From contig CP012155.1 in the NCBI GenBank assembly GCA_001602415.1, forward strand, positions 1,426,001-1,490,000: DNA of 64,000 nt, in the 5' to 3' direction. The DNA comes from Bacteroidetes bacterium UKL13-3 (GTDB lineage Bacteria > Bacteroidota > Bacteroidia > UKL13-3). Numbering within the stretch: the first letter of the stretch is position 1; each line of letters begins with the position of its first letter. Both the position numbers and the translations under genes were made by a program. Under the pieces are notes generated by a model that was given only the letters and a program-made list of their open reading frames with translations, made no database searches and was not told the origin of the DNA. Below, piece after piece: positions 1 through 64,000 of the stretch.

Positions 1-2670
1 AAAATACTTAACAGTTGAAGGCGATGTCCATTTTAAGGCTACAGTTGAGTCGTTTATTGTTTGCAAACACTGCGGATAAGGTGCATCAAGAATGGGAGGT
101 GGAGTAATCAAAAGTTTAATTGTTGCATTCGAACTATTAGGAGTTGGACAAGCATTATCAGTTGCTTTGATGTTAATCGTCATAGTGTCTGTATTGCTAT
201 GTGAACATAATGTTTGCCAAATGAGTGTAATTAAGGCATTACTTTTACCTTTATTGATAAGTAGCGATGGAGGATTAATTGAACTAAAAACATTTCCCGA
301 AAAATCAATATTAACCGAATCTCCATCAGGGTCAGTTACATTGAATACATAGTTTAACAGATCAGTTGCTGTAAGCGAAATAAAAGTATCGCGAACAATT
401 GGCGCATTATCCGATACGTTTAAACTGAATTTAAACAAAGCATTGTTGCATCCACCAACTGTTGGATTGTTGGGGCGTTTGCCATTATTTATTTTACTGT
501 ATGCATCGGGTGTAGTAGGGAAGTCGGAATAACCGCCACAGCCTGCACAAACCGATTGATAAACAATTCCTTTTTTATCGAATCTACTTGTTCCGCCATC
601 AACGTGCTCGCTACTTAGTGATCCACCATAGTATGTTGCGTAGGAAAGTTGCTTCATATCGGGTGTAAAAACAGCCAAATAAAAATCACTTCCGTCAGTT
701 GTTTTTTGAAATGCATTGGATGTTATCGCACAATTTTGTGTACTGCCTGTATTTGAATTGTAACTGTTGTTGGATGCTCCGCCCCATCCCGAAAAATAAA
801 CCCTATCACATTCGTCAACCATAAATGCCGAAGGTGATAATCCTGGGAAACTATTATTGGGTGCGCCAAAAACGGTTGAATATCTTATAGAATCTAAGTT
901 GTTATTAAGGGTGGTAATAAATTGCTTAGCTAATATGTTTGTGTATACAACACCTTTTACAGGGAAATTACCTTCTGTTTGTCCGGTTATGAAAATATTA
1001 AGTTTACTATCAATATCAATAAAATAAGCCTGATCGTAGGCTGAGGTTCCAATATATATCAGTTTTTGCAAACTGTTTCCCAATGCACCTATTTTGGCAA
1101 CAAAAGCATCAACATTTCCTCTGTATGATAATGCGCCTTCAAATTTTCCTAAATTACTGCTTTGTGTTCCTCCGCATACAAATATGTTGTTAAACCGATC
1201 CAACACAATACTGTAAGCAGCGTCATCTGCATCACCTCCAATATAACTTGAAAATAAAACAGTAGAAAGATTTGAGGTTAACTTGAACACGCATCCGTCT
1301 TGGTTGCCACCTCCAAAGGTTGGTTGAAAGGCATTTGAAATGGTATATCCATCAGCCATTTTTGATTCGGTTACAGATGCAATGCATACATTTTCGTTTT
1401 GATCGAGTACAATCGATCCTCTGTAAGTATCTCCATAATTATAGGCTAACGGACTTGAAAGCGAATATCGAGATGGTGATTTTCCGTTGATTCCATCGTT
1501 TTGCGCCCCACCCCAGTAGGTAGAGTTTTTTAAGGTTGAACCATCTGCCGAAAGGCACGACACATAAATATCATAATTGCCATTGTACGAGCGATCGAAA
1601 GCTCCCGTAGTTGTTGGGAAATTGGAAGAGTTTGTTGTTCCAAAAATATATAAATCTCCTGCTCCATTACAAATAATGCTGTGAGGTTGCTCGTCTCCAT
1701 TTCCTCCTAAATACGTTGCGTACAATAATTGAGAGCCATCACTGCTAAATTTTAAAATACCTACATCTTTGGAGCCGCCTGCTGCAAAATTTATTTGATA
1801 AGAGCCAAATGTAGCAGGAAAACCACTGCTAAAAACAGTACCTCCTGCAAAACCATTTCCAAGATAATCGTATGTAGCTGTGAATCCGAAATTATCGGCT
1901 ACGGAGCCTGAAAATGTTCCAAAAACAATATTGGGATCAATAATGATTGGTTGCTGTTTGTTATAGCTTGCAAGGTTGAATGAAACTTCATTTCCTTTTA
2001 AATTATATGAACAATTTACTTGTTCTTGCTGCTGAAATGCAATGGGAGCCTCTTCTCTAATATTGGCAATACTCGTTTCAATAATTAAGTTTCCGTTTTG
2101 TAGCTTGAGGTTATTTTGTCCCTCGTATGCTAATTTAATTGCTGATGCATCTGCTCCGGATTGAATTAAGAAATTGAGTTTAATAAAAGCTTCTTTACCA
2201 ATAATTTCGGCATCAATACCTGGGTAAATGTTCTGCAAAATAATACTTTGGTATCCTCTACATCCACTGGCCCATTTGGTTTTGTCTGATCCTAAATAGT
2301 AGTTGTAAACTTCACCGAAGGGCTCTCCTTTTTTTATGGTTACATTGGATGTTTTGCTTCCCTTAAACAATACACGGTAGTTGTGAGCATCTATTGAGGT
2401 ATTTAATAAAGATTTGCTGTGGTTAAGAGAATGAAGTTGTTGTTCGTTAATGAATGAATAAACCAATCCTTTTGCTGTTATAAAAACATCGCCTCCGGGT
2501 ATAGCAGCCTTAAATAAAACTTCAGCGTTCCATTGTCCTTTATTTTCAATGAGTTTAATGGTTTGAGAAGGATGTACTCCAACCGGGTCAATATGGGCAA
2601 TAGTCTTTTGCCTACTCATTGCAACAAGCAATAGTATCAACAATAGTCGGTATGGATTTTTTACAGTCAA
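1..2670 (-). CDS. SBBP-repeat surface protein, 3' end outside window
   Basis: The minus strand is open from 2670 to the window edge (about 890 residues) with no stop, so the C-terminus is missing. An ATG lies at 2619, but a TTG at 2670 adds a good signal peptide (MTVKNPYRLLLILLLVA), so I prefer the TTG start. The N-terminal region (IENKGQW...LFKAAIPGGDVFIT) matches the DUF7948-type domain found ahead of SBBP beta-propeller repeats. Repeats of the type YLGGNGDEQ, YIGGDADDA and YYGGSLSSE follow, then a cadherin/Ig-like stretch (VTDPDGDSVNIDFSG). Such Bacteroidota proteins are usually large secreted or surface T9SS clients; a sorting domain would lie off the window. It is divergent from the sirtuin gene. 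Confidence 0.85.
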   Translation of the reverse strand, partial: MTVKNPYRLLLILLLVAMSRQKTIAHIDPVGVHPSQTIKLIENKGQWNAEVLFKAAIPGGDVFITAKGLVYSFINEQQLHSLNHSKSLLNTSIDAHNYRVLFKGSKTSNVTIKKGEPFGEVYNYYLGSDKTKWASGCRGYQSIILQNIYPGIDAEIIGKEAFIKLNFLIQSGADASAIKLAYEGQNNLKLQNGNLIIETSIANIREEAPIAFQQQEQVNCSYNLKGNEVSFNLASYNKQQPIIIDPNIVFGTFSGSVADNFGFTATYDYLGNGFAGGTVFSSGFPATFGSYQINFAAGGSKDVGILKFSSDGSQLLYATYLGGNGDEQPHSIICNGAGDLYIFGTTNSSNFPTTTGAFDRSYNGNYDIYVSCLSADGSTLKNSTYWGGAQNDGINGKSPSRYSLSSPLAYNYGDTYRGSIVLDQNENVCIASVTESKMADGYTISNAFQPTFGGGNQDGCVFKLTSNLSTVLFSSYIGGDADDAAYSIVLDRFNNIFVCGGTQSSNLGKFEGALSYRGNVDAFVAKIGALGNSLQKLIYIGTSAYDQAYFIDIDSKLNIFITGQTEGNFPVKGVVYTNILAKQFITTLNNNLDSIRYSTVFGAPNNSFPGLSPSAFMVDECDRVYFSGWGGASNNSYNSNTGSTQNCAITSNAFQKTTDGSDFYLAVFTPDMKQLSYATYYGGSLSSEHVDGGTSRFDKKGIVYQSVCAGCGGYSDFPTTPDAYSKINNGKRPNNPTVGGCNNALFKFSLNVSDNAPIVRDTFISLTATDLLNYVFNVTDPDGDSVNIDFSGNVFSSINPPSLLINKGKSNALITLIWQTLCSHSNTDTMTINIKATDNACPTPNSSNATIKLLITPPPILDAPYPQCLQTINDSTVALKWTSPSTVKYF

Positions 2671-2749
2671 CTGTTACAAACAAATTTAACTAAAATAAGG
2701 TTATTCGGTTATAAATTTACATCGTTAATTATTCTTAAATTGTAAAGAC

Positions 2750-3442
2750 GTGAATAAACAGAAATTGGTTGTATTAACAGGTGCAGGTATTAGTGCCGAA
2801 AGTGGTTTGCAAACATTTAGAGATAGTGATGGATTGTGGGAAGGCTATAATATTGAGGATGTGGCAACACGTGATGCATGGCATCGCAATCCGGCTTTGG
2901 TTCAAGATTTTTACAACCAACGCAGAAAAGCCGTGCTCGAAGCTCAACCAAATAAAGCGCATTACTTGCTAGCCGATTTAGAAAAGCATTATGATGTAAC
3001 CATCATTACTCAAAATATAGATAACCTTCATGAGCGAGCAGGTTCTCAAAAAGTGTTACATCTTCATGGTATTATTACAAAATCGCAAAGCACAAAGAAT
3101 GCTAAGTTGGTTAATGAAATAGAAGGTTGGGAACTCAAAATGGGGGATACTTGTGAACTTGGTTCCCAGCTAAGACCTTTTATTGTATGGTTTGGAGAGG
3201 CTGTTCCTGAGATTGAAAATGCAGCATCAATCGTATCAACCGCGGATATTTTTATGATTATTGGAACCTCTTTGGTTGTATACCCTGCAGCTGGATTAGC
3301 TAGATACACTCTCCCAAATATTCCCATATACATTATTGATAAAGGATCACCTGAATTTGCGCCTTCACCTCGAATTACATTCATTCAACAATCCGCAAGT
3401 GTAGGTTTAAAAAAATGGATTGAACAATATCATCAACAATAG
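2750..3442 (+). CDS. cobB: NAD-dependent protein deacylase (class III sirtuin, CobB-like)
   Basis: Sirtuins remove acyl groups from lysines using NAD+. The 230-residue protein has the NAD-binding GAGISAESG motif (residues 11-19), TQNIDNLHERAG (88-98 region) and the catalytic His106 in LHLHG. Y55 and R58 (FYNQR) match the Tyr-x-x-Arg pair that marks class III desuccinylases/demalonylases. The four zinc-binding Cys found in most sirtuins are absent; only one Cys is visible in the corresponding region. The start is GTG. It stands alone, divergent from the SBBP gene. The family is certain; acyl preference is inferred from the YxxR pair. Confidence 0.9.
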   Translation: MNKQKLVVLTGAGISAESGLQTFRDSDGLWEGYNIEDVATRDAWHRNPALVQDFYNQRRKAVLEAQPNKAHYLLADLEKHYDVTIITQNIDNLHERAGSQKVLHLHGIITKSQSTKNAKLVNEIEGWELKMGDTCELGSQLRPFIVWFGEAVPEIENAASIVSTADIFMIIGTSLVVYPAAGLARYTLPNIPIYIIDKGSPEFAPSPRITFIQQSASVGLKKWIEQYHQQ

Positions 3443-3648
3443 TTTATCATCCAGATATACCGCTTATGTATGGTTTTTGATGAGCGGTATCCCTAAATAA
3501 AATATTGTTTCCTTTGATGTAATCATGAGTGCACAGGCTTTTTAGTGTTATTAGTTTTGGTCTCAGAAACTCGTCTGATATTTTTTTTGTGAATGTAATT
3601 GTAACAAATGAAGTATTAGGCTCGTAACAACACTAAAATCCAAACACT

Positions 3649-4485
3649 ATGAAAAAGCAACTATTATTCACCACCATCACACTTTTAACTTTTACCGGAT
3701 TTGCACAATCAAGTCTTAGTTTTTTACCCAATCATAATGTTGTATTGTGTGGGTCAGCAGATGTCTATTTTGTATGCACATCACCATCTACTCCTGATAA
3801 TATTTGGTGGGATTTTGGCGATGGGTGCAAAGGAATAGGAGTTAAACCTATTCACCGTTATACTACCGCAGGTTTATATACTGTTAAAATGATTACCGAA
3901 AAAGCTGGTATAAAAGATAGTGTTACTAAAGCTGATTTTGTTACACTCCATTCAAAGCCCAAAGCATCTTTTACTGTAAATTTAGCCACTAACCTTAAAC
4001 CTTATGAGCGCATCTTAACCTTCTCGGGTAAAGTCAATGACAATGATACTGTAAGATATAGTTGGAGGATAAATAATTCAATTATTTTAGGAACCAGTAA
4101 GCTAACATATTATTTCGGAGCAAATGGCAAGTATCCTGTTTTATTAACTGTAACTAATAATAGAGGTTGTTCAGATGAGTTTATTGATACAGTAGAAATA
4201 AATGATAGCCTAGATAATAACACAGGATTACCTTCTATAGTGCAAGAGGTGGGATTAAATATTGCAATGCTTTCTGATCAAAATATTTTTGTAACACGTG
4301 GATCTGCTCTGCAAGAAGCAACCATTAAAATTATCGACATAACAGGTAAAGTCATGCAGCAAGTTAAAATGGAGAAGGAAGAAATATCTATGCAATTACA
4401 AACCACGTTGATGCCTCCAAGTACCTATATTTTTGAAATAAGCAGCCAAGGTTTCACTAAAGCCAAGCGATTTCTGAAGCAATGA
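3649..4485 (+). CDS. Secreted PKD-domain protein with T9SS sorting domain
   Basis: The protein has 278 residues. Residues 1-19 form a signal peptide (MKKQLLFTTITLLTFTGFAQ). A PKD domain follows with the diagnostic WWDFGDG and a Y-T-V-K-M strand, and a second PKD-like unit contains TVTNNRGCSDEFIDTVEI. The last ~80 residues (VQEVGLNIAMLSDQ to the terminal AKRFLKQ) resemble a type A T9SS C-terminal sorting domain. It is probably a small secreted or cell-surface adhesin-like protein. Nothing indicates a specific ligand. Monocistronic, with about 200 bp of upstream spacer. Confidence 0.8.
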   Translation: MKKQLLFTTITLLTFTGFAQSSLSFLPNHNVVLCGSADVYFVCTSPSTPDNIWWDFGDGCKGIGVKPIHRYTTAGLYTVKMITEKAGIKDSVTKADFVTLHSKPKASFTVNLATNLKPYERILTFSGKVNDNDTVRYSWRINNSIILGTSKLTYYFGANGKYPVLLTVTNNRGCSDEFIDTVEINDSLDNNTGLPSIVQEVGLNIAMLSDQNIFVTRGSALQEATIKIIDITGKVMQQVKMEKEEISMQLQTTLMPPSTYIFEISSQGFTKAKRFLKQ

Positions 4486-4646
4486 TATAGCAATTATTGA
4501 AATTGGTCTCCGTGCAGCTCTGTTGTTTCATTGGTGTATTATTTAGCAATTCAGATGGGTTTCGCAATCATCTGTTTATGGGCTGCCGGAGATACAATTT
4601 CTGTTTAAACTCGTTCATTTTAACCTCGATTTGTTATTATTGAGGA

Positions 4647-6683
4647 ATGAAAACAAAAACGATACTTTTAACATCAGCAGCCACACTGCTTATCGGTGGT
4701 GCTTTTGTTTACAAATCCAAGGATAAGGGAGTGGACATTCAATCCATTGATAAAAAGGCGAATCCTCGCAACGATTTTAACCAGTTTGCAAACGGTAAAT
4801 GGATTCAAAACAATCCCGTTCCCTCAACAGAAAGTCGCTGGACAAGTTTTAATGTAATAGCCGAGCGTAATTATGATTTACTACGAACCATTTTGGAAAC
4901 AGCTGCAGCAGATAAGTCGGCCTCCAAAGGTTCGGCTCGCCAAAAAATTGGAGACTTTTACCGAATTGCAATGGATACCAACAAGCTGGAAGCCGACAAT
5001 TATGCACCTTTAACAACAGATTTGGGTTCGATAATGGTATTGGTTGATGCCAAAGATGTTATGAATTATGTTGGTAAAATGCACCGTAAAGGATTGCCAG
5101 CATTTTTTGGTTTTGGTGTAAATCAAGATGTAAAAAAGAGTGATGAGTATGCTTGTTATTTATCGCAAGCAGGACTTGGTTTACCCGATAGAGATTATTA
5201 TTTAAAAGATGATGAAAAGTCTAAAAATATTCGCAAAGAATATTTGAACCATATTTCGCGCATGTTTCAAATGATAGGTAACAATACCCCCGAATCAGAA
5301 AAAATTGCAAACGATATTTTGGAGTTTGAAACCGCTCTGGCAAAGGCATCAATGACGCGTGTAGAAAGAAGAGACCCAGATAAAACATACAATAAGAAAA
5401 CTACCCAAGAGTTGGAAACATCTTATCCTAACATAAACTGGAAAGGATATTTTGAACAAACAGGTTTAGCCAAAAAGAATGTGTCAACGTTTATTGTTGG
5501 ACAACCCTTGTTTTTTGAAGAGTTAAACAAACGAATGGGTACAACCAGCATTTTTACGCTTCGTAATTATTTAAAATGGAAAGCTGTAAGCTCATCAAGT
5601 TCATACATGAGCAGTCGTTTTGCTGATGAGTCGTTTAGGTTTTACAGCACAATTCTTACGGGCACAAAAGAGCAAAAACCACGTTGGAAACGTACCGTTA
5701 ATCAAGCAAACAACTTAATTGGCGAATTGGTAGCACAAGAATATGTAAAGGTTGCCTTTAGTGAAGAATCGAAGAAAAGGCTAAACAAAATGGTTGATAA
5801 TTTGCGTGAGGCATTCAAAATCAGAATTCAAAACTTGGATTGGATGAGTGCTGAGACCAAAACAAAAGCATTAGAAAAGCTAGCATCGTTTAACCGTAAA
5901 ATTGGTTATCCTGATAAGTGGACTGATTTTACTAAATTGGAAATTAAGAATGACTCCTATTTAGAGAATTATTTCCGCTCAAATACCTTTGAATTTGATG
6001 ATAACATCAATAGGTTGGGAAAACCTATTGATAAGGCTGAATGGGGAATGTTGCCACAAACTGTTAACGCCTATTACAGTCCTCTTATGAACGAGATTGT
6101 TTTCCCCGCTGCCATCATGCAACCACCGTTTTTTGACCCAGCTGCAGATGATGCAGTAAATTATGGTGCAATTGGAGCAGTTATCGGTCATGAGTTCTCG
6201 CATGGGTTTGATGATAAAGGATGCAAGTTTGATGCTAAAGGGAACTTAAACAATTGGTGGACAGAAGCCGATAAATCGAAGTTTGACGCCAGAACCAAGG
6301 TGATGGTTAATCAATATAACAAATACAAAGTTGAAGACAGTGTATATGTGAATGGTGAACTGACATTAGGCGAAAACATTGCCGACTTTGCAGGATTAAC
6401 TGTTTCGTATGATGCTTATATGCTTTCGTTAAAAGGAAAAGAAAAGAAAAAAATCAACGGGTTTACCCCTGAGCAACGTTTCTTTATAGGCTTTGCGCAA
6501 GTATGGAGGGGCAATGCTCGTCCGGAATTTTTACGCCAACAGGTAGTAACCGATCCGCACTCACCGGCTCGTTTCAGGGTGTTAGGGCCCTTATCAAACA
6601 TGCCACAGTTTTATGAAGCATTTGGTGTGCAAAAAGGAGATGGAATGTACCGAGATGATTCAGTAAGGGTTAAAATTTGGTAA
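4647..6683 (+). CDS. pepO: M13 family zinc metallopeptidase (PepO/neprilysin-like)
   Basis: The protein has 678 residues, the usual size for the family. A hydrophobic N-terminus (residues 5-22) suggests export or membrane anchoring. The M13 N-terminal domain starts at about residue 40 (NDFNQFANGKWI). The catalytic zinc motif HEFSH is at residues 515-519, the third ligand is in ENIADFAG, and VNAYYSP and the C-terminal RVLGPLSN...F are further neprilysin-family landmarks. M13 enzymes cleave short peptides in the periplasm or outside the cell. A strong intrinsic terminator lies just after the stop codon, so this is probably a single-gene unit. Confidence 0.95.
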   Translation: MKTKTILLTSAATLLIGGAFVYKSKDKGVDIQSIDKKANPRNDFNQFANGKWIQNNPVPSTESRWTSFNVIAERNYDLLRTILETAAADKSASKGSARQKIGDFYRIAMDTNKLEADNYAPLTTDLGSIMVLVDAKDVMNYVGKMHRKGLPAFFGFGVNQDVKKSDEYACYLSQAGLGLPDRDYYLKDDEKSKNIRKEYLNHISRMFQMIGNNTPESEKIANDILEFETALAKASMTRVERRDPDKTYNKKTTQELETSYPNINWKGYFEQTGLAKKNVSTFIVGQPLFFEELNKRMGTTSIFTLRNYLKWKAVSSSSSYMSSRFADESFRFYSTILTGTKEQKPRWKRTVNQANNLIGELVAQEYVKVAFSEESKKRLNKMVDNLREAFKIRIQNLDWMSAETKTKALEKLASFNRKIGYPDKWTDFTKLEIKNDSYLENYFRSNTFEFDDNINRLGKPIDKAEWGMLPQTVNAYYSPLMNEIVFPAAIMQPPFFDPAADDAVNYGAIGAVIGHEFSHGFDDKGCKFDAKGNLNNWWTEADKSKFDARTKVMVNQYNKYKVEDSVYVNGELTLGENIADFAGLTVSYDAYMLSLKGKEKKKINGFTPEQRFFIGFAQVWRGNARPEFLRQQVVTDPHSPARFRVLGPLSNMPQFYEAFGVQKGDGMYRDDSVRVKIW

Positions 6684-7115
6684 TTCAGATAGCACACAAT
6701 AAAAGGAGCCGATGTAAGATATACATCGGCTTTTTTTGTGGAATATCCATCCAAATTTGTTTGAAGTTTGTACCTTCGATAATGAACCTGCCTTTTTATA
6801 GGCCTCTAACAACCATTCACGTCTGCTCTCTTGTGGGTTCAGCTTTATTTCAGGTAAGATTTTTCGTGCGGTAAATCCTTTTAAGTCCCTCAATAGTTCG
6901 CCCAACGTTCCTTCATCAGCTTGGGCTATCATATGAATATGACTCGGTAAGATGCAATAGGTATACAGTAGCAACCCCTTCTTTTGTTGACAATACCGGA
7001 TGCTTTCCAATAAAATGTTTACCTAACAGTCTCTTGTAAAAACATCAATCCAATCAACAACGGTAAATGTAACAAAATAGGGTTTTCCTTCTTGGTTTTT
7101 AAGATATTCGGACAT
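6660..7115 (-). pseudogene. Degenerate REP-associated (RAYT/IS200-like) transposase
   Basis: From an ATG at 7115 the reading frame gives MSEYLKNQEGKPYFVTFTV, the typical start of RAYT-type HUH/Y1 transposases. It hits an in-frame TAG at 7023-7025 and continues in the same frame with LLESIRYCQQKKGL and the HUH-type motif PSHIHMIAQ. Homology fades after REWLLEAYKKAG, and the last part simply reads through the terminator of the neighbouring gene. Internal stop and missing C-terminus make it non-functional. RAYTs are associated with palindromic REP repeats, and such repeats are present at 40.2 and 42.6 kb. Confidence 0.8.
6707..6737 (+). terminator. Intrinsic terminator after the M13 peptidase gene
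   Basis: A 10-bp perfect stem (AGCCGATGTA at 6707-6716 with TACATCGGCT at 6722-6731) and a short loop are followed by a run of seven T. It lies 24 bp after the peptidase stop codon. Confidence 0.9.
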
Positions 7116-7231
7116 AAAACTAAGGTCGTTTTTTAATGGAACTATACATATCTATAAGTGCTTTTTATTGAAGAGTTCCGTTTAAGCATTTAATGAATTG
7201 GAGAGTTCTGCCGTTCTAAATTCGCACTAAC

Positions 7232-7684
7232 GTGACGTTGGCGCGAACATTAGAATTGCTAAATTTAACCTTTGAACATGTTGACGCCAACCGTAAACTA
7301 CTCATCATAAAAAGCGCTAAAGGAAATAAAGATCGTATCACTCCGCTATCCGAAAAAATGTTGGCACTGTTACGCGACTATTATAAAGCCTACAAACCCC
7401 AAAAGTACCTATTTGAAGGTATGTATGGAGGGCAATATGATGAACGAAGTTTAGCGAGCGTACTTAAACGAGCTGTAACAATGGCTAATATAAAAAAACC
7501 GGTTACACTTCACTGGTTGAGGCACAGCTATGCTACACACTTATTGGAAGCCGGAACTGATTTGAGGTATATTCAAGAATTGTTGGGTCATAGCCACTCA
7601 AAAACGACTGAAATATATACGCATGTGTCTACCAAAAGTATTAAAAATATTAAAAGTCCATTTGATGATTTGGATAACTATTAA
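7232..7684 (+). CDS. Tyrosine recombinase, 5'-truncated (catalytic domain only)
   Basis: The 150 residues correspond to the catalytic half of a XerC/D- or phage-type tyrosine recombinase. R5 in LARTLELLNL aligns with the first catalytic Arg (normally GLRxSELLNL). HWLRHSYATHLLEAG supplies His and Arg, LLGHSHSKTT the second His, and EIYTHV the Tyr nucleophile. The N-terminal core-binding domain (about 130-150 residues) is absent and the sequence upstream does not restore it. It ends in SPFDDLDNY, as several Bacteroidota integrases do. The extra helix typical of integron IntI is not evident. It lies immediately before the first attC-like palindrome and points the same way as the cassettes. Probably inactive alone. 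Confidence 0.75.
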   Translation: MTLARTLELLNLTFEHVDANRKLLIIKSAKGNKDRITPLSEKMLALLRDYYKAYKPQKYLFEGMYGGQYDERSLASVLKRAVTMANIKKPVTLHWLRHSYATHLLEAGTDLRYIQELLGHSHSKTTEIYTHVSTKSIKNIKSPFDDLDNY

Positions 7685-7698
7685 ACTCCACATACATT

Positions 7699-7785
7699 TG
7701 AGCAAACAAAGAGCACTTTTGCATCCTTTAACTCCTAATACGGTAGTTAAAGGATGCAAATATTGCTCCTATAAGCTAGTTACAA
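7699..7785 (+). other. attC-like palindromic site 0, beside the recombinase
   Basis: An imperfect inverted repeat with arms 7711-7733 (GAGCACTTTTGCATCC...) and 7745-7767 (...GGATGCAAATATTGCTC) and a short centre. It is bounded by AAC at 7705-7707 and GTT at 7779-7781. There is no T-tract, so it is not a good terminator. It lies 20 bp after the recombinase stop and opens the cassette with the type I RM operon. Confidence 0.6.
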
Positions 7786-7852
7786 GCAACCCTAAAAGAC
7801 CGACAGTGCAACAATGAACAGACAGAAAAAACGCCTCGACAGCCAACCCTTC

Positions 7853-7917
7853 GCAAAATTAAAAGAGGTGTTTTGCCAACGCACTTGCCGACACAAAAAC
7901 ACCACATTTAATTTTGC
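7853..7917 (+). repeat. CACATTTG/CAAAAGAG palindrome family, copy 1 (inverted)
   Basis: The arms GCAAAATTAAAAGAGGTG (7853-7870) and CACCACATTTAATTTTGC (7900-7917) pair with two internal mismatches at the same places seen in the other copies. The centre contains CCAACGCAC. Orientation is opposite to copies 2-5. It lies in the leader of the HsdMS gene. Confidence 0.6.
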
Positions 7918-8049
7918 CCAACCGCACCCAAAGCCCACCCACCACCCGACCAGTGGACGGTTGACACTTTGACGGCAACTTTTGACAATAACAGATTTTA
8001 AAAAACTAACTTTACGACCTAAAAATTAAAGAAAAATTAAAAGAATATA

Positions 8050-10218
8050 ATGGCTAAAACAACGAAGACAGAACAGGAAGAACCACTAGAGAAAAAACTC
8101 TGGAAAGCAGCCGACAAGCTCCGTAAAAATATGGATGCTGCTGAATACAAACACGTAGTGTTAGGTTTAATCTTTCTAAAATATATTTCAGATGCTTTTG
8201 AAGAATTATATCAACAGCTATTATCCCAAAAATCTGAAGGTGCAGACCCTGAAGACAAAAACGAATACTTAGCTGAAAAAGTATTTTTTGTGCCCGCTAC
8301 TGCAAGATGGACTTATATTCAAGGTAGAGCCACACTTCCAACAATTGGAAAGGACATTGACGATGCAATGGATGCTATTGAAAAAGATAATGCTTCACTT
8401 AAAGGTGTATTACCTAAAGTTTTCGCCCAAGAAAAACTTGACAAAAGCAGTTTAGGTGGTTTGATTAATTTAATCGGAACAGCCACATTAGGAACGAAAG
8501 AAGCTCAAAGCAAAGACCTTTTAGGAAAAGTGTATGAGTATTTTCTTGGAGAATTCGCATTAGCAGAAGGAAAAAAAGGTGGACAGTTTTATACTCCATC
8601 CAGTGTTGTAAAACTTTTAGTTGAAGTAATAGAACCTTATGAAGGAAGAGTATTTGACCCTTGTTGTGGTAGTGGGGGAATGTTTGTTCAAAGCGAAAAA
8701 TTCATTTTATCCCATCAAGACCATTATAAAGATAAAAACTCAAATTCTTTACAATTAAACCCCGCAGACAGAATCTCAATTTACGGACAAGAGAGTAATC
8801 AGACTACTTGGCGGTTAGCTAAAATGAATTTAGCCATCAGAGGCATTGATGGAAGCAATATTAAATGGAACAATGAAGGTTCATTTTTAAATGATGCTCA
8901 CAAAGACTTGAAAGCGGATTTTATTATTGCAAATCCACCATTTAATGACAGTGATTGGAGTGGTAATCTTTTGCAAAATGATTCACGTTGGAAATATGGT
9001 ATTCCTCCAGTTTCTAATGCAAATTTTGCTTGGGTTCAGCATATGTTATTTCATCTTGCACCTACAGGTAGAGCTGGGATAGTTCTTTCAAATGGCTCAT
9101 TGTCGTCAAACACTTCTAATGAAGGCAAAATCAGGCAGGAGTTTATTGAAAATAATTTAGTTGAATGTATAATTTCATTGCCTGATAAATTATTTTACTC
9201 AACCCAAATCCCCGCTTGTCTTTGGTTTATTTCCAAGGCTAAAAAAAGAGATGAAATACTTTTGATAGATGCGAGGAAACTAGGTAAGCTAACAGGAAAG
9301 AAACTAAGAACATTTAGCGATGAAAATATTAATTATTTAAAAGATATTTTCAAAAAATGGGAAAGCAAAGAGGGTTATGAGGATATAAGTGGTTTTTGTA
9401 AATCAGTAAGTCTAAGTGAAATAAAAGACAATGATTTTTCACTTATTCCAGGTAATTATGTTGGCGTGGCAGAAATAGAGTTTAATGAAGATGAACTTAA
9501 CATCGAATTAGAAGAGGTGAAAAACACATTACCTGCTTTAACTTCATCCAGTAATTCGACAGCAGTAGAAATAAATGCACTAATTCAAAAATTCTCATCA
9601 TTCGGAAAATTAGAACATAAAGAATATAAACTTGGTGATTTTTTAACATTAAAAGGTGGTGGTGCAATTAAAGGAACGGAATTTACAACTGAAGGATATC
9701 CTGTTATAAAAATTAAAAATGTAAAAGCAAACAAATTAGTGCTTGATACCTTGGATTATATTTCCGAAGAAAACGCAATAAAATATAAGGATTACAAAAT
9801 CGAGTACAACGATTTATTAATCACTATGACAGGAAATAGATTTGAAGGTGGTATGGATAGTTGGGTTGGAAAGGTATCATTATTTAGAGAATCCGAAGAT
9901 TACTTTCTCAATCAGCGTGTTGGCATACTCCGTTTAAAGAAAGGGCAACAAACTGCTTCATTGAATTATATTTCATTTTTACTTTCTACTGAATATATGC
10001 AAGAGTATTTTGTAAAAATTGCAAGGGGTTCAGGAGGACAATCCAACCTTTCACCTGACCAAATTTTGGGAATCGTTGTGAAATTGCCAAGTTTAGAAAT
10101 TCAAGAAATGTTTTCAAGTATTGTGGAGGTTTATTACAACAAGATTGAAATTGAGAATCAAATTCAAAATTTAATATTCAAAGGTTGTTCTGCTTTATTC
10201 CAAAAATCAATGATATAG
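8050..10218 (+). CDS. hsdM: Type I RM methyltransferase fused to a half specificity subunit (HsdM-HsdS)
   Basis: Residues ~10-150 are the HsdM N-terminal helical domain. N6-adenine methyltransferase motif I (FDPCCGSGG, ~residue 202) and motif IV (NPPF, ~residue 294) follow, preceded by GGQFYTPSSVV. After ~residue 540 the protein continues into an HsdS-type target-recognition domain (YKLGDFLTLKGGG... SGGQSNLSPDQILGIVVKLPS) and a terminal helix. A normal HsdM is ~500 residues and HsdS carries two recognition domains; here one is fused to M and no separate hsdS exists. Two copies would be expected to read a symmetric or single-domain bipartite site. First gene of the operon; the next starts 7 bp later. 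Confidence 0.92.
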   Translation: MAKTTKTEQEEPLEKKLWKAADKLRKNMDAAEYKHVVLGLIFLKYISDAFEELYQQLLSQKSEGADPEDKNEYLAEKVFFVPATARWTYIQGRATLPTIGKDIDDAMDAIEKDNASLKGVLPKVFAQEKLDKSSLGGLINLIGTATLGTKEAQSKDLLGKVYEYFLGEFALAEGKKGGQFYTPSSVVKLLVEVIEPYEGRVFDPCCGSGGMFVQSEKFILSHQDHYKDKNSNSLQLNPADRISIYGQESNQTTWRLAKMNLAIRGIDGSNIKWNNEGSFLNDAHKDLKADFIIANPPFNDSDWSGNLLQNDSRWKYGIPPVSNANFAWVQHMLFHLAPTGRAGIVLSNGSLSSNTSNEGKIRQEFIENNLVECIISLPDKLFYSTQIPACLWFISKAKKRDEILLIDARKLGKLTGKKLRTFSDENINYLKDIFKKWESKEGYEDISGFCKSVSLSEIKDNDFSLIPGNYVGVAEIEFNEDELNIELEEVKNTLPALTSSSNSTAVEINALIQKFSSFGKLEHKEYKLGDFLTLKGGGAIKGTEFTTEGYPVIKIKNVKANKLVLDTLDYISEENAIKYKDYKIEYNDLLITMTGNRFEGGMDSWVGKVSLFRESEDYFLNQRVGILRLKKGQQTASLNYISFLLSTEYMQEYFVKIARGSGGQSNLSPDQILGIVVKLPSLEIQEMFSSIVEVYYNKIEIENQIQNLIFKGCSALFQKSMI

Positions 10219-10225
10219 TTAAATA

Positions 10226-10870
10226 ATGGAAAGGCTTAAAACACTTATACAACAATATAGTAGATGGACTCCGTTGAGTGAATATATTGAACGGATAGAA
10301 GGTTTCAAGCATACGGACTTTTCAATTTCAATTGAAAATTCAAAATCCTTACTTGAGAGCATAGCAAAGGAAATTTGTAAGCAAAGAAGTCAGCCATTAA
10401 CGGGAACTGAATCTGTAGGCAAATTAATTGGTTTGTGTTTTGGATGTCTAGGTTATTCATCGACAGACTCTATAAGGCAAATTGGAACTGCGATTTCTAA
10501 TATTGGGCAACAAATGGGAAACTTTAGAAATGAAGTAGGGAAAACATCGCACGGTCGAACACTTGAAGAACTAAAAAGCAAATCTTCGGTTGTAAATAGC
10601 TTAACAGGTGACTTCTTAATTTTCTCAACAGAAACTGTGTGCAGTTTTTTAATTGAAGCCTTTGAAACTGATAATCCACTTGCTGAGAGTGAAAAAGAAA
10701 TAAAGTATATTGACAATAATGAGTTCAATGAATTCTGGGATGACGAATTTGGTGATTTTAATATGGCCGTATATTCATTTTCAGCTAGTGAAATTCTTTT
10801 TAACTGTGATTTAAACGCCTATAAAACAGAACTTAGTTCACATAGTAATTCAAATGAAGCCAATAACTGA
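10226..10870 (+). CDS. Abortive-infection C-terminal (Abi_C)-like protein
   Basis: The protein has 214 residues. Residues ~35-120 (SKSLLESIAKEICKQR ... IGQQMGNFRNEVGKTSHG) look like the Abi_C/HEPN-like domain in which a helical core ends in an RNxxG-x-x-HG signature. This domain occurs in abortive-infection and RM-associated proteins and in some cases is linked to RNase (HEPN) activity. The C-terminal ~70 residues are acidic and unassigned. The gene sits between hsdM-S and hsdR, and its end overlaps hsdR by 17 bp, so it is co-expressed and is probably an accessory defence or back-up component. Function is inferred from the domain and position only. Confidence 0.65.
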   Translation: MERLKTLIQQYSRWTPLSEYIERIEGFKHTDFSISIENSKSLLESIAKEICKQRSQPLTGTESVGKLIGLCFGCLGYSSTDSIRQIGTAISNIGQQMGNFRNEVGKTSHGRTLEELKSKSSVVNSLTGDFLIFSTETVCSFLIEAFETDNPLAESEKEIKYIDNNEFNEFWDDEFGDFNMAVYSFSASEILFNCDLNAYKTELSSHSNSNEANN

Positions 10871-13800
10871 AGATAAAATAGAGTCCTTTGCCATAGAAGT
10901 TCTTCAATCTTTGGGTTGGGCTTATGTGCACGGATTAACTATTGCTCCTGAAGCAGAGCAATCCGAAAGGGAAAACTATGAACAAATAGTTTTAATTGAA
11001 AGATTACGGAAATCAGTTGCCATAATAAATCCAACTATTCCACACGATGCACAAGAACAAGCAATTCAAAAAGTATTGCGAATTTATACACCTGAATTGT
11101 TGCACAACAACGAAACATTTCATCAATTATTAGTAGAGAAAGTAAAAATACCTTATCAGCAAGACGGCTTTGAACGCAGTTATGAAGTGGCGTTGATGGA
11201 TTTTGAAAACCCATTGAACAACGAATATTTATGCGTTAATCAATACACTATTGTAGAAAAAAATCAAAACAAACGACCCGATGTTTTGCTGTTTGTAAAC
11301 GGTTTGCCCTTGGTAGTAATTGAACTTAAAAATGCAGCAGACGAAAACGCAACAATGCGAAAAGCATTTGACCAATTGCAAACCTACAAATCAACCATTC
11401 CAAGTTTATTTACATACAATGCAATATGTATAATATCAGATGGAATGGAATGCAAGGCAGGAAGTGTTTCGGCAGGTTACAGCCGTTTTATGACTTGGAA
11501 AACAGCAGACGGCAAAAAAGAAGCATCACGTTTTATTCCGCAATTGGAAATTTTATTGAAAGGAATGCTGAACCCTTCTACCCTTTTAGATTTAATTCGC
11601 AATTTCATAGTATTTGAAAAGAGCAAAAAAGAAGATTCAAAAACAGGTATTACACAAATAGAAACCGTTAAAAAATTAGCGGCTTATCATCAATATTACG
11701 CAGTAAACAAAGCTGTTCAATCTTCAATTATTGCATCAGGAGCAAACGGAGATAAACGAGGAGGTGTAGTTTGGCATACACAAGGTTCGGGTAAAAGTTT
11801 GAGTATGGTTTTTTATTCGGGCAAATTAATAACAGCACCCGAAATGCAAAACCCAACCATTTTAGTAATTACCGACCGTAATGATTTGGACGACCAATTG
11901 TTTGACACGTTTGCAAACTCCAAACAATTACTAAGGCAAGAACCAGTTCAAGCCAAAGACAGAGAGCATTTAAAAGAATTGCTAAAAGTGGCAAGCGGAG
12001 GAATTGTATTTGCCACCATTCAAAAGTTTTTACCCGAAGACCAAAAATCAGTTTACGAGCAACTTTCTGAACGTAAAAATATTGTAGTAATAGCAGACGA
12101 AGCCCACAGAACACAATACGGTTTTGAAGCATCAATCAAAGAAGTTAAAAACAAAGAAACCAAAGAAAAAATTGGAGAACGCATTGCTTATGGCTTTGCC
12201 AAATATATGCGGGATGCATTGCCAAATGCTACTTACATAGGATTTACAGGAACTCCAATTGAAGGCACAGATGTTAATACTCCGCAAGTTTTCGGTCAGT
12301 ATGTTGATGTGTATGATATTTCACAAGCGGTTGCCGATGGTGCAACAGTTCGTATTTATTACGAAAGTCGTTTGGCAAAAGTGAATTTAGATGAAGAAGG
12401 TAAACGCCTGATTGAAGAGTTTGACAAAGAACTTGAAGAAGATGAAGAAATAACAGACCAACAAAAAGCCAAAGCCAAATACACAAAACTGGAGGCAATT
12501 GTAGGTAATGAAGAACGAATAAAAAATTTAGCCAAAGACATTGTAACTCATTCAGAACAACGCCAAAAAGTATTTGATGGCAAAGGAATGATTGTAGCAA
12601 TGAGCCGAAGAATTGCAGCCGATTTATACAAAGAAATTATTGCATTAAGACCCGAATGGCACGATGATGATTTGAGCAAAGGAGCTATTAAAGTTGTAAT
12701 GACTTCAACAAGTGCTGATGGGCCAGAAATGCAACGCCACAACACCACAAAACAACAACGTAGAAGTTTAGCAGAACGAATGAAAGACCCTGCAGACCCT
12801 TTGCGTTTGGTTATTGTTCGTGATATGTGGCTAACTGGTTTTGATGCTCCTTGTTTACACACACTCTACATTGACAAACCGATGAGAGGACATAATTTAA
12901 TGCAAGCCATAGCCAGAGTAAACCGAGTTTTCAAAGATAAACCAGGCGGGTTAATTGTAGATTATTTGGGAATAGCAACAGATTTGAAAAAAGCATTGTC
13001 TTTTTATTCTGACGCTGGTGGAAAAGGCGAACCAACTTTAGATTTAGAAAAAGCAATTACTTTGATGAACGAAAAGTTTGAAGTAGTTCAACAATTTTTT
13101 AGTGAAGAAGCAAAGACACAAAAAGACATAGTTGCTGAAGAACCCGAAGCCTACTACGCAAACAGTTTCAAGTTCAATTACAAACGTTTTTTCAATGTAG
13201 AAGCAAAAGAAAAAATGTCAATCATTCTGCAATCAGAAGAACACATTTTAGGATTGCAAGACGGTAAAACACGTTTCATAAGAGAAGTAACTTTATTAAG
13301 TCAAGCCTTTGCTTTGTCCATTCCACACCCAAGAGCAATGGAAATTAAAGACGACATTGCATTTTTTCAAGCAGTAAAAGCACGACTTGTAAAATTTGAA
13401 GGAACAGGAACAGGTAAATCAGATGTTGAAATTGAAACAGCCATCAAACAAATAGTTGATGAAGCATTAAGTTCAGATAAAGTGTTGGATATTTTTGAAG
13501 CCGCTGGTATGGCAAAACCAGACATTTCAATTTTATCAGACGAATTTCTTTTAGAAGTAAAAGGAATGAAGCACCAAAATTTGGCGTTAGAACTTTTAAA
13601 GAAATTACTGAATGACGAAATAAAAACACGTTCCAAAACCAATTTGGTAAAGAGTAAAAAACTTTTGGAAATGCTGGAGGGTGCAATAAAACGCTACCAA
13701 AATAACTTGCTGACAACGGCAGAAATTATTCAAGAACTAATCAACATTGCAAAGGAAATTAAAGAAGCCGACAAAGAGGGTGAACGACTTGGATTGACAA

Positions 13801-14081
13801 AAGACGAAGTTGCTTTTTACAATGCTTTAGAAGTAAACGACAGTGCAGTTATGGTTTTGGGTGACGACCAACTCAAAGAAATTGCAAGAGAAATTACAGA
13901 CAAAGTAAGAGCCAACGCAACTATTGACTGGACAATTAGAGAAAGTGCAAGAGCAAGACTTATGGTAATTGTAAAACGGACATTGACAAAGTGGGGTTAT
14001 CCGCCAGACAAACAAGCCAAAGCAATTGAGACAGTTTTAAAACAAGCAGAACTAATGGCAGACTTCTTTACAAAGGACTAA
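10854..14081 (+). CDS. hsdR: Type I restriction endonuclease subunit HsdR
   Basis: The protein has 1075 residues, typical of HsdR. The N-terminal nuclease domain shows the PD-ExK pattern (RPDVLLF ... VVIELKN, ~residues 141-161). The SF2 helicase/translocase motor has Walker A (HTQGSGKS, ~residue 308), DEAH (~residue 414), motif III GFTGTPIEG and motif VI-like QAIARVNRVF. The rest is the helical C-terminal domain that contacts HsdM. HsdR cuts unmodified DNA at a distance after ATP-driven translocation. It is the last gene of the hsdMS-abi-hsdR operon; its start overlaps the Abi-like gene. Confidence 0.95.
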   Translation: MKPITEDKIESFAIEVLQSLGWAYVHGLTIAPEAEQSERENYEQIVLIERLRKSVAIINPTIPHDAQEQAIQKVLRIYTPELLHNNETFHQLLVEKVKIPYQQDGFERSYEVALMDFENPLNNEYLCVNQYTIVEKNQNKRPDVLLFVNGLPLVVIELKNAADENATMRKAFDQLQTYKSTIPSLFTYNAICIISDGMECKAGSVSAGYSRFMTWKTADGKKEASRFIPQLEILLKGMLNPSTLLDLIRNFIVFEKSKKEDSKTGITQIETVKKLAAYHQYYAVNKAVQSSIIASGANGDKRGGVVWHTQGSGKSLSMVFYSGKLITAPEMQNPTILVITDRNDLDDQLFDTFANSKQLLRQEPVQAKDREHLKELLKVASGGIVFATIQKFLPEDQKSVYEQLSERKNIVVIADEAHRTQYGFEASIKEVKNKETKEKIGERIAYGFAKYMRDALPNATYIGFTGTPIEGTDVNTPQVFGQYVDVYDISQAVADGATVRIYYESRLAKVNLDEEGKRLIEEFDKELEEDEEITDQQKAKAKYTKLEAIVGNEERIKNLAKDIVTHSEQRQKVFDGKGMIVAMSRRIAADLYKEIIALRPEWHDDDLSKGAIKVVMTSTSADGPEMQRHNTTKQQRRSLAERMKDPADPLRLVIVRDMWLTGFDAPCLHTLYIDKPMRGHNLMQAIARVNRVFKDKPGGLIVDYLGIATDLKKALSFYSDAGGKGEPTLDLEKAITLMNEKFEVVQQFFSEEAKTQKDIVAEEPEAYYANSFKFNYKRFFNVEAKEKMSIILQSEEHILGLQDGKTRFIREVTLLSQAFALSIPHPRAMEIKDDIAFFQAVKARLVKFEGTGTGKSDVEIETAIKQIVDEALSSDKVLDIFEAAGMAKPDISILSDEFLLEVKGMKHQNLALELLKKLLNDEIKTRSKTNLVKSKKLLEMLEGAIKRYQNNLLTTAEIIQELINIAKEIKEADKEGERLGLTKDEVAFYNALEVNDSAVMVLGDDQLKEIAREITDKVRANATIDWTIRESARARLMVIVKRTLTKWGYPPDKQAKAIETVLKQAELMADFFTKD

Positions 14082-14091
14082 GCCAAAGCAT

Positions 14092-14159
14092 TTGGTGGCA
14101 CATTTGTATTTTTTTTCAACGCACAGACCAACGCTAAAAAAATCCAAAAGAGCCACCAA
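14092..14159 (+). repeat. CACATTTG/CAAAAGAG palindrome family, copy 2
   Basis: The left arm TTGGTGGCACATTTG (14092 onward) pairs with the right arm CAAAAGAGCCACCAA (14145-14159). The flanking A/T runs extend the stem inward. Paired bases are interrupted at two fixed positions. It begins 10 bp after the hsdR stop, and CCAACGCAC follows immediately. Confidence 0.6.
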
Positions 14160-14224
14160 GCCAACGCACCAAGACACGACAAACAATGAACGAAACAACC
14201 ACGACAGACAGAAGGGCAGCTTGT

Positions 14225-14348
14225 AACAGGCGTTTGGCAAAAAAGCGGGTTCAGTGGTTAAATGAAGCTTTGTGCTTCGAATCAAGTTCAGTGCTGGCAG
14301 ACAGTTTAGTGCTTCGAAATCCGCTTCTTCGCCAAGCGCCAAAACGTT
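14225..14348 (+). other. attC-like site 1, after the type I RM cassette
   Basis: AAC (14225-14227) to GTT (14346-14348). The outer arms GGCGTTTGGCAAAAAAGCGG and CCGCTTCTTCGCCAAGCGCC pair with three mismatches; the centre is about 75 bp. The site is nearly identical along its length to the one at 27017-27140. The sequence before AAC (AGGGCAGCTTGTAAC) is the reverse complement of the cassette start at 7779 with 13 of 15 positions. Confidence 0.7.
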
Positions 14349-14415
14349 GTACGTCACCCTAAACGACATCCTGCAAAAATTTAAGCATCCATGAACTTTG
14401 CCGACCCGACCCCAC

Positions 14416-14490
14416 GCTATTTTTAGCACATTTGCAAGGCACACAAAGCCGACACACAAAAGCCAACCTTGCAAAAGAGCTAAAAATGCC
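14416..14490 (+). repeat. CACATTTG/CAAAAGAG palindrome family, copy 3
   Basis: The left arm GCTATTTTTAGCACATTTGC and the right arm GCAAAAGAGCTAAAAATGCC pair, and the stem continues inward with AAGG/CCTT. It is the main recognisable structure in the short interval between attC-like site 1 and a possible cassette end at 14601-14612, and no convincing gene is present there. Confidence 0.55.
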
Positions 14491-14679
14491 ACCGCACTGC
14501 CCACCCACCCCAGCGGACGGAATTTTTATGAGCTTCACCTTAAACATCAGCAACATAACTACTATCAACAACCCACGATATTTTATAACACCCTGCCATT
14601 GCGACTTACAACCGTTTTCAACATAAAGTGTATAACAACTTGCTTCAAGTTTAAATTTAGGTTATTATTTTGCACTGCA

Positions 14680-14900
14680 TTTTGGTTGACAATCCGCCAC
14701 AGGCGAATTTCATTAAAAGGGAATCAAGTTTAAATCTTGAACTATCCCCGTAGCTGTAAGCTCCGACTAAGTTGTTTAATCCTCATGCCACTGTCTTATG
14801 GACGGGAAGGCTTTAAACAATGGAGCAAGTCAGAAGACCTGCCAGAATCAAACATTTAGTAACAACGCTTTCGGGTGAAAGGCAATGGTACTGCAAGTCT
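14680..14900 (+). promoter_or_regulatory. Cobalamin (B12) riboswitch upstream of nrdB-nrdA
   Basis: The conserved B12 box AGTCAGAAGACCTGCC is at 14828-14843. Upstream are AAAAGGGAATCAAG, CCCCGTAGCTGTAAG and GCCACTGTC...GGGAAGG, in the order expected for an AdoCbl-type aptamer. The nrdB start lies ~80-130 bp after it. Adenosylcobalamin binding would be expected to lower expression of this B12-independent enzyme. Confidence 0.9.
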
Positions 14901-14977
14901 TCGCTGCTTCATGTGGCTCATTCTTTCAGCACTATACCCTTCTTCTGCAAGTAAAAATTTTTAAGTAATTATTTACT

Positions 14978-15949
14978 ATGGAACATACAGAAGAAATACT
15001 TTTAAAAGAAAACAAAGACCGCTTTGTTATCCTGCCAATTAACTACCCCAAAATTTGGGAACACTACAAACGTCATGAAGCCAGCTTTTGGACTGCGGAA
15101 GAAATTGATTTAAGCAGCGACCAAAAAGATTGGGAGAATTTAAACAATGGCGAACGCCATTTTATCTCACATGTATTAGCTTTTTTTGCTGCAAGTGATG
15201 GCATTGTAAATGAAAACCTTGCAGTAAATTTTATGAGTGAAGTACAATTGCCTGAAGCAAGATGCTTTTATGGTTTCCAGATTATGATGGAAAATATTCA
15301 TAGTGAAACCTATGCTTTGCTTATTGACACTTACATTAAAGACCCACAAGAAAAACACAAACTATTTCACGCCATAGATACTGTACCTGCCGTTAAGAAA
15401 AAAGCAGAATGGGCTTTGCGTTGGATAGACAATGGCAATTTTGCAGAACGCCTTGTTGCATTTGCAGCGGTGGAAGGAATATTTTTTAGCGGAAGTTTCT
15501 GTTCTATTTTTTGGATGAAAAAAAGAGGGCTTATGCCGGGGCTTACATTCAGCAACGAATTAATAAGCCGTGATGAAGGCTTACATTGTGAGTTTGCCTG
15601 TTTGCTTTACAGTATGCTGCAAAGCAAGTTATCTGAAAAAGAAGTGCAAGACATTATTACAGATGCTGTAACCATAGAAAAAGAATTTATTACCGAGGCT
15701 TTGCCTGTTGATTTGATTGGCATGAATGCCAAACTGATGCAGCAATATATTGAGTTCGTGGCAGACCGTTGGCTAAGTGAATTGGGATGTACAAAAATTT
15801 ACAACGCAACCAATCCATTTGACTTTATGGAGATGATTTCTTTACAGGGCAAAACCAATTTCTTTGAAAAAAGAGTTGGCGATTATCAAAAAGCTGGAGT
15901 TATGGGTAATAAAGAAACCCAAGTATTTTCAACTGAAGAAGATTTTTAA
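14978..15949 (+). CDS. nrdB: Ribonucleoside-diphosphate reductase, beta (small) subunit, class I
   Basis: The beta subunit carries the diiron-tyrosyl radical cofactor that starts catalysis in NrdA. The 323-residue protein shows ENIHSETY, where Glu and His are iron ligands and the Tyr aligns with the radical Tyr122 of E. coli NrdB. A second ligand set lies in the [10 protein letters not shown] helix. It is the first gene of nrdB-nrdA (27-bp gap), directly downstream of the cobalamin riboswitch. The length and motifs are complete. Confidence 0.96.
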
Positions 15950-15976
15950 ACTCATTAACTAAAATATACTACACCC

Positions 15977-18376
15977 ATGTTTGTAATAAAAAGAAACGGA
16001 AAACAGGAATCAGTAAAGTTTGACAAGGTAACTGCAAGAATTGAAAAATTGAGTTACAGTTTAAGCCCGATAGTAAATGTAATTGATGTTGCAAAGAAAA
16101 CTATTGAAGGTATTTATGCAGGTGTGCCAACAACGGAGTTAGACAATCTTGCAGCAGAAACAGCAGCATCACTAACTATCACACATCCCGACTATGCAAT
16201 ACTTGCATCAAGAATTGCAGTAAGCAATCTGCATAAGAACACTGTTAAAAGTTTTTCGGCAACCATGCGAAGGCTCTATAACTATGTAGATGTAGCAACA
16301 CAAAAAAAATTACCACTCATTGCAGATGATGTGATGCAGATAATCGAAGAACATGCAGAGTTGCTGGACAGCACTATTATTTACGACAGAGATTTTGGAT
16401 TTGATTATTTTGGTTTTAAAACCTTAGAAAAATCTTACCTCTTAAAAGTTGATGGTAAAATTGCAGAACGTCCACAACACATGTATATGAGAGTGGCAGT
16501 AGGGATACACAAAGAAGATATTGAGAGTGCTATTAAAACCTATCACTTAATGAGTGAACGATGGATGACACATGCCACACCAACTTTATTTAATGCGGGT
16601 TCACCCAAACCACAAATGAGTAGTTGTTTTCTTTTAACTATGAAAGAAGACAGCATTGACGGCATTTATGACACATTGAAACAAACGGCAAAAATTTCTC
16701 AAAGTGCCGGTGGTATTGGTTTAGCCATTCACAACATTAGAGCAACAGGAAGCTATATTGGCGGAACAAACGGCACAAGCAATGGTATCATTCCAATGCT
16801 TCGTGTTTTCAATGATACTGCCAGATATGTTGACCAGGGTGGTGGAAAACGTAAAGGTGCATTTGCTATTTACTTAGAGCCTTGGCATGCTGATGTATTT
16901 GAATTTTTAGATTTAAGAAAAAATCATGGCAAAGAAGAAATGAGAGCAAGAGATTTATTCTTTGCTTTATGGATTTGCGATTTGTTTATGAAACGGGTAG
17001 AAGCAAATGGAGAATGGAGTTTGTTTTGCCCCAATGAAGCACCGGGATTAAGTGATTGCTGGGGAACGAAATTTGAAACACTTTATACAAAATACGAAGC
17101 AGAAGGCAAAGCAAGAAAAACAGTAAAAGCACAGGATTTATGGTTTGCCATTTTGCAATCGCAAATTGAAACAGGAACACCTTACATGCTTTATAAAGAT
17201 GCTGCCAATAGCAAAAGCAACCAGCAAAACTTAGGAACGATTAAGAGCAGTAACCTTTGCACAGAGATAATTGAATACACCAGCCCTGATGAAGTGGCGG
17301 TTTGTAATTTAGCTTCGTTAGCATTACCCCGGTTTGTAATTGATGGAAAGTTTGACCAGCAAAAATTATATGAAGTAACATATCAGGTAACCAAAAATCT
17401 CAACAAAATAATTGACAACAATTATTACCCCATAGAAGAAGCAAGAACATCCAATATGAAGCACCGACCTATTGGCTTAGGTGTGCAGGGTTTAGCAGAT
17501 GTGTTTATTTTGTTGCGTTTGCCATTTGAAAGTGAGTTGGCAAAAATGCTAAACAAAAACATTTTTGAAACCATCTACTTTGCAGCAATGACCGCCAGTA
17601 AAGATTTGGCTAAAGAACAAGGTGCTTATCAAACTTTTGCAGGTTCGCCAGTTTCTAAGGGCATTTTTCAATTTGATATGTGGGGCGTAACACCAACTGA
17701 CCGTTGGGACTGGGCTTCACTAAAAGAAGAAGTAAAACAATTTGGAGTAAGAAACTCTTTATTAGCCGCCCCCATGCCTACGGCATCAACATCGCAAATT
17801 TTTGGCAACAATGAATGTTTTGAACCATACACCAGTAACATTTATACAAGAAGGGTTTTAAGTGGTGAGTTTATTATAGTAAACAAGCATCTCTTAAAAG
17901 ACTTGGTGAATTTGGGCTTGTGGAATAACAGCATGAAAAATAAAATTATAACCGCCAATGGCTCTATACAGAATATTGACGAAATACCAGCTGATATAAA
18001 AGAGCTTTACAAAACGGTTTGGGAAATTAAGCAACGCAATATTATAGATATGGCTGCCGACAGAGGGGCATACATTTGTCAATCCCAATCGCTGAATTTA
18101 TTTGTTGACAACCCCAATACATCCAAACTCACATCCATGCACTTTTACGCATGGAAGAAAGGATTGAAAACGGGCATGTATTATTTACGTACACAAGCAG
18201 CCACACAAGCCGTTCAGTTTACTGTAGAAAAGCAAGGAAGCAATGAGGTAATCCCAGTAATTCCATCAACAGAAATTATAAATAAGCAATCTCAAACGAA
18301 CACCGATGTAGAACCAACGCAAACTGATGGACCGAGTTGCAGTATGGAAAATGGTTGTATTAGTTGCGGTTCATAA
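15977..18376 (+). CDS. nrdA: Ribonucleoside-diphosphate reductase, alpha (large) subunit, class I
   Basis: The 799-residue catalytic subunit reduces NDPs to dNDPs. An N-terminal ATP-cone ([20 protein letters not shown]) suggests dATP/ATP control of overall activity. The active-site Cys pair is in SSCFLL and VAVCNLASL, the thiyl-radical Cys in SNLCTEI, and the C-terminal redox cysteines in NGCISCGS. The gene order B then A and the B12 riboswitch upstream indicate expression when cobalamin is scarce; a B12-dependent class II enzyme elsewhere in the genome would be expected. It is framed by mobile DNA on both sides but looks intact. Confidence 0.97.
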
Positions 18377-18463
18377 AAGTAAAAAGCAAATGAAACAACA
18401 GGTGCTTTGGGTATCAAACGTTATAATCTTTCTTCTAACAAATGGATTTTAAAATATTTCACA

Positions 18464-18595
18464 ATGAATGAAATTAGCAACCTCAAATCTCATCAGTCCA
18501 TCATAAAACAAATACTTAGTCATGAACGAGGAAGATTGGCTTTAGAAAACGCTTGGAGAGCTAAATATGGATTTCCTATTTTATGTAAACGTTAA
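18464..18595 (+). CDS. Small hypothetical protein after nrdA
   Basis: From ATG 18464 the frame encodes 43 residues (MNEISNLKSHQSI ... YGFPILCKR); an upstream TTG at 18407 would give 62. I do not recognise it. It is lysine/arginine-rich with no signal or membrane segment. It lies between a possible recombination core (CAAACGTTATAATC, GTT at 18420-18422) and palindrome copy 4, so it may be the payload of a small, poorly preserved cassette. Confidence 0.35.
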   Translation: MNEISNLKSHQSIIKQILSHERGRLALENAWRAKYGFPILCKR

Positions 18596-18604
18596 CCTTA
18601 GCAT

Positions 18605-18671
18605 TTGGTAGCACATTTGCAGTTTTTCCAAACACACAAAGCCAAACAAAAAACAGCAAAAGAGCAACCAA
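18605..18671 (+). repeat. CACATTTG/CAAAAGAG palindrome family, copy 4
   Basis: The left arm TTGGTAGCACATTTGCAG and the right arm CAGCAAAAGAGCAACCAA pair with mismatches at the same two A/A positions as in copies 2 and 3. It lies 9 bp after the small ORF and ~65 bp before the first IS91-like element. Confidence 0.55.
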
Positions 18672-18737
18672 GCCAGCGCACAACGACAGACCATAGCGGA
18701 CAGACAAACACGACCGAAAAAAACAACGCCCTATAAC

Positions 18738-19535
18738 AAATAGCGCTTAAACGAAGTGTACCCACTTCGTTTAAGCGTGTGTTGACTGAAGCGTGACGGG
18801 GTTTTTTGCGAGTTATGTGTTTTGAATGTTTAGGATTATTTTTGGCTGCTTGGTGGGTGTATTTTTAGTTGGTGCAGCTTTACTTTTTTAGCGCTTTAAT
18901 GCGCTTTTTTTGTGCTTTTTGTTTTGCAGGCTGGTAACTTTTGTGTGTTGTTTTAGGTTTTGGGCAATGCGCGGCCTAGTTGCCTGTTTTAGGCAATTAA
19001 GGTTATGCAATATTTAACGCTTGCTAGTGGGCTTGGTGTAGCAATGCCAATGGTGGTGCTTTAAACAATTGTTTGCACTCTTGCTTTGATAATACTACTG
19101 GTAAGGTTTGGTTTTTTTTGATACTGGGTAGTTTAATGGCTGCATCTTCCATACCAAATATTCTGAACCAAAAACGTAATGCAAAAACTGCATGCTTAAA
19201 GTAGCTGATGGATTTTCCTTCTACCTCGGTGCTTCTGTAAAAATAAGCGTTTAACTCATCAATACTTATGTGATGAGGAAACCTATTAAAGTGCAAGGCT
19301 ACGTAAGCCAACGAGCGACCATAGTTGGTTAACAATCCTTTGCTTAATTGTTTTACCATTACCTGCTCTAAAAAATAATCGTAAGCTTGGCTAAAGCCTA
19401 TTACCGATAACTTTGCTTGATGTACAATTGTTGATGTTGTGTTTTTTTTAATGTCATAACTTTATTGTTTTGATTTTATTTCTTACAAAGTTTATCCTAT
19501 TTTGCAATGAAATGCTACCGCAGGTTTAGTTCAAC
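18738..19535 (-). mobile_element. IS91-like element copy A (internal deletion derivative)
   Basis: An approximately 800-bp unit repeated almost identically at 26221 and 29599. The left end carries a long palindrome (GCGCTTAAACGAAGTG...CACTTCG..TTAAGCG), as expected for the oriIS end of IS91 elements. The right end is ...CCGCAGGTTTAGTTCAAC. The element is directly preceded by CCTATAAC and followed by the inner part of an attC-like site. The exact right border is uncertain because AAC occurs at both ends. It retains only the N-terminal part of a tyrosine recombinase ORF fused to the last residues of the transposase. Confidence 0.75.
19024..19359 (-). pseudogene. Truncated tyrosine recombinase of IS91-like copy A
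   Basis: MVKQLSKGLLTNYGRSL... is the SAM-like N-terminal core-binding domain of a tyrosine recombinase, ending in LPVVLSKQECKQLFKAP, just where the catalytic domain should start. The frame then joins PLALLHQAH, the C-terminal tail of the IS91 transposase seen in copy B, so a deletion removed the catalytic domain and almost the entire transposase. The open frame continues ~75 bp upstream without an ATG; an ATG at the edge of an A8 run would need a +1 shift. Non-functional as a recombinase. Confidence 0.75.
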
Positions 19536-19656
19536 AACACCTACAAGAAATTGGTGGTTTTGTGATACGCAGAAACATTTGTGGTGCATGGAAATTTAGT
19601 TCTTCGCAACTATATTCGTGCTGACAAGCACCAACTTCTTGTAGCTGTCAAACGTT
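19533..19656 (+). other. attC-like site A (interrupted by IS copy A)
   Basis: AAC (19533-19535) to GTT (19654-19656). The arms CTACAAGAAATTGGTG and CACCAACTTCTTGTAG pair with one mismatch (19541 onward and up to 19644). The cassette-specific AAC partner (CCTATAAC, 18730-18737) lies on the other side of the IS element. Confidence 0.7.
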
Positions 19657-19753
19657 AGCTGTAATAATATGAATAGCCATCAAACGAAATCACATTGAAA
19701 CCAATGAGTAAAATTATCGAAGTTCCATATGACTTAAAAATCAAATAAAAAAT

Positions 19754-20818
19754 ATGAAGTTTATCTACACGTTGACATTAATGTTGTTCTTGCATAGTGC
19801 ATATGGACAATCTGCCCAAGACTTTGCTGACATTGGCTACAGCGCTATACAAAAGCAAGATTATAAAACAGGGCTGACAAATTTTTCAAAAGCTATTCAA
19901 GCTGACCCGAAACAAGCTTGGTTCTATCATAATAGAGCCGTCTGCTATGACGCACTTGAAAATTATCAGAGTGCGATCACCGACTTCAACAAAGCTCTAT
20001 CTATTGAAAAGACCGCAGATAGTTATAATGGAATCGGTATAACAAATACTAATCTAAATAACTTCAATGAAGCAATTAAAAACTTCAATCTGGCATTGAC
20101 ACTTGACAAAAATAATATTGAATCCTATTTTAATCTTGGCTATGCCTATGGAAATTTGAAGAGATATCAGGAAGCTCTAAGCAATTTCAATTCAGCAATA
20201 AAAATCAATTCCAATCATTTCAATTCCTTACACGGGAGAGCTATTACATTAATAACACTTTCAAGATTTAATGAAGCATTAACCGACCTTAATTCACTTG
20301 CTAAAATAAAACCTGAAGACCTGGAAATAATAAGCTATAGAGCAATGTGCTATTATGAAACAGCAGATTACAATAATGCAATTCAAGATTACTCGACTCT
20401 TTTAATCTCAGACCCAAATAACGTAAGTTTACTTTCTAATAGAGCAGCTTCCTATAGCTTTACAAATTCCTATGACAAAGCAATAGTTGACTACACAAAG
20501 ATTCTTAGTATTGTAAAGACCGGTAATTCAAAGTATACATTAGCAACAACTTATTATTTTCGGGGTAAGGCTTACGCATCCAACGAAGATTACAAATCTT
20601 CTGTTAATGATTTTACAGAGTGTATAAAAAACAAACCAGACGACAATACCGCTTATTTTTATCGAGCAACCTCCAGAATGCAATTAGGTGACAAGACAGG
20701 TGCTTGTGCTGACTATAAAGACGCTATCAAACTTGGTTTTAAATCATCGTTTGACTACAAACAAATAGTACAGTCTGACCCTAAATACTTGGACGAATAT
20801 TTTGAAGAATGCAAATAA
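19754..20818 (+). CDS. Secreted tetratricopeptide-repeat protein
   Basis: The protein has 354 residues with a signal peptide (MKFIYTLTLMLFLHSAYGQ). From residue ~22 to the end it is built of about nine 34-residue TPR units with the usual G/Y-A...A...P pattern (e.g. AWFYHNRAVCYDALENYQSA, SYFNLGYAYGNLKRYQEA). TPR solenoids bind partner proteins; no enzymatic domain is present. It is the only gene of its cassette (19654-20832), and the cassette ends are 14/15 complementary (GTTAGCTGTAATAAT against the end at 20818-20832). Confidence 0.85.
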   Translation: MKFIYTLTLMLFLHSAYGQSAQDFADIGYSAIQKQDYKTGLTNFSKAIQADPKQAWFYHNRAVCYDALENYQSAITDFNKALSIEKTADSYNGIGITNTNLNNFNEAIKNFNLALTLDKNNIESYFNLGYAYGNLKRYQEALSNFNSAIKINSNHFNSLHGRAITLITLSRFNEALTDLNSLAKIKPEDLEIISYRAMCYYETADYNNAIQDYSTLLISDPNNVSLLSNRAASYSFTNSYDKAIVDYTKILSIVKTGNSKYTLATTYYFRGKAYASNEDYKSSVNDFTECIKNKPDDNTAYFYRATSRMQLGDKTGACADYKDAIKLGFKSSFDYKQIVQSDPKYLDEYFEECK

Positions 20819-20832
20819 TTACTACAGCTAAC

Positions 20833-21817
20833 AAATAGCGCTTAAACGAAGTGTACCCACTTCGATTTAAGCGTGTGTTGACTGAAGCGTGACGGGGTTT
20901 TTCGCGAGTTATGTGTTTTGAATGTTTGGGATTATTTTTGGCTGCTTGGTGGGTGTATTTTTAGTTGGTGCAGCTTTACTTTTTTAGCGCTTTAATGCGC
21001 TTTTTTTGTGCTTTTTGTTTTGCAGGCTGGTAACTTTTGTGTGTTGTTTTAGGTTTTGGGCAATGCGCGGCCTAGTTGCCTGTTTTAGGCAATTAAGGTT
21101 ATGCAATATTTAACGCTTGCTGGCGGGCTTGGTGTAGCAATGCCAATGGTGGTGCATTGGCTTCAAAACTCATTAAGCGTATCATTACTCCGGTTTTACA
21201 GCATGGGCATTTTTCTATGTCTATTCCATGCTTTTGCAACAGCATTTGTTGCCACGTTATTAATGCTTGTTGTCGTTTGGGTATTATACCCATTTGCATT
21301 TGTTGGGTGCGCAACTTGGGTTTGTTACGGCTGGCCAATATGCCGTAATGCCGTATTTTTCTGAACCCTGCTGGTAGTATATGCATACTAAACCTGCGCA
21401 AAAACTCTACCCCGCTTAACTCCATTACTTTTTGCTGCCCTCCACTGCGGTAATCTTTGTAAGTAAACTTTACCGTTTGGTTATTTACATCTAACAAGCG
21501 ATGATTGCTTATGGCTATTTTATGGCTGTAACGTCCTAAGTATTCTATTACTTGCTTTGGGCCGGCAAAGGGTTGTTTGGCATACACTACCCAACTTTTT
21601 TGATACAAAATTTCGCGCAAGGTTTTGTTTAGCTCTTGCTTTTGCGAGGAGAGCAGTTGCCTAAATCCTTCCATAAATTTTGCCCGATAAACTTTGCTTA
21701 ATGTACAATTGTTGATGTTGTGTTTTTTTTTAATGTCATAACTTTATTGTTTTGATTTTATTTCTTACAAAGTTTATCCTATTTTGCAATGAAATGCTAC
21801 CGCAGGTTTAGTTCAAC
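20833..21817 (-). mobile_element. IS91-like element copy B (different deletion, retains transposase part)
   Basis: It has the same ends as copies A, C and D (palindromic left end after AGCTAAC, right end CAGGTTTAGTTCAAC), but ~985 bp long. It keeps the C-terminal 191 residues of the transposase and lacks the recombinase gene except a few bases near the right end. It shows that the element family originally carried two genes, a tyrosine recombinase and an IS91-type HUH/Y2 transposase, both on the minus strand. Confidence 0.75.
21099..21674 (-). pseudogene. IS91 family transposase, C-terminal fragment
   Basis: The 191 residues match the C-terminal part of IS91/IS801-type transposases. The paired-tyrosine catalytic motif is present (EYLGRYSHKIAISNHRLL, Y-x-x-x-Y), followed by TYKDYRSGGQQKVMEL, EFLRRFSMHILP.GFRKIRHYG and a Cys pair (KCPCCKTG). 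The N-terminal zinc finger and HUH region are missing, so it should be inactive. The tail PPLALLHQARQQALNIA is the same as that fused to the recombinase fragments in the other copies. Confidence 0.85.
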
Positions 21818-21939
21818 AGCACCTACCCAAAAGCGGGGTTTCAGTGGTTAAATCAGGCTTTGTGCTTCTATTTAAGTTCATCATATATTGACAGTTTAGT
21901 GTTCCAAAATCCCCGCCTTCGGGTAGCTGCAGAACCGTT
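21815..21939 (+). other. attC-like site B (interrupted by IS copy B)
   Basis: AAC (21815-21817) to GTT (21937-21939). The arms CTACCCAAAAGCGGGG and CCCCGCCTTCGGGTAG pair with two mismatches. The central segment (GTGCTT..., ACAGTTTAGTG) is related to the centre of sites 14225 and 27017. Confidence 0.7.
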
Positions 21940-22012
21940 ATAAGCAAGCCTATCCACGCGGTAGGCCGACTATGTAAGTTCTTTATCAACCGCACATTTA
22001 AATTTAACAATT

Positions 22013-22834
22013 ATGACAAAGGAATCAGAAAACACACAAGAGCCAATTAAAGTTGACACAACAGTAAAACCAAATACGAGGGTAAAACCAAAAGCTATAT
22101 ACTTAATGATATTCAATAAAAGTAAGGGCGTAAGCCCTTGCTTTTATATTAAAATGTTACTAAAATCTATTTTAGTAATTGTGTCTGTTGTTTTTGTTGT
22201 AATTCTTGGAACATTATCCCATGAATTTGGACACTACATAATGGCAAAACATCTCGGTTACGAATCTTCTTTAAACTATGCACACACAATTTATGTTGAC
22301 AAGCATAATGTAGAATTCGTAAAATATTCCTTCGACAAATATCAAAATTATATTAATAAAGGCCTTTCTTTCCCTAATTCAGACAAATACTACTTTTTAA
22401 AAAATAAATATTTTAGAGACGGTTTCCTAATAACATTAAATGGAATATTAACCACCATAGTAATTAGCATAATTGGTTTAAATATAGCAGTATATTCAGA
22501 CAAAAATGACAAGAGAAATATAACCTATTTAGGTGCTTTCTTTTGTCTTTTTATACTTAGACAACCTTGCAATTTTTTTATAGGTTTATTAAATAGTTTA
22601 ATACTTGACAAACCTAATCATAGTGATGAGATAAAACTTGCAAGTGCCCTGCATATTCCTTCACTCTCCTTAGAATTTATCACTAGCTTACTTGCAATTT
22701 TTATGTATCATAGACTAATGAATTTAAAAGTATTTAAGAATATAAAAGTTTTTGTTTCATTTCATATACTATTTGGAGGTATAACAGGTTATTACCTTTG
22801 GTTATACAAATTTGGTCATGTATTACTACCATGA
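22013..22834 (+). CDS. M50-like membrane zinc metalloprotease homologue
   Basis: The 273-residue protein has a charged N-terminus (1-~40) and several membrane segments (~45-70, ~140-160, ~170-195, ~225-270). The first segment runs into LSHEFGHYIMAKHLGY, an HExxH zinc site inside or at the membrane as in M50 site-2 proteases. A second conserved metal-ligand motif (e.g. NPDG) is not obvious, so it may be a divergent or non-proteolytic member. It is the only gene of its cassette and has no recognised neighbour partner. Confidence 0.6.
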   Translation: MTKESENTQEPIKVDTTVKPNTRVKPKAIYLMIFNKSKGVSPCFYIKMLLKSILVIVSVVFVVILGTLSHEFGHYIMAKHLGYESSLNYAHTIYVDKHNVEFVKYSFDKYQNYINKGLSFPNSDKYYFLKNKYFRDGFLITLNGILTTIVISIIGLNIAVYSDKNDKRNITYLGAFFCLFILRQPCNFFIGLLNSLILDKPNHSDEIKLASALHIPSLSLEFITSLLAIFMYHRLMNLKVFKNIKVFVSFHILFGGITGYYLWLYKFGHVLLP

Positions 22835-22870
22835 CAGAAAAATCATCCTCTTCCGCATGCTACGCCCTAT

Positions 22871-22993
22871 AACACACGTCTCGCGCTATTGCCGTTAAAG
22901 TGCTAAATTCAATCTTTTATTTACGCATTATTTTCTATCTTGGTTGACAGTTCCTGCACCGCAAACGGCAACAGCGCAAGGCGTGGGAACGTT
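22871..22993 (+). other. attC-like site C (uninterrupted)
   Basis: AAC (22871-22873) to GTT (22991-22993). The arms GCGCTATTGCCGTT (22882 onward) and AACGGCAACAGCGC (to 22977) pair with one mismatch, and ACACACG/CGTGGGAACGTT extend the stem with unpaired bases. This is the clearest uninterrupted example; it ends in GTTAGGCG, which fits the GTTRRRY core consensus of attC sites. Confidence 0.75.
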
Positions 22994-23047
22994 AGGCGTA
23001 ATGCTAAAAAATCGACACGTTAGGCTCAATTTAAACTCGACTCATAC

Positions 23048-23764
23048 ATGAAGAAATCAGTTTTAATAATCAAAGGACACAGTAAAACAGACGTTGAGCT
23101 AATTAATGACCGAAAAATCATTCAGTTGTACATTGACTTCTTTACGAGTAATGCAGGTGGTTGTTTTGACTTTGATAGCGAGATTTTTATTTTAGAAGAA
23201 CCCGAATTACAAACAATTAAAGAATTAGCATTTTTAAATTCAAATGACTATTTAATATTGTTGTTAGTTGGACATGGTGCAAATAAAGACGGAATTCAAA
23301 TATTTCAGCTTACAAAAGATTTATTAATTCAGCCAGGACAACTTCAGTTTGAATGTGAACGTCAGCTTCAGATAATTGTATCTTGCAGAAATGTGATTGA
23401 CTTTGAACTTGATATTAAGAGAATTAATAGACTTATTCCAAAATATGCCTATGGAGGTTATATAAAAAGACCACTTACGAGAGAAGAATCGTTAATTAAA
23501 TTTAATGAAGCATTGGCAAATTCAGACAAAGGGGTCGTTTACGTTTTCGCGTGTAATATTGGCGAAAGTGCATACAGCTATTTTTTTCTACAAGTTTTAG
23601 TGGATGTCTCAATTTACCTTCACGAATATTTTAGAGAACACATTTACTCTATTTCTGACATATTTGGCCATGTAGAAAAACAAGTTGTGGATTTATCAAA
23701 GGGAAACCAAACACCAATAAAAATGGGAGACGGTGATTTTCCATTCGTTGTGACAATAATATAA
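23048..23764 (+). CDS. Caspase-like (clan CD) protein
   Basis: The protein has 238 residues and no signal peptide. LILLLVGHGANKDG (~residues 73-86) gives the strand-GHG-xxx-DG pattern of the catalytic His in caspase/metacaspase folds, and LQIIVSCRNVID (~residues 110-121) the strand-xxCRN pattern of the Cys in bacterial caspase-like proteins. A third element, GNQTPIKMGDGDFPF near the C-terminus, matches the QTP...DFxF end of such domains. Catalytic assignment is inference. It is the first gene of a four-gene unit in one cassette; the next start is 4 bp later. Confidence 0.6.
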   Translation: MKKSVLIIKGHSKTDVELINDRKIIQLYIDFFTSNAGGCFDFDSEIFILEEPELQTIKELAFLNSNDYLILLLVGHGANKDGIQIFQLTKDLLIQPGQLQFECERQLQIIVSCRNVIDFELDIKRINRLIPKYAYGGYIKRPLTREESLIKFNEALANSDKGVVYVFACNIGESAYSYFFLQVLVDVSIYLHEYFREHIYSISDIFGHVEKQVVDLSKGNQTPIKMGDGDFPFVVTII

Positions 23765-23767
23765 ACT

Positions 23768-24310
23768 GTGCGTATGCTAAACAAAATCGCATTTATAGGA
23801 GGAATTCACGGAGTTGGTAAGAGTACCATTTGCCGACACATTTGCGATGAAGTAAAATTAGAATACTTATCAGCAAGCGAACTAATAAAATGGAAAGACA
23901 TTAATGAAGATGTTCAAAACAAAAAAGTGAAGAATATTCCTGCGACTCAAGACCGTTTAGTGATCGGCTTGACAAATAGCATTGAAAAGAATAAATCTTA
24001 TATACTTGATGGACATTACTGCTTACTTAACAGCGAAAACGAAATAGTAAATATCCCACTTGACACATTTAAATTAATCAACCCCATTTCATTGAATATA
24101 ATATTGGGTGACATCGGAGAAATTAAAAGTAGACTTGAAAAAAGAGACAATAGACCCTATGACCAAGACCTATTGAGCCGAATGCAGGAAAGTGAGCTAA
24201 ATTACGCTAGACAATTGTCAAAAACTTTGGGGGTAACTTTAAACATAGGCACTCAGAATGACTTTTCAGAATTATTAACTTCGTTGCATAAAATATTTAC
24301 AAATCGATGA
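23768..24310 (+). CDS. P-loop kinase/ATPase (adenylate-kinase-like AAA_18 type)
   Basis: The protein has 180 residues. Walker A is GGIHGVGKST (~residues 11-20) at the N-terminus, with a hydrophobic strand and D-G-H (ILDGHYCLL) in place of Walker B, and an arginine-rich lid region (SRLEKRDNRPYD). This layout fits small nucleotide kinases and KTI12/AAA_18-like proteins. The start may be GTG 23768 or ATG 23774. Its end overlaps the next gene by 4 bp (ATGA), indicating translational coupling. The substrate cannot be told from sequence. Confidence 0.7.
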   Translation: MRMLNKIAFIGGIHGVGKSTICRHICDEVKLEYLSASELIKWKDINEDVQNKKVKNIPATQDRLVIGLTNSIEKNKSYILDGHYCLLNSENEIVNIPLDTFKLINPISLNIILGDIGEIKSRLEKRDNRPYDQDLLSRMQESELNYARQLSKTLGVTLNIGTQNDFSELLTSLHKIFTNR

Positions 24311-25824
24311 GAATTTTACTTGATACAAATATTATTATACACCGAGAGGCAAGTAAGGTAATCAACCCAGACATTGGATATCTATTTCAATGGCTTGACA
24401 AGTTGAAATTGGAAAAGTGTATCCATCCATTGACGGTTGAAGAACTTAATAGAAATAAAGATGCCGAAACAGTTAAGACGATGAATATTAAAATCGGCAA
24501 CTATCATCTTTTAAAAACACAAGCACCATTTGAAGGAAAAATTGTCGAGATAAGTTCTAAAATTGATTTAAACGGCAATGATATTAATGACTCCAAAATT
24601 TTAAATGAGGTTTATCAAGGAAGAGTCGATATTTTAATTTCCGAAGACAAAAAAATACATACAAAGGCGCAGCTTTTAAATATTTCGGAAAAGGTTTTTA
24701 AGATTGATGCATTTTTAGAAAAAGTTACTGCTGAAAACCCAGCATTAGTAGATTATAAAATATTAGCTGTTAAAAAACTATACTTCGGTGAAGTAAAATT
24801 AGCTGACCCATTTTTTGATAGTTTTCGAGAGGACTATCAGTATCCTCCTTTTGATGGATGGTTCAATAAAAAATCAGACGAAATTTCGTATGTATGTTTT
24901 CAAAATGATGTTTTGTCTGCATTCCTTTTCATAAAAATTGAAAACGAAGGAGAGCCATATTCAGACATAGCACCTCCATTTGTAGCAAAGAAACGGCTTA
25001 AAATTGGAACATTTAAAGTTACAAGCAATGGTTTTAAAATAGGGGAACGATTTTTAAAAATAATTTTCGACAATGCTTTAAAGCAAAAAGTAACTGAAAT
25101 TTATGTTACAATTTTTGATAAAAGACCTGAGCAAGAAAGGTTAATCGCTTTGCTCGAAGAATGGGGCTTTAAGTTTCACGGCATAAAGTCTACAAAAAAC
25201 GGAGAGGAGAAAGTTTATGTTAAAGATTTTAATAGAGATACACAAATAAATCTTGAATTCCCGAAATTAACATATCCATTTATCTCAAAAGAAAGCAATG
25301 TATTTATCGTTCCTATTTATCAGGCTTATCATACCGAACTTTTACCCGATTCTTTTTTAAGAACAGAATCTCCTAAGGACTTTGTCGAAAATGAACCACA
25401 TAGGAATGCTTTGAGTAAAGTCTACATCTCACGTTCTTATGAACGTAATTTAAAAAGTGGAGACAGAATAGTTTTTTACCGAACAGGAGACCCAGGAAAT
25501 GCAATTCATACAGGAGTGGCGACAACAGTTGGAATTGTGGAATCAGTAATCACAGACATTAAAGATGAAGCTACTTTCTTAGCATTATGCAGAAAGAGAA
25601 GTGTATTCTCTGACGAAGAACTAAAGAAACATTGGAACTACAATAAGTACAGCCGGCCTTTTATTGTTAATTTCTTATATTCTTTCTCTTATCCAAAAAG
25701 ACCGAATTTAAAATGGCTAAATGACAACGGAGTAATTCCAGATATTTTAGATATGCCAAGAGGATTTCGTAAAATTTCACAACAAGATTTCATAAATATT
25801 GCAAATTATTCATTCAGACAATGA
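24307..25824 (+). CDS. PIN nuclease - GNAT acetyltransferase - PUA/EVE-like fusion protein
   Basis: The protein has 505 residues in three parts. Residues 1-~140 form a PIN domain: RILLDTNIIIHRE with Asp6, an acidic residue in TVEELNR, and D-x-x-I/ISEDKKI later, the layout of metal-dependent RNases. Residues ~150-310 resemble a GNAT fold (FKVTSNGFKIGERFLKIIFDNA, IYVTIF, LLEEWGFKFHG). Residues ~330-505 resemble an EVE/ASCH-type PUA-like domain (SGDRIVFYRTGDPGN ... TTVGIVESVI). The parts suggest RNA recognition with nuclease and acyl-transfer activities. It overlaps both neighbours by 4 bp. Confidence 0.7.
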   Translation: MRILLDTNIIIHREASKVINPDIGYLFQWLDKLKLEKCIHPLTVEELNRNKDAETVKTMNIKIGNYHLLKTQAPFEGKIVEISSKIDLNGNDINDSKILNEVYQGRVDILISEDKKIHTKAQLLNISEKVFKIDAFLEKVTAENPALVDYKILAVKKLYFGEVKLADPFFDSFREDYQYPPFDGWFNKKSDEISYVCFQNDVLSAFLFIKIENEGEPYSDIAPPFVAKKRLKIGTFKVTSNGFKIGERFLKIIFDNALKQKVTEIYVTIFDKRPEQERLIALLEEWGFKFHGIKSTKNGEEKVYVKDFNRDTQINLEFPKLTYPFISKESNVFIVPIYQAYHTELLPDSFLRTESPKDFVENEPHRNALSKVYISRSYERNLKSGDRIVFYRTGDPGNAIHTGVATTVGIVESVITDIKDEATFLALCRKRSVFSDEELKKHWNYNKYSRPFIVNFLYSFSYPKRPNLKWLNDNGVIPDILDMPRGFRKISQQDFINIANYSFRQ

Positions 25825-26189
25825 GAGTATTACTATCCATAAAACCAGAATATGCCTTCAAAATTTTTGATGGTACAAAAAAATTTGAATTCCGTAAGGT
25901 TATATTCAAAAATCCAAACATAAAAACAGTTGTTGTTTATGCTTCATCTCCAGTTCAACAAGTCATTGGCGAATTTGAAATTGACGACATTTTCAGTTTC
26001 GACCCTCAAGCAATTTGGAAAATGACAAAAAAATATTCAGGTATAACAGAAGACTTTTTCTACGAGTATTTTGCTGACAGAGAAATTGCACACGCAATCA
26101 AAATAAAAAGTACAAAAAAGTATAGAAAACCGCTATCAATAAGGGACGACTTTAATGTTGTTCCGCCTCAGTCATATGTTTACTTGTAA
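25821..26189 (+). CDS. ASCH-domain protein
   Basis: The 122-residue protein is an almost complete ASCH domain: LLSIKPEYAFKIFDGTKKFE at the N-terminus with the conserved Gly-x-K-x-x-E-x-R/FRK, and IGEFEIDDI in the middle. ASCH is a PUA-related fold that binds RNA or modified nucleosides; some members are N4-acetylcytidine amidohydrolases (YqfB). It overlaps the PIN-GNAT gene by 4 bp and is the last gene of the cassette. In this context it might act as antagonist or sensor for the fusion protein, which is inference. Confidence 0.75.
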   Translation: MRVLLSIKPEYAFKIFDGTKKFEFRKVIFKNPNIKTVVVYASSPVQQVIGEFEIDDIFSFDPQAIWKMTKKYSGITEDFFYEYFADREIAHAIKIKSTKKYRKPLSIRDDFNVVPPQSYVYL

Positions 26190-26220
26190 CGACAGTGGAC
26201 AGAAAGCACATACGCCTAAC

Positions 26221-27019
26221 AAATAGCGCTTAAACGAAGTGTACCCACTTCGATTTAAGCGTGTGTTGACTGAAGCGTGACGGGGTTTTTTGCGAGTTAT
26301 GTGTTTTGAATGTTTGGGATTATTTTTGGCTGCTTGGTGGGTGTATTTTTAGTTGGTGCAGCTTTACTTTTTTAGCGCTTTAATGCGCTTTTTTTGTGCT
26401 TTTTGTTTTGCAGGCTGGTAACTTTTGTGTGTTGTTTTAGGTTTTGGGAAATGCGCGGCCTAGTTGCCTGTTTTAGGCAATTAAGGTTATGCAATATTTA
26501 ACGCTTGCTGGCGGGCTTGGTGTAGCAATGCCAATGGTGGTGCTTTAAACAATTGTTTGCACTCTTGCTTTGATAATACTACTGGTAAGGTTTGGTTTTT
26601 TTTGATACTGGGTAGTTTAATGGCTGCATCTTCCATACCAAATATTCTGAACCAAAAACGTAATGCAAAAACTGCATGCTTAAAGTAGCTGATGGATTTT
26701 CCTTCTACCTCGGTGCTTCTGTAAAAATAAGCGTTTAACTCATCAATACTTATGTGATGAGGCAACCTATTAAAGTGCAAGGCTACGTAAGCCAACGAGC
26801 GACCATAGTTGGTTAACAATCCTTTGCTTAATTGTTTTACCATTACCTGCTCTAAAAAATAATCGTAAGCTTGGCTAAAGCCTATTACCGATAACTTTGC
26901 TTGATGTACAATTGTTGATGTTGTGTTTTTTTTAATGGCATAACTTTATTGTTTTGATTTTATTTCTTACAAAGTTTATCCTATTTTGCAATGAAATGCT
27001 ACCGCAGGTTTAGTTCAAC
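26221..27019 (-). mobile_element. IS91-like element copy C (same deletion as A)
   Basis: Near-identical to copy A along ~799 bp, including the palindromic left end and the internal junction between recombinase and transposase tail. It is preceded by ACGCCTAAC, the end of the caspase/PIN cassette, and followed by the attC-like arm GGCGTTTGGC. Confidence 0.75.
26487..26843 (-). pseudogene. Truncated tyrosine recombinase of IS91-like copy C
   Basis: 118 residues, the same N-terminal recombinase domain as in copy A (one Phe-to-Leu difference at the FNRLPHH position) fused to the transposase tail PPLALLHQARQQALNIA. No catalytic Arg/His/Tyr residues are retained. Confidence 0.75.
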
Positions 27020-27140
27020 AGGCGTTTGGCAAAAAAGCGGGCTTAGTGCTTAAATGAAGCTTTGTGCTTCGTATCAAGCTCAGTGCTGGCAGACAGTTTA
27101 GTGCTTCGAAATCCGCTTCTTCGCCAAGCGCCAAACCGTT
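27017..27140 (+). other. attC-like site D (interrupted by IS copy C)
   Basis: AAC (27017-27019) to GTT (27138-27140). The arms are GGCGTTTGGCAAAAAAGCGG and CCGCTTCTTCGCCAAGCGCC, as in site 14225-14348. Near identity of two sites located ~13 kb apart argues for recent duplication or constraint. Confidence 0.7.
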
Positions 27141-27174
27141 ATATGCTATGCTAAAAAAAACCACATAAATAAGA

Positions 27175-27783
27175 ATGAAGAAATCAAGTTGTAAATTTAG
27201 CCTTTATTTAATGACTACTTTTTTAGTTTTTTTCTTGGCAAATACCATTCATTTATATGCTCAAGATAAGGAAGTAACAAAAGAAAAAAACGAGGGTCAT
27301 TATGGACTGAAAGCAGGTATCAACTTTGCTGAACTTTGGGGGAAGGACGCATTACCAGAAAGCGACCGAAAAGTGGGTTATTCTTTTGGAGTATATGCTA
27401 CATACAAAATTTCAAAAGAATGGAAACTTCAGCCCGAGGTGATTTGGTCGCTTCAAGGAGAAAAATCTAAGGAGAGTGGACGGTATAAAATTTCTTACAT
27501 CAACATCCCTGTTATGTTTAAATGGAAAAGTAATAAGTTTTACACAGAATTAGGACCTCAGTTTGGTATACTTACAATGAACACGGCTAAGTCAGTTCCT
27601 GATGATTTGAGGATTGAAAACTTTGAAACATTCGACTTTTCTTTGAATGCAGGACTTGGGTATGAAATTTTTGAAGATTGGAGTATTGGTGCGAGATATG
27701 TTCAAGGCGTGACCAATATTGTAAGAGGGCGTGATTTAAGGAATAGTGTCATTTATGTAGGTATATCATACAGGATATTTTAA
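27175..27783 (+). CDS. Outer-membrane beta-barrel protein (PorT/OMP_b-brl-like)
   Basis: 202 residues. A signal peptide (~1-30, ...FLANTIHLYAQ) is followed by a small barrel pattern: GLKAGINFAELWG, FGVYATYKIS..WKLQPEVIWSLQG, INIPVMFKWKS, YTELGPQFGIL, FSLNAGLGYEIF..WSIGARYVQG, and a C-terminal VGISYRIF. This is the common Bacteroidota 8-stranded OMP (PorT-type) layout. It is the first of three genes in the last cassette; the next gene starts 11 bp later. Its precise role is unknown. Confidence 0.8.
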   Translation: MKKSSCKFSLYLMTTFLVFFLANTIHLYAQDKEVTKEKNEGHYGLKAGINFAELWGKDALPESDRKVGYSFGVYATYKISKEWKLQPEVIWSLQGEKSKESGRYKISYINIPVMFKWKSNKFYTELGPQFGILTMNTAKSVPDDLRIENFETFDFSLNAGLGYEIFEDWSIGARYVQGVTNIVRGRDLRNSVIYVGISYRIF

Positions 27784-27794
27784 AAATTAAATCA

Positions 27795-28370
27795 ATGAGA
27801 AGATATATTTTACTTTCTGTTTTTATTGGCGTAATGTCTAATTTTGCTGTGGCTCAGAATAACAATAAGGAGTGGCAAGTTGGTTATTTTGCCCCATACA
27901 TTTCAAATATGGGTGGCACTGTGGGTTATGCTTTTGATTTGAAGGAATTAGAAGATAATTCCAAAGAAAAAAGAAAAAGAAAACAACGTCTGCAATTCTT
28001 AACACAATTGGGCTATTTTGCACAAACCAATGTATCTCGTAATCTCTTGCTTAACCCCGAATTGGTTTACAGATGGAATAAATCAGATAAACGCTTTTTT
28101 CTCACTTCTTCTGTTGGAGCTGGCTATTTACTTGCGTTTCAAAGACAAGACGGTACATTAAACTTGGGGACAGGAGAAATAGATTACAGATATGCCGCTT
28201 TAAACCATTTTTTACCAACCCTTAATTTAGGCTTGGGAGTTGAACCAAAAAAGCACTTAGGTTTTTTCTTTAAAGCTACTTATGGCAGAAAGTTGAGTGT
28301 TCAAAATGCAAATGCTGCGTTTGTTGGACTTTCAACAGGTTTAATTATTAAGTTTCATCCCAAAAATTAA
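27795..28370 (+). CDS. Secreted/outer-membrane protein of unknown function
   Basis: 191 residues with a signal peptide (MRRYILLSVFIGVMSNFAVAQ). The body alternates short polar turns and beta-type strands (FLTQLGYFAQ, LLNPELVYRW, FFLTSSVGAGYLLAFQR, LNLGLGVEPKKHLGFFFKATYGRK, VGLSTGLIIKFHP), suggesting a small beta-barrel. I do not recognise a named family. It lies between the PorT-like gene and the FAD-oxidase gene (3-bp gap), so the three are probably translated together. Confidence 0.65.
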   Translation: MRRYILLSVFIGVMSNFAVAQNNNKEWQVGYFAPYISNMGGTVGYAFDLKELEDNSKEKRKRKQRLQFLTQLGYFAQTNVSRNLLLNPELVYRWNKSDKRFFLTSSVGAGYLLAFQRQDGTLNLGTGEIDYRYAALNHFLPTLNLGLGVEPKKHLGFFFKATYGRKLSVQNANAAFVGLSTGLIIKFHPKN

Positions 28371-28373
28371 GAA

Positions 28374-29582
28374 ATGACACGGAAAGAATTCATAGAAAAA
28401 AGCTTGTTAATGGGAATTGGTCTTCCGTTTTTAAGCAGCACCTTGTTGCAATCTTGTAGTAAAGACGACTCCATATTTCCAAAATTTCATACTGATTTTT
28501 CAGGAAAAGTAATCATTGTCGGTGCAGGTGCAGCAGGATTAGCAGCAGGTTATCTACTCAAAAGATATGGCGTAGATTTTGAAATAATCGAAGCTGCACC
28601 CGTTTATGGTGGTCGACTAAAAAAGTCATCCAATTTTGCAGACTTTCCAATAGATATTGGTGCTGAATGGATTCACACAGACCCTAAAATATTGGCAGAC
28701 ATTATCAACAACCCTAGCTCAAATGCCAATATTGATATTATTGTTTACAATCCACAAACTATAAAATCTTGGAAAAACGGAAAGCTGAAATCACATAATT
28801 ACATCAGCAGTTTTTACAGTGAATGGAAATTTAAAAATTCCACTTGGTTCGACTTCTTTGAACAGTTTATCGTACCGGAAATTGCAGACAAAATAGTTTT
28901 AAACAAACCTATTTCAGAAATCAATTATCAAGGAGACAAAGTGCTCTTATTAACAGGCAACAATGAAACTTATGAAGCAGACAAAGTGCTTATAACCACA
29001 CCGATTAAAACGCTTCAAAATGAGCAAATTGTCTTTCAACCTCCATTGCCGACTGACAAAAAAGAAGCAATCAACAAGGTGTTTATGGGAGACGGCATTA
29101 AAATATTTATAGAATTTAAAGAAAAATTTTACCCTGATATTTTGGCTTTTGGCAATATTTTCCAAGCACTCAATGAAGCAGAAAAATTTGTATATGATGC
29201 CGCTTTTAGAAAAGATTCCAACAAGCACATTTTAGGACTTTTCGCTATCAACGATAAAGCAAATGCTTACACGCAATTGAATTCGGAGCAAGAGATTATA
29301 GACAAGTTTATGGCAGAATTAGATGAAATTTTTGAGGGAAAGGCAACAGCTAATTATGTGAATCACATTATTCAAAATTGGTCAAAAGAGCCATACATAC
29401 AAGGAGCATATTCGTATTCTTTTGATGGAAAACAAGAAGACATTGTAGCGACAATAAATGACCCATTATTAGATAAAGTTTATTTTGCAGGAGAAGCATT
29501 GTCAATAAAAAATCAAGCAATGGTTCACGGAGCCTGCGAATCAGCATACAGTATGATAGCAACAATGATGAAAGATGAATAA
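28374..29582 (+). CDS. Flavin-containing amine oxidoreductase (FAD-dependent), lipoprotein-like
   Basis: 402 residues. The N-terminus (MTRKEFIEKSLLMGIGLPFL...LLQSCSKDD) has a lipobox-like LQSC, so export and anchoring are likely. The FAD-binding Rossmann motif VIIVGAGAAGLAAGYLL (~residues 45-61), E in IIEAAP, and GGR followed by IGAEWIH are typical of monoamine oxidase/FAD amine oxidases. The C-terminal KVYFAGEALS...MVHGACESA closes the FAD site. The substrate is unknown. It is the last gene of the cassette that ends at 29598. Confidence 0.85.
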   Translation: MTRKEFIEKSLLMGIGLPFLSSTLLQSCSKDDSIFPKFHTDFSGKVIIVGAGAAGLAAGYLLKRYGVDFEIIEAAPVYGGRLKKSSNFADFPIDIGAEWIHTDPKILADIINNPSSNANIDIIVYNPQTIKSWKNGKLKSHNYISSFYSEWKFKNSTWFDFFEQFIVPEIADKIVLNKPISEINYQGDKVLLLTGNNETYEADKVLITTPIKTLQNEQIVFQPPLPTDKKEAINKVFMGDGIKIFIEFKEKFYPDILAFGNIFQALNEAEKFVYDAAFRKDSNKHILGLFAINDKANAYTQLNSEQEIIDKFMAELDEIFEGKATANYVNHIIQNWSKEPYIQGAYSYSFDGKQEDIVATINDPLLDKVYFAGEALSIKNQAMVHGACESAYSMIATMMKDE

Positions 29583-29598
29583 AAGTACAGCATATAAC

Positions 29599-30390
29599 AA
29601 ATAGCGCTTAAACGAAGTGTACCCACTTCGATTTAAGCGTGTGTTGACTGAAGCGTGACGGGTTTTTTTGCGAGTTATGTGTTTTGAATGTTTGGGATTA
29701 TTTTTGGCTGCTTGGTGGGTGTATTTTTAGTTGGTGCAGCTTTACTTTTTTAGCGCTTTAATGCGCTTTTTTTGTGCTTTTTGTTTTGCAGGCTGGTAAC
29801 TTTTGTGTGTTGTTTTAGGTTTTGGGCAATGCGCGGCCTAGTTGCCTGTTTTAGGCAATTAAGGTTATGCAATATTTAACGCTTGCTGGTGGGCTTGGTG
29901 TAGCAATGCCAATGGTGGTGCTTTAAACAATTGTTTGCACTCTTGCTTTGATAATACTACTGGTAAGGTTTGGTTTTTTTTGATACTGGGTAGTTTAATG
30001 GCTGCATCTTCCATACCAAATATTCTGAACCAAAAACGTAATGCAAAAACTGCATGCTTAAAGTAGCTGATGGATTTTCCTTCTACCTCGGTGCTTCTGT
30101 AAAAATAAGCGTTTAACTCATCAATACTTATGTGATGAGGCAACCTATTAAAGTGCAAGGCTACGTAAGCCAACGAGCGACCATAGTTGGTTAACAATCC
30201 TTTGCTTAATTGTTTTACCATTACCTGCTCTAAAAAATAATCGTAAGCTTGGCTAAAGCCTATTACCGATAACTTTGCTTGATGTACAATTGTTGATGTT
30301 GTGTTTTTTTTAATGTCATAACTTTATTGTTTTGATTTTATTTCTTACAAAGTTTATCCTATTTTGCAATGAAATGCTACCGCAGGTTTT
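29599..30390 (-). mobile_element. IS91-like element copy D (same deletion as A and C)
   Basis: It has the same left palindrome and internal junction as copies A and C, and is preceded by GCATATAAC, the end of the FAD-oxidase cassette. At the right it diverges from the others after CCGCAGGTTT and runs into the trxB upstream region; no attC-like arm follows. It therefore marks the end of the recognisable array. The right border is approximate. Confidence 0.7.
29865..30221 (-). pseudogene. Truncated tyrosine recombinase of IS91-like copy D
   Basis: 118-residue frame nearly identical to that of copy C, with the tail PPLALLHQAHQQALNIA. The catalytic domain is absent. Confidence 0.75.
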
Positions 30391-30458
30391 GTTTATAACT
30401 ATTGAACAACTGTATGCGTACAGAAAATATTTTTACACCTTTAAAATTTTAGTTAAAC

Positions 30459-31415
30459 ATGTCGAATACTCCAGAAAAAATTGAATGCCTTATTGTAGGA
30501 AGCGGACCTGCAGGTTATACTGCTGCTATTTATGCCGCGCGTGCGGATATTAAACCAGTTGTGTATGCTGGAATGCAGCCAGGCGGACAGCTTACCATTA
30601 CTACTGATGTAGAAAACTATCCAGGATATCCTGAAGGAATTATGGGACCTGAGATGATGGAAAATTTCCGTAAACAAGCTGAACGCTTGGGCACAGAAGT
30701 GCGTTACGGAATGGTAACCAAAGTTGATTTTACAGGCAAGCCTCCATACAAAATTCAAGTAGATGAAAAGCATGAGATTTTGGCTGAAACAGTTATCATT
30801 TCAACAGGTGCTTCTGCTAAATGGTTAGGTATTCCTTCGGAAGAAAAATTGAATGGTAGAGGTGTTTCGGCTTGTGCAGTTTGCGATGGATTTTTCTTTA
30901 AAGGCAAGGACGTGGCAATTGTTGGGGCGGGCGATACAGCCTGCGAAGAAGCAAGTTATTTAGCCAAAATTTGCAGTAAGGTATACATGATTGTTCGCAG
31001 GGGTGAATTCCGTGCTTCGAAGGCTATGCAACACCGCGTGCAGAATACACCCAACATTGAAATTTTGTTTAACTCCGAAACCGATGAAATTCTTGGTGAA
31101 AACAAAGTAGAGGGTGTGAGGGTGAAAAATAATAAATCAGGCGAAACACGCGAAATTGCTATTCAAGGATTTTTCGTAGCCATCGGTCACCAACCCAATA
31201 CCGAAATATTTAAAGAATACATCACAATGGATGAAACCGGCTACATCATTACTCAGCCAGATTCATCGAGAACTAATGTTGAAGGAGTGTTTGCTTGTGG
31301 CGATGCTCAAGATAAAGTATACCGCCAAGCTGTAACCGCTGCTGGTACGGGTTGCATGGCCGCATTAGATGCCGAGCGTTACCTGTCGGCTAAACATGCT
31401 GCTGGTAGCCATTAG
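30459..31415 (+). CDS. trxB: Thioredoxin-disulfide reductase
   Basis: 318 residues, the normal length. FAD-binding GSGPAGYTAAIYAAR (~residues 12-26), the redox CxxC in SACAVCDG (~residues 137-144), NADPH-binding GAGDTACEEA, and the FAD-binding GVFACGDAQD near the C-terminus. It transfers electrons from NADPH to thioredoxin in the cytoplasm. It is monocistronic, followed by a clear terminator. The IS91-like copy D ends only ~70 bp upstream and could affect its promoter. Confidence 0.97.
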   Translation: MSNTPEKIECLIVGSGPAGYTAAIYAARADIKPVVYAGMQPGGQLTITTDVENYPGYPEGIMGPEMMENFRKQAERLGTEVRYGMVTKVDFTGKPPYKIQVDEKHEILAETVIISTGASAKWLGIPSEEKLNGRGVSACAVCDGFFFKGKDVAIVGAGDTACEEASYLAKICSKVYMIVRRGEFRASKAMQHRVQNTPNIEILFNSETDEILGENKVEGVRVKNNKSGETREIAIQGFFVAIGHQPNTEIFKEYITMDETGYIITQPDSSRTNVEGVFACGDAQDKVYRQAVTAAGTGCMAALDAERYLSAKHAAGSH

Positions 31416-31473
31416 TTTTTTGTTGCTCAAGGTGCTGTTTTAATCAAACAATACCCAATTATTCACTGTTATA

Positions 31474-31520
31474 AAACCACAGATTACAATGATACAACGA
31501 ATGTAATTTGTGGTTTTTTT
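31474..31520 (+). terminator. Intrinsic terminator after trxB
   Basis: A ~15-bp stem (AAACCACAGATTACA with TGTAATTTGTGGTTT, one mismatch) is followed by a run of T ending at ~31522. It lies ~60 bp after the trxB stop. Confidence 0.85.
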
Positions 31521-31553
31521 TTGTAACCAAACAATACCATTTAATTCAAACAC

Positions 31554-32411
31554 ATGAAAAAAATACTCTTCATTGTTACGTTATTGATTGCCAACCAAGC
31601 GTGGACTCAAAACAAAACTTGTTGCTCGGTAAACAATATTACCAAAGAGAATGCAACACTTGCCATGAATGATTCCTTTGCTAAAACGCATTTGGAACCA
31701 TTGTCTTACCAACTCGAAAATCCTAAAGGAGCGATGGTTGAATTTGAAACAACTGACGGAAAAAAAGGTAAAGCATACCTTATTCAATCAGCTAAAAAAA
31801 GTAAAAAGTATTTGTTTGTTTTTCAAGAATGGTGGGGCTTAAATGATCACATCAAAAAAGAAGCGGAGCATTTATATGGCGATTTAAAGAATGTGAATGT
31901 AATGGCAATTGATTTGTATGATGGAAATGTTGCCTCTACTCGCGAAGATGCACAAAAATTAATGAGTGGAATGAGTGATGCACGCGCTCGTGCCATTGTA
32001 AACGGTGCGTTAGCTTTTGCAGGTAAAGGCTCTAAAGTTGCTACCATTGGTTGGTGCATGGGAGGTGCCTGGAGTTTGCAAACAGCCATTGAGGGTGGTA
32101 AACAAGTTAAAGGCTGTGTGATGTACTATGGATTTCCGGAAATGAACGTTGATAAATTGAAAAGATTACAAACAGATGTTCTGGGTATTTTTGCCGAACA
32201 AGATGCTTTTATTAATGTAGAAACGGTGAAGTCGTTTGAAGGAAAAGTGAAAGAAGCAGGTAAGACGATAGTAGTATTTAACTACGTTGCGGGACATGCT
32301 TTTGCTAACCCAAGCAACCCCGATTTTAACAAACAAGCAACCGAAGATGCATACACCAACAAGGTGATGCCTTATTTGATGAAAGCACTTAAGGTTAAGG
32401 GGGGGAAGTAA
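31554..32411 (+). CDS. Dienelactone hydrolase family protein, exported
   Basis: 285 residues. Signal peptide MKKILFIVTLLIANQAWTQ. The alpha/beta hydrolase core has IGWCMGGAWS (nucleophile Cys in G-x-C-x-G, as in dienelactone hydrolases), GIFAEQDAFIN for the Asp and YVAGHAFANP for the His. The substrate cannot be deduced. A run of short tandem repeats starts directly at its stop codon. Confidence 0.88.
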   Translation: MKKILFIVTLLIANQAWTQNKTCCSVNNITKENATLAMNDSFAKTHLEPLSYQLENPKGAMVEFETTDGKKGKAYLIQSAKKSKKYLFVFQEWWGLNDHIKKEAEHLYGDLKNVNVMAIDLYDGNVASTREDAQKLMSGMSDARARAIVNGALAFAGKGSKVATIGWCMGGAWSLQTAIEGGKQVKGCVMYYGFPEMNVDKLKRLQTDVLGIFAEQDAFINVETVKSFEGKVKEAGKTIVVFNYVAGHAFANPSNPDFNKQATEDAYTNKVMPYLMKALKVKGGK

Positions 32412-32612
32412 TTGAGTTGATTGGGTAATTGGGTAATTGAGTTGATTGGGTAATTGGGTAATTGAGTTGATTGGGTAATTGGGTAATTGAGTTGATTGAG
32501 TTGATTGGGTAATTGGGTAATTGAGTTGATTGAGTTGATTGAGTTGATTGAGTTGATTGAGTAATTGAGTTGATTGAGTTGATTAGGTAATTAAGTTGAT
32601 TAAGTGATTGAG
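32411..32612. repeat. Degenerate tandem repeats of TTGATTGGGTAATTGGG type
   Basis: About 200 bp made of short units, mainly TTGATTGAG and TTGGGTAA in varying order, beginning at the stop codon of the hydrolase gene and ending ~65 bp before the next start. No gene or hairpin is evident in it. Confidence 0.85.
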
Positions 32613-32680
32613 TTTCGGAGTAATGTTTTGTTCAGTTAACCATTACTTGCGCATAAACGTTAAATCGAAAGTACATAAAC

Positions 32681-33010
32681 ATGAATTGGAATAAACTAAC
32701 GAGCCTAGATCAGCTGGCTTTTATTATGGAAGAATCCGAAGCGCAACCTGTATTGTTGTTTAAACACAGTACACGCTGCTCCATAAGTTCGGCTGCATTG
32801 GCCAGGTTGGAGAGAAGTTGGAAAGACGACAACGGTATTAAACCTTATTACTTGGATTTGTTGGCTTACCGACCGATTTCAACTGAAATTGCTCAAACCT
32901 TTGGCGTTGAACATCAATCGCCACAAGCCCTGTTAATTCGCAACGATAAATGTATATACACCGAATCGCATATGGGTATTGATGTTTCAGAAATGCTGAG
33001 GATGTTGTAA
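32681..33010 (+). CDS. ytxJ: Bacillithiol-system redox-active protein YtxJ
   Basis: 109 residues with a thioredoxin-like fold. The motif FKHSTRCSIS (~residues 27-36) contains the single active-site Cys typical of YtxJ, which is thought to act as a monothiol bacilliredoxin-type protein. QSPQALLIRN supplies the cis-Pro loop. Its presence suggests that this organism uses bacillithiol as low-molecular-weight thiol, as many Bacteroidota do. Confidence 0.9.
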   Translation: MNWNKLTSLDQLAFIMEESEAQPVLLFKHSTRCSISSAALARLERSWKDDNGIKPYYLDLLAYRPISTEIAQTFGVEHQSPQALLIRNDKCIYTESHMGIDVSEMLRML

Positions 33011-33116
33011 TTAGCAAACAAGCTGTTGGTTTTACTACAGTTTGTGAGAGTTTCTTCACATGGTGTTGAAATCCATTTAAGGCATACTCAACGTGTAACC
33101 CTATTTTCGCCATGTT

Positions 33117-34247
33117 ATGTTGGAAGCAATAGGAATTATCGATTTTATAATGGCAGGAGCATTGTTCCTCATGTTGTTGGTGCAGTTGTATTACTACTGG
33201 GGAGTGTTTGGGAAGTTCGCCTTTTACAAACCGCAAGCCCCAATCAAGCAAAAGCAGGAGCCCGTTTCTGTAATCATTGCTGCGCGCAATGAATTTGAAA
33301 ATCTTCAGAAAAACTTACCTGCTATTTTAACCCAGGATTATCCCGAGTATGAAGTTGTGGTAGTAAACCATTGTTCGTGGGACAACAGCCAGCAGTACCT
33401 CGAGGAGTTGCAACAAACCTATAAACAACTCAAAATTTCGCAATTAATTGAGCAAGAAAAATATCCTACCGGAAAAAAGTTTGCTTTAACCATTGGTATC
33501 AAAGCTGCCAAATACGATCAACTTATTTTTACCGATGCCGATTGTGCACCCGCTAGCAACCAATGGTTGGCTTTGATGCAAAGCAGGTTTACGGGCAATA
33601 AAGAAATTATTTTAGGCTATTCACCCTACTACAAAAAAGGAGGAATGCTCAATTTGTTTGATCGGTTTGAAACATTCCTCACGGGCTTATTTTATTTCTC
33701 GTTTGCCCTGGCAGGAAATGCATTTATGGGTGTTGGCAGAAACCTCGCTTACCGAAAAGAAGTATTTTTTAGGCATAAAGGATTTGCCAGTCACCAACAT
33801 ATTATGAGTGGCGATGATGATTTGTTTATTAACGAAGCGGCAACTCCTTACAATGTAGCAATTGAATGCAATCCCGAAAGTTTTACTTGGTCGGAAGGAA
33901 AGCCAACATTCGAAAAATGGTCGCGCCAAAAGTCGCGCCACATGACAACCGGAAAGCATTATAAACCCCAACACAAACGTTCATTGGGAGTGTATTATGC
34001 AAGTTTGTTTTTGTTTTATGGATTATTGGCTGCATGTTTATTGGTGAACATAACAACATGGCCTATCGTTGCTGGGATATACTTTTTGCGCCTGCTCAGC
34101 CAAGTGATTGTATACTATAACGCAGCGGTAAAACTAAAGTGCACGTCATTGGTTTGGTCGGTTCCGTTTAATGATATATTGTTTGTATTGTTCACGTTGT
34201 TTTATGGAACCAAAGGGTTGTTTACCCGCAATACAAAGAACTGGTGA
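33117..34247 (+). CDS. Membrane glycosyltransferase, family 2
   Basis: 376 residues. An N-terminal membrane segment (~8-30) is followed by a GT-A domain (VSVIIAARNEFENL at ~50-63, FTDADCAP as the D-x-D-type metal site, SGDDDLFINEA as the acceptor/base region, and a RQKSRH motif in place of QxxRW). Two or three membrane segments lie at the C-terminus (~285-345). Such enzymes make surface polysaccharide or modify glycolipids. It is followed closely by rsmG. Confidence 0.88.
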   Translation: MLEAIGIIDFIMAGALFLMLLVQLYYYWGVFGKFAFYKPQAPIKQKQEPVSVIIAARNEFENLQKNLPAILTQDYPEYEVVVVNHCSWDNSQQYLEELQQTYKQLKISQLIEQEKYPTGKKFALTIGIKAAKYDQLIFTDADCAPASNQWLALMQSRFTGNKEIILGYSPYYKKGGMLNLFDRFETFLTGLFYFSFALAGNAFMGVGRNLAYRKEVFFRHKGFASHQHIMSGDDDLFINEAATPYNVAIECNPESFTWSEGKPTFEKWSRQKSRHMTTGKHYKPQHKRSLGVYYASLFLFYGLLAACLLVNITTWPIVAGIYFLRLLSQVIVYYNAAVKLKCTSLVWSVPFNDILFVLFTLFYGTKGLFTRNTKNW

Positions 34248-34311
34248 GGTTTGCTTACTTTTGCAACAACCCAATTCTACACAAACAAACGATATAAATC
34301 TCACAACCGGC

Positions 34312-34944
34312 ATGGATATACTCCTTAAATACTTTCCCGATTTAACACCTTTGCAGCAAAAACAATATGCCGCGTGTTTTGAATTGTACAAAGAATGGAA
34401 CGAAAAAATCAATGTCATTTCACGCAAGGATATTGATTCGTTGTTTGAAAAACACGTGCTGCACTCGCTAGCCATTTCCAAGTTTATCGCCTTTAGACCC
34501 GATACCCAGGTGTTGGATATTGGCACCGGTGGCGGATTTCCGGGTATTCCGCTCAGTATTTTTTTTCCGGAAGTAAGTTTTACCCTGTGCGATTCGATTG
34601 CTAAAAAAATTACCGTTGCCGAAAATATTTCCCAATCGTTGGAATTACAAAATACCGACTTTGTAATTGGTAGGGTAGAGCAACTCAAAGAAAAGTTTGA
34701 TTTTATTGTAAGCCGCGCAGTAGCTCCGTGTGAGCAGTTATACCGCTGGACCCAAAGCTATATTGAAGAGAAAAATAGCAATCCTAAATTTAACGGTTAC
34801 TTATTGCTAAAGGGTGGCGATTTAAAAGAAGAAATAAAGGCACTTAAACAGGTTAACAAAAAACTCATTATTGAGGAGTATCCGCTCAGTAATTGGTTTG
34901 ACGAACCCTTTTTTGAAACCAAGAAGTTGCTTTATATTTATTAA
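34312..34944 (+). CDS. rsmG: 16S rRNA (guanine527-N7)-methyltransferase RsmG
   Basis: 210 residues from ATG 34312, the usual length; an upstream in-frame start at 34171 would overlap the glycosyltransferase gene and is not supported by homology. The SAM-binding motif is VLDIGTGGGFPGIPL, with FTLCDSIAKKI as the acidic-loop strand and FDFIVSRAVAP as motif IV. It methylates N7 of G527 in the 530 loop of 16S rRNA; loss of this enzyme gives low-level streptomycin resistance in other bacteria. Confidence 0.95.
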   Translation: MDILLKYFPDLTPLQQKQYAACFELYKEWNEKINVISRKDIDSLFEKHVLHSLAISKFIAFRPDTQVLDIGTGGGFPGIPLSIFFPEVSFTLCDSIAKKITVAENISQSLELQNTDFVIGRVEQLKEKFDFIVSRAVAPCEQLYRWTQSYIEEKNSNPKFNGYLLLKGGDLKEEIKALKQVNKKLIIEEYPLSNWFDEPFFETKKLLYIY

Positions 34945-35074
34945 GTATTCTTCTTACGCCAAAACGTTACGCATCTTCTAAAAATGCCCAGTATCGTCTT
35001 TTCTTCACCAAAATATCCCTAGCGTTTTACGTTTTTACCATACAAATACTATATTGCAAACGTATTGCTATGCG

Positions 35075-37693
35075 ATGAGTCCAAAACACTTCCTGTTTTT
35101 TTTCTGTTTGTGTATTCCTTTTATAACCCTTGCTCAACTAGGGGTTAAAGGACTCGTTACCGACTCCAAAAACAAACCCATTGGATTTGTTACCATCTAC
35201 AACAAGGAGCTTAAAAAATCAACCAATAGCAACGAGGATGGAACGTTTGAATTGGTTTTGCCTGCAGGCGAACACCAGGTATTTTTTCAATCGGTAGGAT
35301 ACCAAACCAATATGGTAAAGGTGGTTGTTTCCTCAGGTTTTACTGCTACTACTGTTTCGTTAACCGAACAAGCCTATCAACTCAATGAAGTAAATGTTTC
35401 CTCTGGCCGAACCAATCCGGCAGTGTGGATTATGCGCAAGGCCATTGCTGCTGCTCCTTATTACAAACGCCAAGTGCTCGCGTATCAATCTAAGGTATAC
35501 ATTAAAGGCTCCGGAAAGCTCGACAATATTCCCTTTCTATTTAAAATAGCACTCAAAAAAGATGGTATTGAAGAGGGTAAAACTGTTTTAATGGAAAGCA
35601 TCAATGAAGTTTCGTTTACACAACCCAATACCTATAAAGAAAAGGCACTTTCCGTAAAAAGTTCGTTACCCATTGAAGGCGCTCCACAACCGCTAGAAAT
35701 GGCAAGAGGCAGCATGTATACAGCCAGTACAGAAGGTGTGGTTTCCCCTTTATCACCCCAAGCATTTTCGGTGTATGATTTTACCTTGAAAGGTAGTTTT
35801 TATGAAGATGGGAGAGAAGTGAATAAAATTAAGGTAACACCCAAACGCAAAGGGCAGGATGTGTACAGCGGATATTTATACATTATGGAAGGTTTGTGGT
35901 GCTTGCACAGCACCGATTTAACCAACTTATCATCCAATTTTAAGGCACGTATCGTCACATCCTTTCGTCCGGTTGCTGGGTATAATTATGTGTGGATGCC
36001 GGTTACTTACGATATTCAGGTTTCGGGTGGGTTATTAGGGTTTTCGGGAAGTTTTAGGTATTTAGCATCGGTAAGCAATTATAAAATTACACTCAATCCC
36101 AACCTTAATCACCAATGGGTGCAGCAATTCACTAAAGAGCCAGCGGTTATGCCAATGGTGAAAGAGGAATCAACCAAACCGCAAACGGCAAAACCCAAAA
36201 CCAAACGCCAGCAAGATATTGAAAAGCTATTATCCAAAGAGCAATTGAGCAAAATGGAAATGCTTAAACTTGCCAACAAAATGAAGCAGGAGTCGGAAGC
36301 CGAACATAGCAATAATTTGCGTGTAGATACGGATTCATCAACCATGGAAATTGATAGCTTAGCCACCCAACGCGATAGTGCGTTTTGGAGCCAAAACCGA
36401 TCCGTTCCACTTATGGAGAGCGAGGTAAAAAGTTACAAGCAATTGGATAGCATACAAACCAAACGCACCAAATCTGTTAAAGATACCGCTCGCCACCATT
36501 CGTTTAATTGGGTTGATGTGCTGATGGGAAAACGATATACGATTAACAACAAACATCATTACATTGATTGGAGCGGAATAGGATCTGATGGCGCTATTTT
36601 TTTAAATACGGTTGATGGTTGGGGCGCTGAAGTTAAATGGGGTGTAGGGAGCTTGCGCAAGGATAAAAAGGATTGGCAGTTTACCCACGCATTAAGGTTT
36701 CCGTTTGAACGAAAATGTGTGAACACCTATGCTCAGTTTACCTATCAATATGCACCGTTAACAAAAGGAAATATTGGCATTGAAGCAGGGTCGTATGTGA
36801 GTGATTTTAATGCTACAGGCGGACCATCAGCTTTTGTAAACAATATCATGCTTGTAGTTGATGGCCGAAATTTTCTCAAAATATACCAGCAGGATTATGT
36901 AAAGGTAAACCATGTGAATGAACTGGCCAACGGGCTGCTTTGGGAAACGCAATTAGGCTATTACCACCGGTATACACTTGCCAATATTGCGCGCTACCAA
37001 GCAAAAGAAGGCAATGGTAAAATTACCTCAAATGAACCTGTATGGGGTTATGTTTTGCCTACGCATAATGCATTGTTGTTATCCAACACATTTACCTATA
37101 CACCCATGCAACGCTATCGGTTAAACAGTGGTAAAAAGAAATATGTAAACACCAATATGCCAACCTTTCAGCTTACTGTAACCAATGGTATTCCATCGGT
37201 ATTAAACAGTGCGGTTAATTATGGCAAAATGAGTTTGGGTATAACGGAGCGTGTTAAAATACTACATTGGTTGAGTGTAAATGCCGCTGTTAACCATGGA
37301 TTTTTCTTGTATAACAACCGTGTGTTTTTACCCGACTATAATCATTTTAATGGCAATAGGGCTCCTGTATTTACGGGTGATCCGCTCACCACTTTCCGTT
37401 CTCTCGATTATTACAACGCCTCTACCACCAATGGTTATACAACCTTGCATGCAGAGTTTGATTTTAAGCGCCTGCTGCTTAAACGGCTCCCCATTCTTAA
37501 CATGACGAATATTAGAGAGGTACTATTTTACAATGGTTTGCACGTGCAATCCCAACTGCCTTACCAAGAAATGGGTTATGGTTTAGAGGCTTTGGCCGGA
37601 ATGGTACGTGCGGATGTATTTGTTGGATATAACGGTAACACCTACAATAACTGGGGAGTGCGGATGGTGTTAAACCTAAAAATGTTTGAGTAA
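35075..37693 (+). CDS. DUF5686 / CarboxypepD_reg-like outer-membrane protein
   Basis: 872 residues from ATG 35075 (a TTG at 35054 adds seven). The signal peptide ends ...PFITLAQ. A CarboxypepD_reg-like beta-sandwich covers ~25-105 (GVKGLVTDSKNKPIGFVTIYN ... LNEVNVSSGR). The rest is the DUF5686 region with many amphipathic strands and a C-terminal strand ending in MVLNLKMF, as in outer-membrane barrels. A lysine/glutamate-rich coiled segment lies at ~370-440. Members of this family are abundant in Bacteroidota; function unknown. Confidence 0.88.
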   Translation: MSPKHFLFFFCLCIPFITLAQLGVKGLVTDSKNKPIGFVTIYNKELKKSTNSNEDGTFELVLPAGEHQVFFQSVGYQTNMVKVVVSSGFTATTVSLTEQAYQLNEVNVSSGRTNPAVWIMRKAIAAAPYYKRQVLAYQSKVYIKGSGKLDNIPFLFKIALKKDGIEEGKTVLMESINEVSFTQPNTYKEKALSVKSSLPIEGAPQPLEMARGSMYTASTEGVVSPLSPQAFSVYDFTLKGSFYEDGREVNKIKVTPKRKGQDVYSGYLYIMEGLWCLHSTDLTNLSSNFKARIVTSFRPVAGYNYVWMPVTYDIQVSGGLLGFSGSFRYLASVSNYKITLNPNLNHQWVQQFTKEPAVMPMVKEESTKPQTAKPKTKRQQDIEKLLSKEQLSKMEMLKLANKMKQESEAEHSNNLRVDTDSSTMEIDSLATQRDSAFWSQNRSVPLMESEVKSYKQLDSIQTKRTKSVKDTARHHSFNWVDVLMGKRYTINNKHHYIDWSGIGSDGAIFLNTVDGWGAEVKWGVGSLRKDKKDWQFTHALRFPFERKCVNTYAQFTYQYAPLTKGNIGIEAGSYVSDFNATGGPSAFVNNIMLVVDGRNFLKIYQQDYVKVNHVNELANGLLWETQLGYYHRYTLANIARYQAKEGNGKITSNEPVWGYVLPTHNALLLSNTFTYTPMQRYRLNSGKKKYVNTNMPTFQLTVTNGIPSVLNSAVNYGKMSLGITERVKILHWLSVNAAVNHGFFLYNNRVFLPDYNHFNGNRAPVFTGDPLTTFRSLDYYNASTTNGYTTLHAEFDFKRLLLKRLPILNMTNIREVLFYNGLHVQSQLPYQEMGYGLEALAGMVRADVFVGYNGNTYNNWGVRMVLNLKMFE

Positions 37694-37756
37694 CCCATTT
37701 TTCTGCTTGCTTTTACAACACATAATCGTATTTTTATAAAAACATAAACCCAACCT

Positions 37757-37870
37757 ATGAAAACAAAACCCTTACCCTTTAGCGGGGAACAAGCTATTTT
37801 ACACATACCTTATTTTAATAAAAACAACACGTTACCGAGTATCGCCTATCGTTCCAAATTGGAGCAATAG
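37757..37870 (+). CDS. Short ORF, possible gene remnant
   Basis: 37 residues (MKTKPLPFSGEQAILHIP ... SKLEQ) starting with a plausible ATG. It stops just where the palindrome preceding the type IIG locus starts, so it may be the 5' end of a gene cut by that insertion. I do not recognise it. Confidence 0.3.
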   Translation: MKTKPLPFSGEQAILHIPYFNKNNTLPSIAYRSKLEQ

Positions 37871-37901
37871 GCGCTACTTTATAGTGCCTATAAACGAGTT
37901 A
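37867..37901 (+). other. Short palindrome with GTTAGC core before the type IIG locus
   Basis: ATAGGCGCTA (37867-37876) pairs with TAGTGCCTAT (37882-37891), followed by GTT at 37898-37900. The stretch CCTATAAACGAGTTAG closely resembles CCTATAAGCTAGTTAC at the start of the type I RM cassette (7768-7783), and CCTAAAAGAC follows in both. No matching reverse-complement end was found downstream of the type IIG locus. Confidence 0.45.
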
Positions 37902-38092
37902 GCTGCATGCCTAAAAGACGACCAGAGCAAAAATGAACGACAGAATGAAACAGAAAATAAGAACAGAAAAAGTAAATAATCAGACAGCCGACCCAAAAGC
38001 CAACGCTTCTGTATTTTTATTTTTTCCCACCGCACATTTTTTAAAAACAATTTTAGCCAGCCGCATCCCGAAAGCTTTCGGGAGCACATTTG

Positions 38093-38150
38093 GTTTTACC
38101 CGACATCCCGATAGCAATCGGGACCAACCCTTCGCAAAACCCAAAGAGCC
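38093..38150 (+). repeat. CACATTTG/CAAAGAG palindrome family, copy 5
   Basis: GCACATTTGGTTTT (38093 on) pairs with AAAACCCAAAGAGCC (to 38150). A smaller hairpin is nested inside (CATCCCGATAGCAATCGGGA, 38104-38123), and a similar one precedes it (38066-38083). CCAACCCTTCGCAAAA here is identical to the stretch at 7843-7858 upstream of hsdMS. Confidence 0.5.
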
Positions 38151-38228
38151 ATTTTTTTGCCAACGCACTGACATCGTTACGAATGAAAAACTTATCTTAA
38201 CCGACTGAAAAAAGAACTGAAATAATAA

Positions 38229-41200
38229 ATGGAATTAAAAGAATTGAAACCAAGAAAGGCACTAAACAAAGCCTTTTTAAAAGTAAAGCCGAACAGGACT
38301 GAAATTGAAGGTTTCAAGACAAATCTTATCCAGTTACTCGACAGGACAAACGACACCGAAAGCGAAGAGTTTCATAAAAACCTTGTCATTGACTTTTTAA
38401 AGAAAACTTATTACGACCCAAACCATTTTATAAATACCAAAGGTAGAAACGACCTTGTTATTCATAATGGAAACAATGCCAGCAGTTCAGTTGGTGTAAT
38501 CATTGAAGCAAAAAATCCGACCAACAAAACAGAAATGATAACCACTAAAAAACTGAACGCTAAAGCGTTTCAGGAATTAGTGCTTTACTACTTACGAGAA
38601 AGAATAACACATAAAAATCTTGAAGTAAAACATCTTGTTGCGACCAACATAAACGAATGGTTCATTTTTGACGCAACCCTATTCGACAGGCTTTTTGCTC
38701 AAAACAAAAACCTTGTAAAACAATTCAATGACTTTGAAGGCGGACGTTTGGCAGACACCAAAACAGATTTTTTCTACAAACAAATTGCAGAACCTTTCAT
38801 TGCCGACATCAAAACTGAAATTGAATTTACCTACTTCGATTTACAAGAATACCAAAAACCACTTCGCAACGCTGACAAGGCAGATGATAATAAACTCATT
38901 GCTTTATTCAAATTGCTGTCAGCGGAGCATCTTTTAAAACTGCCGTTCACCAACGACAGCAATAGCCTTGATAAAAGGTTTTACAGCGAGTTGTTACACA
39001 TTATTGGCTTGACAGAAACAAAAGAAGGAAGCAAAAAACTAATTGATCGCAACAAAGAAGGAGAAAGAAATTCGGGAAGCATTCTTGAAGATGCCATCAT
39101 TCAGCTTGACAGCTTAGACAAAATAAACCGCTTAGACCAACCAAGCCAATTTGGAAGTACACAACAAGAACGGTTATTTAATGTAGGACTTGAATTAAGC
39201 ATTACTTGGATAAACAGAATTTTGTTTCTCAAATTATTAGAAGCTCAGTTAATCACATATCACAAGGGCGACAAATCATATTCGTTTTTAAGTTTAGACA
39301 AAATCAAAAACTATGACGACCTAAACAGCTTGTTTTTTCAGGTGTTGGCTCGTAAGTATGACGACAGAAACCAAGATGTAAAAAAGGCATTTGAAAAAGT
39401 GCCTTACTTAAACAGTTCGCTTTTTGAACCAACAGAAATTGAACAAGTAACCTTATTCATCAGCAATTTAAAAGATGATAAAACAATTCCAGTTATTTCA
39501 TCAACAGTTCTCAAAAACGACCAAGGCAAAAAACGGACAGGAAATTTAACAACCTTAGCATATTTATTCGACTTCTTAAACGCTTACGACTTTACAAGCG
39601 AAGGTTCCGAAGAAATTCAAGAAGATAATAAATCACTTATTAACGCTTCTGTTCTCGGTTTAATCTTCGAGAAAATAAATGGCTACAAAGACGGTTCATT
39701 CTTTACTCCGGGTTTCATTACAATGTATATGTGCCGTGAAACTATTCGCAAATCGGTAGTTCAGAAATTTAACGAAACAAAAAAATGGAATTGCTCAACT
39801 GTTGAAGAACTTTACGACAAAATTGAAGACCGCAAAGAAGCCAACGACATCGTAAACAGCATTAAAATTTGCGACCCAGCCGTAGGTTCTGGACACTTTT
39901 TAGTTTCGGCACTCAATGAAATGATTGCTGTAAAAAATGACTTGAAAATATTACAAGACCGCACAGGAAAGCGACTAAAAGAATATCAAGTTGAAGTTGT
40001 AAATGATGAATTAATTGTAACAGACGAAGAAGGCGAACTATACGACTACAACCCTACAAATAAGGAAAGTCAGCGAATACAAGAAACACTATTTCACGAA
40101 AAGCAAACGATTATTGAAAATTGCCTTTTCGGTGTTGACATCAATCCAAACTCAGTGAAAATTTGCCGTTTGCGATTGTGGATTGAGTTATTAAAAAACG
40201 CTTATTACAAGTGGGATGGCAACTCCTCCCCTTTTGGGGGAGGTCGGGAGGGGGCTTTAGAAACACTTCCTAACATAGACATCAACATCAAATGCGGTAA
40301 CTCATTAGTTAGCCGATTTGCCATTGATGCTGATTTGAGCCAAGCACTCAAAAAAAGTAAGTGGACAATTGATGGCTACCGATTGGCAGTTGACACTTAC
40401 CGAAATGCTGAAAGCAAGGAACAGAAAAGAGAAATGGAAAGGCTGATTGCCGATATCAAATCGGATTTCAAAAGCGAAATTTCATTGAACGACCCCAAAG
40501 TTCTTAAATTAAGAAAACTATCTGGTGAGTTATTTACAATGACCAAGCAGACACAACTTTTTGAAATGAGCAAGAAGGAAAAAGCTGATTGGAACAAAAA
40601 GGTTTCGCAACTAACAGAAGAAACCAAAAAATTAGAAACTGAAATAGAAGAAATAAAAGCGAACAAAATATTTGAAAATGCTTTTGAGTGGCGTTTTGAA
40701 TTTCCAGAAGTATTGAATGACAATGGAGATTTTGTTGGCTTTGATGTGGTTATTGGAAATCCGCCTTATGGTGTGAAATTTGAGAATAATGAAAAGGAAT
40801 ATTTTAAAAGTATCTATCAAGAAGTTCACGTTAGAACTCCTGAATCATACAATTATTTTGTAAAGCAATTTACAATAATAGCCAGCAAAAAGGCTTTATG
40901 TTGTTTGATAATTCCATCAAGTTTTTTGAATCAAGCAGAGTTTGAAAAAACTAGAAAAATAATTTTAGCTAATTACTCTCCGTTTTTAATACTAAACCTT
41001 GGAGATGGAGTATTTGAAGATGTTGCAACACCAACTTGTATTATTGGTTTTGACTTACAGAATAAATACAAAGTGACCAAATACGAAGATTTAACAGCGG
41101 TTTCCAGAGCACAACTTGCTGATGAGATACAAATCACTAGCAACTCAATTGAAATAGAAAAACTTAATACTAATCAGTCATACAGTTTTATTTATAGACC

Positions 41201-41990
41201 TTACACCTCCATCCTTGATAAATGTTATAATGACATTCCAACATTGAAAGATGTTGCTGAAGATGTTGCAACAGGTATTAGTCCAGGATTAGGCGAAGCA
41301 TTTGTTTTAAAAATTGCGGAAGCCAATAAAAACGGAATGGAAAGCGAAATAATAAAAAAGTTGGTTATTGGCGGAGAAATTAATCGCTTTGAACTGCAAC
41401 CAAAATCAGGAAAAGGCATAATCTATTTTACGAATAAAATGTCAATCGCTGAATATCCTAAAACAGAGAAACATTTAAGTGGTTTCAAATCGAAATTGGA
41501 GAATAGAGTCGAAACTAAAAGCGGTGTAATACCTTGGTATGTTATGTTAAGACCAAGAAGACAAAAGCTATTTGAAGAACCAAAAATATTAGTTAGACAA
41601 ACTGCAAACAGAATCATAGCTGCTTACGATGACGATAAATGGTATTGTCTGAAAAGTGGCATTATTATTCAACTTCCAAGCGAAACTAAACTATCTTACA
41701 AATATTTGCTAGGACTTCTAAATTCTTCGCTAATGGACTTTTTATACAATGACTTAGTAAACGAAGACAATAGAATTTTTCCAGAAGTGAAACCAATTCA
41801 GTTATTTAAATTACCAATAAAAATTGCTTCATCTGAAACTCAAAAGAGTATTTCAAAATTGGTTGACACAATCACTGCATCTAAAAAACAAGGAGTAGAA
41901 ACAACAGAAATCGAAAAGGAACTTGACAAGCACATTTATAATGTTTACGATTTGACAGAAGAAGAAATAAAAATTATAGAGAAATCATAA
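38229..41990 (+). CDS. Type IIG restriction-modification enzyme (single chain)
   Basis: 1253 residues. An N-terminal PD-ExK nuclease (NDLVIHNG ... GVIIEAKNP, ~residues 77-98), a long helical connector, and an N6-adenine methyltransferase with motif I CDPAVGSGHFL (~residue 551) and motif IV NPPY (~residue 843). The C-terminal ~350 residues are a target-recognition domain. This order (R-M-S in one chain) is typical of type IIG enzymes that cut beside their site and need no separate methylase. An insert SSPFGGGREGA (~665-676) is encoded by a REP-like palindrome. The next gene starts at the following base. Confidence 0.9.
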   Translation: MELKELKPRKALNKAFLKVKPNRTEIEGFKTNLIQLLDRTNDTESEEFHKNLVIDFLKKTYYDPNHFINTKGRNDLVIHNGNNASSSVGVIIEAKNPTNKTEMITTKKLNAKAFQELVLYYLRERITHKNLEVKHLVATNINEWFIFDATLFDRLFAQNKNLVKQFNDFEGGRLADTKTDFFYKQIAEPFIADIKTEIEFTYFDLQEYQKPLRNADKADDNKLIALFKLLSAEHLLKLPFTNDSNSLDKRFYSELLHIIGLTETKEGSKKLIDRNKEGERNSGSILEDAIIQLDSLDKINRLDQPSQFGSTQQERLFNVGLELSITWINRILFLKLLEAQLITYHKGDKSYSFLSLDKIKNYDDLNSLFFQVLARKYDDRNQDVKKAFEKVPYLNSSLFEPTEIEQVTLFISNLKDDKTIPVISSTVLKNDQGKKRTGNLTTLAYLFDFLNAYDFTSEGSEEIQEDNKSLINASVLGLIFEKINGYKDGSFFTPGFITMYMCRETIRKSVVQKFNETKKWNCSTVEELYDKIEDRKEANDIVNSIKICDPAVGSGHFLVSALNEMIAVKNDLKILQDRTGKRLKEYQVEVVNDELIVTDEEGELYDYNPTNKESQRIQETLFHEKQTIIENCLFGVDINPNSVKICRLRLWIELLKNAYYKWDGNSSPFGGGREGALETLPNIDINIKCGNSLVSRFAIDADLSQALKKSKWTIDGYRLAVDTYRNAESKEQKREMERLIADIKSDFKSEISLNDPKVLKLRKLSGELFTMTKQTQLFEMSKKEKADWNKKVSQLTEETKKLETEIEEIKANKIFENAFEWRFEFPEVLNDNGDFVGFDVVIGNPPYGVKFENNEKEYFKSIYQEVHVRTPESYNYFVKQFTIIASKKALCCLIIPSSFLNQAEFEKTRKIILANYSPFLILNLGDGVFEDVATPTCIIGFDLQNKYKVTKYEDLTAVSRAQLADEIQITSNSIEIEKLNTNQSYSFIYRPYTSILDKCYNDIPTLKDVAEDVATGISPGLGEAFVLKIAEANKNGMESEIIKKLVIGGEINRFELQPKSGKGIIYFTNKMSIAEYPKTEKHLSGFKSKLENRVETKSGVIPWYVMLRPRRQKLFEEPKILVRQTANRIIAAYDDDKWYCLKSGIIIQLPSETKLSYKYLLGLLNSSLMDFLYNDLVNEDNRIFPEVKPIQLFKLPIKIASSETQKSISKLVDTITASKKQGVETTEIEKELDKHIYNVYDLTEEEIKIIEKS
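40221..40260. repeat. REP-like palindrome inside the type IIG coding region
   Basis: The segment contains CTCCCCTTTTGGGGGAG followed by GTCGGGAGGGGGCTTT. This is the look of the intergenic G/C-rich REP elements seen throughout Bacteroidota genomes, unlike the AT-rich gene around it. It keeps the frame open. Confidence 0.75.
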
Positions 41991-42860
41991 ATGATAACAG
42001 TTTATATAATAGTAGGGATTTTAGTTGTATTTGTTGTTGGCTTCATTGATGTTTACAAAAGACATTCGCGAATAATTGAAAAGATTGACTTTGCAGGGGA
42101 ATATCGTAACAAGTTTATTGACTTGGCTAACAAATATTTTAAAGATTATGACCGTTACAGCCGTTCGGGAACTCTTGACAACGAACTTTATGTTTGGCTG
42201 ACACTTAACGTAAGTAAAATGCAAAGCAACGTTGGGACATTTGGAGTTATGTCATACAAACCAGCGAATCAAAATTATATGATTAACAATTATCAAATCA
42301 TCATAAATACACTTCCAAAATTTAGAGAAGGACAAATTCAGAATTTTGATGTTGGTTCTGTTGACGACTGTTTACTTAGATACATTGGCTACTTAGAAGA
42401 TTACAAAAAGGAAACGGAAAAAAATGTAAAGAACCCGATAGTTTGGTTCAGAGAAGGCTTCAAAGAAATAATTAGTATTCCGCTTTTCATTTTAAGTTCG
42501 TTCGGTATTTTTAGTCGTAAGACAGTTGACAGCATTATGGACAGCGTTATTTTTAAAATATTGGCAGGACTTATTGCCCTTGTTACACCCCGTTCTCGCG
42601 GACGTATCGTCCGTGAGCATAAGAACGATAGAGCCCCAAGCAACCCTAATACTAAAGAAACCCGTTCTCGCGGACGTATCGTCCGTGAGCATAAGAACGA
42701 TAGAGCCCAAAGCAACCCCGTTCTCGCGGACGTATCGTCCGTGAGCATAAGAACGATAGAGCCCGTTCTCGCGGACGTATCGTCCGTGAGCATAAGAACG
42801 ATAGAGCCCAAAGCAACCCTAATACAAAAGAAAACCCCAAATGGACGGTTGCTCATTTGA
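41991..42860 (+). CDS. Membrane protein of unknown function with repeat-derived C-terminus
   Basis: 289 residues beginning right after the type IIG stop, so likely co-transcribed. Residues 1-18 form an N-terminal membrane segment (MITVYIIVGILVVFVVGFID), and another hydrophobic stretch lies at ~165-205. The last ~90 residues are translated from four 48-bp DNA repeats, read first as RSRGRIVREHKNDRA (twice) and then, after a frame change, as VLADVSSVSIRTIEP (twice). The original C-terminus probably lay near residue 200; the repeat tail looks acquired. I do not recognise the N-terminal domain; a role linked to the RM enzyme is only a guess from position. Confidence 0.55.
   Translation: MITVYIIVGILVVFVVGFIDVYKRHSRIIEKIDFAGEYRNKFIDLANKYFKDYDRYSRSGTLDNELYVWLTLNVSKMQSNVGTFGVMSYKPANQNYMINNYQIIINTLPKFREGQIQNFDVGSVDDCLLRYIGYLEDYKKETEKNVKNPIVWFREGFKEIISIPLFILSSFGIFSRKTVDSIMDSVIFKILAGLIALVTPRSRGRIVREHKNDRAPSNPNTKETRSRGRIVREHKNDRAQSNPVLADVSSVSIRTIEPVLADVSSVSIRTIEPKATLIQKKTPNGRLLI
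42589..42809. repeat. Four 48-bp repeats with an internal palindrome
   Basis: Units at 42589-42636, 42661-42708, 42717-42764 and 42762-42809 (the last two share CCC). Each contains GCGGACGTATCGTCCGTGAGC, with the palindromic core CGGACG-N-CGTCCG. A related palindrome (CGGACGTCACGTCCG) is at 42914-42928. It looks like a REP/BIME-type cluster at the 3' end of the membrane-protein gene. Confidence 0.85.
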
Positions 42861-43018
42861 GTGAAACAAGCAGTTGGGTTAAAGAATATCATTGAGTAAA
42901 TGGGAGCAAGTAACGGACGTCACGTCCGCAACAACATGAGAGATGAAATAAACAACACATTGATCAGATTTTAATACGACAGGTGCTGGAAATACTTTAG
43001 AACCAACATTCCATCATA

Positions 43019-43795
43019 TTATTCTCCGGTATGAATACACGGTAGTAGTTCCGAGTAAAAAACGAAAGTAGTCCTGCTTTTACCCAATCCAACTGCATTT
43101 TTTTGCAAGTCAATATACTCTGCCTGAGTGGCCGGTAGTAGGCGCTGCGGAGCAATTTTGTAATCGCGCATCAACAATTTAACCAAACCATTGGCTTTGG
43201 TTGCACCTAAACTCCAATTGTCGTCCCATTTTTCTTTACCAATATAAGCCGAGTCGGTATGGTTTACGATAATGAGTTTTAAATCGGGTTGTTTGTTTAA
43301 TACATCAGCTAAAGCAGCTGTTAATTTAGCCGATTTAAGTATATCGATTTTTGTAGTTGCAGGGGTGAATAGGAGTCTGTCGCTTACCTCAATAATTGTT
43401 TGCGAACAACTTGTACGCGTAACTACATCATTGTTTGCAAATCCAACGAAGGGTTTAATGATTTCAGCCGAAAGTTTGGCAAAAGCATCCCGTTCTTCAG
43501 CTTTACGAGCTTTCATATCCCTAATATTCATTTCTTTATCTCTCAATAATTGCTGTTTGAGGTTAAGAGAGTCTTCCTTTTCTTGCAGTCGCTGAGTGAG
43601 CGCTTGCTCCATTGTTGCACTTTTGTTTCCCAAAAAATCAACTTCCTCTTGCAGCATACGCAAGCGCTTTTCAAGTATGGAGCTATCCGATTGTAACCGC
43701 TGAATAGTGTGCTGGGAGGTTGTGTATTTTTGTGTTGATACACATGATACAGAGAGTATTAAATAAGCAGCTGTGCAGATGTAAATAAATTTCAT
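43019..43795 (-). CDS. OmpA-like lipoprotein
   Basis: 258 residues from the ATG at 43795 (MKFIYICTAAYLILSVSC; a TTG at 43804 is less likely). The lipobox SVSC predicts a lipoprotein. Residues ~30-105 form a charged coiled coil. The C-terminal ~130 residues resemble an OmpA_C peptidoglycan-binding domain (DRLLFTPATTKI, LIIVNHTDSAY, SLGATKANGLVKLL). It likely tethers the envelope. It is divergent from the cysteine desulfurase gene with an 87-bp shared promoter region. Confidence 0.75.
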   Translation of the reverse strand: MKFIYICTAAYLILSVSCVSTQKYTTSQHTIQRLQSDSSILEKRLRMLQEEVDFLGNKSATMEQALTQRLQEKEDSLNLKQQLLRDKEMNIRDMKARKAEERDAFAKLSAEIIKPFVGFANNDVVTRTSCSQTIIEVSDRLLFTPATTKIDILKSAKLTAALADVLNKQPDLKLIIVNHTDSAYIGKEKWDDNWSLGATKANGLVKLLMRDYKIAPQRLLPATQAEYIDLQKNAVGLGKSRTTFVFYSELLPCIHTGE

Positions 43796-43836
43796 GAGGG
43801 GCAAAAATAGGCTTCTATACCTTACAAGGAAAACTT

Positions 43837-43844
43837 TATATTTG
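43837..43844 (+). promoter_or_regulatory. Bacteroidota -7 box upstream of the cysteine desulfurase gene
   Basis: TATATTTG matches the TAnnTTTG consensus ~39 bp before the ATG. A TTTG at -33 was not found, so the match is partial. Confidence 0.5.
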
Positions 43845-43882
43845 CCTGGTGCTTAAAATCACGCATTTAACCACAACACAAC

Positions 43883-45025
43883 ATGGAAAGAGTTTACTTT
43901 GATAATGCAGCTACAACCCCATTGGATAAAGAAGTTTTGGCAGCAATGATTCCGATGATGGAGCAGTTTTACGGGAATCCATCTTCCACCCATGGGCACG
44001 GCCGAACCGTTAGAACGCATATTGAAGAAGCTCGTAAAACGGTATCTAAATTATTAAACTGCACACCAGGCGAAATCTTTTTCACATCAGGAGGAACTGA
44101 GGCCGATAACATGGCAATACGCATGTCGGTTGAGTGCCTAGGCGTTAAAAATATCATCACTTCCCCAATTGAACACCACGCAGTTTTACATACAGCGGAG
44201 GAATTGCACAAAGAGGGAAATGCAACCATGCACTTGGTTGAATTATTTCCAAACGGGCATATTGACTTGGTTCATTTAGAAGAATTACTCAAAGCCAATT
44301 CCAACGTTTTAGTAACGTTAATGCATGCCAACAATGAACTTGGTAATTTGCTTGATATTGAAAAAGTAGGGGAGTTGTGTAAAACATACAATGCCCTTTT
44401 TCATTGCGATACGGTTCAAACCATCGGACATTACCCTTTTGATTTGGGTAAGTTGAACATTCATTTTATGGCTTGTGCTGCTCATAAATTTAATGGCCCT
44501 AAAGGTGTTGGCTTTATTTACATCAATCATGAGGTAAAAATTGATCCATACATAACGGGTGGTTCCCAAGAGCGCAACATGCGCGGTGGTACCGAAAACG
44601 TATATGGTATTATCGGCTTGGCTAAGGCATTAGAAATTTCTTGCAGAGATTTGGAGCAAGAACAATCGCATATACAAGGATTAAAAACATACATGATTCA
44701 ACGTCTTCGCGAAACCATTCCGGGTATTTTATTTAATGGTGATACGGAAGGCGATTCATTGTACACTGTTATAAATGCATCTTTCCCTCCAAGTTCGATA
44801 GGAGAAATGATGTTGTTTAAATTAGATATCGCAGGTATTTCGGCATCGGGAGGGAGTGCGTGTTCATCGGGGTCAAATGTTGGTTCGCATGTATTGGCTG
44901 CTATTGGATCTGATCCAACAAGGGCTGCTGTTCGTTTTTCGTTTGGTAAACAAAACACCAAAGCAGAAGTGGATTATGTGATAGAGAAATTACAAGAAAT
45001 GCTGAAGTTAAAAGCTGTAAGCTAA
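43883..45025 (+). CDS. Cysteine desulfurase (IscS/NifS family)
   Basis: 380 residues. The PLP-dependent enzyme moves sulfur from cysteine to carrier proteins for Fe-S cluster or thiolation pathways. DNAATTPLDKEVLAAM at the N-terminus, FFTSGGTEADN, the PLP-Lys motif AAHKFNGPKG, and the mobile-loop Cys in GGSACSSGS are all present. No other isc/suf gene is adjacent, so IscS versus NifS naming cannot be settled. Confidence 0.93.
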   Translation: MERVYFDNAATTPLDKEVLAAMIPMMEQFYGNPSSTHGHGRTVRTHIEEARKTVSKLLNCTPGEIFFTSGGTEADNMAIRMSVECLGVKNIITSPIEHHAVLHTAEELHKEGNATMHLVELFPNGHIDLVHLEELLKANSNVLVTLMHANNELGNLLDIEKVGELCKTYNALFHCDTVQTIGHYPFDLGKLNIHFMACAAHKFNGPKGVGFIYINHEVKIDPYITGGSQERNMRGGTENVYGIIGLAKALEISCRDLEQEQSHIQGLKTYMIQRLRETIPGILFNGDTEGDSLYTVINASFPPSSIGEMMLFKLDIAGISASGGSACSSGSNVGSHVLAAIGSDPTRAAVRFSFGKQNTKAEVDYVIEKLQEMLKLKAVS

Positions 45026-45134
45026 GTGCTAACGTATTGTTTAAACGTTTTTGAAATAAAAAATCATGTTGTGTCACCTGTTGCGATATTATACTACCGC
45101 TTTGCGTTGATGACACAACATGTTTATTAGCTAT

Positions 45135-46180
45135 TTATTGGGGCTGAACAACACTATTGCCATCTAATATTACGCCAGTTTGAGCCAAAGCCCTTCCGTT
45201 AATAGATGCTCCTGTATTGAATGTTATACCTGTTTGGCATAAAATAATTCCTTCGATATGAGCAGTTGTTCCAACAGTTACCTCACCAGCAACTTGCCAA
45301 AAAATATTTTTAGCTTGAGCCCCGCCCGAGAGTGTTACGATGGTTGCGGCACTTTGGTTTAAGTTACCAGCAATTTGAAAAATCCAGATATCATTTGGTC
45401 CACCTGAAATAACTATGTTAGCAGGAATTGAAACGCCACTGCTCCATTTGTATAAACCCGAAGATAAAGTTCTTCCGCCAATATTTCCTGATGCTAATTC
45501 TGAGAAATCGGGTGTAGGACGACCAGCAGCATCGTTATAAGCAGTAATCATATTATTTACCGCAGCAGTTAAGTTAATGGGAGTTGGAGCTGCCATATCA
45601 GCTGCAAATACTTTGCCTGTTATTTGTGTTGATGTTGCATAACCTGTTGCATCCGTTAACGCTAAACCTGTAATATAAGAAGTAGCCGCAGTACTCAGAC
45701 CTAAGTGGCCAACAATAGCCGAAGTAGGATTGTTATTGATAGCAGTTTTAGCTAAAATAACATAGTTTCCTGCACCTCCAAGCTAAACAGTTGCTTGTCC
45801 GGTAGTTACACCGGCAGTTGTAAAACGCCTGTTGCTGCCTTTATGCCTGTAGTTAAGGTTACCATGTATAAGGTATTGGCTTCAAGCAAATCGGTTGGTG
45901 AATAGGTGAACGTATTTCCTTTTGATGTAATGGTTCCGTTAAGAGTTTTGGTTCCTTTTTGGATGGTAAATGTTGATGTTGTGATGGTAGAGGAATCCAA
46001 TGGGAGGTTGAATGTTACACTGATCTCAGTGTTTCTGATAATGCCCATAGCATTGTTAACAGGAGTAGCAGCGAGTACCAAGAGGGTGCCGTTTGTTAGT
46101 ATATCATCACTTTTTTTGCAAGAAGTAATTAGAATGGTGCTAAGAATGGTAAAGCCTAAAAATTTTTTAAATGTATGCAT
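45135..46180 (-). pseudogene. Disrupted ice-binding (DUF3494) lipoprotein gene
   Basis: The 5' part (from ATG 46180) encodes a lipoprotein signal (LSTILITSCKKSDD) and a bacterial Ig-like domain (ATPVNNAMGI..NTEISVTFNLPLD). It ends at a stop at 45806. The homologous continuation (TTAGVTTGQATV) is in another frame and meets a TAG at 45783-45785. The frame then goes on as LGGAGNYVILAKTAI and the DUF3494 ice-binding fold down to 45135 (FSELASGNIGGRTL, GVILDGNSVVQPQ). One frameshift and one stop therefore separate what was one gene. The ice-binding family binds ice crystals or acts as an adhesin. Confidence 0.8.
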
Positions 46181-46316
46181 GTTTGATTGTTTGGCTGCGA
46201 ATGGATTTCCGCAACGCACAAAGGTCAAGCAGTTTGGCTCGAAGTTCATTTATTACATAATTCACAGTTTATGTAGCCTCAATTTCACTTTTAATATAGA
46301 ATAGATTTGGCAGATA

Positions 46317-46347
46317 TTTGGCAGACGGCTTTGTTCGTTTATATTTG
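46317..46347 (+). promoter_or_regulatory. Bacteroidota-type promoter of the tRNA-Arg gene
   Basis: TTTG at 46317-46320 and TATATTTG at 46340-46347 with a 19-bp spacer, an exact fit to the TTTG-N19-TAnnTTTG consensus. It ends 6 bp before the mature tRNA, so the transcript starts at or just before the tRNA. Confidence 0.8.
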
Positions 46348-46353
46348 CACCAT

Positions 46354-46425
46354 GGCCTTGTAGTACAATGGATAGTACTAGAGTTTCCGAAGCTCTCGAT
46401 CCAGGTTCGATTCCCGGCAAGGCCA
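46354..46425 (+). tRNA. tRNA-Arg (anticodon CCG)
   Basis: Acceptor arms GGCCTTG and CAAGGCC, discriminator A at 46425. The anticodon stem AGAGT/GCTCT encloses the loop TTCCGAA with anticodon CCG, which reads CGG (Arg). The T arm contains GGTTCGATTCC. CCA is not fully encoded. The remaining ~250 bp up to the dCMP deaminase gene hold nothing recognisable. Confidence 0.95.
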
Positions 46426-46675
46426 CATTTTTATCTTGAATTAAAGTACCCTTTTTAAGGCCAAATCCTACCATAAACCGCTTCTGTAAAGAGTTTTATC
46501 TTGATAGGTTTCGAGTTTATAATGTTAGAATGAGTAGTCTGTATTTTGACAAACTCAACACAACGGAACATTTCATCATCTCATCATCTTACAACATCAT
46601 CTGATAATTGCGGATTGGAATGAATGAATATGTAGTTGATGCTACAAAGTTTTGGTAAGCAAATTCAATCTTATA

Positions 46676-47179
46676 TTATTTTTGCTTTTCGTATTGTTGA
46701 ACATCTTCATAAAAGAATTCCAACTGCACACCGGCCATTTTAAACATGGCTTCACTTTCGCCTCCTGCTTGGTATTTACGTTCGCAAACAACCCGTTTGA
46801 TTCCGCAATTAATAATTAGCATGGCACAAACGCGGCAAGGAGTCATGCGGCAATATAAAGTTCCTCCATTTAGAGAAACACCATTTTTAGCAGCCTGACA
46901 AATGGCATTTTGCTCGGCATGAACGGTGCGCACGCAATGTTCGGTGATGGTATCATCTTCATGAATCATTTTTTTCATTTGATGTCCTACTTCATCGCAA
47001 TGCGGCAATCCAATGGGAGAGCCAACATATCCGGTAACCAGCAGTTGATTATCGCGGGCAATTACACAACCACTTCGTCCGCGACCACACGTAGCACGTT
47101 TGCTAATGGCATCCATTACTTCCATAAAATATTGGTCCCAAGTAGGGCGGATGTATGCGGTTTGGTTTAATTCTGTCAT
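46676..47179 (-). CDS. Deoxycytidylate (dCMP) deaminase
   Basis: 167 residues. Converts dCMP to dUMP for thymidylate synthesis. Zinc site: VHAEQNAI (H-A-E) and CRMTPCRVCAMLI (P-C-x-x-C). The N-terminal RATCGRGRSGCVI and the GLPHCDEVGH insert match ComEB-type dCMP deaminases with an additional metal site. It is followed by the nucleotide-kinase-like gene on the same strand (11-bp gap), suggesting a nucleotide-metabolism operon. Confidence 0.93.
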   Translation of the reverse strand: MTELNQTAYIRPTWDQYFMEVMDAISKRATCGRGRSGCVIARDNQLLVTGYVGSPIGLPHCDEVGHQMKKMIHEDDTITEHCVRTVHAEQNAICQAAKNGVSLNGGTLYCRMTPCRVCAMLIINCGIKRVVCERKYQAGGESEAMFKMAGVQLEFFYEDVQQYEKQK

Positions 47180-47190
47180 AATAAGTTGGT

Positions 47191-47745
47191 TTATGTGAGC
47201 TTGTGTAAAACTGAATCTATCTGAAGATATAAATCTTCAAAATTTCCATCATTTGAAAAGTGATGGTTAGCCAATTTCATGCACGCTCCAACATTTTGTT
47301 TGTTGGGGTCATCTGCATTCATTTCTCGTTCCTCATTTTCTGAAAAAGTTTCATAAGATACCATATCGGTTTCGGAACCTCGTTTCACAATGCGATCGTA
47401 TCGGGTTTTACGTTTGGCATCAACTGAAAATAAGGTGAAGTTATCTTTTGTACTGAGTTCAGTTATTTCACCAACTGTGCGAATACTTTCAATAATACAA
47501 TTTCCGCCATGAAGAGATGCTTCTTTAAACAATTCTTCGGCAATAAAACTGGGTTTATTATTGGCTCTAAGTTCATTGGCCACAATCACCATCGAATCAC
47601 GGTTTACAGGCATTCCGCGTTGTTCAATGATGTTAATCAAATACCCACGCACCGAGTAATGCTTAAATCCATGTTTGGAGGTTAAATAGTCAACAATGGT
47701 TCCTTTGCCGGCACCCATTGTTCCTGTAATACCTATTATTTTCAT
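47191..47745 (-). CDS. Nucleotide kinase-like P-loop protein
   Basis: 184 residues from ATG 47745 (a TTG at 47763 is an alternative). Walker A GTMGAGKGTI (~residues 8-17) at the N-terminus. VRGYLINIIEQRG and CIIESIRTVGEI resemble dephospho-CoA kinase/adenylate kinase relatives and archaeal AAA_18-like nucleotide kinases. Placed upstream of the dCMP deaminase gene, so a deoxynucleotide substrate is plausible but unproven. Confidence 0.7.
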   Translation of the reverse strand: MKIIGITGTMGAGKGTIVDYLTSKHGFKHYSVRGYLINIIEQRGMPVNRDSMVIVANELRANNKPSFIAEELFKEASLHGGNCIIESIRTVGEITELSTKDNFTLFSVDAKRKTRYDRIVKRGSETDMVSYETFSENEEREMNADDPNKQNVGACMKLANHHFSNDGNFEDLYLQIDSVLHKLT

Positions 47746-47947
47746 TGCTACAATTTTTTTCAATATAATAAAGGAAATGAATTAGGCAAACACATATAAA
47801 AGAGAATTTCACCCCAATAATTATTAGCTATACACTCTCTGTTTATTCATCTAGTGAACCTTGAGCTACCTCTGAGTACTTTGTAGTTAGGTTGGAAGGC
47901 TTATTGTCACTATAATTTGCACTGCTAACACTAAAGAAAGATTAGCA

Positions 47948-48958
47948 TTAATCTATCCCTAACCACTCTTTGGCAGTTTTGCTTAGCATTTGAGTTTTTT
48001 GTTCGGTGGTTAAATCATGCATCAGTTCAATAAATTTACCATGCTCCAAATCGCCTAACGGGAATGGGAAATCACTACCCAATGCAATTCTTTCGGCTCC
48101 AAATAGTTTGAGATTGTAACGCAATGCTTCTTCATCATGCACCAAACTATCGATATAAAATTTCTTCACATATTCATACGGATCAGCTACATGATTGATA
48201 TTGCATAGGTCGGGGCGAGCATGGTAGCCGTGGCTCACGCGACCAATGGTATGGGGAAAACAACCTCCACCATGCGCAAACATTACACGCAGTTTTGGGA
48301 ATTTATCAAAAATGCCACCGAAAATCATGCTACATATTGCACGTGAAGTTTCGGCCGGCATTCCCACCAACCAAGGCAGCCAAAATTTCTTCATCTTATC
48401 CTGACCCATCATATCCCATGGATGCACAAAAATACACATACCTAATTTTTCGGCAGCTTCGTAAAAGGGATAAAATCGTTCATCATCCAAATTCATGTCG
48501 AGTATGTTGGTGGCAATTTCTACACCCGGCAAATTGAGTTCATGCTTGCAGCGGTTTAACTCCTCAATAGCTAGGGTAGTGTCTTGCATAGGTAAAGTTC
48601 CCAAGCCCACAAATCGGGTAGGGTAGTCGCGCTGTATTTGGGCTAAATGATCATTAATATAACGGCTCCACTCAAGGGTATGAGCCGGCTGTGCCCAATA
48701 GTAAAAAAGAACAGGAACGGTTGAAAGCGCCATCAACTGTACATCATGTTTATCCATGTGTTGAATAATGGCTTTGGGGTCCCAGCATAAATCATCAATA
48801 GCCCTAAAAAAGGTGCCATCGGCTTTCATCATATTGGCTCGTCCGGGTTGGTAATGATCTAGATAAATAAATTCATCACCGTAACCGTAACGTTCTTTGA
48901 GGTTGGGAATAAATTCGGGGAGAATATGTGCGTGTACGTCTATTTTGTTATGGTTCAT
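47948..48958 (-). CDS. Amidohydrolase, 2-amino-3-carboxymuconate-6-semialdehyde decarboxylase (ACMSD)-like
   Basis: 336 residues. TIM-barrel amidohydrolase: metal ligands in DVHAHILPE (~8-16), FVHPWDMMG, MFAHGGGCFP and GSDFPFPLGD near the C-terminus. The whole layout is that of ACMSD, which decarboxylates ACMS in the kynurenine pathway. A 3-hydroxyanthranilate dioxygenase gene lies ~160 bp upstream on the same strand, and that enzyme makes ACMS, which supports the assignment. Confidence 0.88.
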   Translation of the reverse strand: MNHNKIDVHAHILPEFIPNLKERYGYGDEFIYLDHYQPGRANMMKADGTFFRAIDDLCWDPKAIIQHMDKHDVQLMALSTVPVLFYYWAQPAHTLEWSRYINDHLAQIQRDYPTRFVGLGTLPMQDTTLAIEELNRCKHELNLPGVEIATNILDMNLDDERFYPFYEAAEKLGMCIFVHPWDMMGQDKMKKFWLPWLVGMPAETSRAICSMIFGGIFDKFPKLRVMFAHGGGCFPHTIGRVSHGYHARPDLCNINHVADPYEYVKKFYIDSLVHDEEALRYNLKLFGAERIALGSDFPFPLGDLEHGKFIELMHDLTTEQKTQMLSKTAKEWLGID

Positions 48959-49075
48959 AGTTCATAGTTCACAGTTTATAGTTCATAGTTCACAGTTTAT
49001 AGATGACAGTTCATAGTTCATAGTTTATAGTTCACAGTTTATAGTTCACAGTTCATGTTACCGGAAGTGACTGAG
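48959..49075. repeat. Degenerate GTTCATAGTTCACAGTTTATA repeats
   Basis: About 12 units of 9-10 bp (ATAGTTCAC, AGTTTATAG, AGTTCATAG) directly upstream of the ACMSD start. A repeat-like tail (ACCATTGACCATGAACT) also occurs before 49122. It would be transcribed as part of the intergenic region between two co-oriented genes. Confidence 0.8.
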
Positions 49076-49121
49076 CTCACAATTAAAACTTTTGACTATG
49101 AACCATTGACCATGAACTAGG

Positions 49122-49652
49122 CTACATAAATCTCGAATCACTTTCCATTACGTGCCCGCATTGTTTGCAAGTACGTAACTCTTGTGAGCTGTAAAACGCT
49201 TTAAAACGAGGTAAGAAATCGGTTTCAATATCAATTAATTCAAATTTGTATTCGTGTAATTTGTTGTTGCAGTTTTCGCAGTGCCATTGCAATCCATCCA
49301 TTAACCCTTTTCCTTTACGCACACGTTCAATTACCAATCCAATAGAACCTTCGCTGCGTGCAGGAGAGTGTGGCGTGTGAGCAGGACATAAAAACATATC
49401 ACCTGGACCTAATGGAACGTCAACAGCTTTTCCATCTTCTTGAATGCGCACATTGATATTTCCTTCCAATTGGTAAAATAACTCTTCGGTTTCATTGTAG
49501 TGATAATCCTTGCGTGCGTTAGGACCTGCAACAATCATTACAATATAATCCGTTCCTTCGGGATACAGATTTTTATTTCCAACAGGTGGCTTTAACAAGT
49601 GACGGTTTTCTTCAATCCATTTGGTAAGGTTGAACGGTTTTCTGACTGCCAT
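49122..49652 (-). CDS. 3-hydroxyanthranilate 3,4-dioxygenase
   Basis: 176 residues, the prokaryotic single-cupin type. The iron site is in DYHYNETEELFYQLEG (His, Glu) and PAHTPHSP (His). A C-terminal rubredoxin-like zinc site is formed by HCENC and TCKQCGH. It opens 3-hydroxyanthranilate to ACMS in tryptophan (kynurenine) degradation and quinolinate/NAD synthesis. The next gene downstream is the ACMSD-like amidohydrolase. Confidence 0.93.
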   Translation of the reverse strand: MAVRKPFNLTKWIEENRHLLKPPVGNKNLYPEGTDYIVMIVAGPNARKDYHYNETEELFYQLEGNINVRIQEDGKAVDVPLGPGDMFLCPAHTPHSPARSEGSIGLVIERVRKGKGLMDGLQWHCENCNNKLHEYKFELIDIETDFLPRFKAFYSSQELRTCKQCGHVMESDSRFM

Positions 49653-49982
49653 AGTAAGATGATATTAGTGCGGGCAAGTTAAGAAAAAAGTTGATTGTGT
49701 TGAATAGGTTAAATGAAGTAGTTGGGTGATTAAGCAATTGGGTTAATCATAAATGGAGTGATAAATGCTTTCAAATACAAGTGTAATTTGACTCTAACTA
49801 ACTTAATTCGTAAGTAGCATACACCCGAGCTGATTGGAAATAGACAATTCACAATTTGTGGTGTAAAACAATCGGCAGTAAAAACAAAGAAGATAAGGCG
49901 CAAGAACTTACTTCGTGAAATGTATTCGGGAAGAGCAATAGGCAAATCTCAAATCCTGAATCTCAACTCTCAATTCAAAACG

Positions 49983-51290
49983 ATGTCATCATTTAAAGTA
50001 AAAGGCGGTAAGCCACTCAAAGGAGAAATCATTCCGCAAGGCGCCAAAAACGAAGCTTTGCAAATTCTATCGGCAGTGCTGTTAACGCCCGAAAAGGTTA
50101 CTATCTCCAATATTCCCAATATCAGAGATGTGATGAAGTTGATTGAATTATTGGGCGATATGGGTGTAACTGTAAATAAGGTTTTAGAAGATACTTACAC
50201 CTTCGAAGCAAAAACAGTGAACCTCGAATTTTTGCGGAGCGATGATTTTAAAAAGAAAGGTGCTGCGCTTCGTGGTTCCATTATGATTATCGGTCCAATG
50301 TTGGCTCGTTTCGGTGTGGCATACATACCTGAACCAGGAGGTGATAAAATAGGAAGAAGACCGGTAGATACCCATTTACGTGGATTCGAAGCTTTGGGTG
50401 CAACATTTGAACATTTACGCGAAGACCGTTTTTATAAAATTAATGCACAAAACCTAAAAGGTGCATACATGATGTTGGATGAGGCATCGGTAACGGGAAC
50501 AGCAAACATTGTAATGGCGGCATCGTTAGCTAAGGGAACCACACAAATTTACAATGCAGCATCGGAGCCATACTTGCAGCAATTGTGTAAAATGATTAAT
50601 AGCATGGGAGGGAAGATAAGTGGAATTGGCTCCAATCTGTTAACAGTTGAAGGTGTTGATTCTCTCGGAGGATGTTCGCACCGCATGCTACCCGATATGA
50701 TTGAAATTGGTTCATTCATTGGATTGGCAGCCACAACAAAATCTGAAATTACCATCAAAAATTGCTCAATTCCTGATTTAGGTGTAATTCCATCAGTGTT
50801 CCGCAAAATGGGCATCGAACTCGAATTTAGAGGTGATGATATTTTTGTTCCTGCACAAGAAAGTTACAAGATACAGTCGCTAATAGATGGCTCCATTCTA
50901 ACCATTAAAGATGGCATATGGCCAGCCTTTACACCCGATTTGATTTCCATAGCCTTGGTTACAGCTACGCAAGCAAAGGGAAGTGTGCTCATCCACCAAT
51001 GGATGTTTGAAAGCCGCTTATTCTTTGTAGATAATTTGATTGATATGGGTGCGAAGATTATTTTATGCGATCCGCATCGCGCTGTTGTTATTGGCTCTAA
51101 TCGGGAAACCATTTTGCGTGGAATTACCATGAGTTCTCCGGATATTCGTGCGGGAGTTGCCATGCTTATTGCGGCATTAGCTGCCAACGGAACCAGCACA
51201 ATTAACAATATTGAGCAAATTGACCGTGGTTACCAGCACATAGATGAGCGTTTACGTGCCATTGGTGCCGATATTACCCGCATTGATTAA
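49983..51290 (+). CDS. murA: UDP-N-acetylglucosamine 1-carboxyvinyltransferase with Asp in place of the catalytic Cys
   Basis: 435 residues from ATG 49983 (MSSFKVKGGKPLKGEI); an upstream ATG at 49920 has no homology. First committed step of peptidoglycan synthesis. AKNEALQILSAVLLTPE and the later DLISIALVTAT and RGYQHIDERL are MurA landmarks. The active-site loop reads EPGGDKIGRRPVD, with Asp121 where E. coli has Cys115 (PGGCTIGARPVD). The Cys-to-Asp change is known from Mycobacterium and Chlamydia and prevents alkylation by fosfomycin. The ~330-bp stretch upstream (49653-49982) shows no gene. Confidence 0.95.
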   Translation: MSSFKVKGGKPLKGEIIPQGAKNEALQILSAVLLTPEKVTISNIPNIRDVMKLIELLGDMGVTVNKVLEDTYTFEAKTVNLEFLRSDDFKKKGAALRGSIMIIGPMLARFGVAYIPEPGGDKIGRRPVDTHLRGFEALGATFEHLREDRFYKINAQNLKGAYMMLDEASVTGTANIVMAASLAKGTTQIYNAASEPYLQQLCKMINSMGGKISGIGSNLLTVEGVDSLGGCSHRMLPDMIEIGSFIGLAATTKSEITIKNCSIPDLGVIPSVFRKMGIELEFRGDDIFVPAQESYKIQSLIDGSILTIKDGIWPAFTPDLISIALVTATQAKGSVLIHQWMFESRLFFVDNLIDMGAKIILCDPHRAVVIGSNRETILRGITMSSPDIRAGVAMLIAALAANGTSTINNIEQIDRGYQHIDERLRAIGADITRID

Positions 51291-51306
51291 AGAGGTTGGT
51301 GGTTTG

Positions 51307-51840
51307 ATGCGTAAACTGCATTTTTGCAGCGTGTACAAAATAGCCTTAATAGTTTTAGTTCTTATTGGTTTAGCTAGCTTTTCATGGAAAAGTGTTACCA
51401 ATGTGAACGCAGAGAAAGCTCCAATATTCACAGCCATTACTGCTTCTGGTGATACGGTGTCTATTGAAAAGTTAAGAGGCAACCTGGTGCTTGTAGATTT
51501 CTGGGCATCTTGGAACCAACCAAGCAGAAAAAATAATCAGGTTACGCTCAAATTGTACGAAAAATACAGAGCCGTTAGCTTGCGAAAAAAACGAAAATTC
51601 ATTGTTGTTCAAATATCCTTAGACACCCGCCCCAATTTATGGCGAACAGCAATTAGCAAGGATAATCTTTACTGGAAAACGCATATCTGTGACTTTAAAG
51701 GATGGAATTCGCCTTATGTTTCGCAGTTTAAATTTAAACGTATTCCAACCAATATACTCATTGATACATCTGGAAATGTGATAACCCGAGATATATGGGG
51801 AAGCCAACTTGATAGTGCCTTATCCGTTTGGATGCAGTAG
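51307..51840 (+). CDS. TlpA/thioredoxin-like exported protein lacking the CxxC
   Basis: 177 residues from ATG 51307. An N-terminal membrane anchor/signal (KIALIVLVLIGLASFSW) is followed by a TlpA/AhpC-type thioredoxin fold (APIFTAITASGDTVSIEKLRG, VLVDFWASWNQPSR). The place of the CxxC is W69-N70-Q71-P72-S73, so both cysteines are lost and thiol oxidoreduction is not expected. The cis-Pro loop (RIPTNILIDTSGNVI) is kept. It follows murA closely. Confidence 0.8.
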   Translation: MRKLHFCSVYKIALIVLVLIGLASFSWKSVTNVNAEKAPIFTAITASGDTVSIEKLRGNLVLVDFWASWNQPSRKNNQVTLKLYEKYRAVSLRKKRKFIVVQISLDTRPNLWRTAISKDNLYWKTHICDFKGWNSPYVSQFKFKRIPTNILIDTSGNVITRDIWGSQLDSALSVWMQ

Positions 51841-51938
51841 CCCGTGTCAATATGACACAAAATAGGCATTGGCAACGAATTTGAAAAGGTTGAATGCATC
51901 AATCTCAAATCATTAAAATATTAACGACAGAACTATAT

Positions 51939-52520
51939 ATGAACGATCAAAACACGCACGAACACAGCAACGATCCAATTGTTCAAGACGAAGCAAAGGA
52001 TGTAACAAGTCCAACTGCAGATGAAATAAAGTCAGCAATTGACGAGGATATTCAGACATTAAATGAAAATGAGTCAGCAAAAGATTGGGCAGCAGAGTTG
52101 AAGGCTATGGAAGATAAATACCTACGCTTGTATGCAGAGTTTGATAATTACAAACGCAGAACAAACGCAGAGCGTATCGAGTTGTTTAAAACAGCCAATC
52201 AAGAGGTTTTGGTTTCTTTGCTTCCTGTATTGGATGATTTTGGTCGTGCCTTAAAAGCCATGCAAACCGCCTCCGAAGTTGCTCCCGTAAAAGAAGGAGT
52301 AGAGCTAGTAAATAATAAACTAACGGCCATTCTCACGGCAAAAGGTTTAAAAGTAATGGAATCGGTGGGACAGGTTTTTGATAGCGAATTTCATGAGGCT
52401 ATCACCAATATTCCTGCACCTTCTGAGGGTATGAAAGGAAAGATTATTGATGAAGTGGAAAGAGGATATTTCTTAAATGAAAAAGTAATTCGCTTCGCTA
52501 AAGTAGTGGTTGGAGAATAA
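51939..52520 (+). CDS. grpE: Nucleotide exchange factor GrpE
   Basis: 193 residues from ATG 51939 (MNDQNTHEHSND); an upstream in-frame ATG at 51894 is not supported. An acidic N-terminus, a long coiled coil (LKAMEDKYLRLYAEFDNYKRRTNAE), VLDDFGRAL and the beta-wing HEAITNIPAP...GKIIDEVERGYFLNEKVIRFAKVVVGE. It exchanges ADP for ATP on DnaK. dnaJ follows 115 bp later; dnaK is not in this window. Confidence 0.95.
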   Translation: MNDQNTHEHSNDPIVQDEAKDVTSPTADEIKSAIDEDIQTLNENESAKDWAAELKAMEDKYLRLYAEFDNYKRRTNAERIELFKTANQEVLVSLLPVLDDFGRALKAMQTASEVAPVKEGVELVNNKLTAILTAKGLKVMESVGQVFDSEFHEAITNIPAPSEGMKGKIIDEVERGYFLNEKVIRFAKVVVGE

Positions 52521-52635
52521 AATTAGCTTCGCTAAAACATCACAAAGGGCTACTGATCCCAACTTTATATTACAATTAAACCAATAACGGTAAACAACAA
52601 ACCGCAGACTTAAAACGTCAAACGACAAACGGAAA

Positions 52636-53763
52636 ATGGCAAAAAGAGATTATTACGAGATATTAGGTGTTGGGAAGGGCGCTGCTGCCGATGAGATTAA
52701 AAAGGCTTATCGCCAAATGGCAATTAAATTTCACCCCGATAAAAATCCTGGCGATAAATCTGCTGAAGATAAATTTAAAGAAGCAGCCGAAGCATACGAA
52801 ATACTCAGCGACTCAGACAAAAAAGCAAAATACGATCGTTTTGGACATGCAGGAATGGGTGGAGGTGCAAGCGGTGGACATGGTCACATGAACATGGATG
52901 ATATTTTCAGCCAGTTTGGAGACGTATTTGGTGATGGCGGAAGTCCATTTGAATCGTTTTTTGGAGGTCGCAGCGGAGGAGGAAGACGTCAGGCGGGTGT
53001 TCGTGGAAACGATGTTCGCATAAAGGTAAAAATGACCTTGCAAGAAATTGCTGCTGGAGCCGAGAAGAAAGTAAAATATAAGCGCATGAAGGTAGCCGAT
53101 GGTCTTACTTTCAAAACATGTACTACTTGTAATGGCGCAGGTCAAATTCGCAGAGTAACCAATACCTTCTTGGGTCAAATGGCAACAACTTCTGCTTGTC
53201 CGATGTGCCATGGTAGTGGTAAAATTGTAGATAAACGCCCGGCAGGTGCAGGACCCGATGGATTAACGCCTTTTGAAGAAATTGTAACAATCAATATTCC
53301 TGCTGGTGTTGCTGATGGGATGCAACTAAGCATGAGTGGCAAAGGAAATGCCGGACCGGGTGGTGGGCCCAATGGTGATTTGATTATTTTAATTGAAGAA
53401 ATTGAAGATCCTACATTAAAGCGTGATGGTCACAATATCGTTTACGACTTATACATTTCCTTTGCTGATGCAGCTTTAGGTACCAGTATGGAAATACCTA
53501 CCGTTGATGGAAAAGTAAAAATGAAGATTGATGCTGGTACTCAGGCAGGAAAAATTTTGCGATTGAGAGGAAAAGGAATCCAGGAACTGAATAGCGCATA
53601 CAGAGGTGACCAGTTGGTACACGTGAATATTTGGACACCCCAAAAACTTACCGCTGATGAAAAGGCCATACTTGAAAAACTAAAAGAAGCAGACAATTTT
53701 AAACCGCATCCCAACAAAAACGATAAAGGTTTTTTTGAGCGAATGAGGGAGTATTTTAACTAA
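52636..53763 (+). CDS. dnaJ: Chaperone DnaJ with reduced zinc domain
   Basis: 375 residues. J domain with HPD at 33-35, a Gly-rich linker ([15 protein letters not shown]...GGRSGGG), zinc region and two client-binding C-terminal domains. Only two CxxCxGxG motifs are present (C162-x-x-C165 and C188-x-x-C191) rather than four. These correspond to motifs 2 and 3, i.e. zinc centre II; motifs 1 and 4 are missing. Acts with DnaK and GrpE. A terminator follows ~30 bp after the stop. Confidence 0.95.
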
Positions 53764-53790
53764 ATGGTAAAATTATACGAAAATCTTCGG

Positions 53791-53818
53791 AGCCGAGTGT
53801 TTAACACTCGGCTTTTTT
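53791..53818 (+). terminator. Intrinsic terminator after dnaJ
   Basis: A perfect 10-bp stem (AGCCGAGTGT with ACACTCGGCT), loop TT, followed by TTTTTT. Confidence 0.92.
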
Positions 53819-53893
53819 ATTATCCCAAATTCACACAACAGTAAAAATTGACGGTTAAAAATATTTAACAACGATTATTAATCAGGTTAAAAA

Positions 53894-53930
53894 TAAAAAA
53901 AGCAGCTAATATAATTAGCTGCTTTTTTTT
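53894..53930. terminator. Bidirectional intrinsic terminator between dnaJ and ferredoxin genes
   Basis: A perfect stem (AGCAGCTAAT with ATTAGCTGCT, 53901-53923) has an A-run before it and a T-run after it, so it can work on both strands. It is best placed to stop the minus-strand ferredoxin gene. Confidence 0.85.
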
Positions 53931-53977
53931 GAATAAGAACAACCTCTCAATTCGTTATTCTTTAAATCTCAAATCTC

Positions 53978-54340
<363 letters not shown>

Positions 54341-54409
54341 TTATTGTTTAACGTTTACAAAATAAGTTTTGTTGATTTGCAACTCAAAGTATAATCATTC
54401 TAAATTAAA

Positions 54410-55423
54410 ATGAATTTTCAACAACGTATAAATGCTTTTGTAAAGTTAGGACAGTTTTTTGAACAATCAACCTTAGTTGAAAATCATCCCATTTTTTATA
54501 AAGCCTATACTCAAAACCCGTGGTTTACCATTGCAAATACTCAGCTTTCGGTTAAGGCTTGGGCAGATAGTATGCGAGAGTCAAAGCTTATAGAATGGTT
54601 AAAAGCGTATACAATTGCTGAAAAATCACCCCAAACGGTTGCCATCATTATGGCAGGAAATATTCCGTTGGTTGGTTTTCATGATTTGTTGTGTGTGCTG
54701 ATTACCGGGAACAAAGCATTGGTAAAACTTTCGGAAGATGATACCACCCTTATGAAGTGGGCAATTGATGAGTTGATTCTTATTGAACCTGAGTTTGCAT
54801 CCTTCATCGAAATTTCTGCTAATAGATTGCCTGTTGGTTTTGATGCCGTGATTGCTACAGGGAGTAATAACAGCAATCGTTATTTTGAATATTATTTTAG
54901 AGAAAAACGTTCGTTGCTCAGGGGTAATCGTAACAGTGTAGCAATTCTATCCGGAAACGAAACACCGGAGGATTTACACAAACTGGGGTTAGACATTTTT
55001 ACTTATTTCGGTTTGGGCTGCCGCAATGTTTCAAAATTATACGTTCCGCAAGAATACGATATTACCCGGTTTTTAGATGGTATTGAATTGCATAATGATA
55101 TCATTAACCATCATAAATATGCCAATAACTATACCTATCACAAAGCTATTTTATTGATGAACCTCACACCGCATTTAGATAATAATTTTTTGTTACTGAA
55201 AGAAGATGATCGTATTGCTTCACCACTAGGAATGTTGTATTACGAGCGTTACACTTCTCTTGAAACACTTCAAGAAACATTACAGCAAAAACAATTGGAA
55301 ATTCAATGTATTGTGAGTAAAATGGAGTTTCCCGGAGCACTTCCATTGGGTAAAGCACAACAACCCGAATTATGGGATTATGCAGATGGGGTAGATACAA
55401 TTGCTTTTTTACTCAACCGCTAA
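54410..55423 (+). CDS. Acyl-CoA reductase, LuxC-like
   Basis: 337 residues with an aldehyde-dehydrogenase-type fold. TVAIIMAGNIPLVGFHDLLC forms the N-terminal binding region; FDAVIATGSNNSNRYFEYYF, RGNRNSVAIL and the catalytic Cys in FGLGCRNVSKLYVP match the LuxC/acyl-CoA reductase family. Products would be fatty aldehydes or a CoA-linked intermediate; no luciferase or partner thioesterase gene is adjacent. Confidence 0.85.
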   Translation: MNFQQRINAFVKLGQFFEQSTLVENHPIFYKAYTQNPWFTIANTQLSVKAWADSMRESKLIEWLKAYTIAEKSPQTVAIIMAGNIPLVGFHDLLCVLITGNKALVKLSEDDTTLMKWAIDELILIEPEFASFIEISANRLPVGFDAVIATGSNNSNRYFEYYFREKRSLLRGNRNSVAILSGNETPEDLHKLGLDIFTYFGLGCRNVSKLYVPQEYDITRFLDGIELHNDIINHHKYANNYTYHKAILLMNLTPHLDNNFLLLKEDDRIASPLGMLYYERYTSLETLQETLQQKQLEIQCIVSKMEFPGALPLGKAQQPELWDYADGVDTIAFLLNR

Positions 55424-55477
55424 TGCTTCTTTTAACTTTACTGTTTAAAGATTTCGCTAAAGTTTGGCAATAAAGTT

Positions 55478-56428
55478 TTAAAGGTCTTTATGGGTAAAAA
55501 TGTTTTGTATCAGCTGGGAAATAACTTTTTGCATCGGTCGAGCAGTATCTAAATCAGGGTTGATTTCAGTAATTTCCATACCTATAAGTTTATCCTGTTT
55601 GCCAAATGTAGTAAGCAGGTATTTGGCTTGTTCGATGGTTAAGCCATCTTCTACAGGTGTTCCTGTTCCAACTGAATATTGTGTGTCTAAGCTATCAACA
55701 TCGAATGAAATATAAATATATTGGCAATTGCGTAAATGGTGCAACGTTTGATTGGCAACAATATCAATACCTAATGTTTTAATGTCATTTGGGCGAAAAC
55801 ATTTGATACCTTCTTTCGTAATTATTTTTTCCTCTTCATCCTCGGTACTGCGAAGAGCAATAAAAACCAAATCACGCCCTTGAATTTTTGGAGTGATGCG
55901 TCTACGTCCTAGTTTTTTCAATACTTCCCATAAATCACGGGTCATTTTTTTAGGGTCGTTTTTACCCATTTCACGATGGTCGTCACCCATCAAAGCGGCA
56001 ATTGGCATTCCGTGTATATTTCCCGATGGAGTTGTATAGGGGCTGTGTAAATCAGCATGGGCATCAATCCAAATAACACCGATACGTGCGTTGGCATGGT
56101 AATCTTTGGTACCCGAAATAAGGGCATTGGCACTACTGTGGTCGCCCGAAATAATGAAAGGCAATTTTTGTAATCGTAAAATATCCTGAATATTTTCAAC
56201 TATCTTCTCTTGAAAATTACGGATGTTTTCTATGTTTTTACCATGTGGGGTTTCTTCGCTTGGAGCAGTTTCATGTGGCACCAATCGTGTATAATTAAAA
56301 ACATCAAAGGCACTAAAATTGGCTTCTTGTAATTCTTGTAACAACGCCTGGGGACCTTTTGCAGCGCCTTTCTTACCGGCACCAAAATCACTCTCAACAG
56401 TTATTACCTTAAATCGTTCTGCACGCAT
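55478..56428 (-). CDS. Arginase/agmatinase family (ureohydrolase)
   Basis: 316 residues. Mn-binding residues in ISGDHSSANA (His/Asp region), WIDAHADLHSP and SFDVDSLD; the loop GTPVEDGLT contains the substrate-binding Glu. The length and the DSQ-like substrate segment fit arginase better than agmatinase, though formimidoylglutamase cannot be excluded. Divergent from the citrulline-hydrolase-like gene with an intergenic region of ~118 bp. Confidence 0.88.
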   Translation of the reverse strand: MRAERFKVITVESDFGAGKKGAAKGPQALLQELQEANFSAFDVFNYTRLVPHETAPSEETPHGKNIENIRNFQEKIVENIQDILRLQKLPFIISGDHSSANALISGTKDYHANARIGVIWIDAHADLHSPYTTPSGNIHGMPIAALMGDDHREMGKNDPKKMTRDLWEVLKKLGRRRITPKIQGRDLVFIALRSTEDEEEKIITKEGIKCFRPNDIKTLGIDIVANQTLHHLRNCQYIYISFDVDSLDTQYSVGTGTPVEDGLTIEQAKYLLTTFGKQDKLIGMEITEINPDLDTARPMQKVISQLIQNIFTHKDL

Positions 56429-56546
56429 ATATTAATTGAAGTAGTAGGGGCAAATCTAAACAAAATCAGCAAATCCGACCAATTGCACATTTTGTGGCTT
56501 GGGTTTCAGTAAATTTAAGTGCTTATTCGCAGTTAAAATAGATGTT

Positions 56547-57458
56547 ATGCCACAAAACACCCATCATATCATGATGATTAGGCCTGTTCGTTTTTCTTTT
56601 AACGAGCAAACTGCCCAAAGTAATTCTTTTCAAAAAGCCTCAGCAAAAGTTGACGATACACAACAAAAAGCACTACAAGAATTTGATCATTTTGTAGATG
56701 TGCTCCGTGCTAATGGAGTGCAGGTTTGGGTGGTTGATGATACCGAAGATCCTCACACGCCTGATTCAATTTTTCCCAATAATTGGATTTCGATGCATGA
56801 TGACAGCCGCATAGCCTTATACCCGATGCAGGCTGAAAATAGAAGACTTGAACGCAGAGCGGATATTGCCCATCATTTGGCAGAGGTATTTTCCATGCAT
56901 GATATTGTTGATTACACAGCTGCCGAAAATGAAGGGCAATTTTTGGAAGGAACAGGTAGCATGGTGTTGGATAGGGATAAGAAAATTTGCTATGCTTGTT
57001 TATCTCCGCGAACGCATCCTGCAATGTTGGAAAGGTTTTGTGCCGACTTTGGTTATAAACTCATCTCCTTTACCGCTATTGATAAACAAGGGAAATTAAT
57101 TTACCATACCAATGTAGTAATGTGCGTGGGTAAACAGTTTATGGTAGTGTGCTTTGATTGCATTCCTAACGAAACTGAACGCAGACTTATTCGTAACTCA
57201 AGCACCAAAACAATTATCGAAATATCATTTGAGCAATTGGAACATTTTGCTGGAAACATGCTTGAGGTAGTAAACGAAAAAGGCGATAACTTACTTGTAA
57301 TGAGTGAACAGGCGTACAAAAGTTTAACTGTTTCACAAGTTGCGCAATTGGTTTTTTTTGCTAAAATCGTAATAGCACCTTTGTATACCATTGAATCCAA
57401 CGGTGGGGGAAGTGCTCGTTGTATGATGGCAGAGATTTTTTTACCGTTAAAGAAGTAA
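56547..57458 (+). CDS. CtlX-like citrulline hydrolase / arginine-deiminase superfamily
   Basis: 303 residues from ATG 56547 (MPQNTHHIMMIRPVRFSFN); an upstream ATG at 56499 is not supported. Pentein fold: FPNNWISMHDDS, EGTGSMVLDR and the catalytic Cys in NGGGSARCMMAEI; His in YHTNVVMCV. This is the citrulline utilization hydrolase CtlX group. Beside an arginase, it suggests a guanidino/ureido amino-acid catabolic unit. Confidence 0.85.
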   Translation: MPQNTHHIMMIRPVRFSFNEQTAQSNSFQKASAKVDDTQQKALQEFDHFVDVLRANGVQVWVVDDTEDPHTPDSIFPNNWISMHDDSRIALYPMQAENRRLERRADIAHHLAEVFSMHDIVDYTAAENEGQFLEGTGSMVLDRDKKICYACLSPRTHPAMLERFCADFGYKLISFTAIDKQGKLIYHTNVVMCVGKQFMVVCFDCIPNETERRLIRNSSTKTIIEISFEQLEHFAGNMLEVVNEKGDNLLVMSEQAYKSLTVSQVAQLVFFAKIVIAPLYTIESNGGGSARCMMAEIFLPLKK

Positions 57459-57719
57459 TGAGTGAATGATGTGCAGATGTGTAAATGATGTCCTGATGAG
57501 TTCTTCGAAGCATGTTGCGCCACTCCGGGATTTTAGTCAAGGTAGTTGATTGTTAAATCGATATAATCGGTGTTGATGGGATTAAGGAATGAGGGGGAAG
57601 CTTCCTGAGTTTCGCCAAGCGAAAAGGCCGAAGGCGCATCCGCAATGGTAATTAATCGAAAAATATTGAATGCAAAATGTAGCATGTAAAGTAGGGCTAC
57701 CAACAAAATATGTCGACAA

Positions 57720-58187
57720 CTAATCGCTGCTGCGGGCCATATCACGTTTTACATCACGCTCTTTAATGCTTTCTCGTTTATCGTAACTTTTCTTTCCTTG
57801 GCCAATGGCAATTTCTATTTTTGCATAACCGGTTTCCGAGATAAATATTTTAAGCGGAACAATGGTTAATCCTTTTTCAGCAGCCTTACTTTTAAGTTTA
57901 CGAAGTTCACCTTTTTTGAGTAGCAATTTGCGAACACGCATCGTATCGTGGTTGTAATGTGAGGCTTGCTTAAAGGTTCCGATGTTCATATTTCGAACAT
58001 ATAATTCCTCTGTTCCATCTTTTTTGTGCGCCTTAAAAAAACAAAAAGCATCACTTATATTCACATTGCCTTCGCGTATTGATTTAATTTCACTACCCAT
58101 TAACTGCATTCCTGCGGTGTATTTGGCCAGCAGAATGTATTCATACGAAGCTCTTTTGTTTACAATATGGATGTTTTGTTTACTCAT
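57720..58187 (-). CDS. smpB: SsrA-binding protein SmpB
   Basis: 155 residues from ATG 58187 (MSKQNIHIVNKRASYEY). It binds tmRNA for ribosome rescue. GMQLMGSEIKSIREGNVNISDAFC, YVRNMNIG...YNHDTMRVRKLLLKKGEL, and the basic tail KKSYDKRESIKERDVKRDMARS are all typical. Complete length. The tmRNA gene is not visible in the window. Confidence 0.96.
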   Translation of the reverse strand: MSKQNIHIVNKRASYEYILLAKYTAGMQLMGSEIKSIREGNVNISDAFCFFKAHKKDGTEELYVRNMNIGTFKQASHYNHDTMRVRKLLLKKGELRKLKSKAAEKGLTIVPLKIFISETGYAKIEIAIGQGKKSYDKRESIKERDVKRDMARSSD

Positions 58188-58217
58188 GTAATGTGGGTTG
58201 CAAAATACAACAAACAC

Positions 58218-58636
58218 TGAGGAAAGCCACGGATTTAAACTGAATAATTATTAGATTGGTTATTCTTGAGTTGCGCGAGGCGCTTATTAGTCGCTTATTA
58301 GGCTAATTTAAAAAAACAAATCTGCGTTCATCAGCGAGATATTAGGGAAACAATCAATCGCCACTGATTAGTACAGATGGTTTTTATTACCGCAAAGACG
58401 GATAGGCGCATAGATTTAGAGCCTAGCGTCTTGACGCTTTTGCTGTAGAATGATAGCTTATTTATCGCCATTGATTAGAATACACAGATGATTTTGAGTT
58501 GATGCAAGTAATTGTTAGCCGCTAATTGCGCTGATAAAAAATACATCTGCATTCATCTGCGAGATCTGCGGGAATGAATCTCGGTTAATTTTAAATAAAT
58601 CTGTGTTAATCTTTGGCAACAAAAGGCTATGTATTA
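58218..58636. other. Gene-free stretch with degenerate repeats
   Basis: No reading frame with protein character on either strand. Holds several imperfect copies of AATCTGCGTTCATCAGCGAGAT-like phrases (58319, 58548, 58602), a non-coding repeat type frequent in Bacteroidota intergenic DNA. Confidence 0.6.
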
Positions 58637-59947
58637 TCAATGTTTTTTCTCAGCGTAATCCAAATTTTCTTGAAAGTTTGTTTGCAAGAAAGCCTTTCCC
58701 CAATCTTGTAACCGGTTGGCTAACGTATCGGATACAGGGTGTTCCAATAGATCTTTTTGCTGGTTATGTTCGTATATGATTTGTTTGTTTGCAGAGATGA
58801 TTCCAAAGCCGTTATCAAAAGTATAATAGGCAAATTTAGGAGCATATTTATTAAACATGTTTTTACTTCGAGGAAACGCTGATGAGGGTAAATGCATTTG
58901 TGCGAGTAGCGTTGCCGCAATATCCAGATGAGAAGCCACTCGAGAGTTTACGGTTCCGATATACTCTTTCTTCAATGCTCCACCCAACAACAACATGGGA
59001 ATATGGTGTCGTTTTACTTCATAGTTGTTACGAGCTTTGGGGAATCGACAAGAGTGGTCGGCAACCAATATAAACAAGGTGTTTTGATACCAAGGTTGTT
59101 GTTGCGCCTGCTTCATGTAAGTATACAAACAACTATCTGCATAATGCATCGTGTTTCGGTATTTATCATTCACATGATCGGGATCTTTTGTGAAATGTTT
59201 CGGAACATCCGCATCATACCATTCATGTGTGGTCATTGTAGTTAAAGCCGAAAAGAAAGGTTGTTGGGTTTGGTTTAAAGCCGATAAATACATCGCAAAT
59301 GTTTCGTCATCATAAGCGCCCCATAAGGTTCTTTTTTGAATTGTAAACTGTGTTTCGCCCACCATTGTTTGCACACCTGCTGCTCTCAAGTATGCTTCAA
59401 TATTATCAAACTGCAACCTGCCACCAGTATAAAAAGAGGTACAATAACCTTGCTGGTTCATTACCTTATAAAGATTTGGAAGTTTACTGAATTTGCCAAA
59501 ATCCTGAATAATAGAACTAACAGGTTGTGCTGGATATGCGCTTAAAACTGCCAACATTCCTTGTTCTGTTCTAAATCCTGTTGAATAAAATTGGTTAAAC
59601 AACATTCCTTCTTTTGCCAACTCGTCAAATTTTGGTGCAACATTTTTTTCACCGCCCAAACATCCTATAACATCGCCCGCCCAACTCTCTAAAAAGATGA
59701 TGACAATATTTGGACGGGTAGTATTTAAAATCGTCTCTGAGCTATCAACAGGGGTGTAATGAAGCTGTTGAAGCAAAGCTTCGGCTTCTTCAGGTTTAAA
59801 ATATTGATAAGGATTATTCTTAGATTCCAGCGGTTTGGTGGTTAGCTCTGCCATATTCCACAAACCATTTAGCGCAGCAAAATTGAGAACGGTATGATTG
59901 GAAAAAAAACACCCAATTGCGATTAATGGGAACAGGTTGTGTGCCAC
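58637..59947 (-). CDS. LTA-synthase-like sulfatase, C-terminal part (frameshifted)
   Basis: 436-residue frame covering the extracellular sulfatase domain: PNIVIIFLESWAGD (metal-binding Glu), STGFRTEQGMLA (catalytic Thr), VADHSCRFP (metal His/Asp) and a final GIISANKQIIYEH. These enzymes transfer or hydrolyse phosphoglycerol-type groups on the outer face of the membrane. The true protein starts in the frame at 60507; two frameshifts separate the parts. The first ~20 residues of this frame before SNHTVLNFAAL are out of frame with the family. Confidence 0.8.
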   Translation of the reverse strand: MAHNLFPLIAIGCFFSNHTVLNFAALNGLWNMAELTTKPLESKNNPYQYFKPEEAEALLQQLHYTPVDSSETILNTTRPNIVIIFLESWAGDVIGCLGGEKNVAPKFDELAKEGMLFNQFYSTGFRTEQGMLAVLSAYPAQPVSSIIQDFGKFSKLPNLYKVMNQQGYCTSFYTGGRLQFDNIEAYLRAAGVQTMVGETQFTIQKRTLWGAYDDETFAMYLSALNQTQQPFFSALTTMTTHEWYDADVPKHFTKDPDHVNDKYRNTMHYADSCLYTYMKQAQQQPWYQNTLFILVADHSCRFPKARNNYEVKRHHIPMLLLGGALKKEYIGTVNSRVASHLDIAATLLAQMHLPSSAFPRSKNMFNKYAPKFAYYTFDNGFGIISANKQIIYEHNQQKDLLEHPVSDTLANRLQDWGKAFLQTNFQENLDYAEKKH

Positions 59948-60507
59948 CTCGAATACCGATAATTGTTAACCCAACAATAATTGAGGATACTAAGGTTTTT
60001 TTGCCACATTGGTATTACTGGTTTCTCAAATGGGACAATGAATCGTTTACTTAATTTATAAAACAGAAATACCTCAATGGATATGATAACAAACAATCCA
60101 ATATTTTCCCAAGCAATTACTGTTGGTAACACTTCTTGTGGGTAGGCTAAATAGGAGAGTGCTTTACTGTTTATTTTTGTGCCCCATACTTTAAATAATC
60201 CAGCATCGCCCACACTTAAAATGCTGCATATACCAATCATTATATGGGTTTCAATACGAATGATGGTAGTAACGATTGTTGTTTTTTTAGTAAAAAGACC
60301 TATGAGGATTGTTAAAACAGGAATGGATAATAAATAACAAGCAGCCGCAATGTCCATTGGCAAGGCTTTGAGTTGGCATATCCAAAATTCGGTAAACGTG
60401 TAATCATCCGAACTAAAATTGATGGATAGAAAAACCAGTCGCTGAACGAAAAAGAAGAATAACCAAAATAGCAGGAGTCTTGAGAGTAAGTTGAGTATTT
60501 GTTTCAT
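59923..60507 (-). CDS. LTA-synthase-like sulfatase, N-terminal membrane part (frameshifted)
   Basis: 194-residue frame with four or five membrane segments (FWLFFFFVQRLVFL, AAACYLLSIPVLTILIGLF, HIMIGICSILSVGDAG, NIGLFVIISIEVFLFYKL), as in the N-terminus of LTA-synthase-like proteins. Near 60000 (A7 run) the family sequence continues in a second frame (VGLTIIGIRGGTQPVPIN), and near 59905 (T8 run) it shifts again into the sulfatase frame. Both breaks are in homopolymers, so sequencing error and true pseudogene are both possible. Confidence 0.8.
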   Translation of the reverse strand: MKQILNLLSRLLLFWLFFFFVQRLVFLSINFSSDDYTFTEFWICQLKALPMDIAAACYLLSIPVLTILIGLFTKKTTIVTTIIRIETHIMIGICSILSVGDAGLFKVWGTKINSKALSYLAYPQEVLPTVIAWENIGLFVIISIEVFLFYKLSKRFIVPFEKPVIPMWQKNLSILNYCWVNNYRYSRWHTTCSH

Positions 60508-60522
60508 TTTGGGATCATGTGT

Positions 60523-62418
60523 TTAATCGTAAAAGCGCCATCGAACGCCCATTCGAAAGGATTGTAACGTGAGTGGATAGTGAGGAGTGTAGTAAAATCC
60601 TCGTGCTGTTAAATCCTGGTTTACGTGTTCATACTTAAAGAAAAAAGACGCACGTTTAACTTCCCCAATAAAAAATGGATCAATAACAGGGTAGTTGCCT
60701 ATGCGGGTTGTGTTTTGCAAATAAAATAGCCGGCTTGCAGGATTGTAATCGTTGGCATAATAGGCGCTATTGTAAAATACGCTTAACCCAATCTGAAACT
60801 TCAATCGTTTAAATAATTTTGATGCGAAATAATAGCGTGCCATTCCGCCAAATTCAGGCAACCGTATAATATCACTGTTGGTTTGCTGGTACATTAATTC
60901 ATGCTCAAAAAAGAATTTCCATGCTTGAAATGTTTTGGATAAGGTGATGGTTGAAACGAGAGCTGTTCCGTTTTGCTGTTTAGGCGTTGCGTCTATTCCA
61001 ATATAGGTCCAGTTTTGAAGTGCAAATTGATTGTAAGAAACTGTTGCATTGTTTCGCCAAGAGCGTGTTGTAAAGCTGGCTCCAATTTTGGTAACAGTAG
61101 TTTGGTTAAAGTTATTGTTCCAAATATATGCGTTTGACTTAAAGAGCAACAAGTTGTAGTCGGGTCTATACAATTGCACCATTTCAGTAGCCCTTATATC
61201 CACGAATGGCAGGCGGTAACGAAGGGTGCCTTCTTGCTTAAAATCACCACTATTAAAACCTGTAACATTGTAAGCACCATATATTGAATACGACAATGTA
61301 TTGTTTCTGAGTTGTTGTTTTTCAATCGTTCCATCGATGACAATATTTTGGTATTGGCGGATGAATGAAGGCTGAGCCACATTGATTAACGTGTGTGAAA
61401 TACCTGCACTGAATAAACTTCGGGTACTGTCTTTTAGTTGCGATTCACTGCTGTTAAAAAAGTTTAAAGTCAACTTATTGCTTAGTTTTCCATAATAAAC
61501 CGAATCATAGGTTGACGATCCGATATCATAAAATTGATTGGGGAGTAAAAGGGAGTCACCGTTTCCTGTGTTCTCAAATGCGTATACCATATCTTCAACA
61601 TGAAACGTATAAACCAAATGCGATTTGCTAACAAAACCATACAGTGTGTCTTGACCTTTGTATTCATATTTAGGCGTTCCAAAATTCCAATATTGCGCAA
61701 TGCGAATAGCTCTGTTTTTATATCGACTTTGAGCATCTGTAAGTCTTGGACTCACAACTTTATTTCCGCCCGAGAGCAGTTCAAAGAGTGAATCACTTCT
61801 AATTCCCCCGCTTTCTTCTGTTAGTCCTCTGTTCCAAGTTGCATTTGCCAATAGGGTATATTGTTTGTTTTTGCTTTGGTAGGCAGTTGTAAATTGGTAG
61901 TTATACATGCTTGTGTATTGGCGCGGTATAAAACCCTGTGAAGTGATGCGTTGGTAGGCAAAACCCACGTTCCAGCGAGGGAGAATGTTTTGAGCATGTC
62001 TGGCTTGTAAAAACAGCAATTCATTGCTGCCTTGTGTGTAAAATAAATCAGTATAAGGTGTTTTGGTTTTATAATAATGAGCATCTTCTGCCTTCATAAA
62101 ATAAACATCATACGGATTGATGGCATATTGAAAACCAATTGGTCTATTGACATCAAACAAAAGCGGGCGCGAGGGAGAACCTACATTTCCTAAATCTTGA
62201 AATACAATATACTTTTTGAATACTGGTTGGAAAATTTCCATACGTTGAAATCCCGTGTCGATAGGTTGCCAGTTTTCATTCTGATTTATTTTCTGTTCTG
62301 TAATTTGGGAAGTAAACGGTTTTACATACCGCGTAGAATCCTGTGCAAGTGCGCCAACACTCAACAATATACCGATACCATATAATACGAAATTTCGCAG
62401 TTTCTTCTGTGCAATCAC
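60523..62418 (-). CDS. Putative porin (Bacteroidota outer-membrane barrel)
   Basis: 631 residues with a GTG start and a signal peptide (NFVLYGIGILLSVGALAQD). The N-terminal segment (FQDLGNVGSPSRPLLFDVNR) and the long strand-rich body ending in FRMGVRWRFYD match the putative-porin family (Porin_10 type). Outer-membrane channel role is inferred. It lies 4 bp after the choice-of-anchor B gene and before the sulfatase gene, all on the minus strand, likely one transcript. Confidence 0.85.
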   Translation of the reverse strand: MIAQKKLRNFVLYGIGILLSVGALAQDSTRYVKPFTSQITEQKINQNENWQPIDTGFQRMEIFQPVFKKYIVFQDLGNVGSPSRPLLFDVNRPIGFQYAINPYDVYFMKAEDAHYYKTKTPYTDLFYTQGSNELLFLQARHAQNILPRWNVGFAYQRITSQGFIPRQYTSMYNYQFTTAYQSKNKQYTLLANATWNRGLTEESGGIRSDSLFELLSGGNKVVSPRLTDAQSRYKNRAIRIAQYWNFGTPKYEYKGQDTLYGFVSKSHLVYTFHVEDMVYAFENTGNGDSLLLPNQFYDIGSSTYDSVYYGKLSNKLTLNFFNSSESQLKDSTRSLFSAGISHTLINVAQPSFIRQYQNIVIDGTIEKQQLRNNTLSYSIYGAYNVTGFNSGDFKQEGTLRYRLPFVDIRATEMVQLYRPDYNLLLFKSNAYIWNNNFNQTTVTKIGASFTTRSWRNNATVSYNQFALQNWTYIGIDATPKQQNGTALVSTITLSKTFQAWKFFFEHELMYQQTNSDIIRLPEFGGMARYYFASKLFKRLKFQIGLSVFYNSAYYANDYNPASRLFYLQNTTRIGNYPVIDPFFIGEVKRASFFFKYEHVNQDLTARGFYYTPHYPLTLQSFRMGVRWRFYD

Positions 62419-62422
62419 TCAG

Positions 62423-63841
62423 TTAATATTTGACAATCGGGAGTTGTTTGGTAAGGCCCGACTCTGTGATAATACTCATAAAGTACATGCCATTTTGAAT
62501 TCCCGAAACTTCTTCAAGTTTAATGTCATTTTCGCCACCAAGCAAATCAATCTGTTTTTGCAACAATGTTTGTCCATTCAAGTTCATTATTTGAAGGGTT
62601 GCTGTTTCTTTTTGATTGCTGAAAATAGAAACGTTTACCACCGTTGAGGTTGGATTAGGATAGGCTCGCGCGGCAAGTATTGAACGTCCGTTTTGCGAAA
62701 GTCCTACTTTCTGGTTGTACTTTAAGATAAACAATCCATTGCGCATATCTGAAGCAGCAATATAGCCCGATGCAAAAAACGGATACACTCCCCAACAGCC
62801 GGTTAATCCTTGGTAAACACCATCTGGATTTTGCGGATAGGTATCATAAAAACCTTGGATTACTGGATTTAAAGGATTCGTCATGTCCCACAATACCATT
62901 CCATCTTCATAGGCGGAAGTCCACAATTTATTGCCCAACCAAATAACATTGTGCGGAGTGGCACCTGCATGTGAGTTAAAGTTAGTTTTATAATCTGGCG
63001 ATTTTTTGTTACTTATATCATACAATTTGATGGGTAATCCGTAAGGCAACTCATCAGTAAACACAATCATCGAACCTTCATCATTTAACCAGCCTGTATG
63101 GTTATAACCGTTGAATGGGTAAGGTGGTGAAATGCCACCAATATGTACCGAGTGTTTTGGATCTCGCACATCAAATATCTGTAAGCCTTTGTATTCGCAT
63201 GAGCAGTAGGCTGTGTCATTTCTAAAGTAGGCCTCATGAACAATATTGCATATTTTTGTGGAGTCGGTTAGTGAGCCTATTAATACAGGGTTTTCGGGAT
63301 CATTGAGTGAAATGATTTGCATGCCAAATTTGGGAATGTTTCCAAAGGGTTTGGTGGCGTTAAGATACAAACGCTTACTGGTGGAGTCGATAAATATCGA
63401 ATGGGTATTACTACTGATAGCACTATCTGTTTTCACTAAGTGAACCGAGTCGGGGAGGTATTGTAAATCAAAAATTTGCAAAGCCCCTGGAGGACCATTA
63501 TCGGAAACACAATACACATAATGGTCAAACACTTCAAAATCGCGATTAATTACGCGGTTTAACCCCGAACGTACATCACATTTTTTGATGCTTATCGGAT
63601 TGCTAATATCAAAAAAGTATATAGAATCAATGGATCCCATTATAACAAACTCTTTTCCGCTTGTTGGATGCGTCCAACCCATCAGGTCTGTCCATGTTTG
63701 CCTGTCATTTGAAAACTGTGTAGTTTGTGAAGCCAAATTGGTATCATTCCAGTGCCCCCCAAGCTCGAACCTGTATGCTTGTTGAGATTGAACTTGAAAG
63801 CATAAGAACGTTAGGAAAAGGCAGTAAAATATTGGTTTCAT
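62423..63841 (-). CDS. Choice-of-anchor B family protein with T9SS sorting domain
   Basis: 472 residues. Signal peptide MKPIFYCLFLTFLCFQVQSQ. The body consists of LVIVD-type beta-propeller units (IYFFDISNPISI, LQIFDLQYLPDSV, MQIISLNDPENPV, LQIFDVRDPKHSV, IKLYDISNKKSP, MVLWDMTNPLNPV) as in choice-of-anchor B proteins. From ~residue 390 a type A T9SS sorting domain follows (ARAYPNPTSTVVNVSI ... KQLPIVKY). Secreted and attached to the cell surface. Confidence 0.88.
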   Translation of the reverse strand: MKPIFYCLFLTFLCFQVQSQQAYRFELGGHWNDTNLASQTTQFSNDRQTWTDLMGWTHPTSGKEFVIMGSIDSIYFFDISNPISIKKCDVRSGLNRVINRDFEVFDHYVYCVSDNGPPGALQIFDLQYLPDSVHLVKTDSAISSNTHSIFIDSTSKRLYLNATKPFGNIPKFGMQIISLNDPENPVLIGSLTDSTKICNIVHEAYFRNDTAYCSCEYKGLQIFDVRDPKHSVHIGGISPPYPFNGYNHTGWLNDEGSMIVFTDELPYGLPIKLYDISNKKSPDYKTNFNSHAGATPHNVIWLGNKLWTSAYEDGMVLWDMTNPLNPVIQGFYDTYPQNPDGVYQGLTGCWGVYPFFASGYIAASDMRNGLFILKYNQKVGLSQNGRSILAARAYPNPTSTVVNVSIFSNQKETATLQIMNLNGQTLLQKQIDLLGGENDIKLEEVSGIQNGMYFMSIITESGLTKQLPIVKY

Positions 63842-63868
63842 TATTTTTGAAGTTAACGATAATGGAAG

Positions 63869-64000
63869 TTATCTAATATGTAAAATAGGCTTGTTAATAA
63901 ATGAATGTTCACTTTCAATTGTAGCCAGAAGCAAGCCTTCGGGTAAAAAAATTAGATCTTTTAATAGAATTTCGTTTAAACCATTTTTTAATAAAACAGA
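63869..64000 (-). CDS. C-terminal end of a gene entering from the right edge
   Basis: The minus strand is open from the window edge to the TAA at 63869-63871 (43 residues, ...LPEGLLLATIESEHSFINKPILHIR). The pattern resembles the end of a T9SS sorting domain (Y/L-x-L-x-x-x-x-x-F-x-K-x-I/V-L), consistent with the neighbouring T9SS gene. Too short for a product name. Confidence 0.6.
   Translation of the reverse strand, partial: SVLLKNGLNEILLKDLIFLPEGLLLATIESEHSFINKPILHIR

Follow-up and report, generated by a model that had tools for sequence, protein, structure and literature searches.

Within the 64,000-nucleotide stretch of DNA analysed here (the window), a type IIG restriction-methyltransferase gene carries a short palindromic insert in its reading frame. 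We consider it probable, at roughly 0.6, that this insert is a nuclease-less unit of a mobile element built from palindromes and an EDxHD nuclease, residing unspliced in a permissive loop of the enzyme. The loop is occupied recurrently in homologous genes, and in two unrelated genes, those of the type IIG enzyme and of leucyl-tRNA synthetase (LeuRS), the same sites hold forms with and without a nuclease of the DUF559 family.

The host gene (38229-41990, forward strand) encodes 1253 amino acids, and its ORF is open throughout, insert included. The PADLOC profile REase_MTase_IIG (PDLC03612) matched residues 1-1252 with an E-value of 1.1e-244, and a Pfam search revealed N-terminal DUF7149/DUF7814, an Eco57I-type methylase and a TaqI-type specificity domain (TaqI_C). 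In a 35-row alignment of the methylase, the motifs NPPY and DPAVGSGHF are invariant in all rows. Judged by the full-length match and the intact motifs, the protein can be classed with the type IIG enzymes that carry an Eco57I-type methylase; it resembles them over its whole length, and the loop insert is its sole unusual feature. Because the reading frame and the methylase motifs are intact, no sign of impairment of the enzyme was seen in the gene sequence. The same genome encodes a second type IIG homologue (L115, G000:C1:3194500-3200000), which is 70% identical and has an empty turn, KNATE.

The original prediction described a G/C-rich palindrome at 40221-40260 that codes for SSPFGGGREGA without breaking the frame. 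Both the peptide (residues 666-676, 40224-40256) and the open frame were confirmed; the location was correct, but the end was not, as it runs one codon into the conserved segment LETLPNID. The hairpin itself, CCTCCCC-TTTTG-GGGGAGG, was found by pattern search at 40225-40243 on the forward strand and is followed by a G-rich tail, TCGGGAGGGGGCT (40244-40256, forward strand), which ends at LETLPNID, hairpin and tail together covering 40225-40256. The same hairpin-then-tail layout is seen in the homologous loci L012, L040 and L052 and in the 5' unit of L142/L143. The insert had further been placed after YYKWDGN; it does lie at this junction, between YYK and LETLPNID, but WDGN belongs to the extra DNA. 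Because WDGN also falls in the stretch that is absent from most homologues, the extra DNA comprises 40212-40256 (forward strand), i.e., 15 codons, WDGNSSPFGGGREGA, where most homologues have 12 bases coding for NxTE or similar. In the protein, 15 residues replace a four-residue turn. A five-residue turn was found at the insert site in 67 of the first 81 loops read, and in L115. In a model of the methylase (491 amino acids, mean pLDDT 75), the insert is predicted to form a coil (193-206) between two short strands (190-192 and 207-209). This placement fits an exposed turn, although model confidence is low there, with block means of about 60, and the insert is probably tolerated as a surface loop, as had been proposed.

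The stem of 7 bp is modest (p = 0.02 both against windows of equal length from the same gene and against shuffles). Two matches to the hairpin pattern were obtained in none of 100 shuffles of the window (mean 0.01). A chance palindrome was rejected by these shuffle and gene-window tests; RNA stability alone gave no support, the fold of a 50-mer with the insert being ordinary compared with shuffles (z = -0.49). The stronger evidence is comparative.

Other palindromes were found in the window by a palindrome scan. Two short ones, TCCCGAAAGCTTTCGGGA and CCCGATAGCAATCGGGA, lie just upstream of the type IIG gene (38066-38123, forward strand). Just downstream of the gene (42590-42800, forward strand), inside ORF 41991-42860, a nested palindrome of 38 bases occurs four times in identical form, and with up to three mismatches allowed these are the sole copies in the genome. 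Strong isolated palindromes with stem scores of at least 18 are present at 18744-18777 and 53895-53929 and are perhaps terminators.

The insert had been thought to be a REP-like element of the kind repeated in intergenic DNA. Mapping of its copies did not support this. With up to three mismatches, the genome of 3,236,529 bases contains one copy of the element and one unrelated site, and the broader CCYTCYCC-type REP pattern had no match in this genome, compared with at least one in 12 of 16 genomes examined. The element was therefore rejected as a dispersed repeat of its own genome. Among 296 genomes sampled from the phylum, a 31-base form of the element matched two, namely its own and G095 (two mismatches). 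In G095 it lies in frame in LeuRS, where it codes for SSPSGGGREGA in the same frame as in the window, and this LeuRS also carries a DUF559 domain; both sampled matches are therefore inside conserved genes. A third copy, from outside the 296-genome sample, was found in the type IIG gene L012, whose loop of 48 bases differs from that of the window at two positions and lies at the identical place. The insert is therefore not unique, contrary to what had been expected, and L012 and the other occupied loops led us to reject the idea of a window-only oddity. None of 13 stretches from viral contigs is a relative, and the matches in plasmids (194 records) and phages (7 records) are all below 60% identity.

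Homologues of the host gene were taken from a search of 84,980 species genomes, which gave 234 relatives (the best 80 retained), and from sampled genomes of the phylum (34 of 395 at an E-value up to 1e-100) and the class (32 of 395). The peptide pattern of the former search, KNAYYKWD, spans the window's own junction, and its loci may be enriched for the insert. There were 132 unique genes, of which 114 had a readable loop; the other 18, without a flanking motif, were left out. The loop has five residues in 78 genes, six to nine in 13 and at least 12 in 23. Two of the 23 long loops are of 170 and 172 amino acids (L143 and L142, respectively), and the other 21 are of 12-37 residues. With a palindrome defined as a stem whose length exceeds that expected for its own gene at p up to 0.05, for which about one is expected among 21, 16 of the 21 loops of 12-37 residues are significantly palindromic, the window and L012 included, compared with none of the 13 loops of six to nine residues. 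The five failures count against our reading. For two of these loops, those of L024 and L050, there is nevertheless a match to a palindrome family that is multi-copy, with 12 forward matches in the genome of the former and 6 in that of the latter. The long loops of L091, L148 and L047 are unexplained or weak by this test.

The loop palindromes fall into at least seven unlike types: CTCCTCCCC in the window and L012; a CCTTCTCC/CCCTCTCC-like type in L040, L052, L056, L092, L141 and L146; CCCAYGGTTTAAACCGYGGG in L024, L050 and L062; an ACCT..AGGT-like type in L032/L132, L088 and L120 (a palindromic locus on a split contig, outside the 114-gene count); and GTAGATACAGGGCATGCCC, GGGCGTATGGCAATACGCCC, CCGTTGACTTAAGTCAACGG, CCCCGGAACAAGTCCGGGG and ACCCGATTCATCGGGT in L033, L066, L147, L086 and L087, respectively. 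The original prediction had counted against itself any homologues carrying the same loop with unrelated DNA. Such homologues were indeed found, and tellingly so: most other long loops are themselves palindromes of unrelated sequence, and two are complete DUF559 nucleases with palindromes on either side.

An ordinary RNA fold is what would be expected if the palindrome were a by-product of loop drift or of a Gly/Pro-rich codon bias. The comparative data contradict this and make it very improbable, as the loop of L012 is nearly identical in DNA, a unit of the window's type recurs in the unrelated LeuRS, and most of the short inserts at the site are palindromic.

Several of the loop palindromes are multi-copy in their genomes. 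Related sites number 48 in G008, 21 in G209 and 6 in G106, and there are 15 matches in G002 and 12, 6 and 9 forward matches of one palindrome family in G005, G006 and G007, respectively. The L147 type has few copies, with three forward and two reverse matches in G615. In L050 (8664-9508) and L062 (8859-9627), the loop palindrome type also occurs just downstream of the gene, with four copies spaced 72 bases apart in L050, and L062 has a further copy inside the type IIG gene at 7150. For multi-copy families, insertion by a RAYT is a possible route. Such a route would make the window's unit a stand-alone REP, brought in as a copy by the tyrosine transposase and without a nuclease at any time. REPs inside genes have been described, and in Xanthomonas recB different ones lie at roughly the same position (PMC3733652). 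The window's type, however, is single-copy in its own genome, and neither GTAG nor CGTC occurs in 40212-40256 on either strand, which makes a RAYT origin of this unit rather unlikely.

A tree built from the methylase region on either side of the loop, with the insert columns excluded (114 genes, 345 columns), requires at least 21 changes between occupied and not occupied loops. It was a quick, non-mixture tree with weak support, 49 of 111 inner branches being open; 22 genes were labelled occupied, L063 and L047 uncertainly, and L091 and L148 were labelled not occupied. The nearest relative of the window's gene on the tree is L004, which is empty, and L012 groups with the empty L031. DNA identity along the gene is mosaic. 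In 60-base bins, the window and L004 are 92-100% identical shortly before the insert and 80-93% after it, and the window and L012 are 88-93% identical over 1810-2230 and 67-77% at 1500-1800. Local gene conversion is therefore possible, and shared inserts may have spread in this way. Gene conversion would fit a homing-like process but is no proof of one.

If the loop acted only as a permissive filter, many palindromic repeats would insert at random, with no targeting and no link to DUF559, and those in tolerated places would be kept. The variety of palindromes at one turn, the predicted position of this turn between strands, and the presence of palindromes elsewhere in the type IIG gene agree with such a filter; the last point, together with palindromes at other places in LeuRS, weighs against our reading. 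Among 283 rare inserts of at least six residues in type IIG genes, stems of at least 8 are mainly at residues 660-679 (9 of 26, with the two long DUF559 inserts there left unscored), and others are at about residues 105, 197, 345, 517-532 and 1012. However, the length-variable region from residue 940 onwards is little used, with a stem of at least 8 in 1 of 169 rare inserts, and full nuclease elements are found at identical sites. A filter as the sole explanation therefore seems somewhat unlikely. A second type IIG site, at residues 517-532, is occupied by palindromes in L119 and L122 and by DUF559 in L146 and L165/G705. The type IIG gene L146/L162 (G433) has three insertions, namely palindromes near 345 and 669 and a DUF559 at 517-530, and is open for 1481 amino acids.

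In L143 and L142, a DUF559 nuclease with palindromes on either side occupies the loop in frame. The L143 domain, from a genome of the window's family, matched Pfam with an E-value of 1.5e-30. The 5' unit of L142 begins with the 13 bases CTCCTCCCCTTTT, which are identical in the window's unit, and the frame, the orientation and the layout are also shared. The L143 gene is open for 1378 amino acids; in L142, a stop follows further along the gene. In an alignment of DUF559, E56, D58, H62 and D71 are invariant in 35 of 35 rows, and we take these to be the residues after which the EDxHD family is named, from our reading of that name. An hmmsearch with the DUF559 profile gave the endonuclease-like protein 3hrl (2.5e-32), which is the nearest solved relative by sequence, ahead of 3r3p, entitled "Mobile intron protein" (1.2e-5). 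A Foldseek search with a DUF559 model (pLDDT 85) likewise gave 3hrl (4.2e-7), 3r3p, which is the homing endonuclease I-Bth0305I (1.3e-4), and Vsr (1cw0, 5.4e-3). With the E, D, H and D kept and both profile and predicted fold matching I-Bth0305I, the insert of L142/L143, as distinct from that of the window, is a candidate EDxHD homing endonuclease. I-Bth0305I was deposited as a mobile intron protein, whereas the DUF559 domains here read in frame within a host protein. EDxHD homing endonucleases have been described in group I introns (PMC3943268), one DUF559 gene has been placed in this family (PMC9403480), and in Caulobacter a Vsr-like DUF559 protein is reported to lie behind an SOS response (PMC12907096).

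Full and nuclease-less forms also share sites in LeuRS. Of 149 genomes sampled from the class, 147 had a LeuRS match; a gene was obtained from 140 of 145 loci, and 138 sampled genes were aligned, with the hand-picked L353 and L354 left out. Among the 138 genes, DUF559 is present at two sites, before IEVFTTRPDT in nine genes and before the ETTTMPGWAGSSWY segment in eight; the total of 17 is a lower bound because five loci without a usable gene were omitted, including that of G483, which has DUF559 in a long frame. Palindromes without a nuclease were found at the first site in four genes (L330, L331, L340 and L348) and at the second in five (L260, L308, L318, L331 and L340). At the second site, L331 and L340 keep a pair of palindromes that enclose no domain, which is the arrangement a remnant should have. 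Further long inserts at the two sites, 6 and 23 in number, were below the palindrome threshold. In G002, the LeuRS DUF559 lies between two palindromes that are of the same kind as the one in this genome's own type IIG loop (L040). Residues 645-764 of LeuRS hold 216 rare inserts, with no DUF559 by motif and three A/T-rich stems at p = 0.02, which also argues against a filter acting alone. A degenerate DUF559-like stretch in L294 (G530) lies near reference residues 656-688, a third place, and in this respect does not favour our reading. The LeuRS gene L342 (G137) has a 130-residue insert at the second site that was not recognised as DUF559. The inserts of L342 and L294 are perhaps decayed nucleases retained in the synthetase, and they were not counted as full elements.

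Of 295 genomes sampled from the class, 122 have DUF559 (E-value up to 1e-10), and 72 of the 150 best matches listed are in open frames of at least 300 amino acids. We scanned 16 long frames with Pfam for host domains on either side of DUF559. Methionine synthase (MetH) domains flank it on both sides in L153, L183, L185 and L200, and it lies within LeuRS in L184, L190 and L193, within acetyl-CoA synthetase (Acs) in L203 and L211, and within the type I restriction subunit HsdR in L186. In L160 and L197 the host is a class I tRNA synthetase according to Pfam, presumably IleRS by its motifs. L194, L181 and L202 have a Pfam domain only on the side before DUF559, and L175 has no other domain. In L194 (G181), DUF559 is at the C-terminal end of a glutamine-amidotransferase protein, and the flanks share a 42-base exact inverted match, which is perhaps recent. 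Of 60 DUF559 loci, 55 were recognised, 52 remained after duplicate removal, and 49 had complete flanks. Hairpins that score at least 9 and are no more than 250 nt away from DUF559 lie 5' of it in 34 of the 49 loci, 3' of it in 40 and on both sides in 31, compared with 23 of 191 control windows. The threshold of 9, used for DUF559 flanks and LeuRS sites, was chosen after the data were seen; at 9.5, 10 and 11, the controls gave 18, 13 and 9 of 191.

Our preferred reading of the window's insert as a nuclease-less unit of a mobile element would work as follows. The full element would have the form palindrome, DUF559 (a nuclease of the EDxHD/Vsr type), palindrome. The nuclease would cut an allele without the element, and repair would then copy the element into the cut allele. 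Only in-frame insertions in protein-permissive turns would survive, and loss of the nuclease part could leave one or two palindromes. The window's unit would have inserted in frame into the turn that follows the motif II helix in the methyltransferase domain, and it would not be spliced. No direct parent is visible, because the unit has no nuclease, a stem of 7 bp and one copy in the genome, with two DUF559 matches elsewhere. Because unlike palindromes with no nuclease partner seen share the site, one nuclease cannot explain all events or cover all palindrome types, and a permissive-turn filter therefore very likely acts too.

It seems to us about an even chance that these insertions represent an undescribed class of unspliced Bacteroidota homing elements, with an EDxHD (DUF559) nuclease between two palindromes, translated within the host protein and targeting fixed, permissive turns in a set of conserved genes (type IIG methylase, LeuRS, MetH, IleRS, Acs and HsdR). 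The palindromes would serve as mobile DNA ends and as linker peptide, and the window's insert would be a nuclease-less remnant or a passenger. Selfish DNA inside genes normally needs splicing, as in introns and inteins, to spare its host. If true, homing into essential genes with the element kept in the protein would be a third way beside these two. It would provide a source for palindromes inside bacterial genes and would explain why, in this class, nuclease domains sit within synthetase and methionine synthase genes. Natural empty, solo and full alleles exist at the type IIG loop and at both LeuRS sites, which makes mobility, target choice and the cost to the enzyme directly testable.

A literature search, partial in coverage and mainly of titles and the beginnings of abstracts, found no report of in-frame palindrome-flanked DUF559 elements; with this coverage, the absence of a report is no proof of novelty. 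The nearest precedents are the Rickettsia palindromic elements (RPEs) and intragenic REPs. RPEs are described as inserted in frame in protein genes that stay open (PMC10969869), and the window's palindrome likewise sits in frame in an ORF whose function can be recognised and which stays open. In the comparison by length only, RPEs are about 150 bp, and they are multi-copy and found in Rickettsia, whereas the insert in the window is 45 bases long, single-copy and in a genome that shares its class with Bacteroidota relatives, and its site holds nuclease-bearing forms in homologues. Intragenic GTAG/CGTC REPs are short hairpins inside coding regions, and recB has received them at nearly the same position in two species (PMC3733652), and the window's hairpin is also short and inside a coding region. 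Unlike these REPs, however, the element has no such tag and is present as one copy, plus one unrelated site with three mismatches, in 3.24 Mb, and the type IIG turn is hit by many palindrome types and holds DUF559 forms as well.
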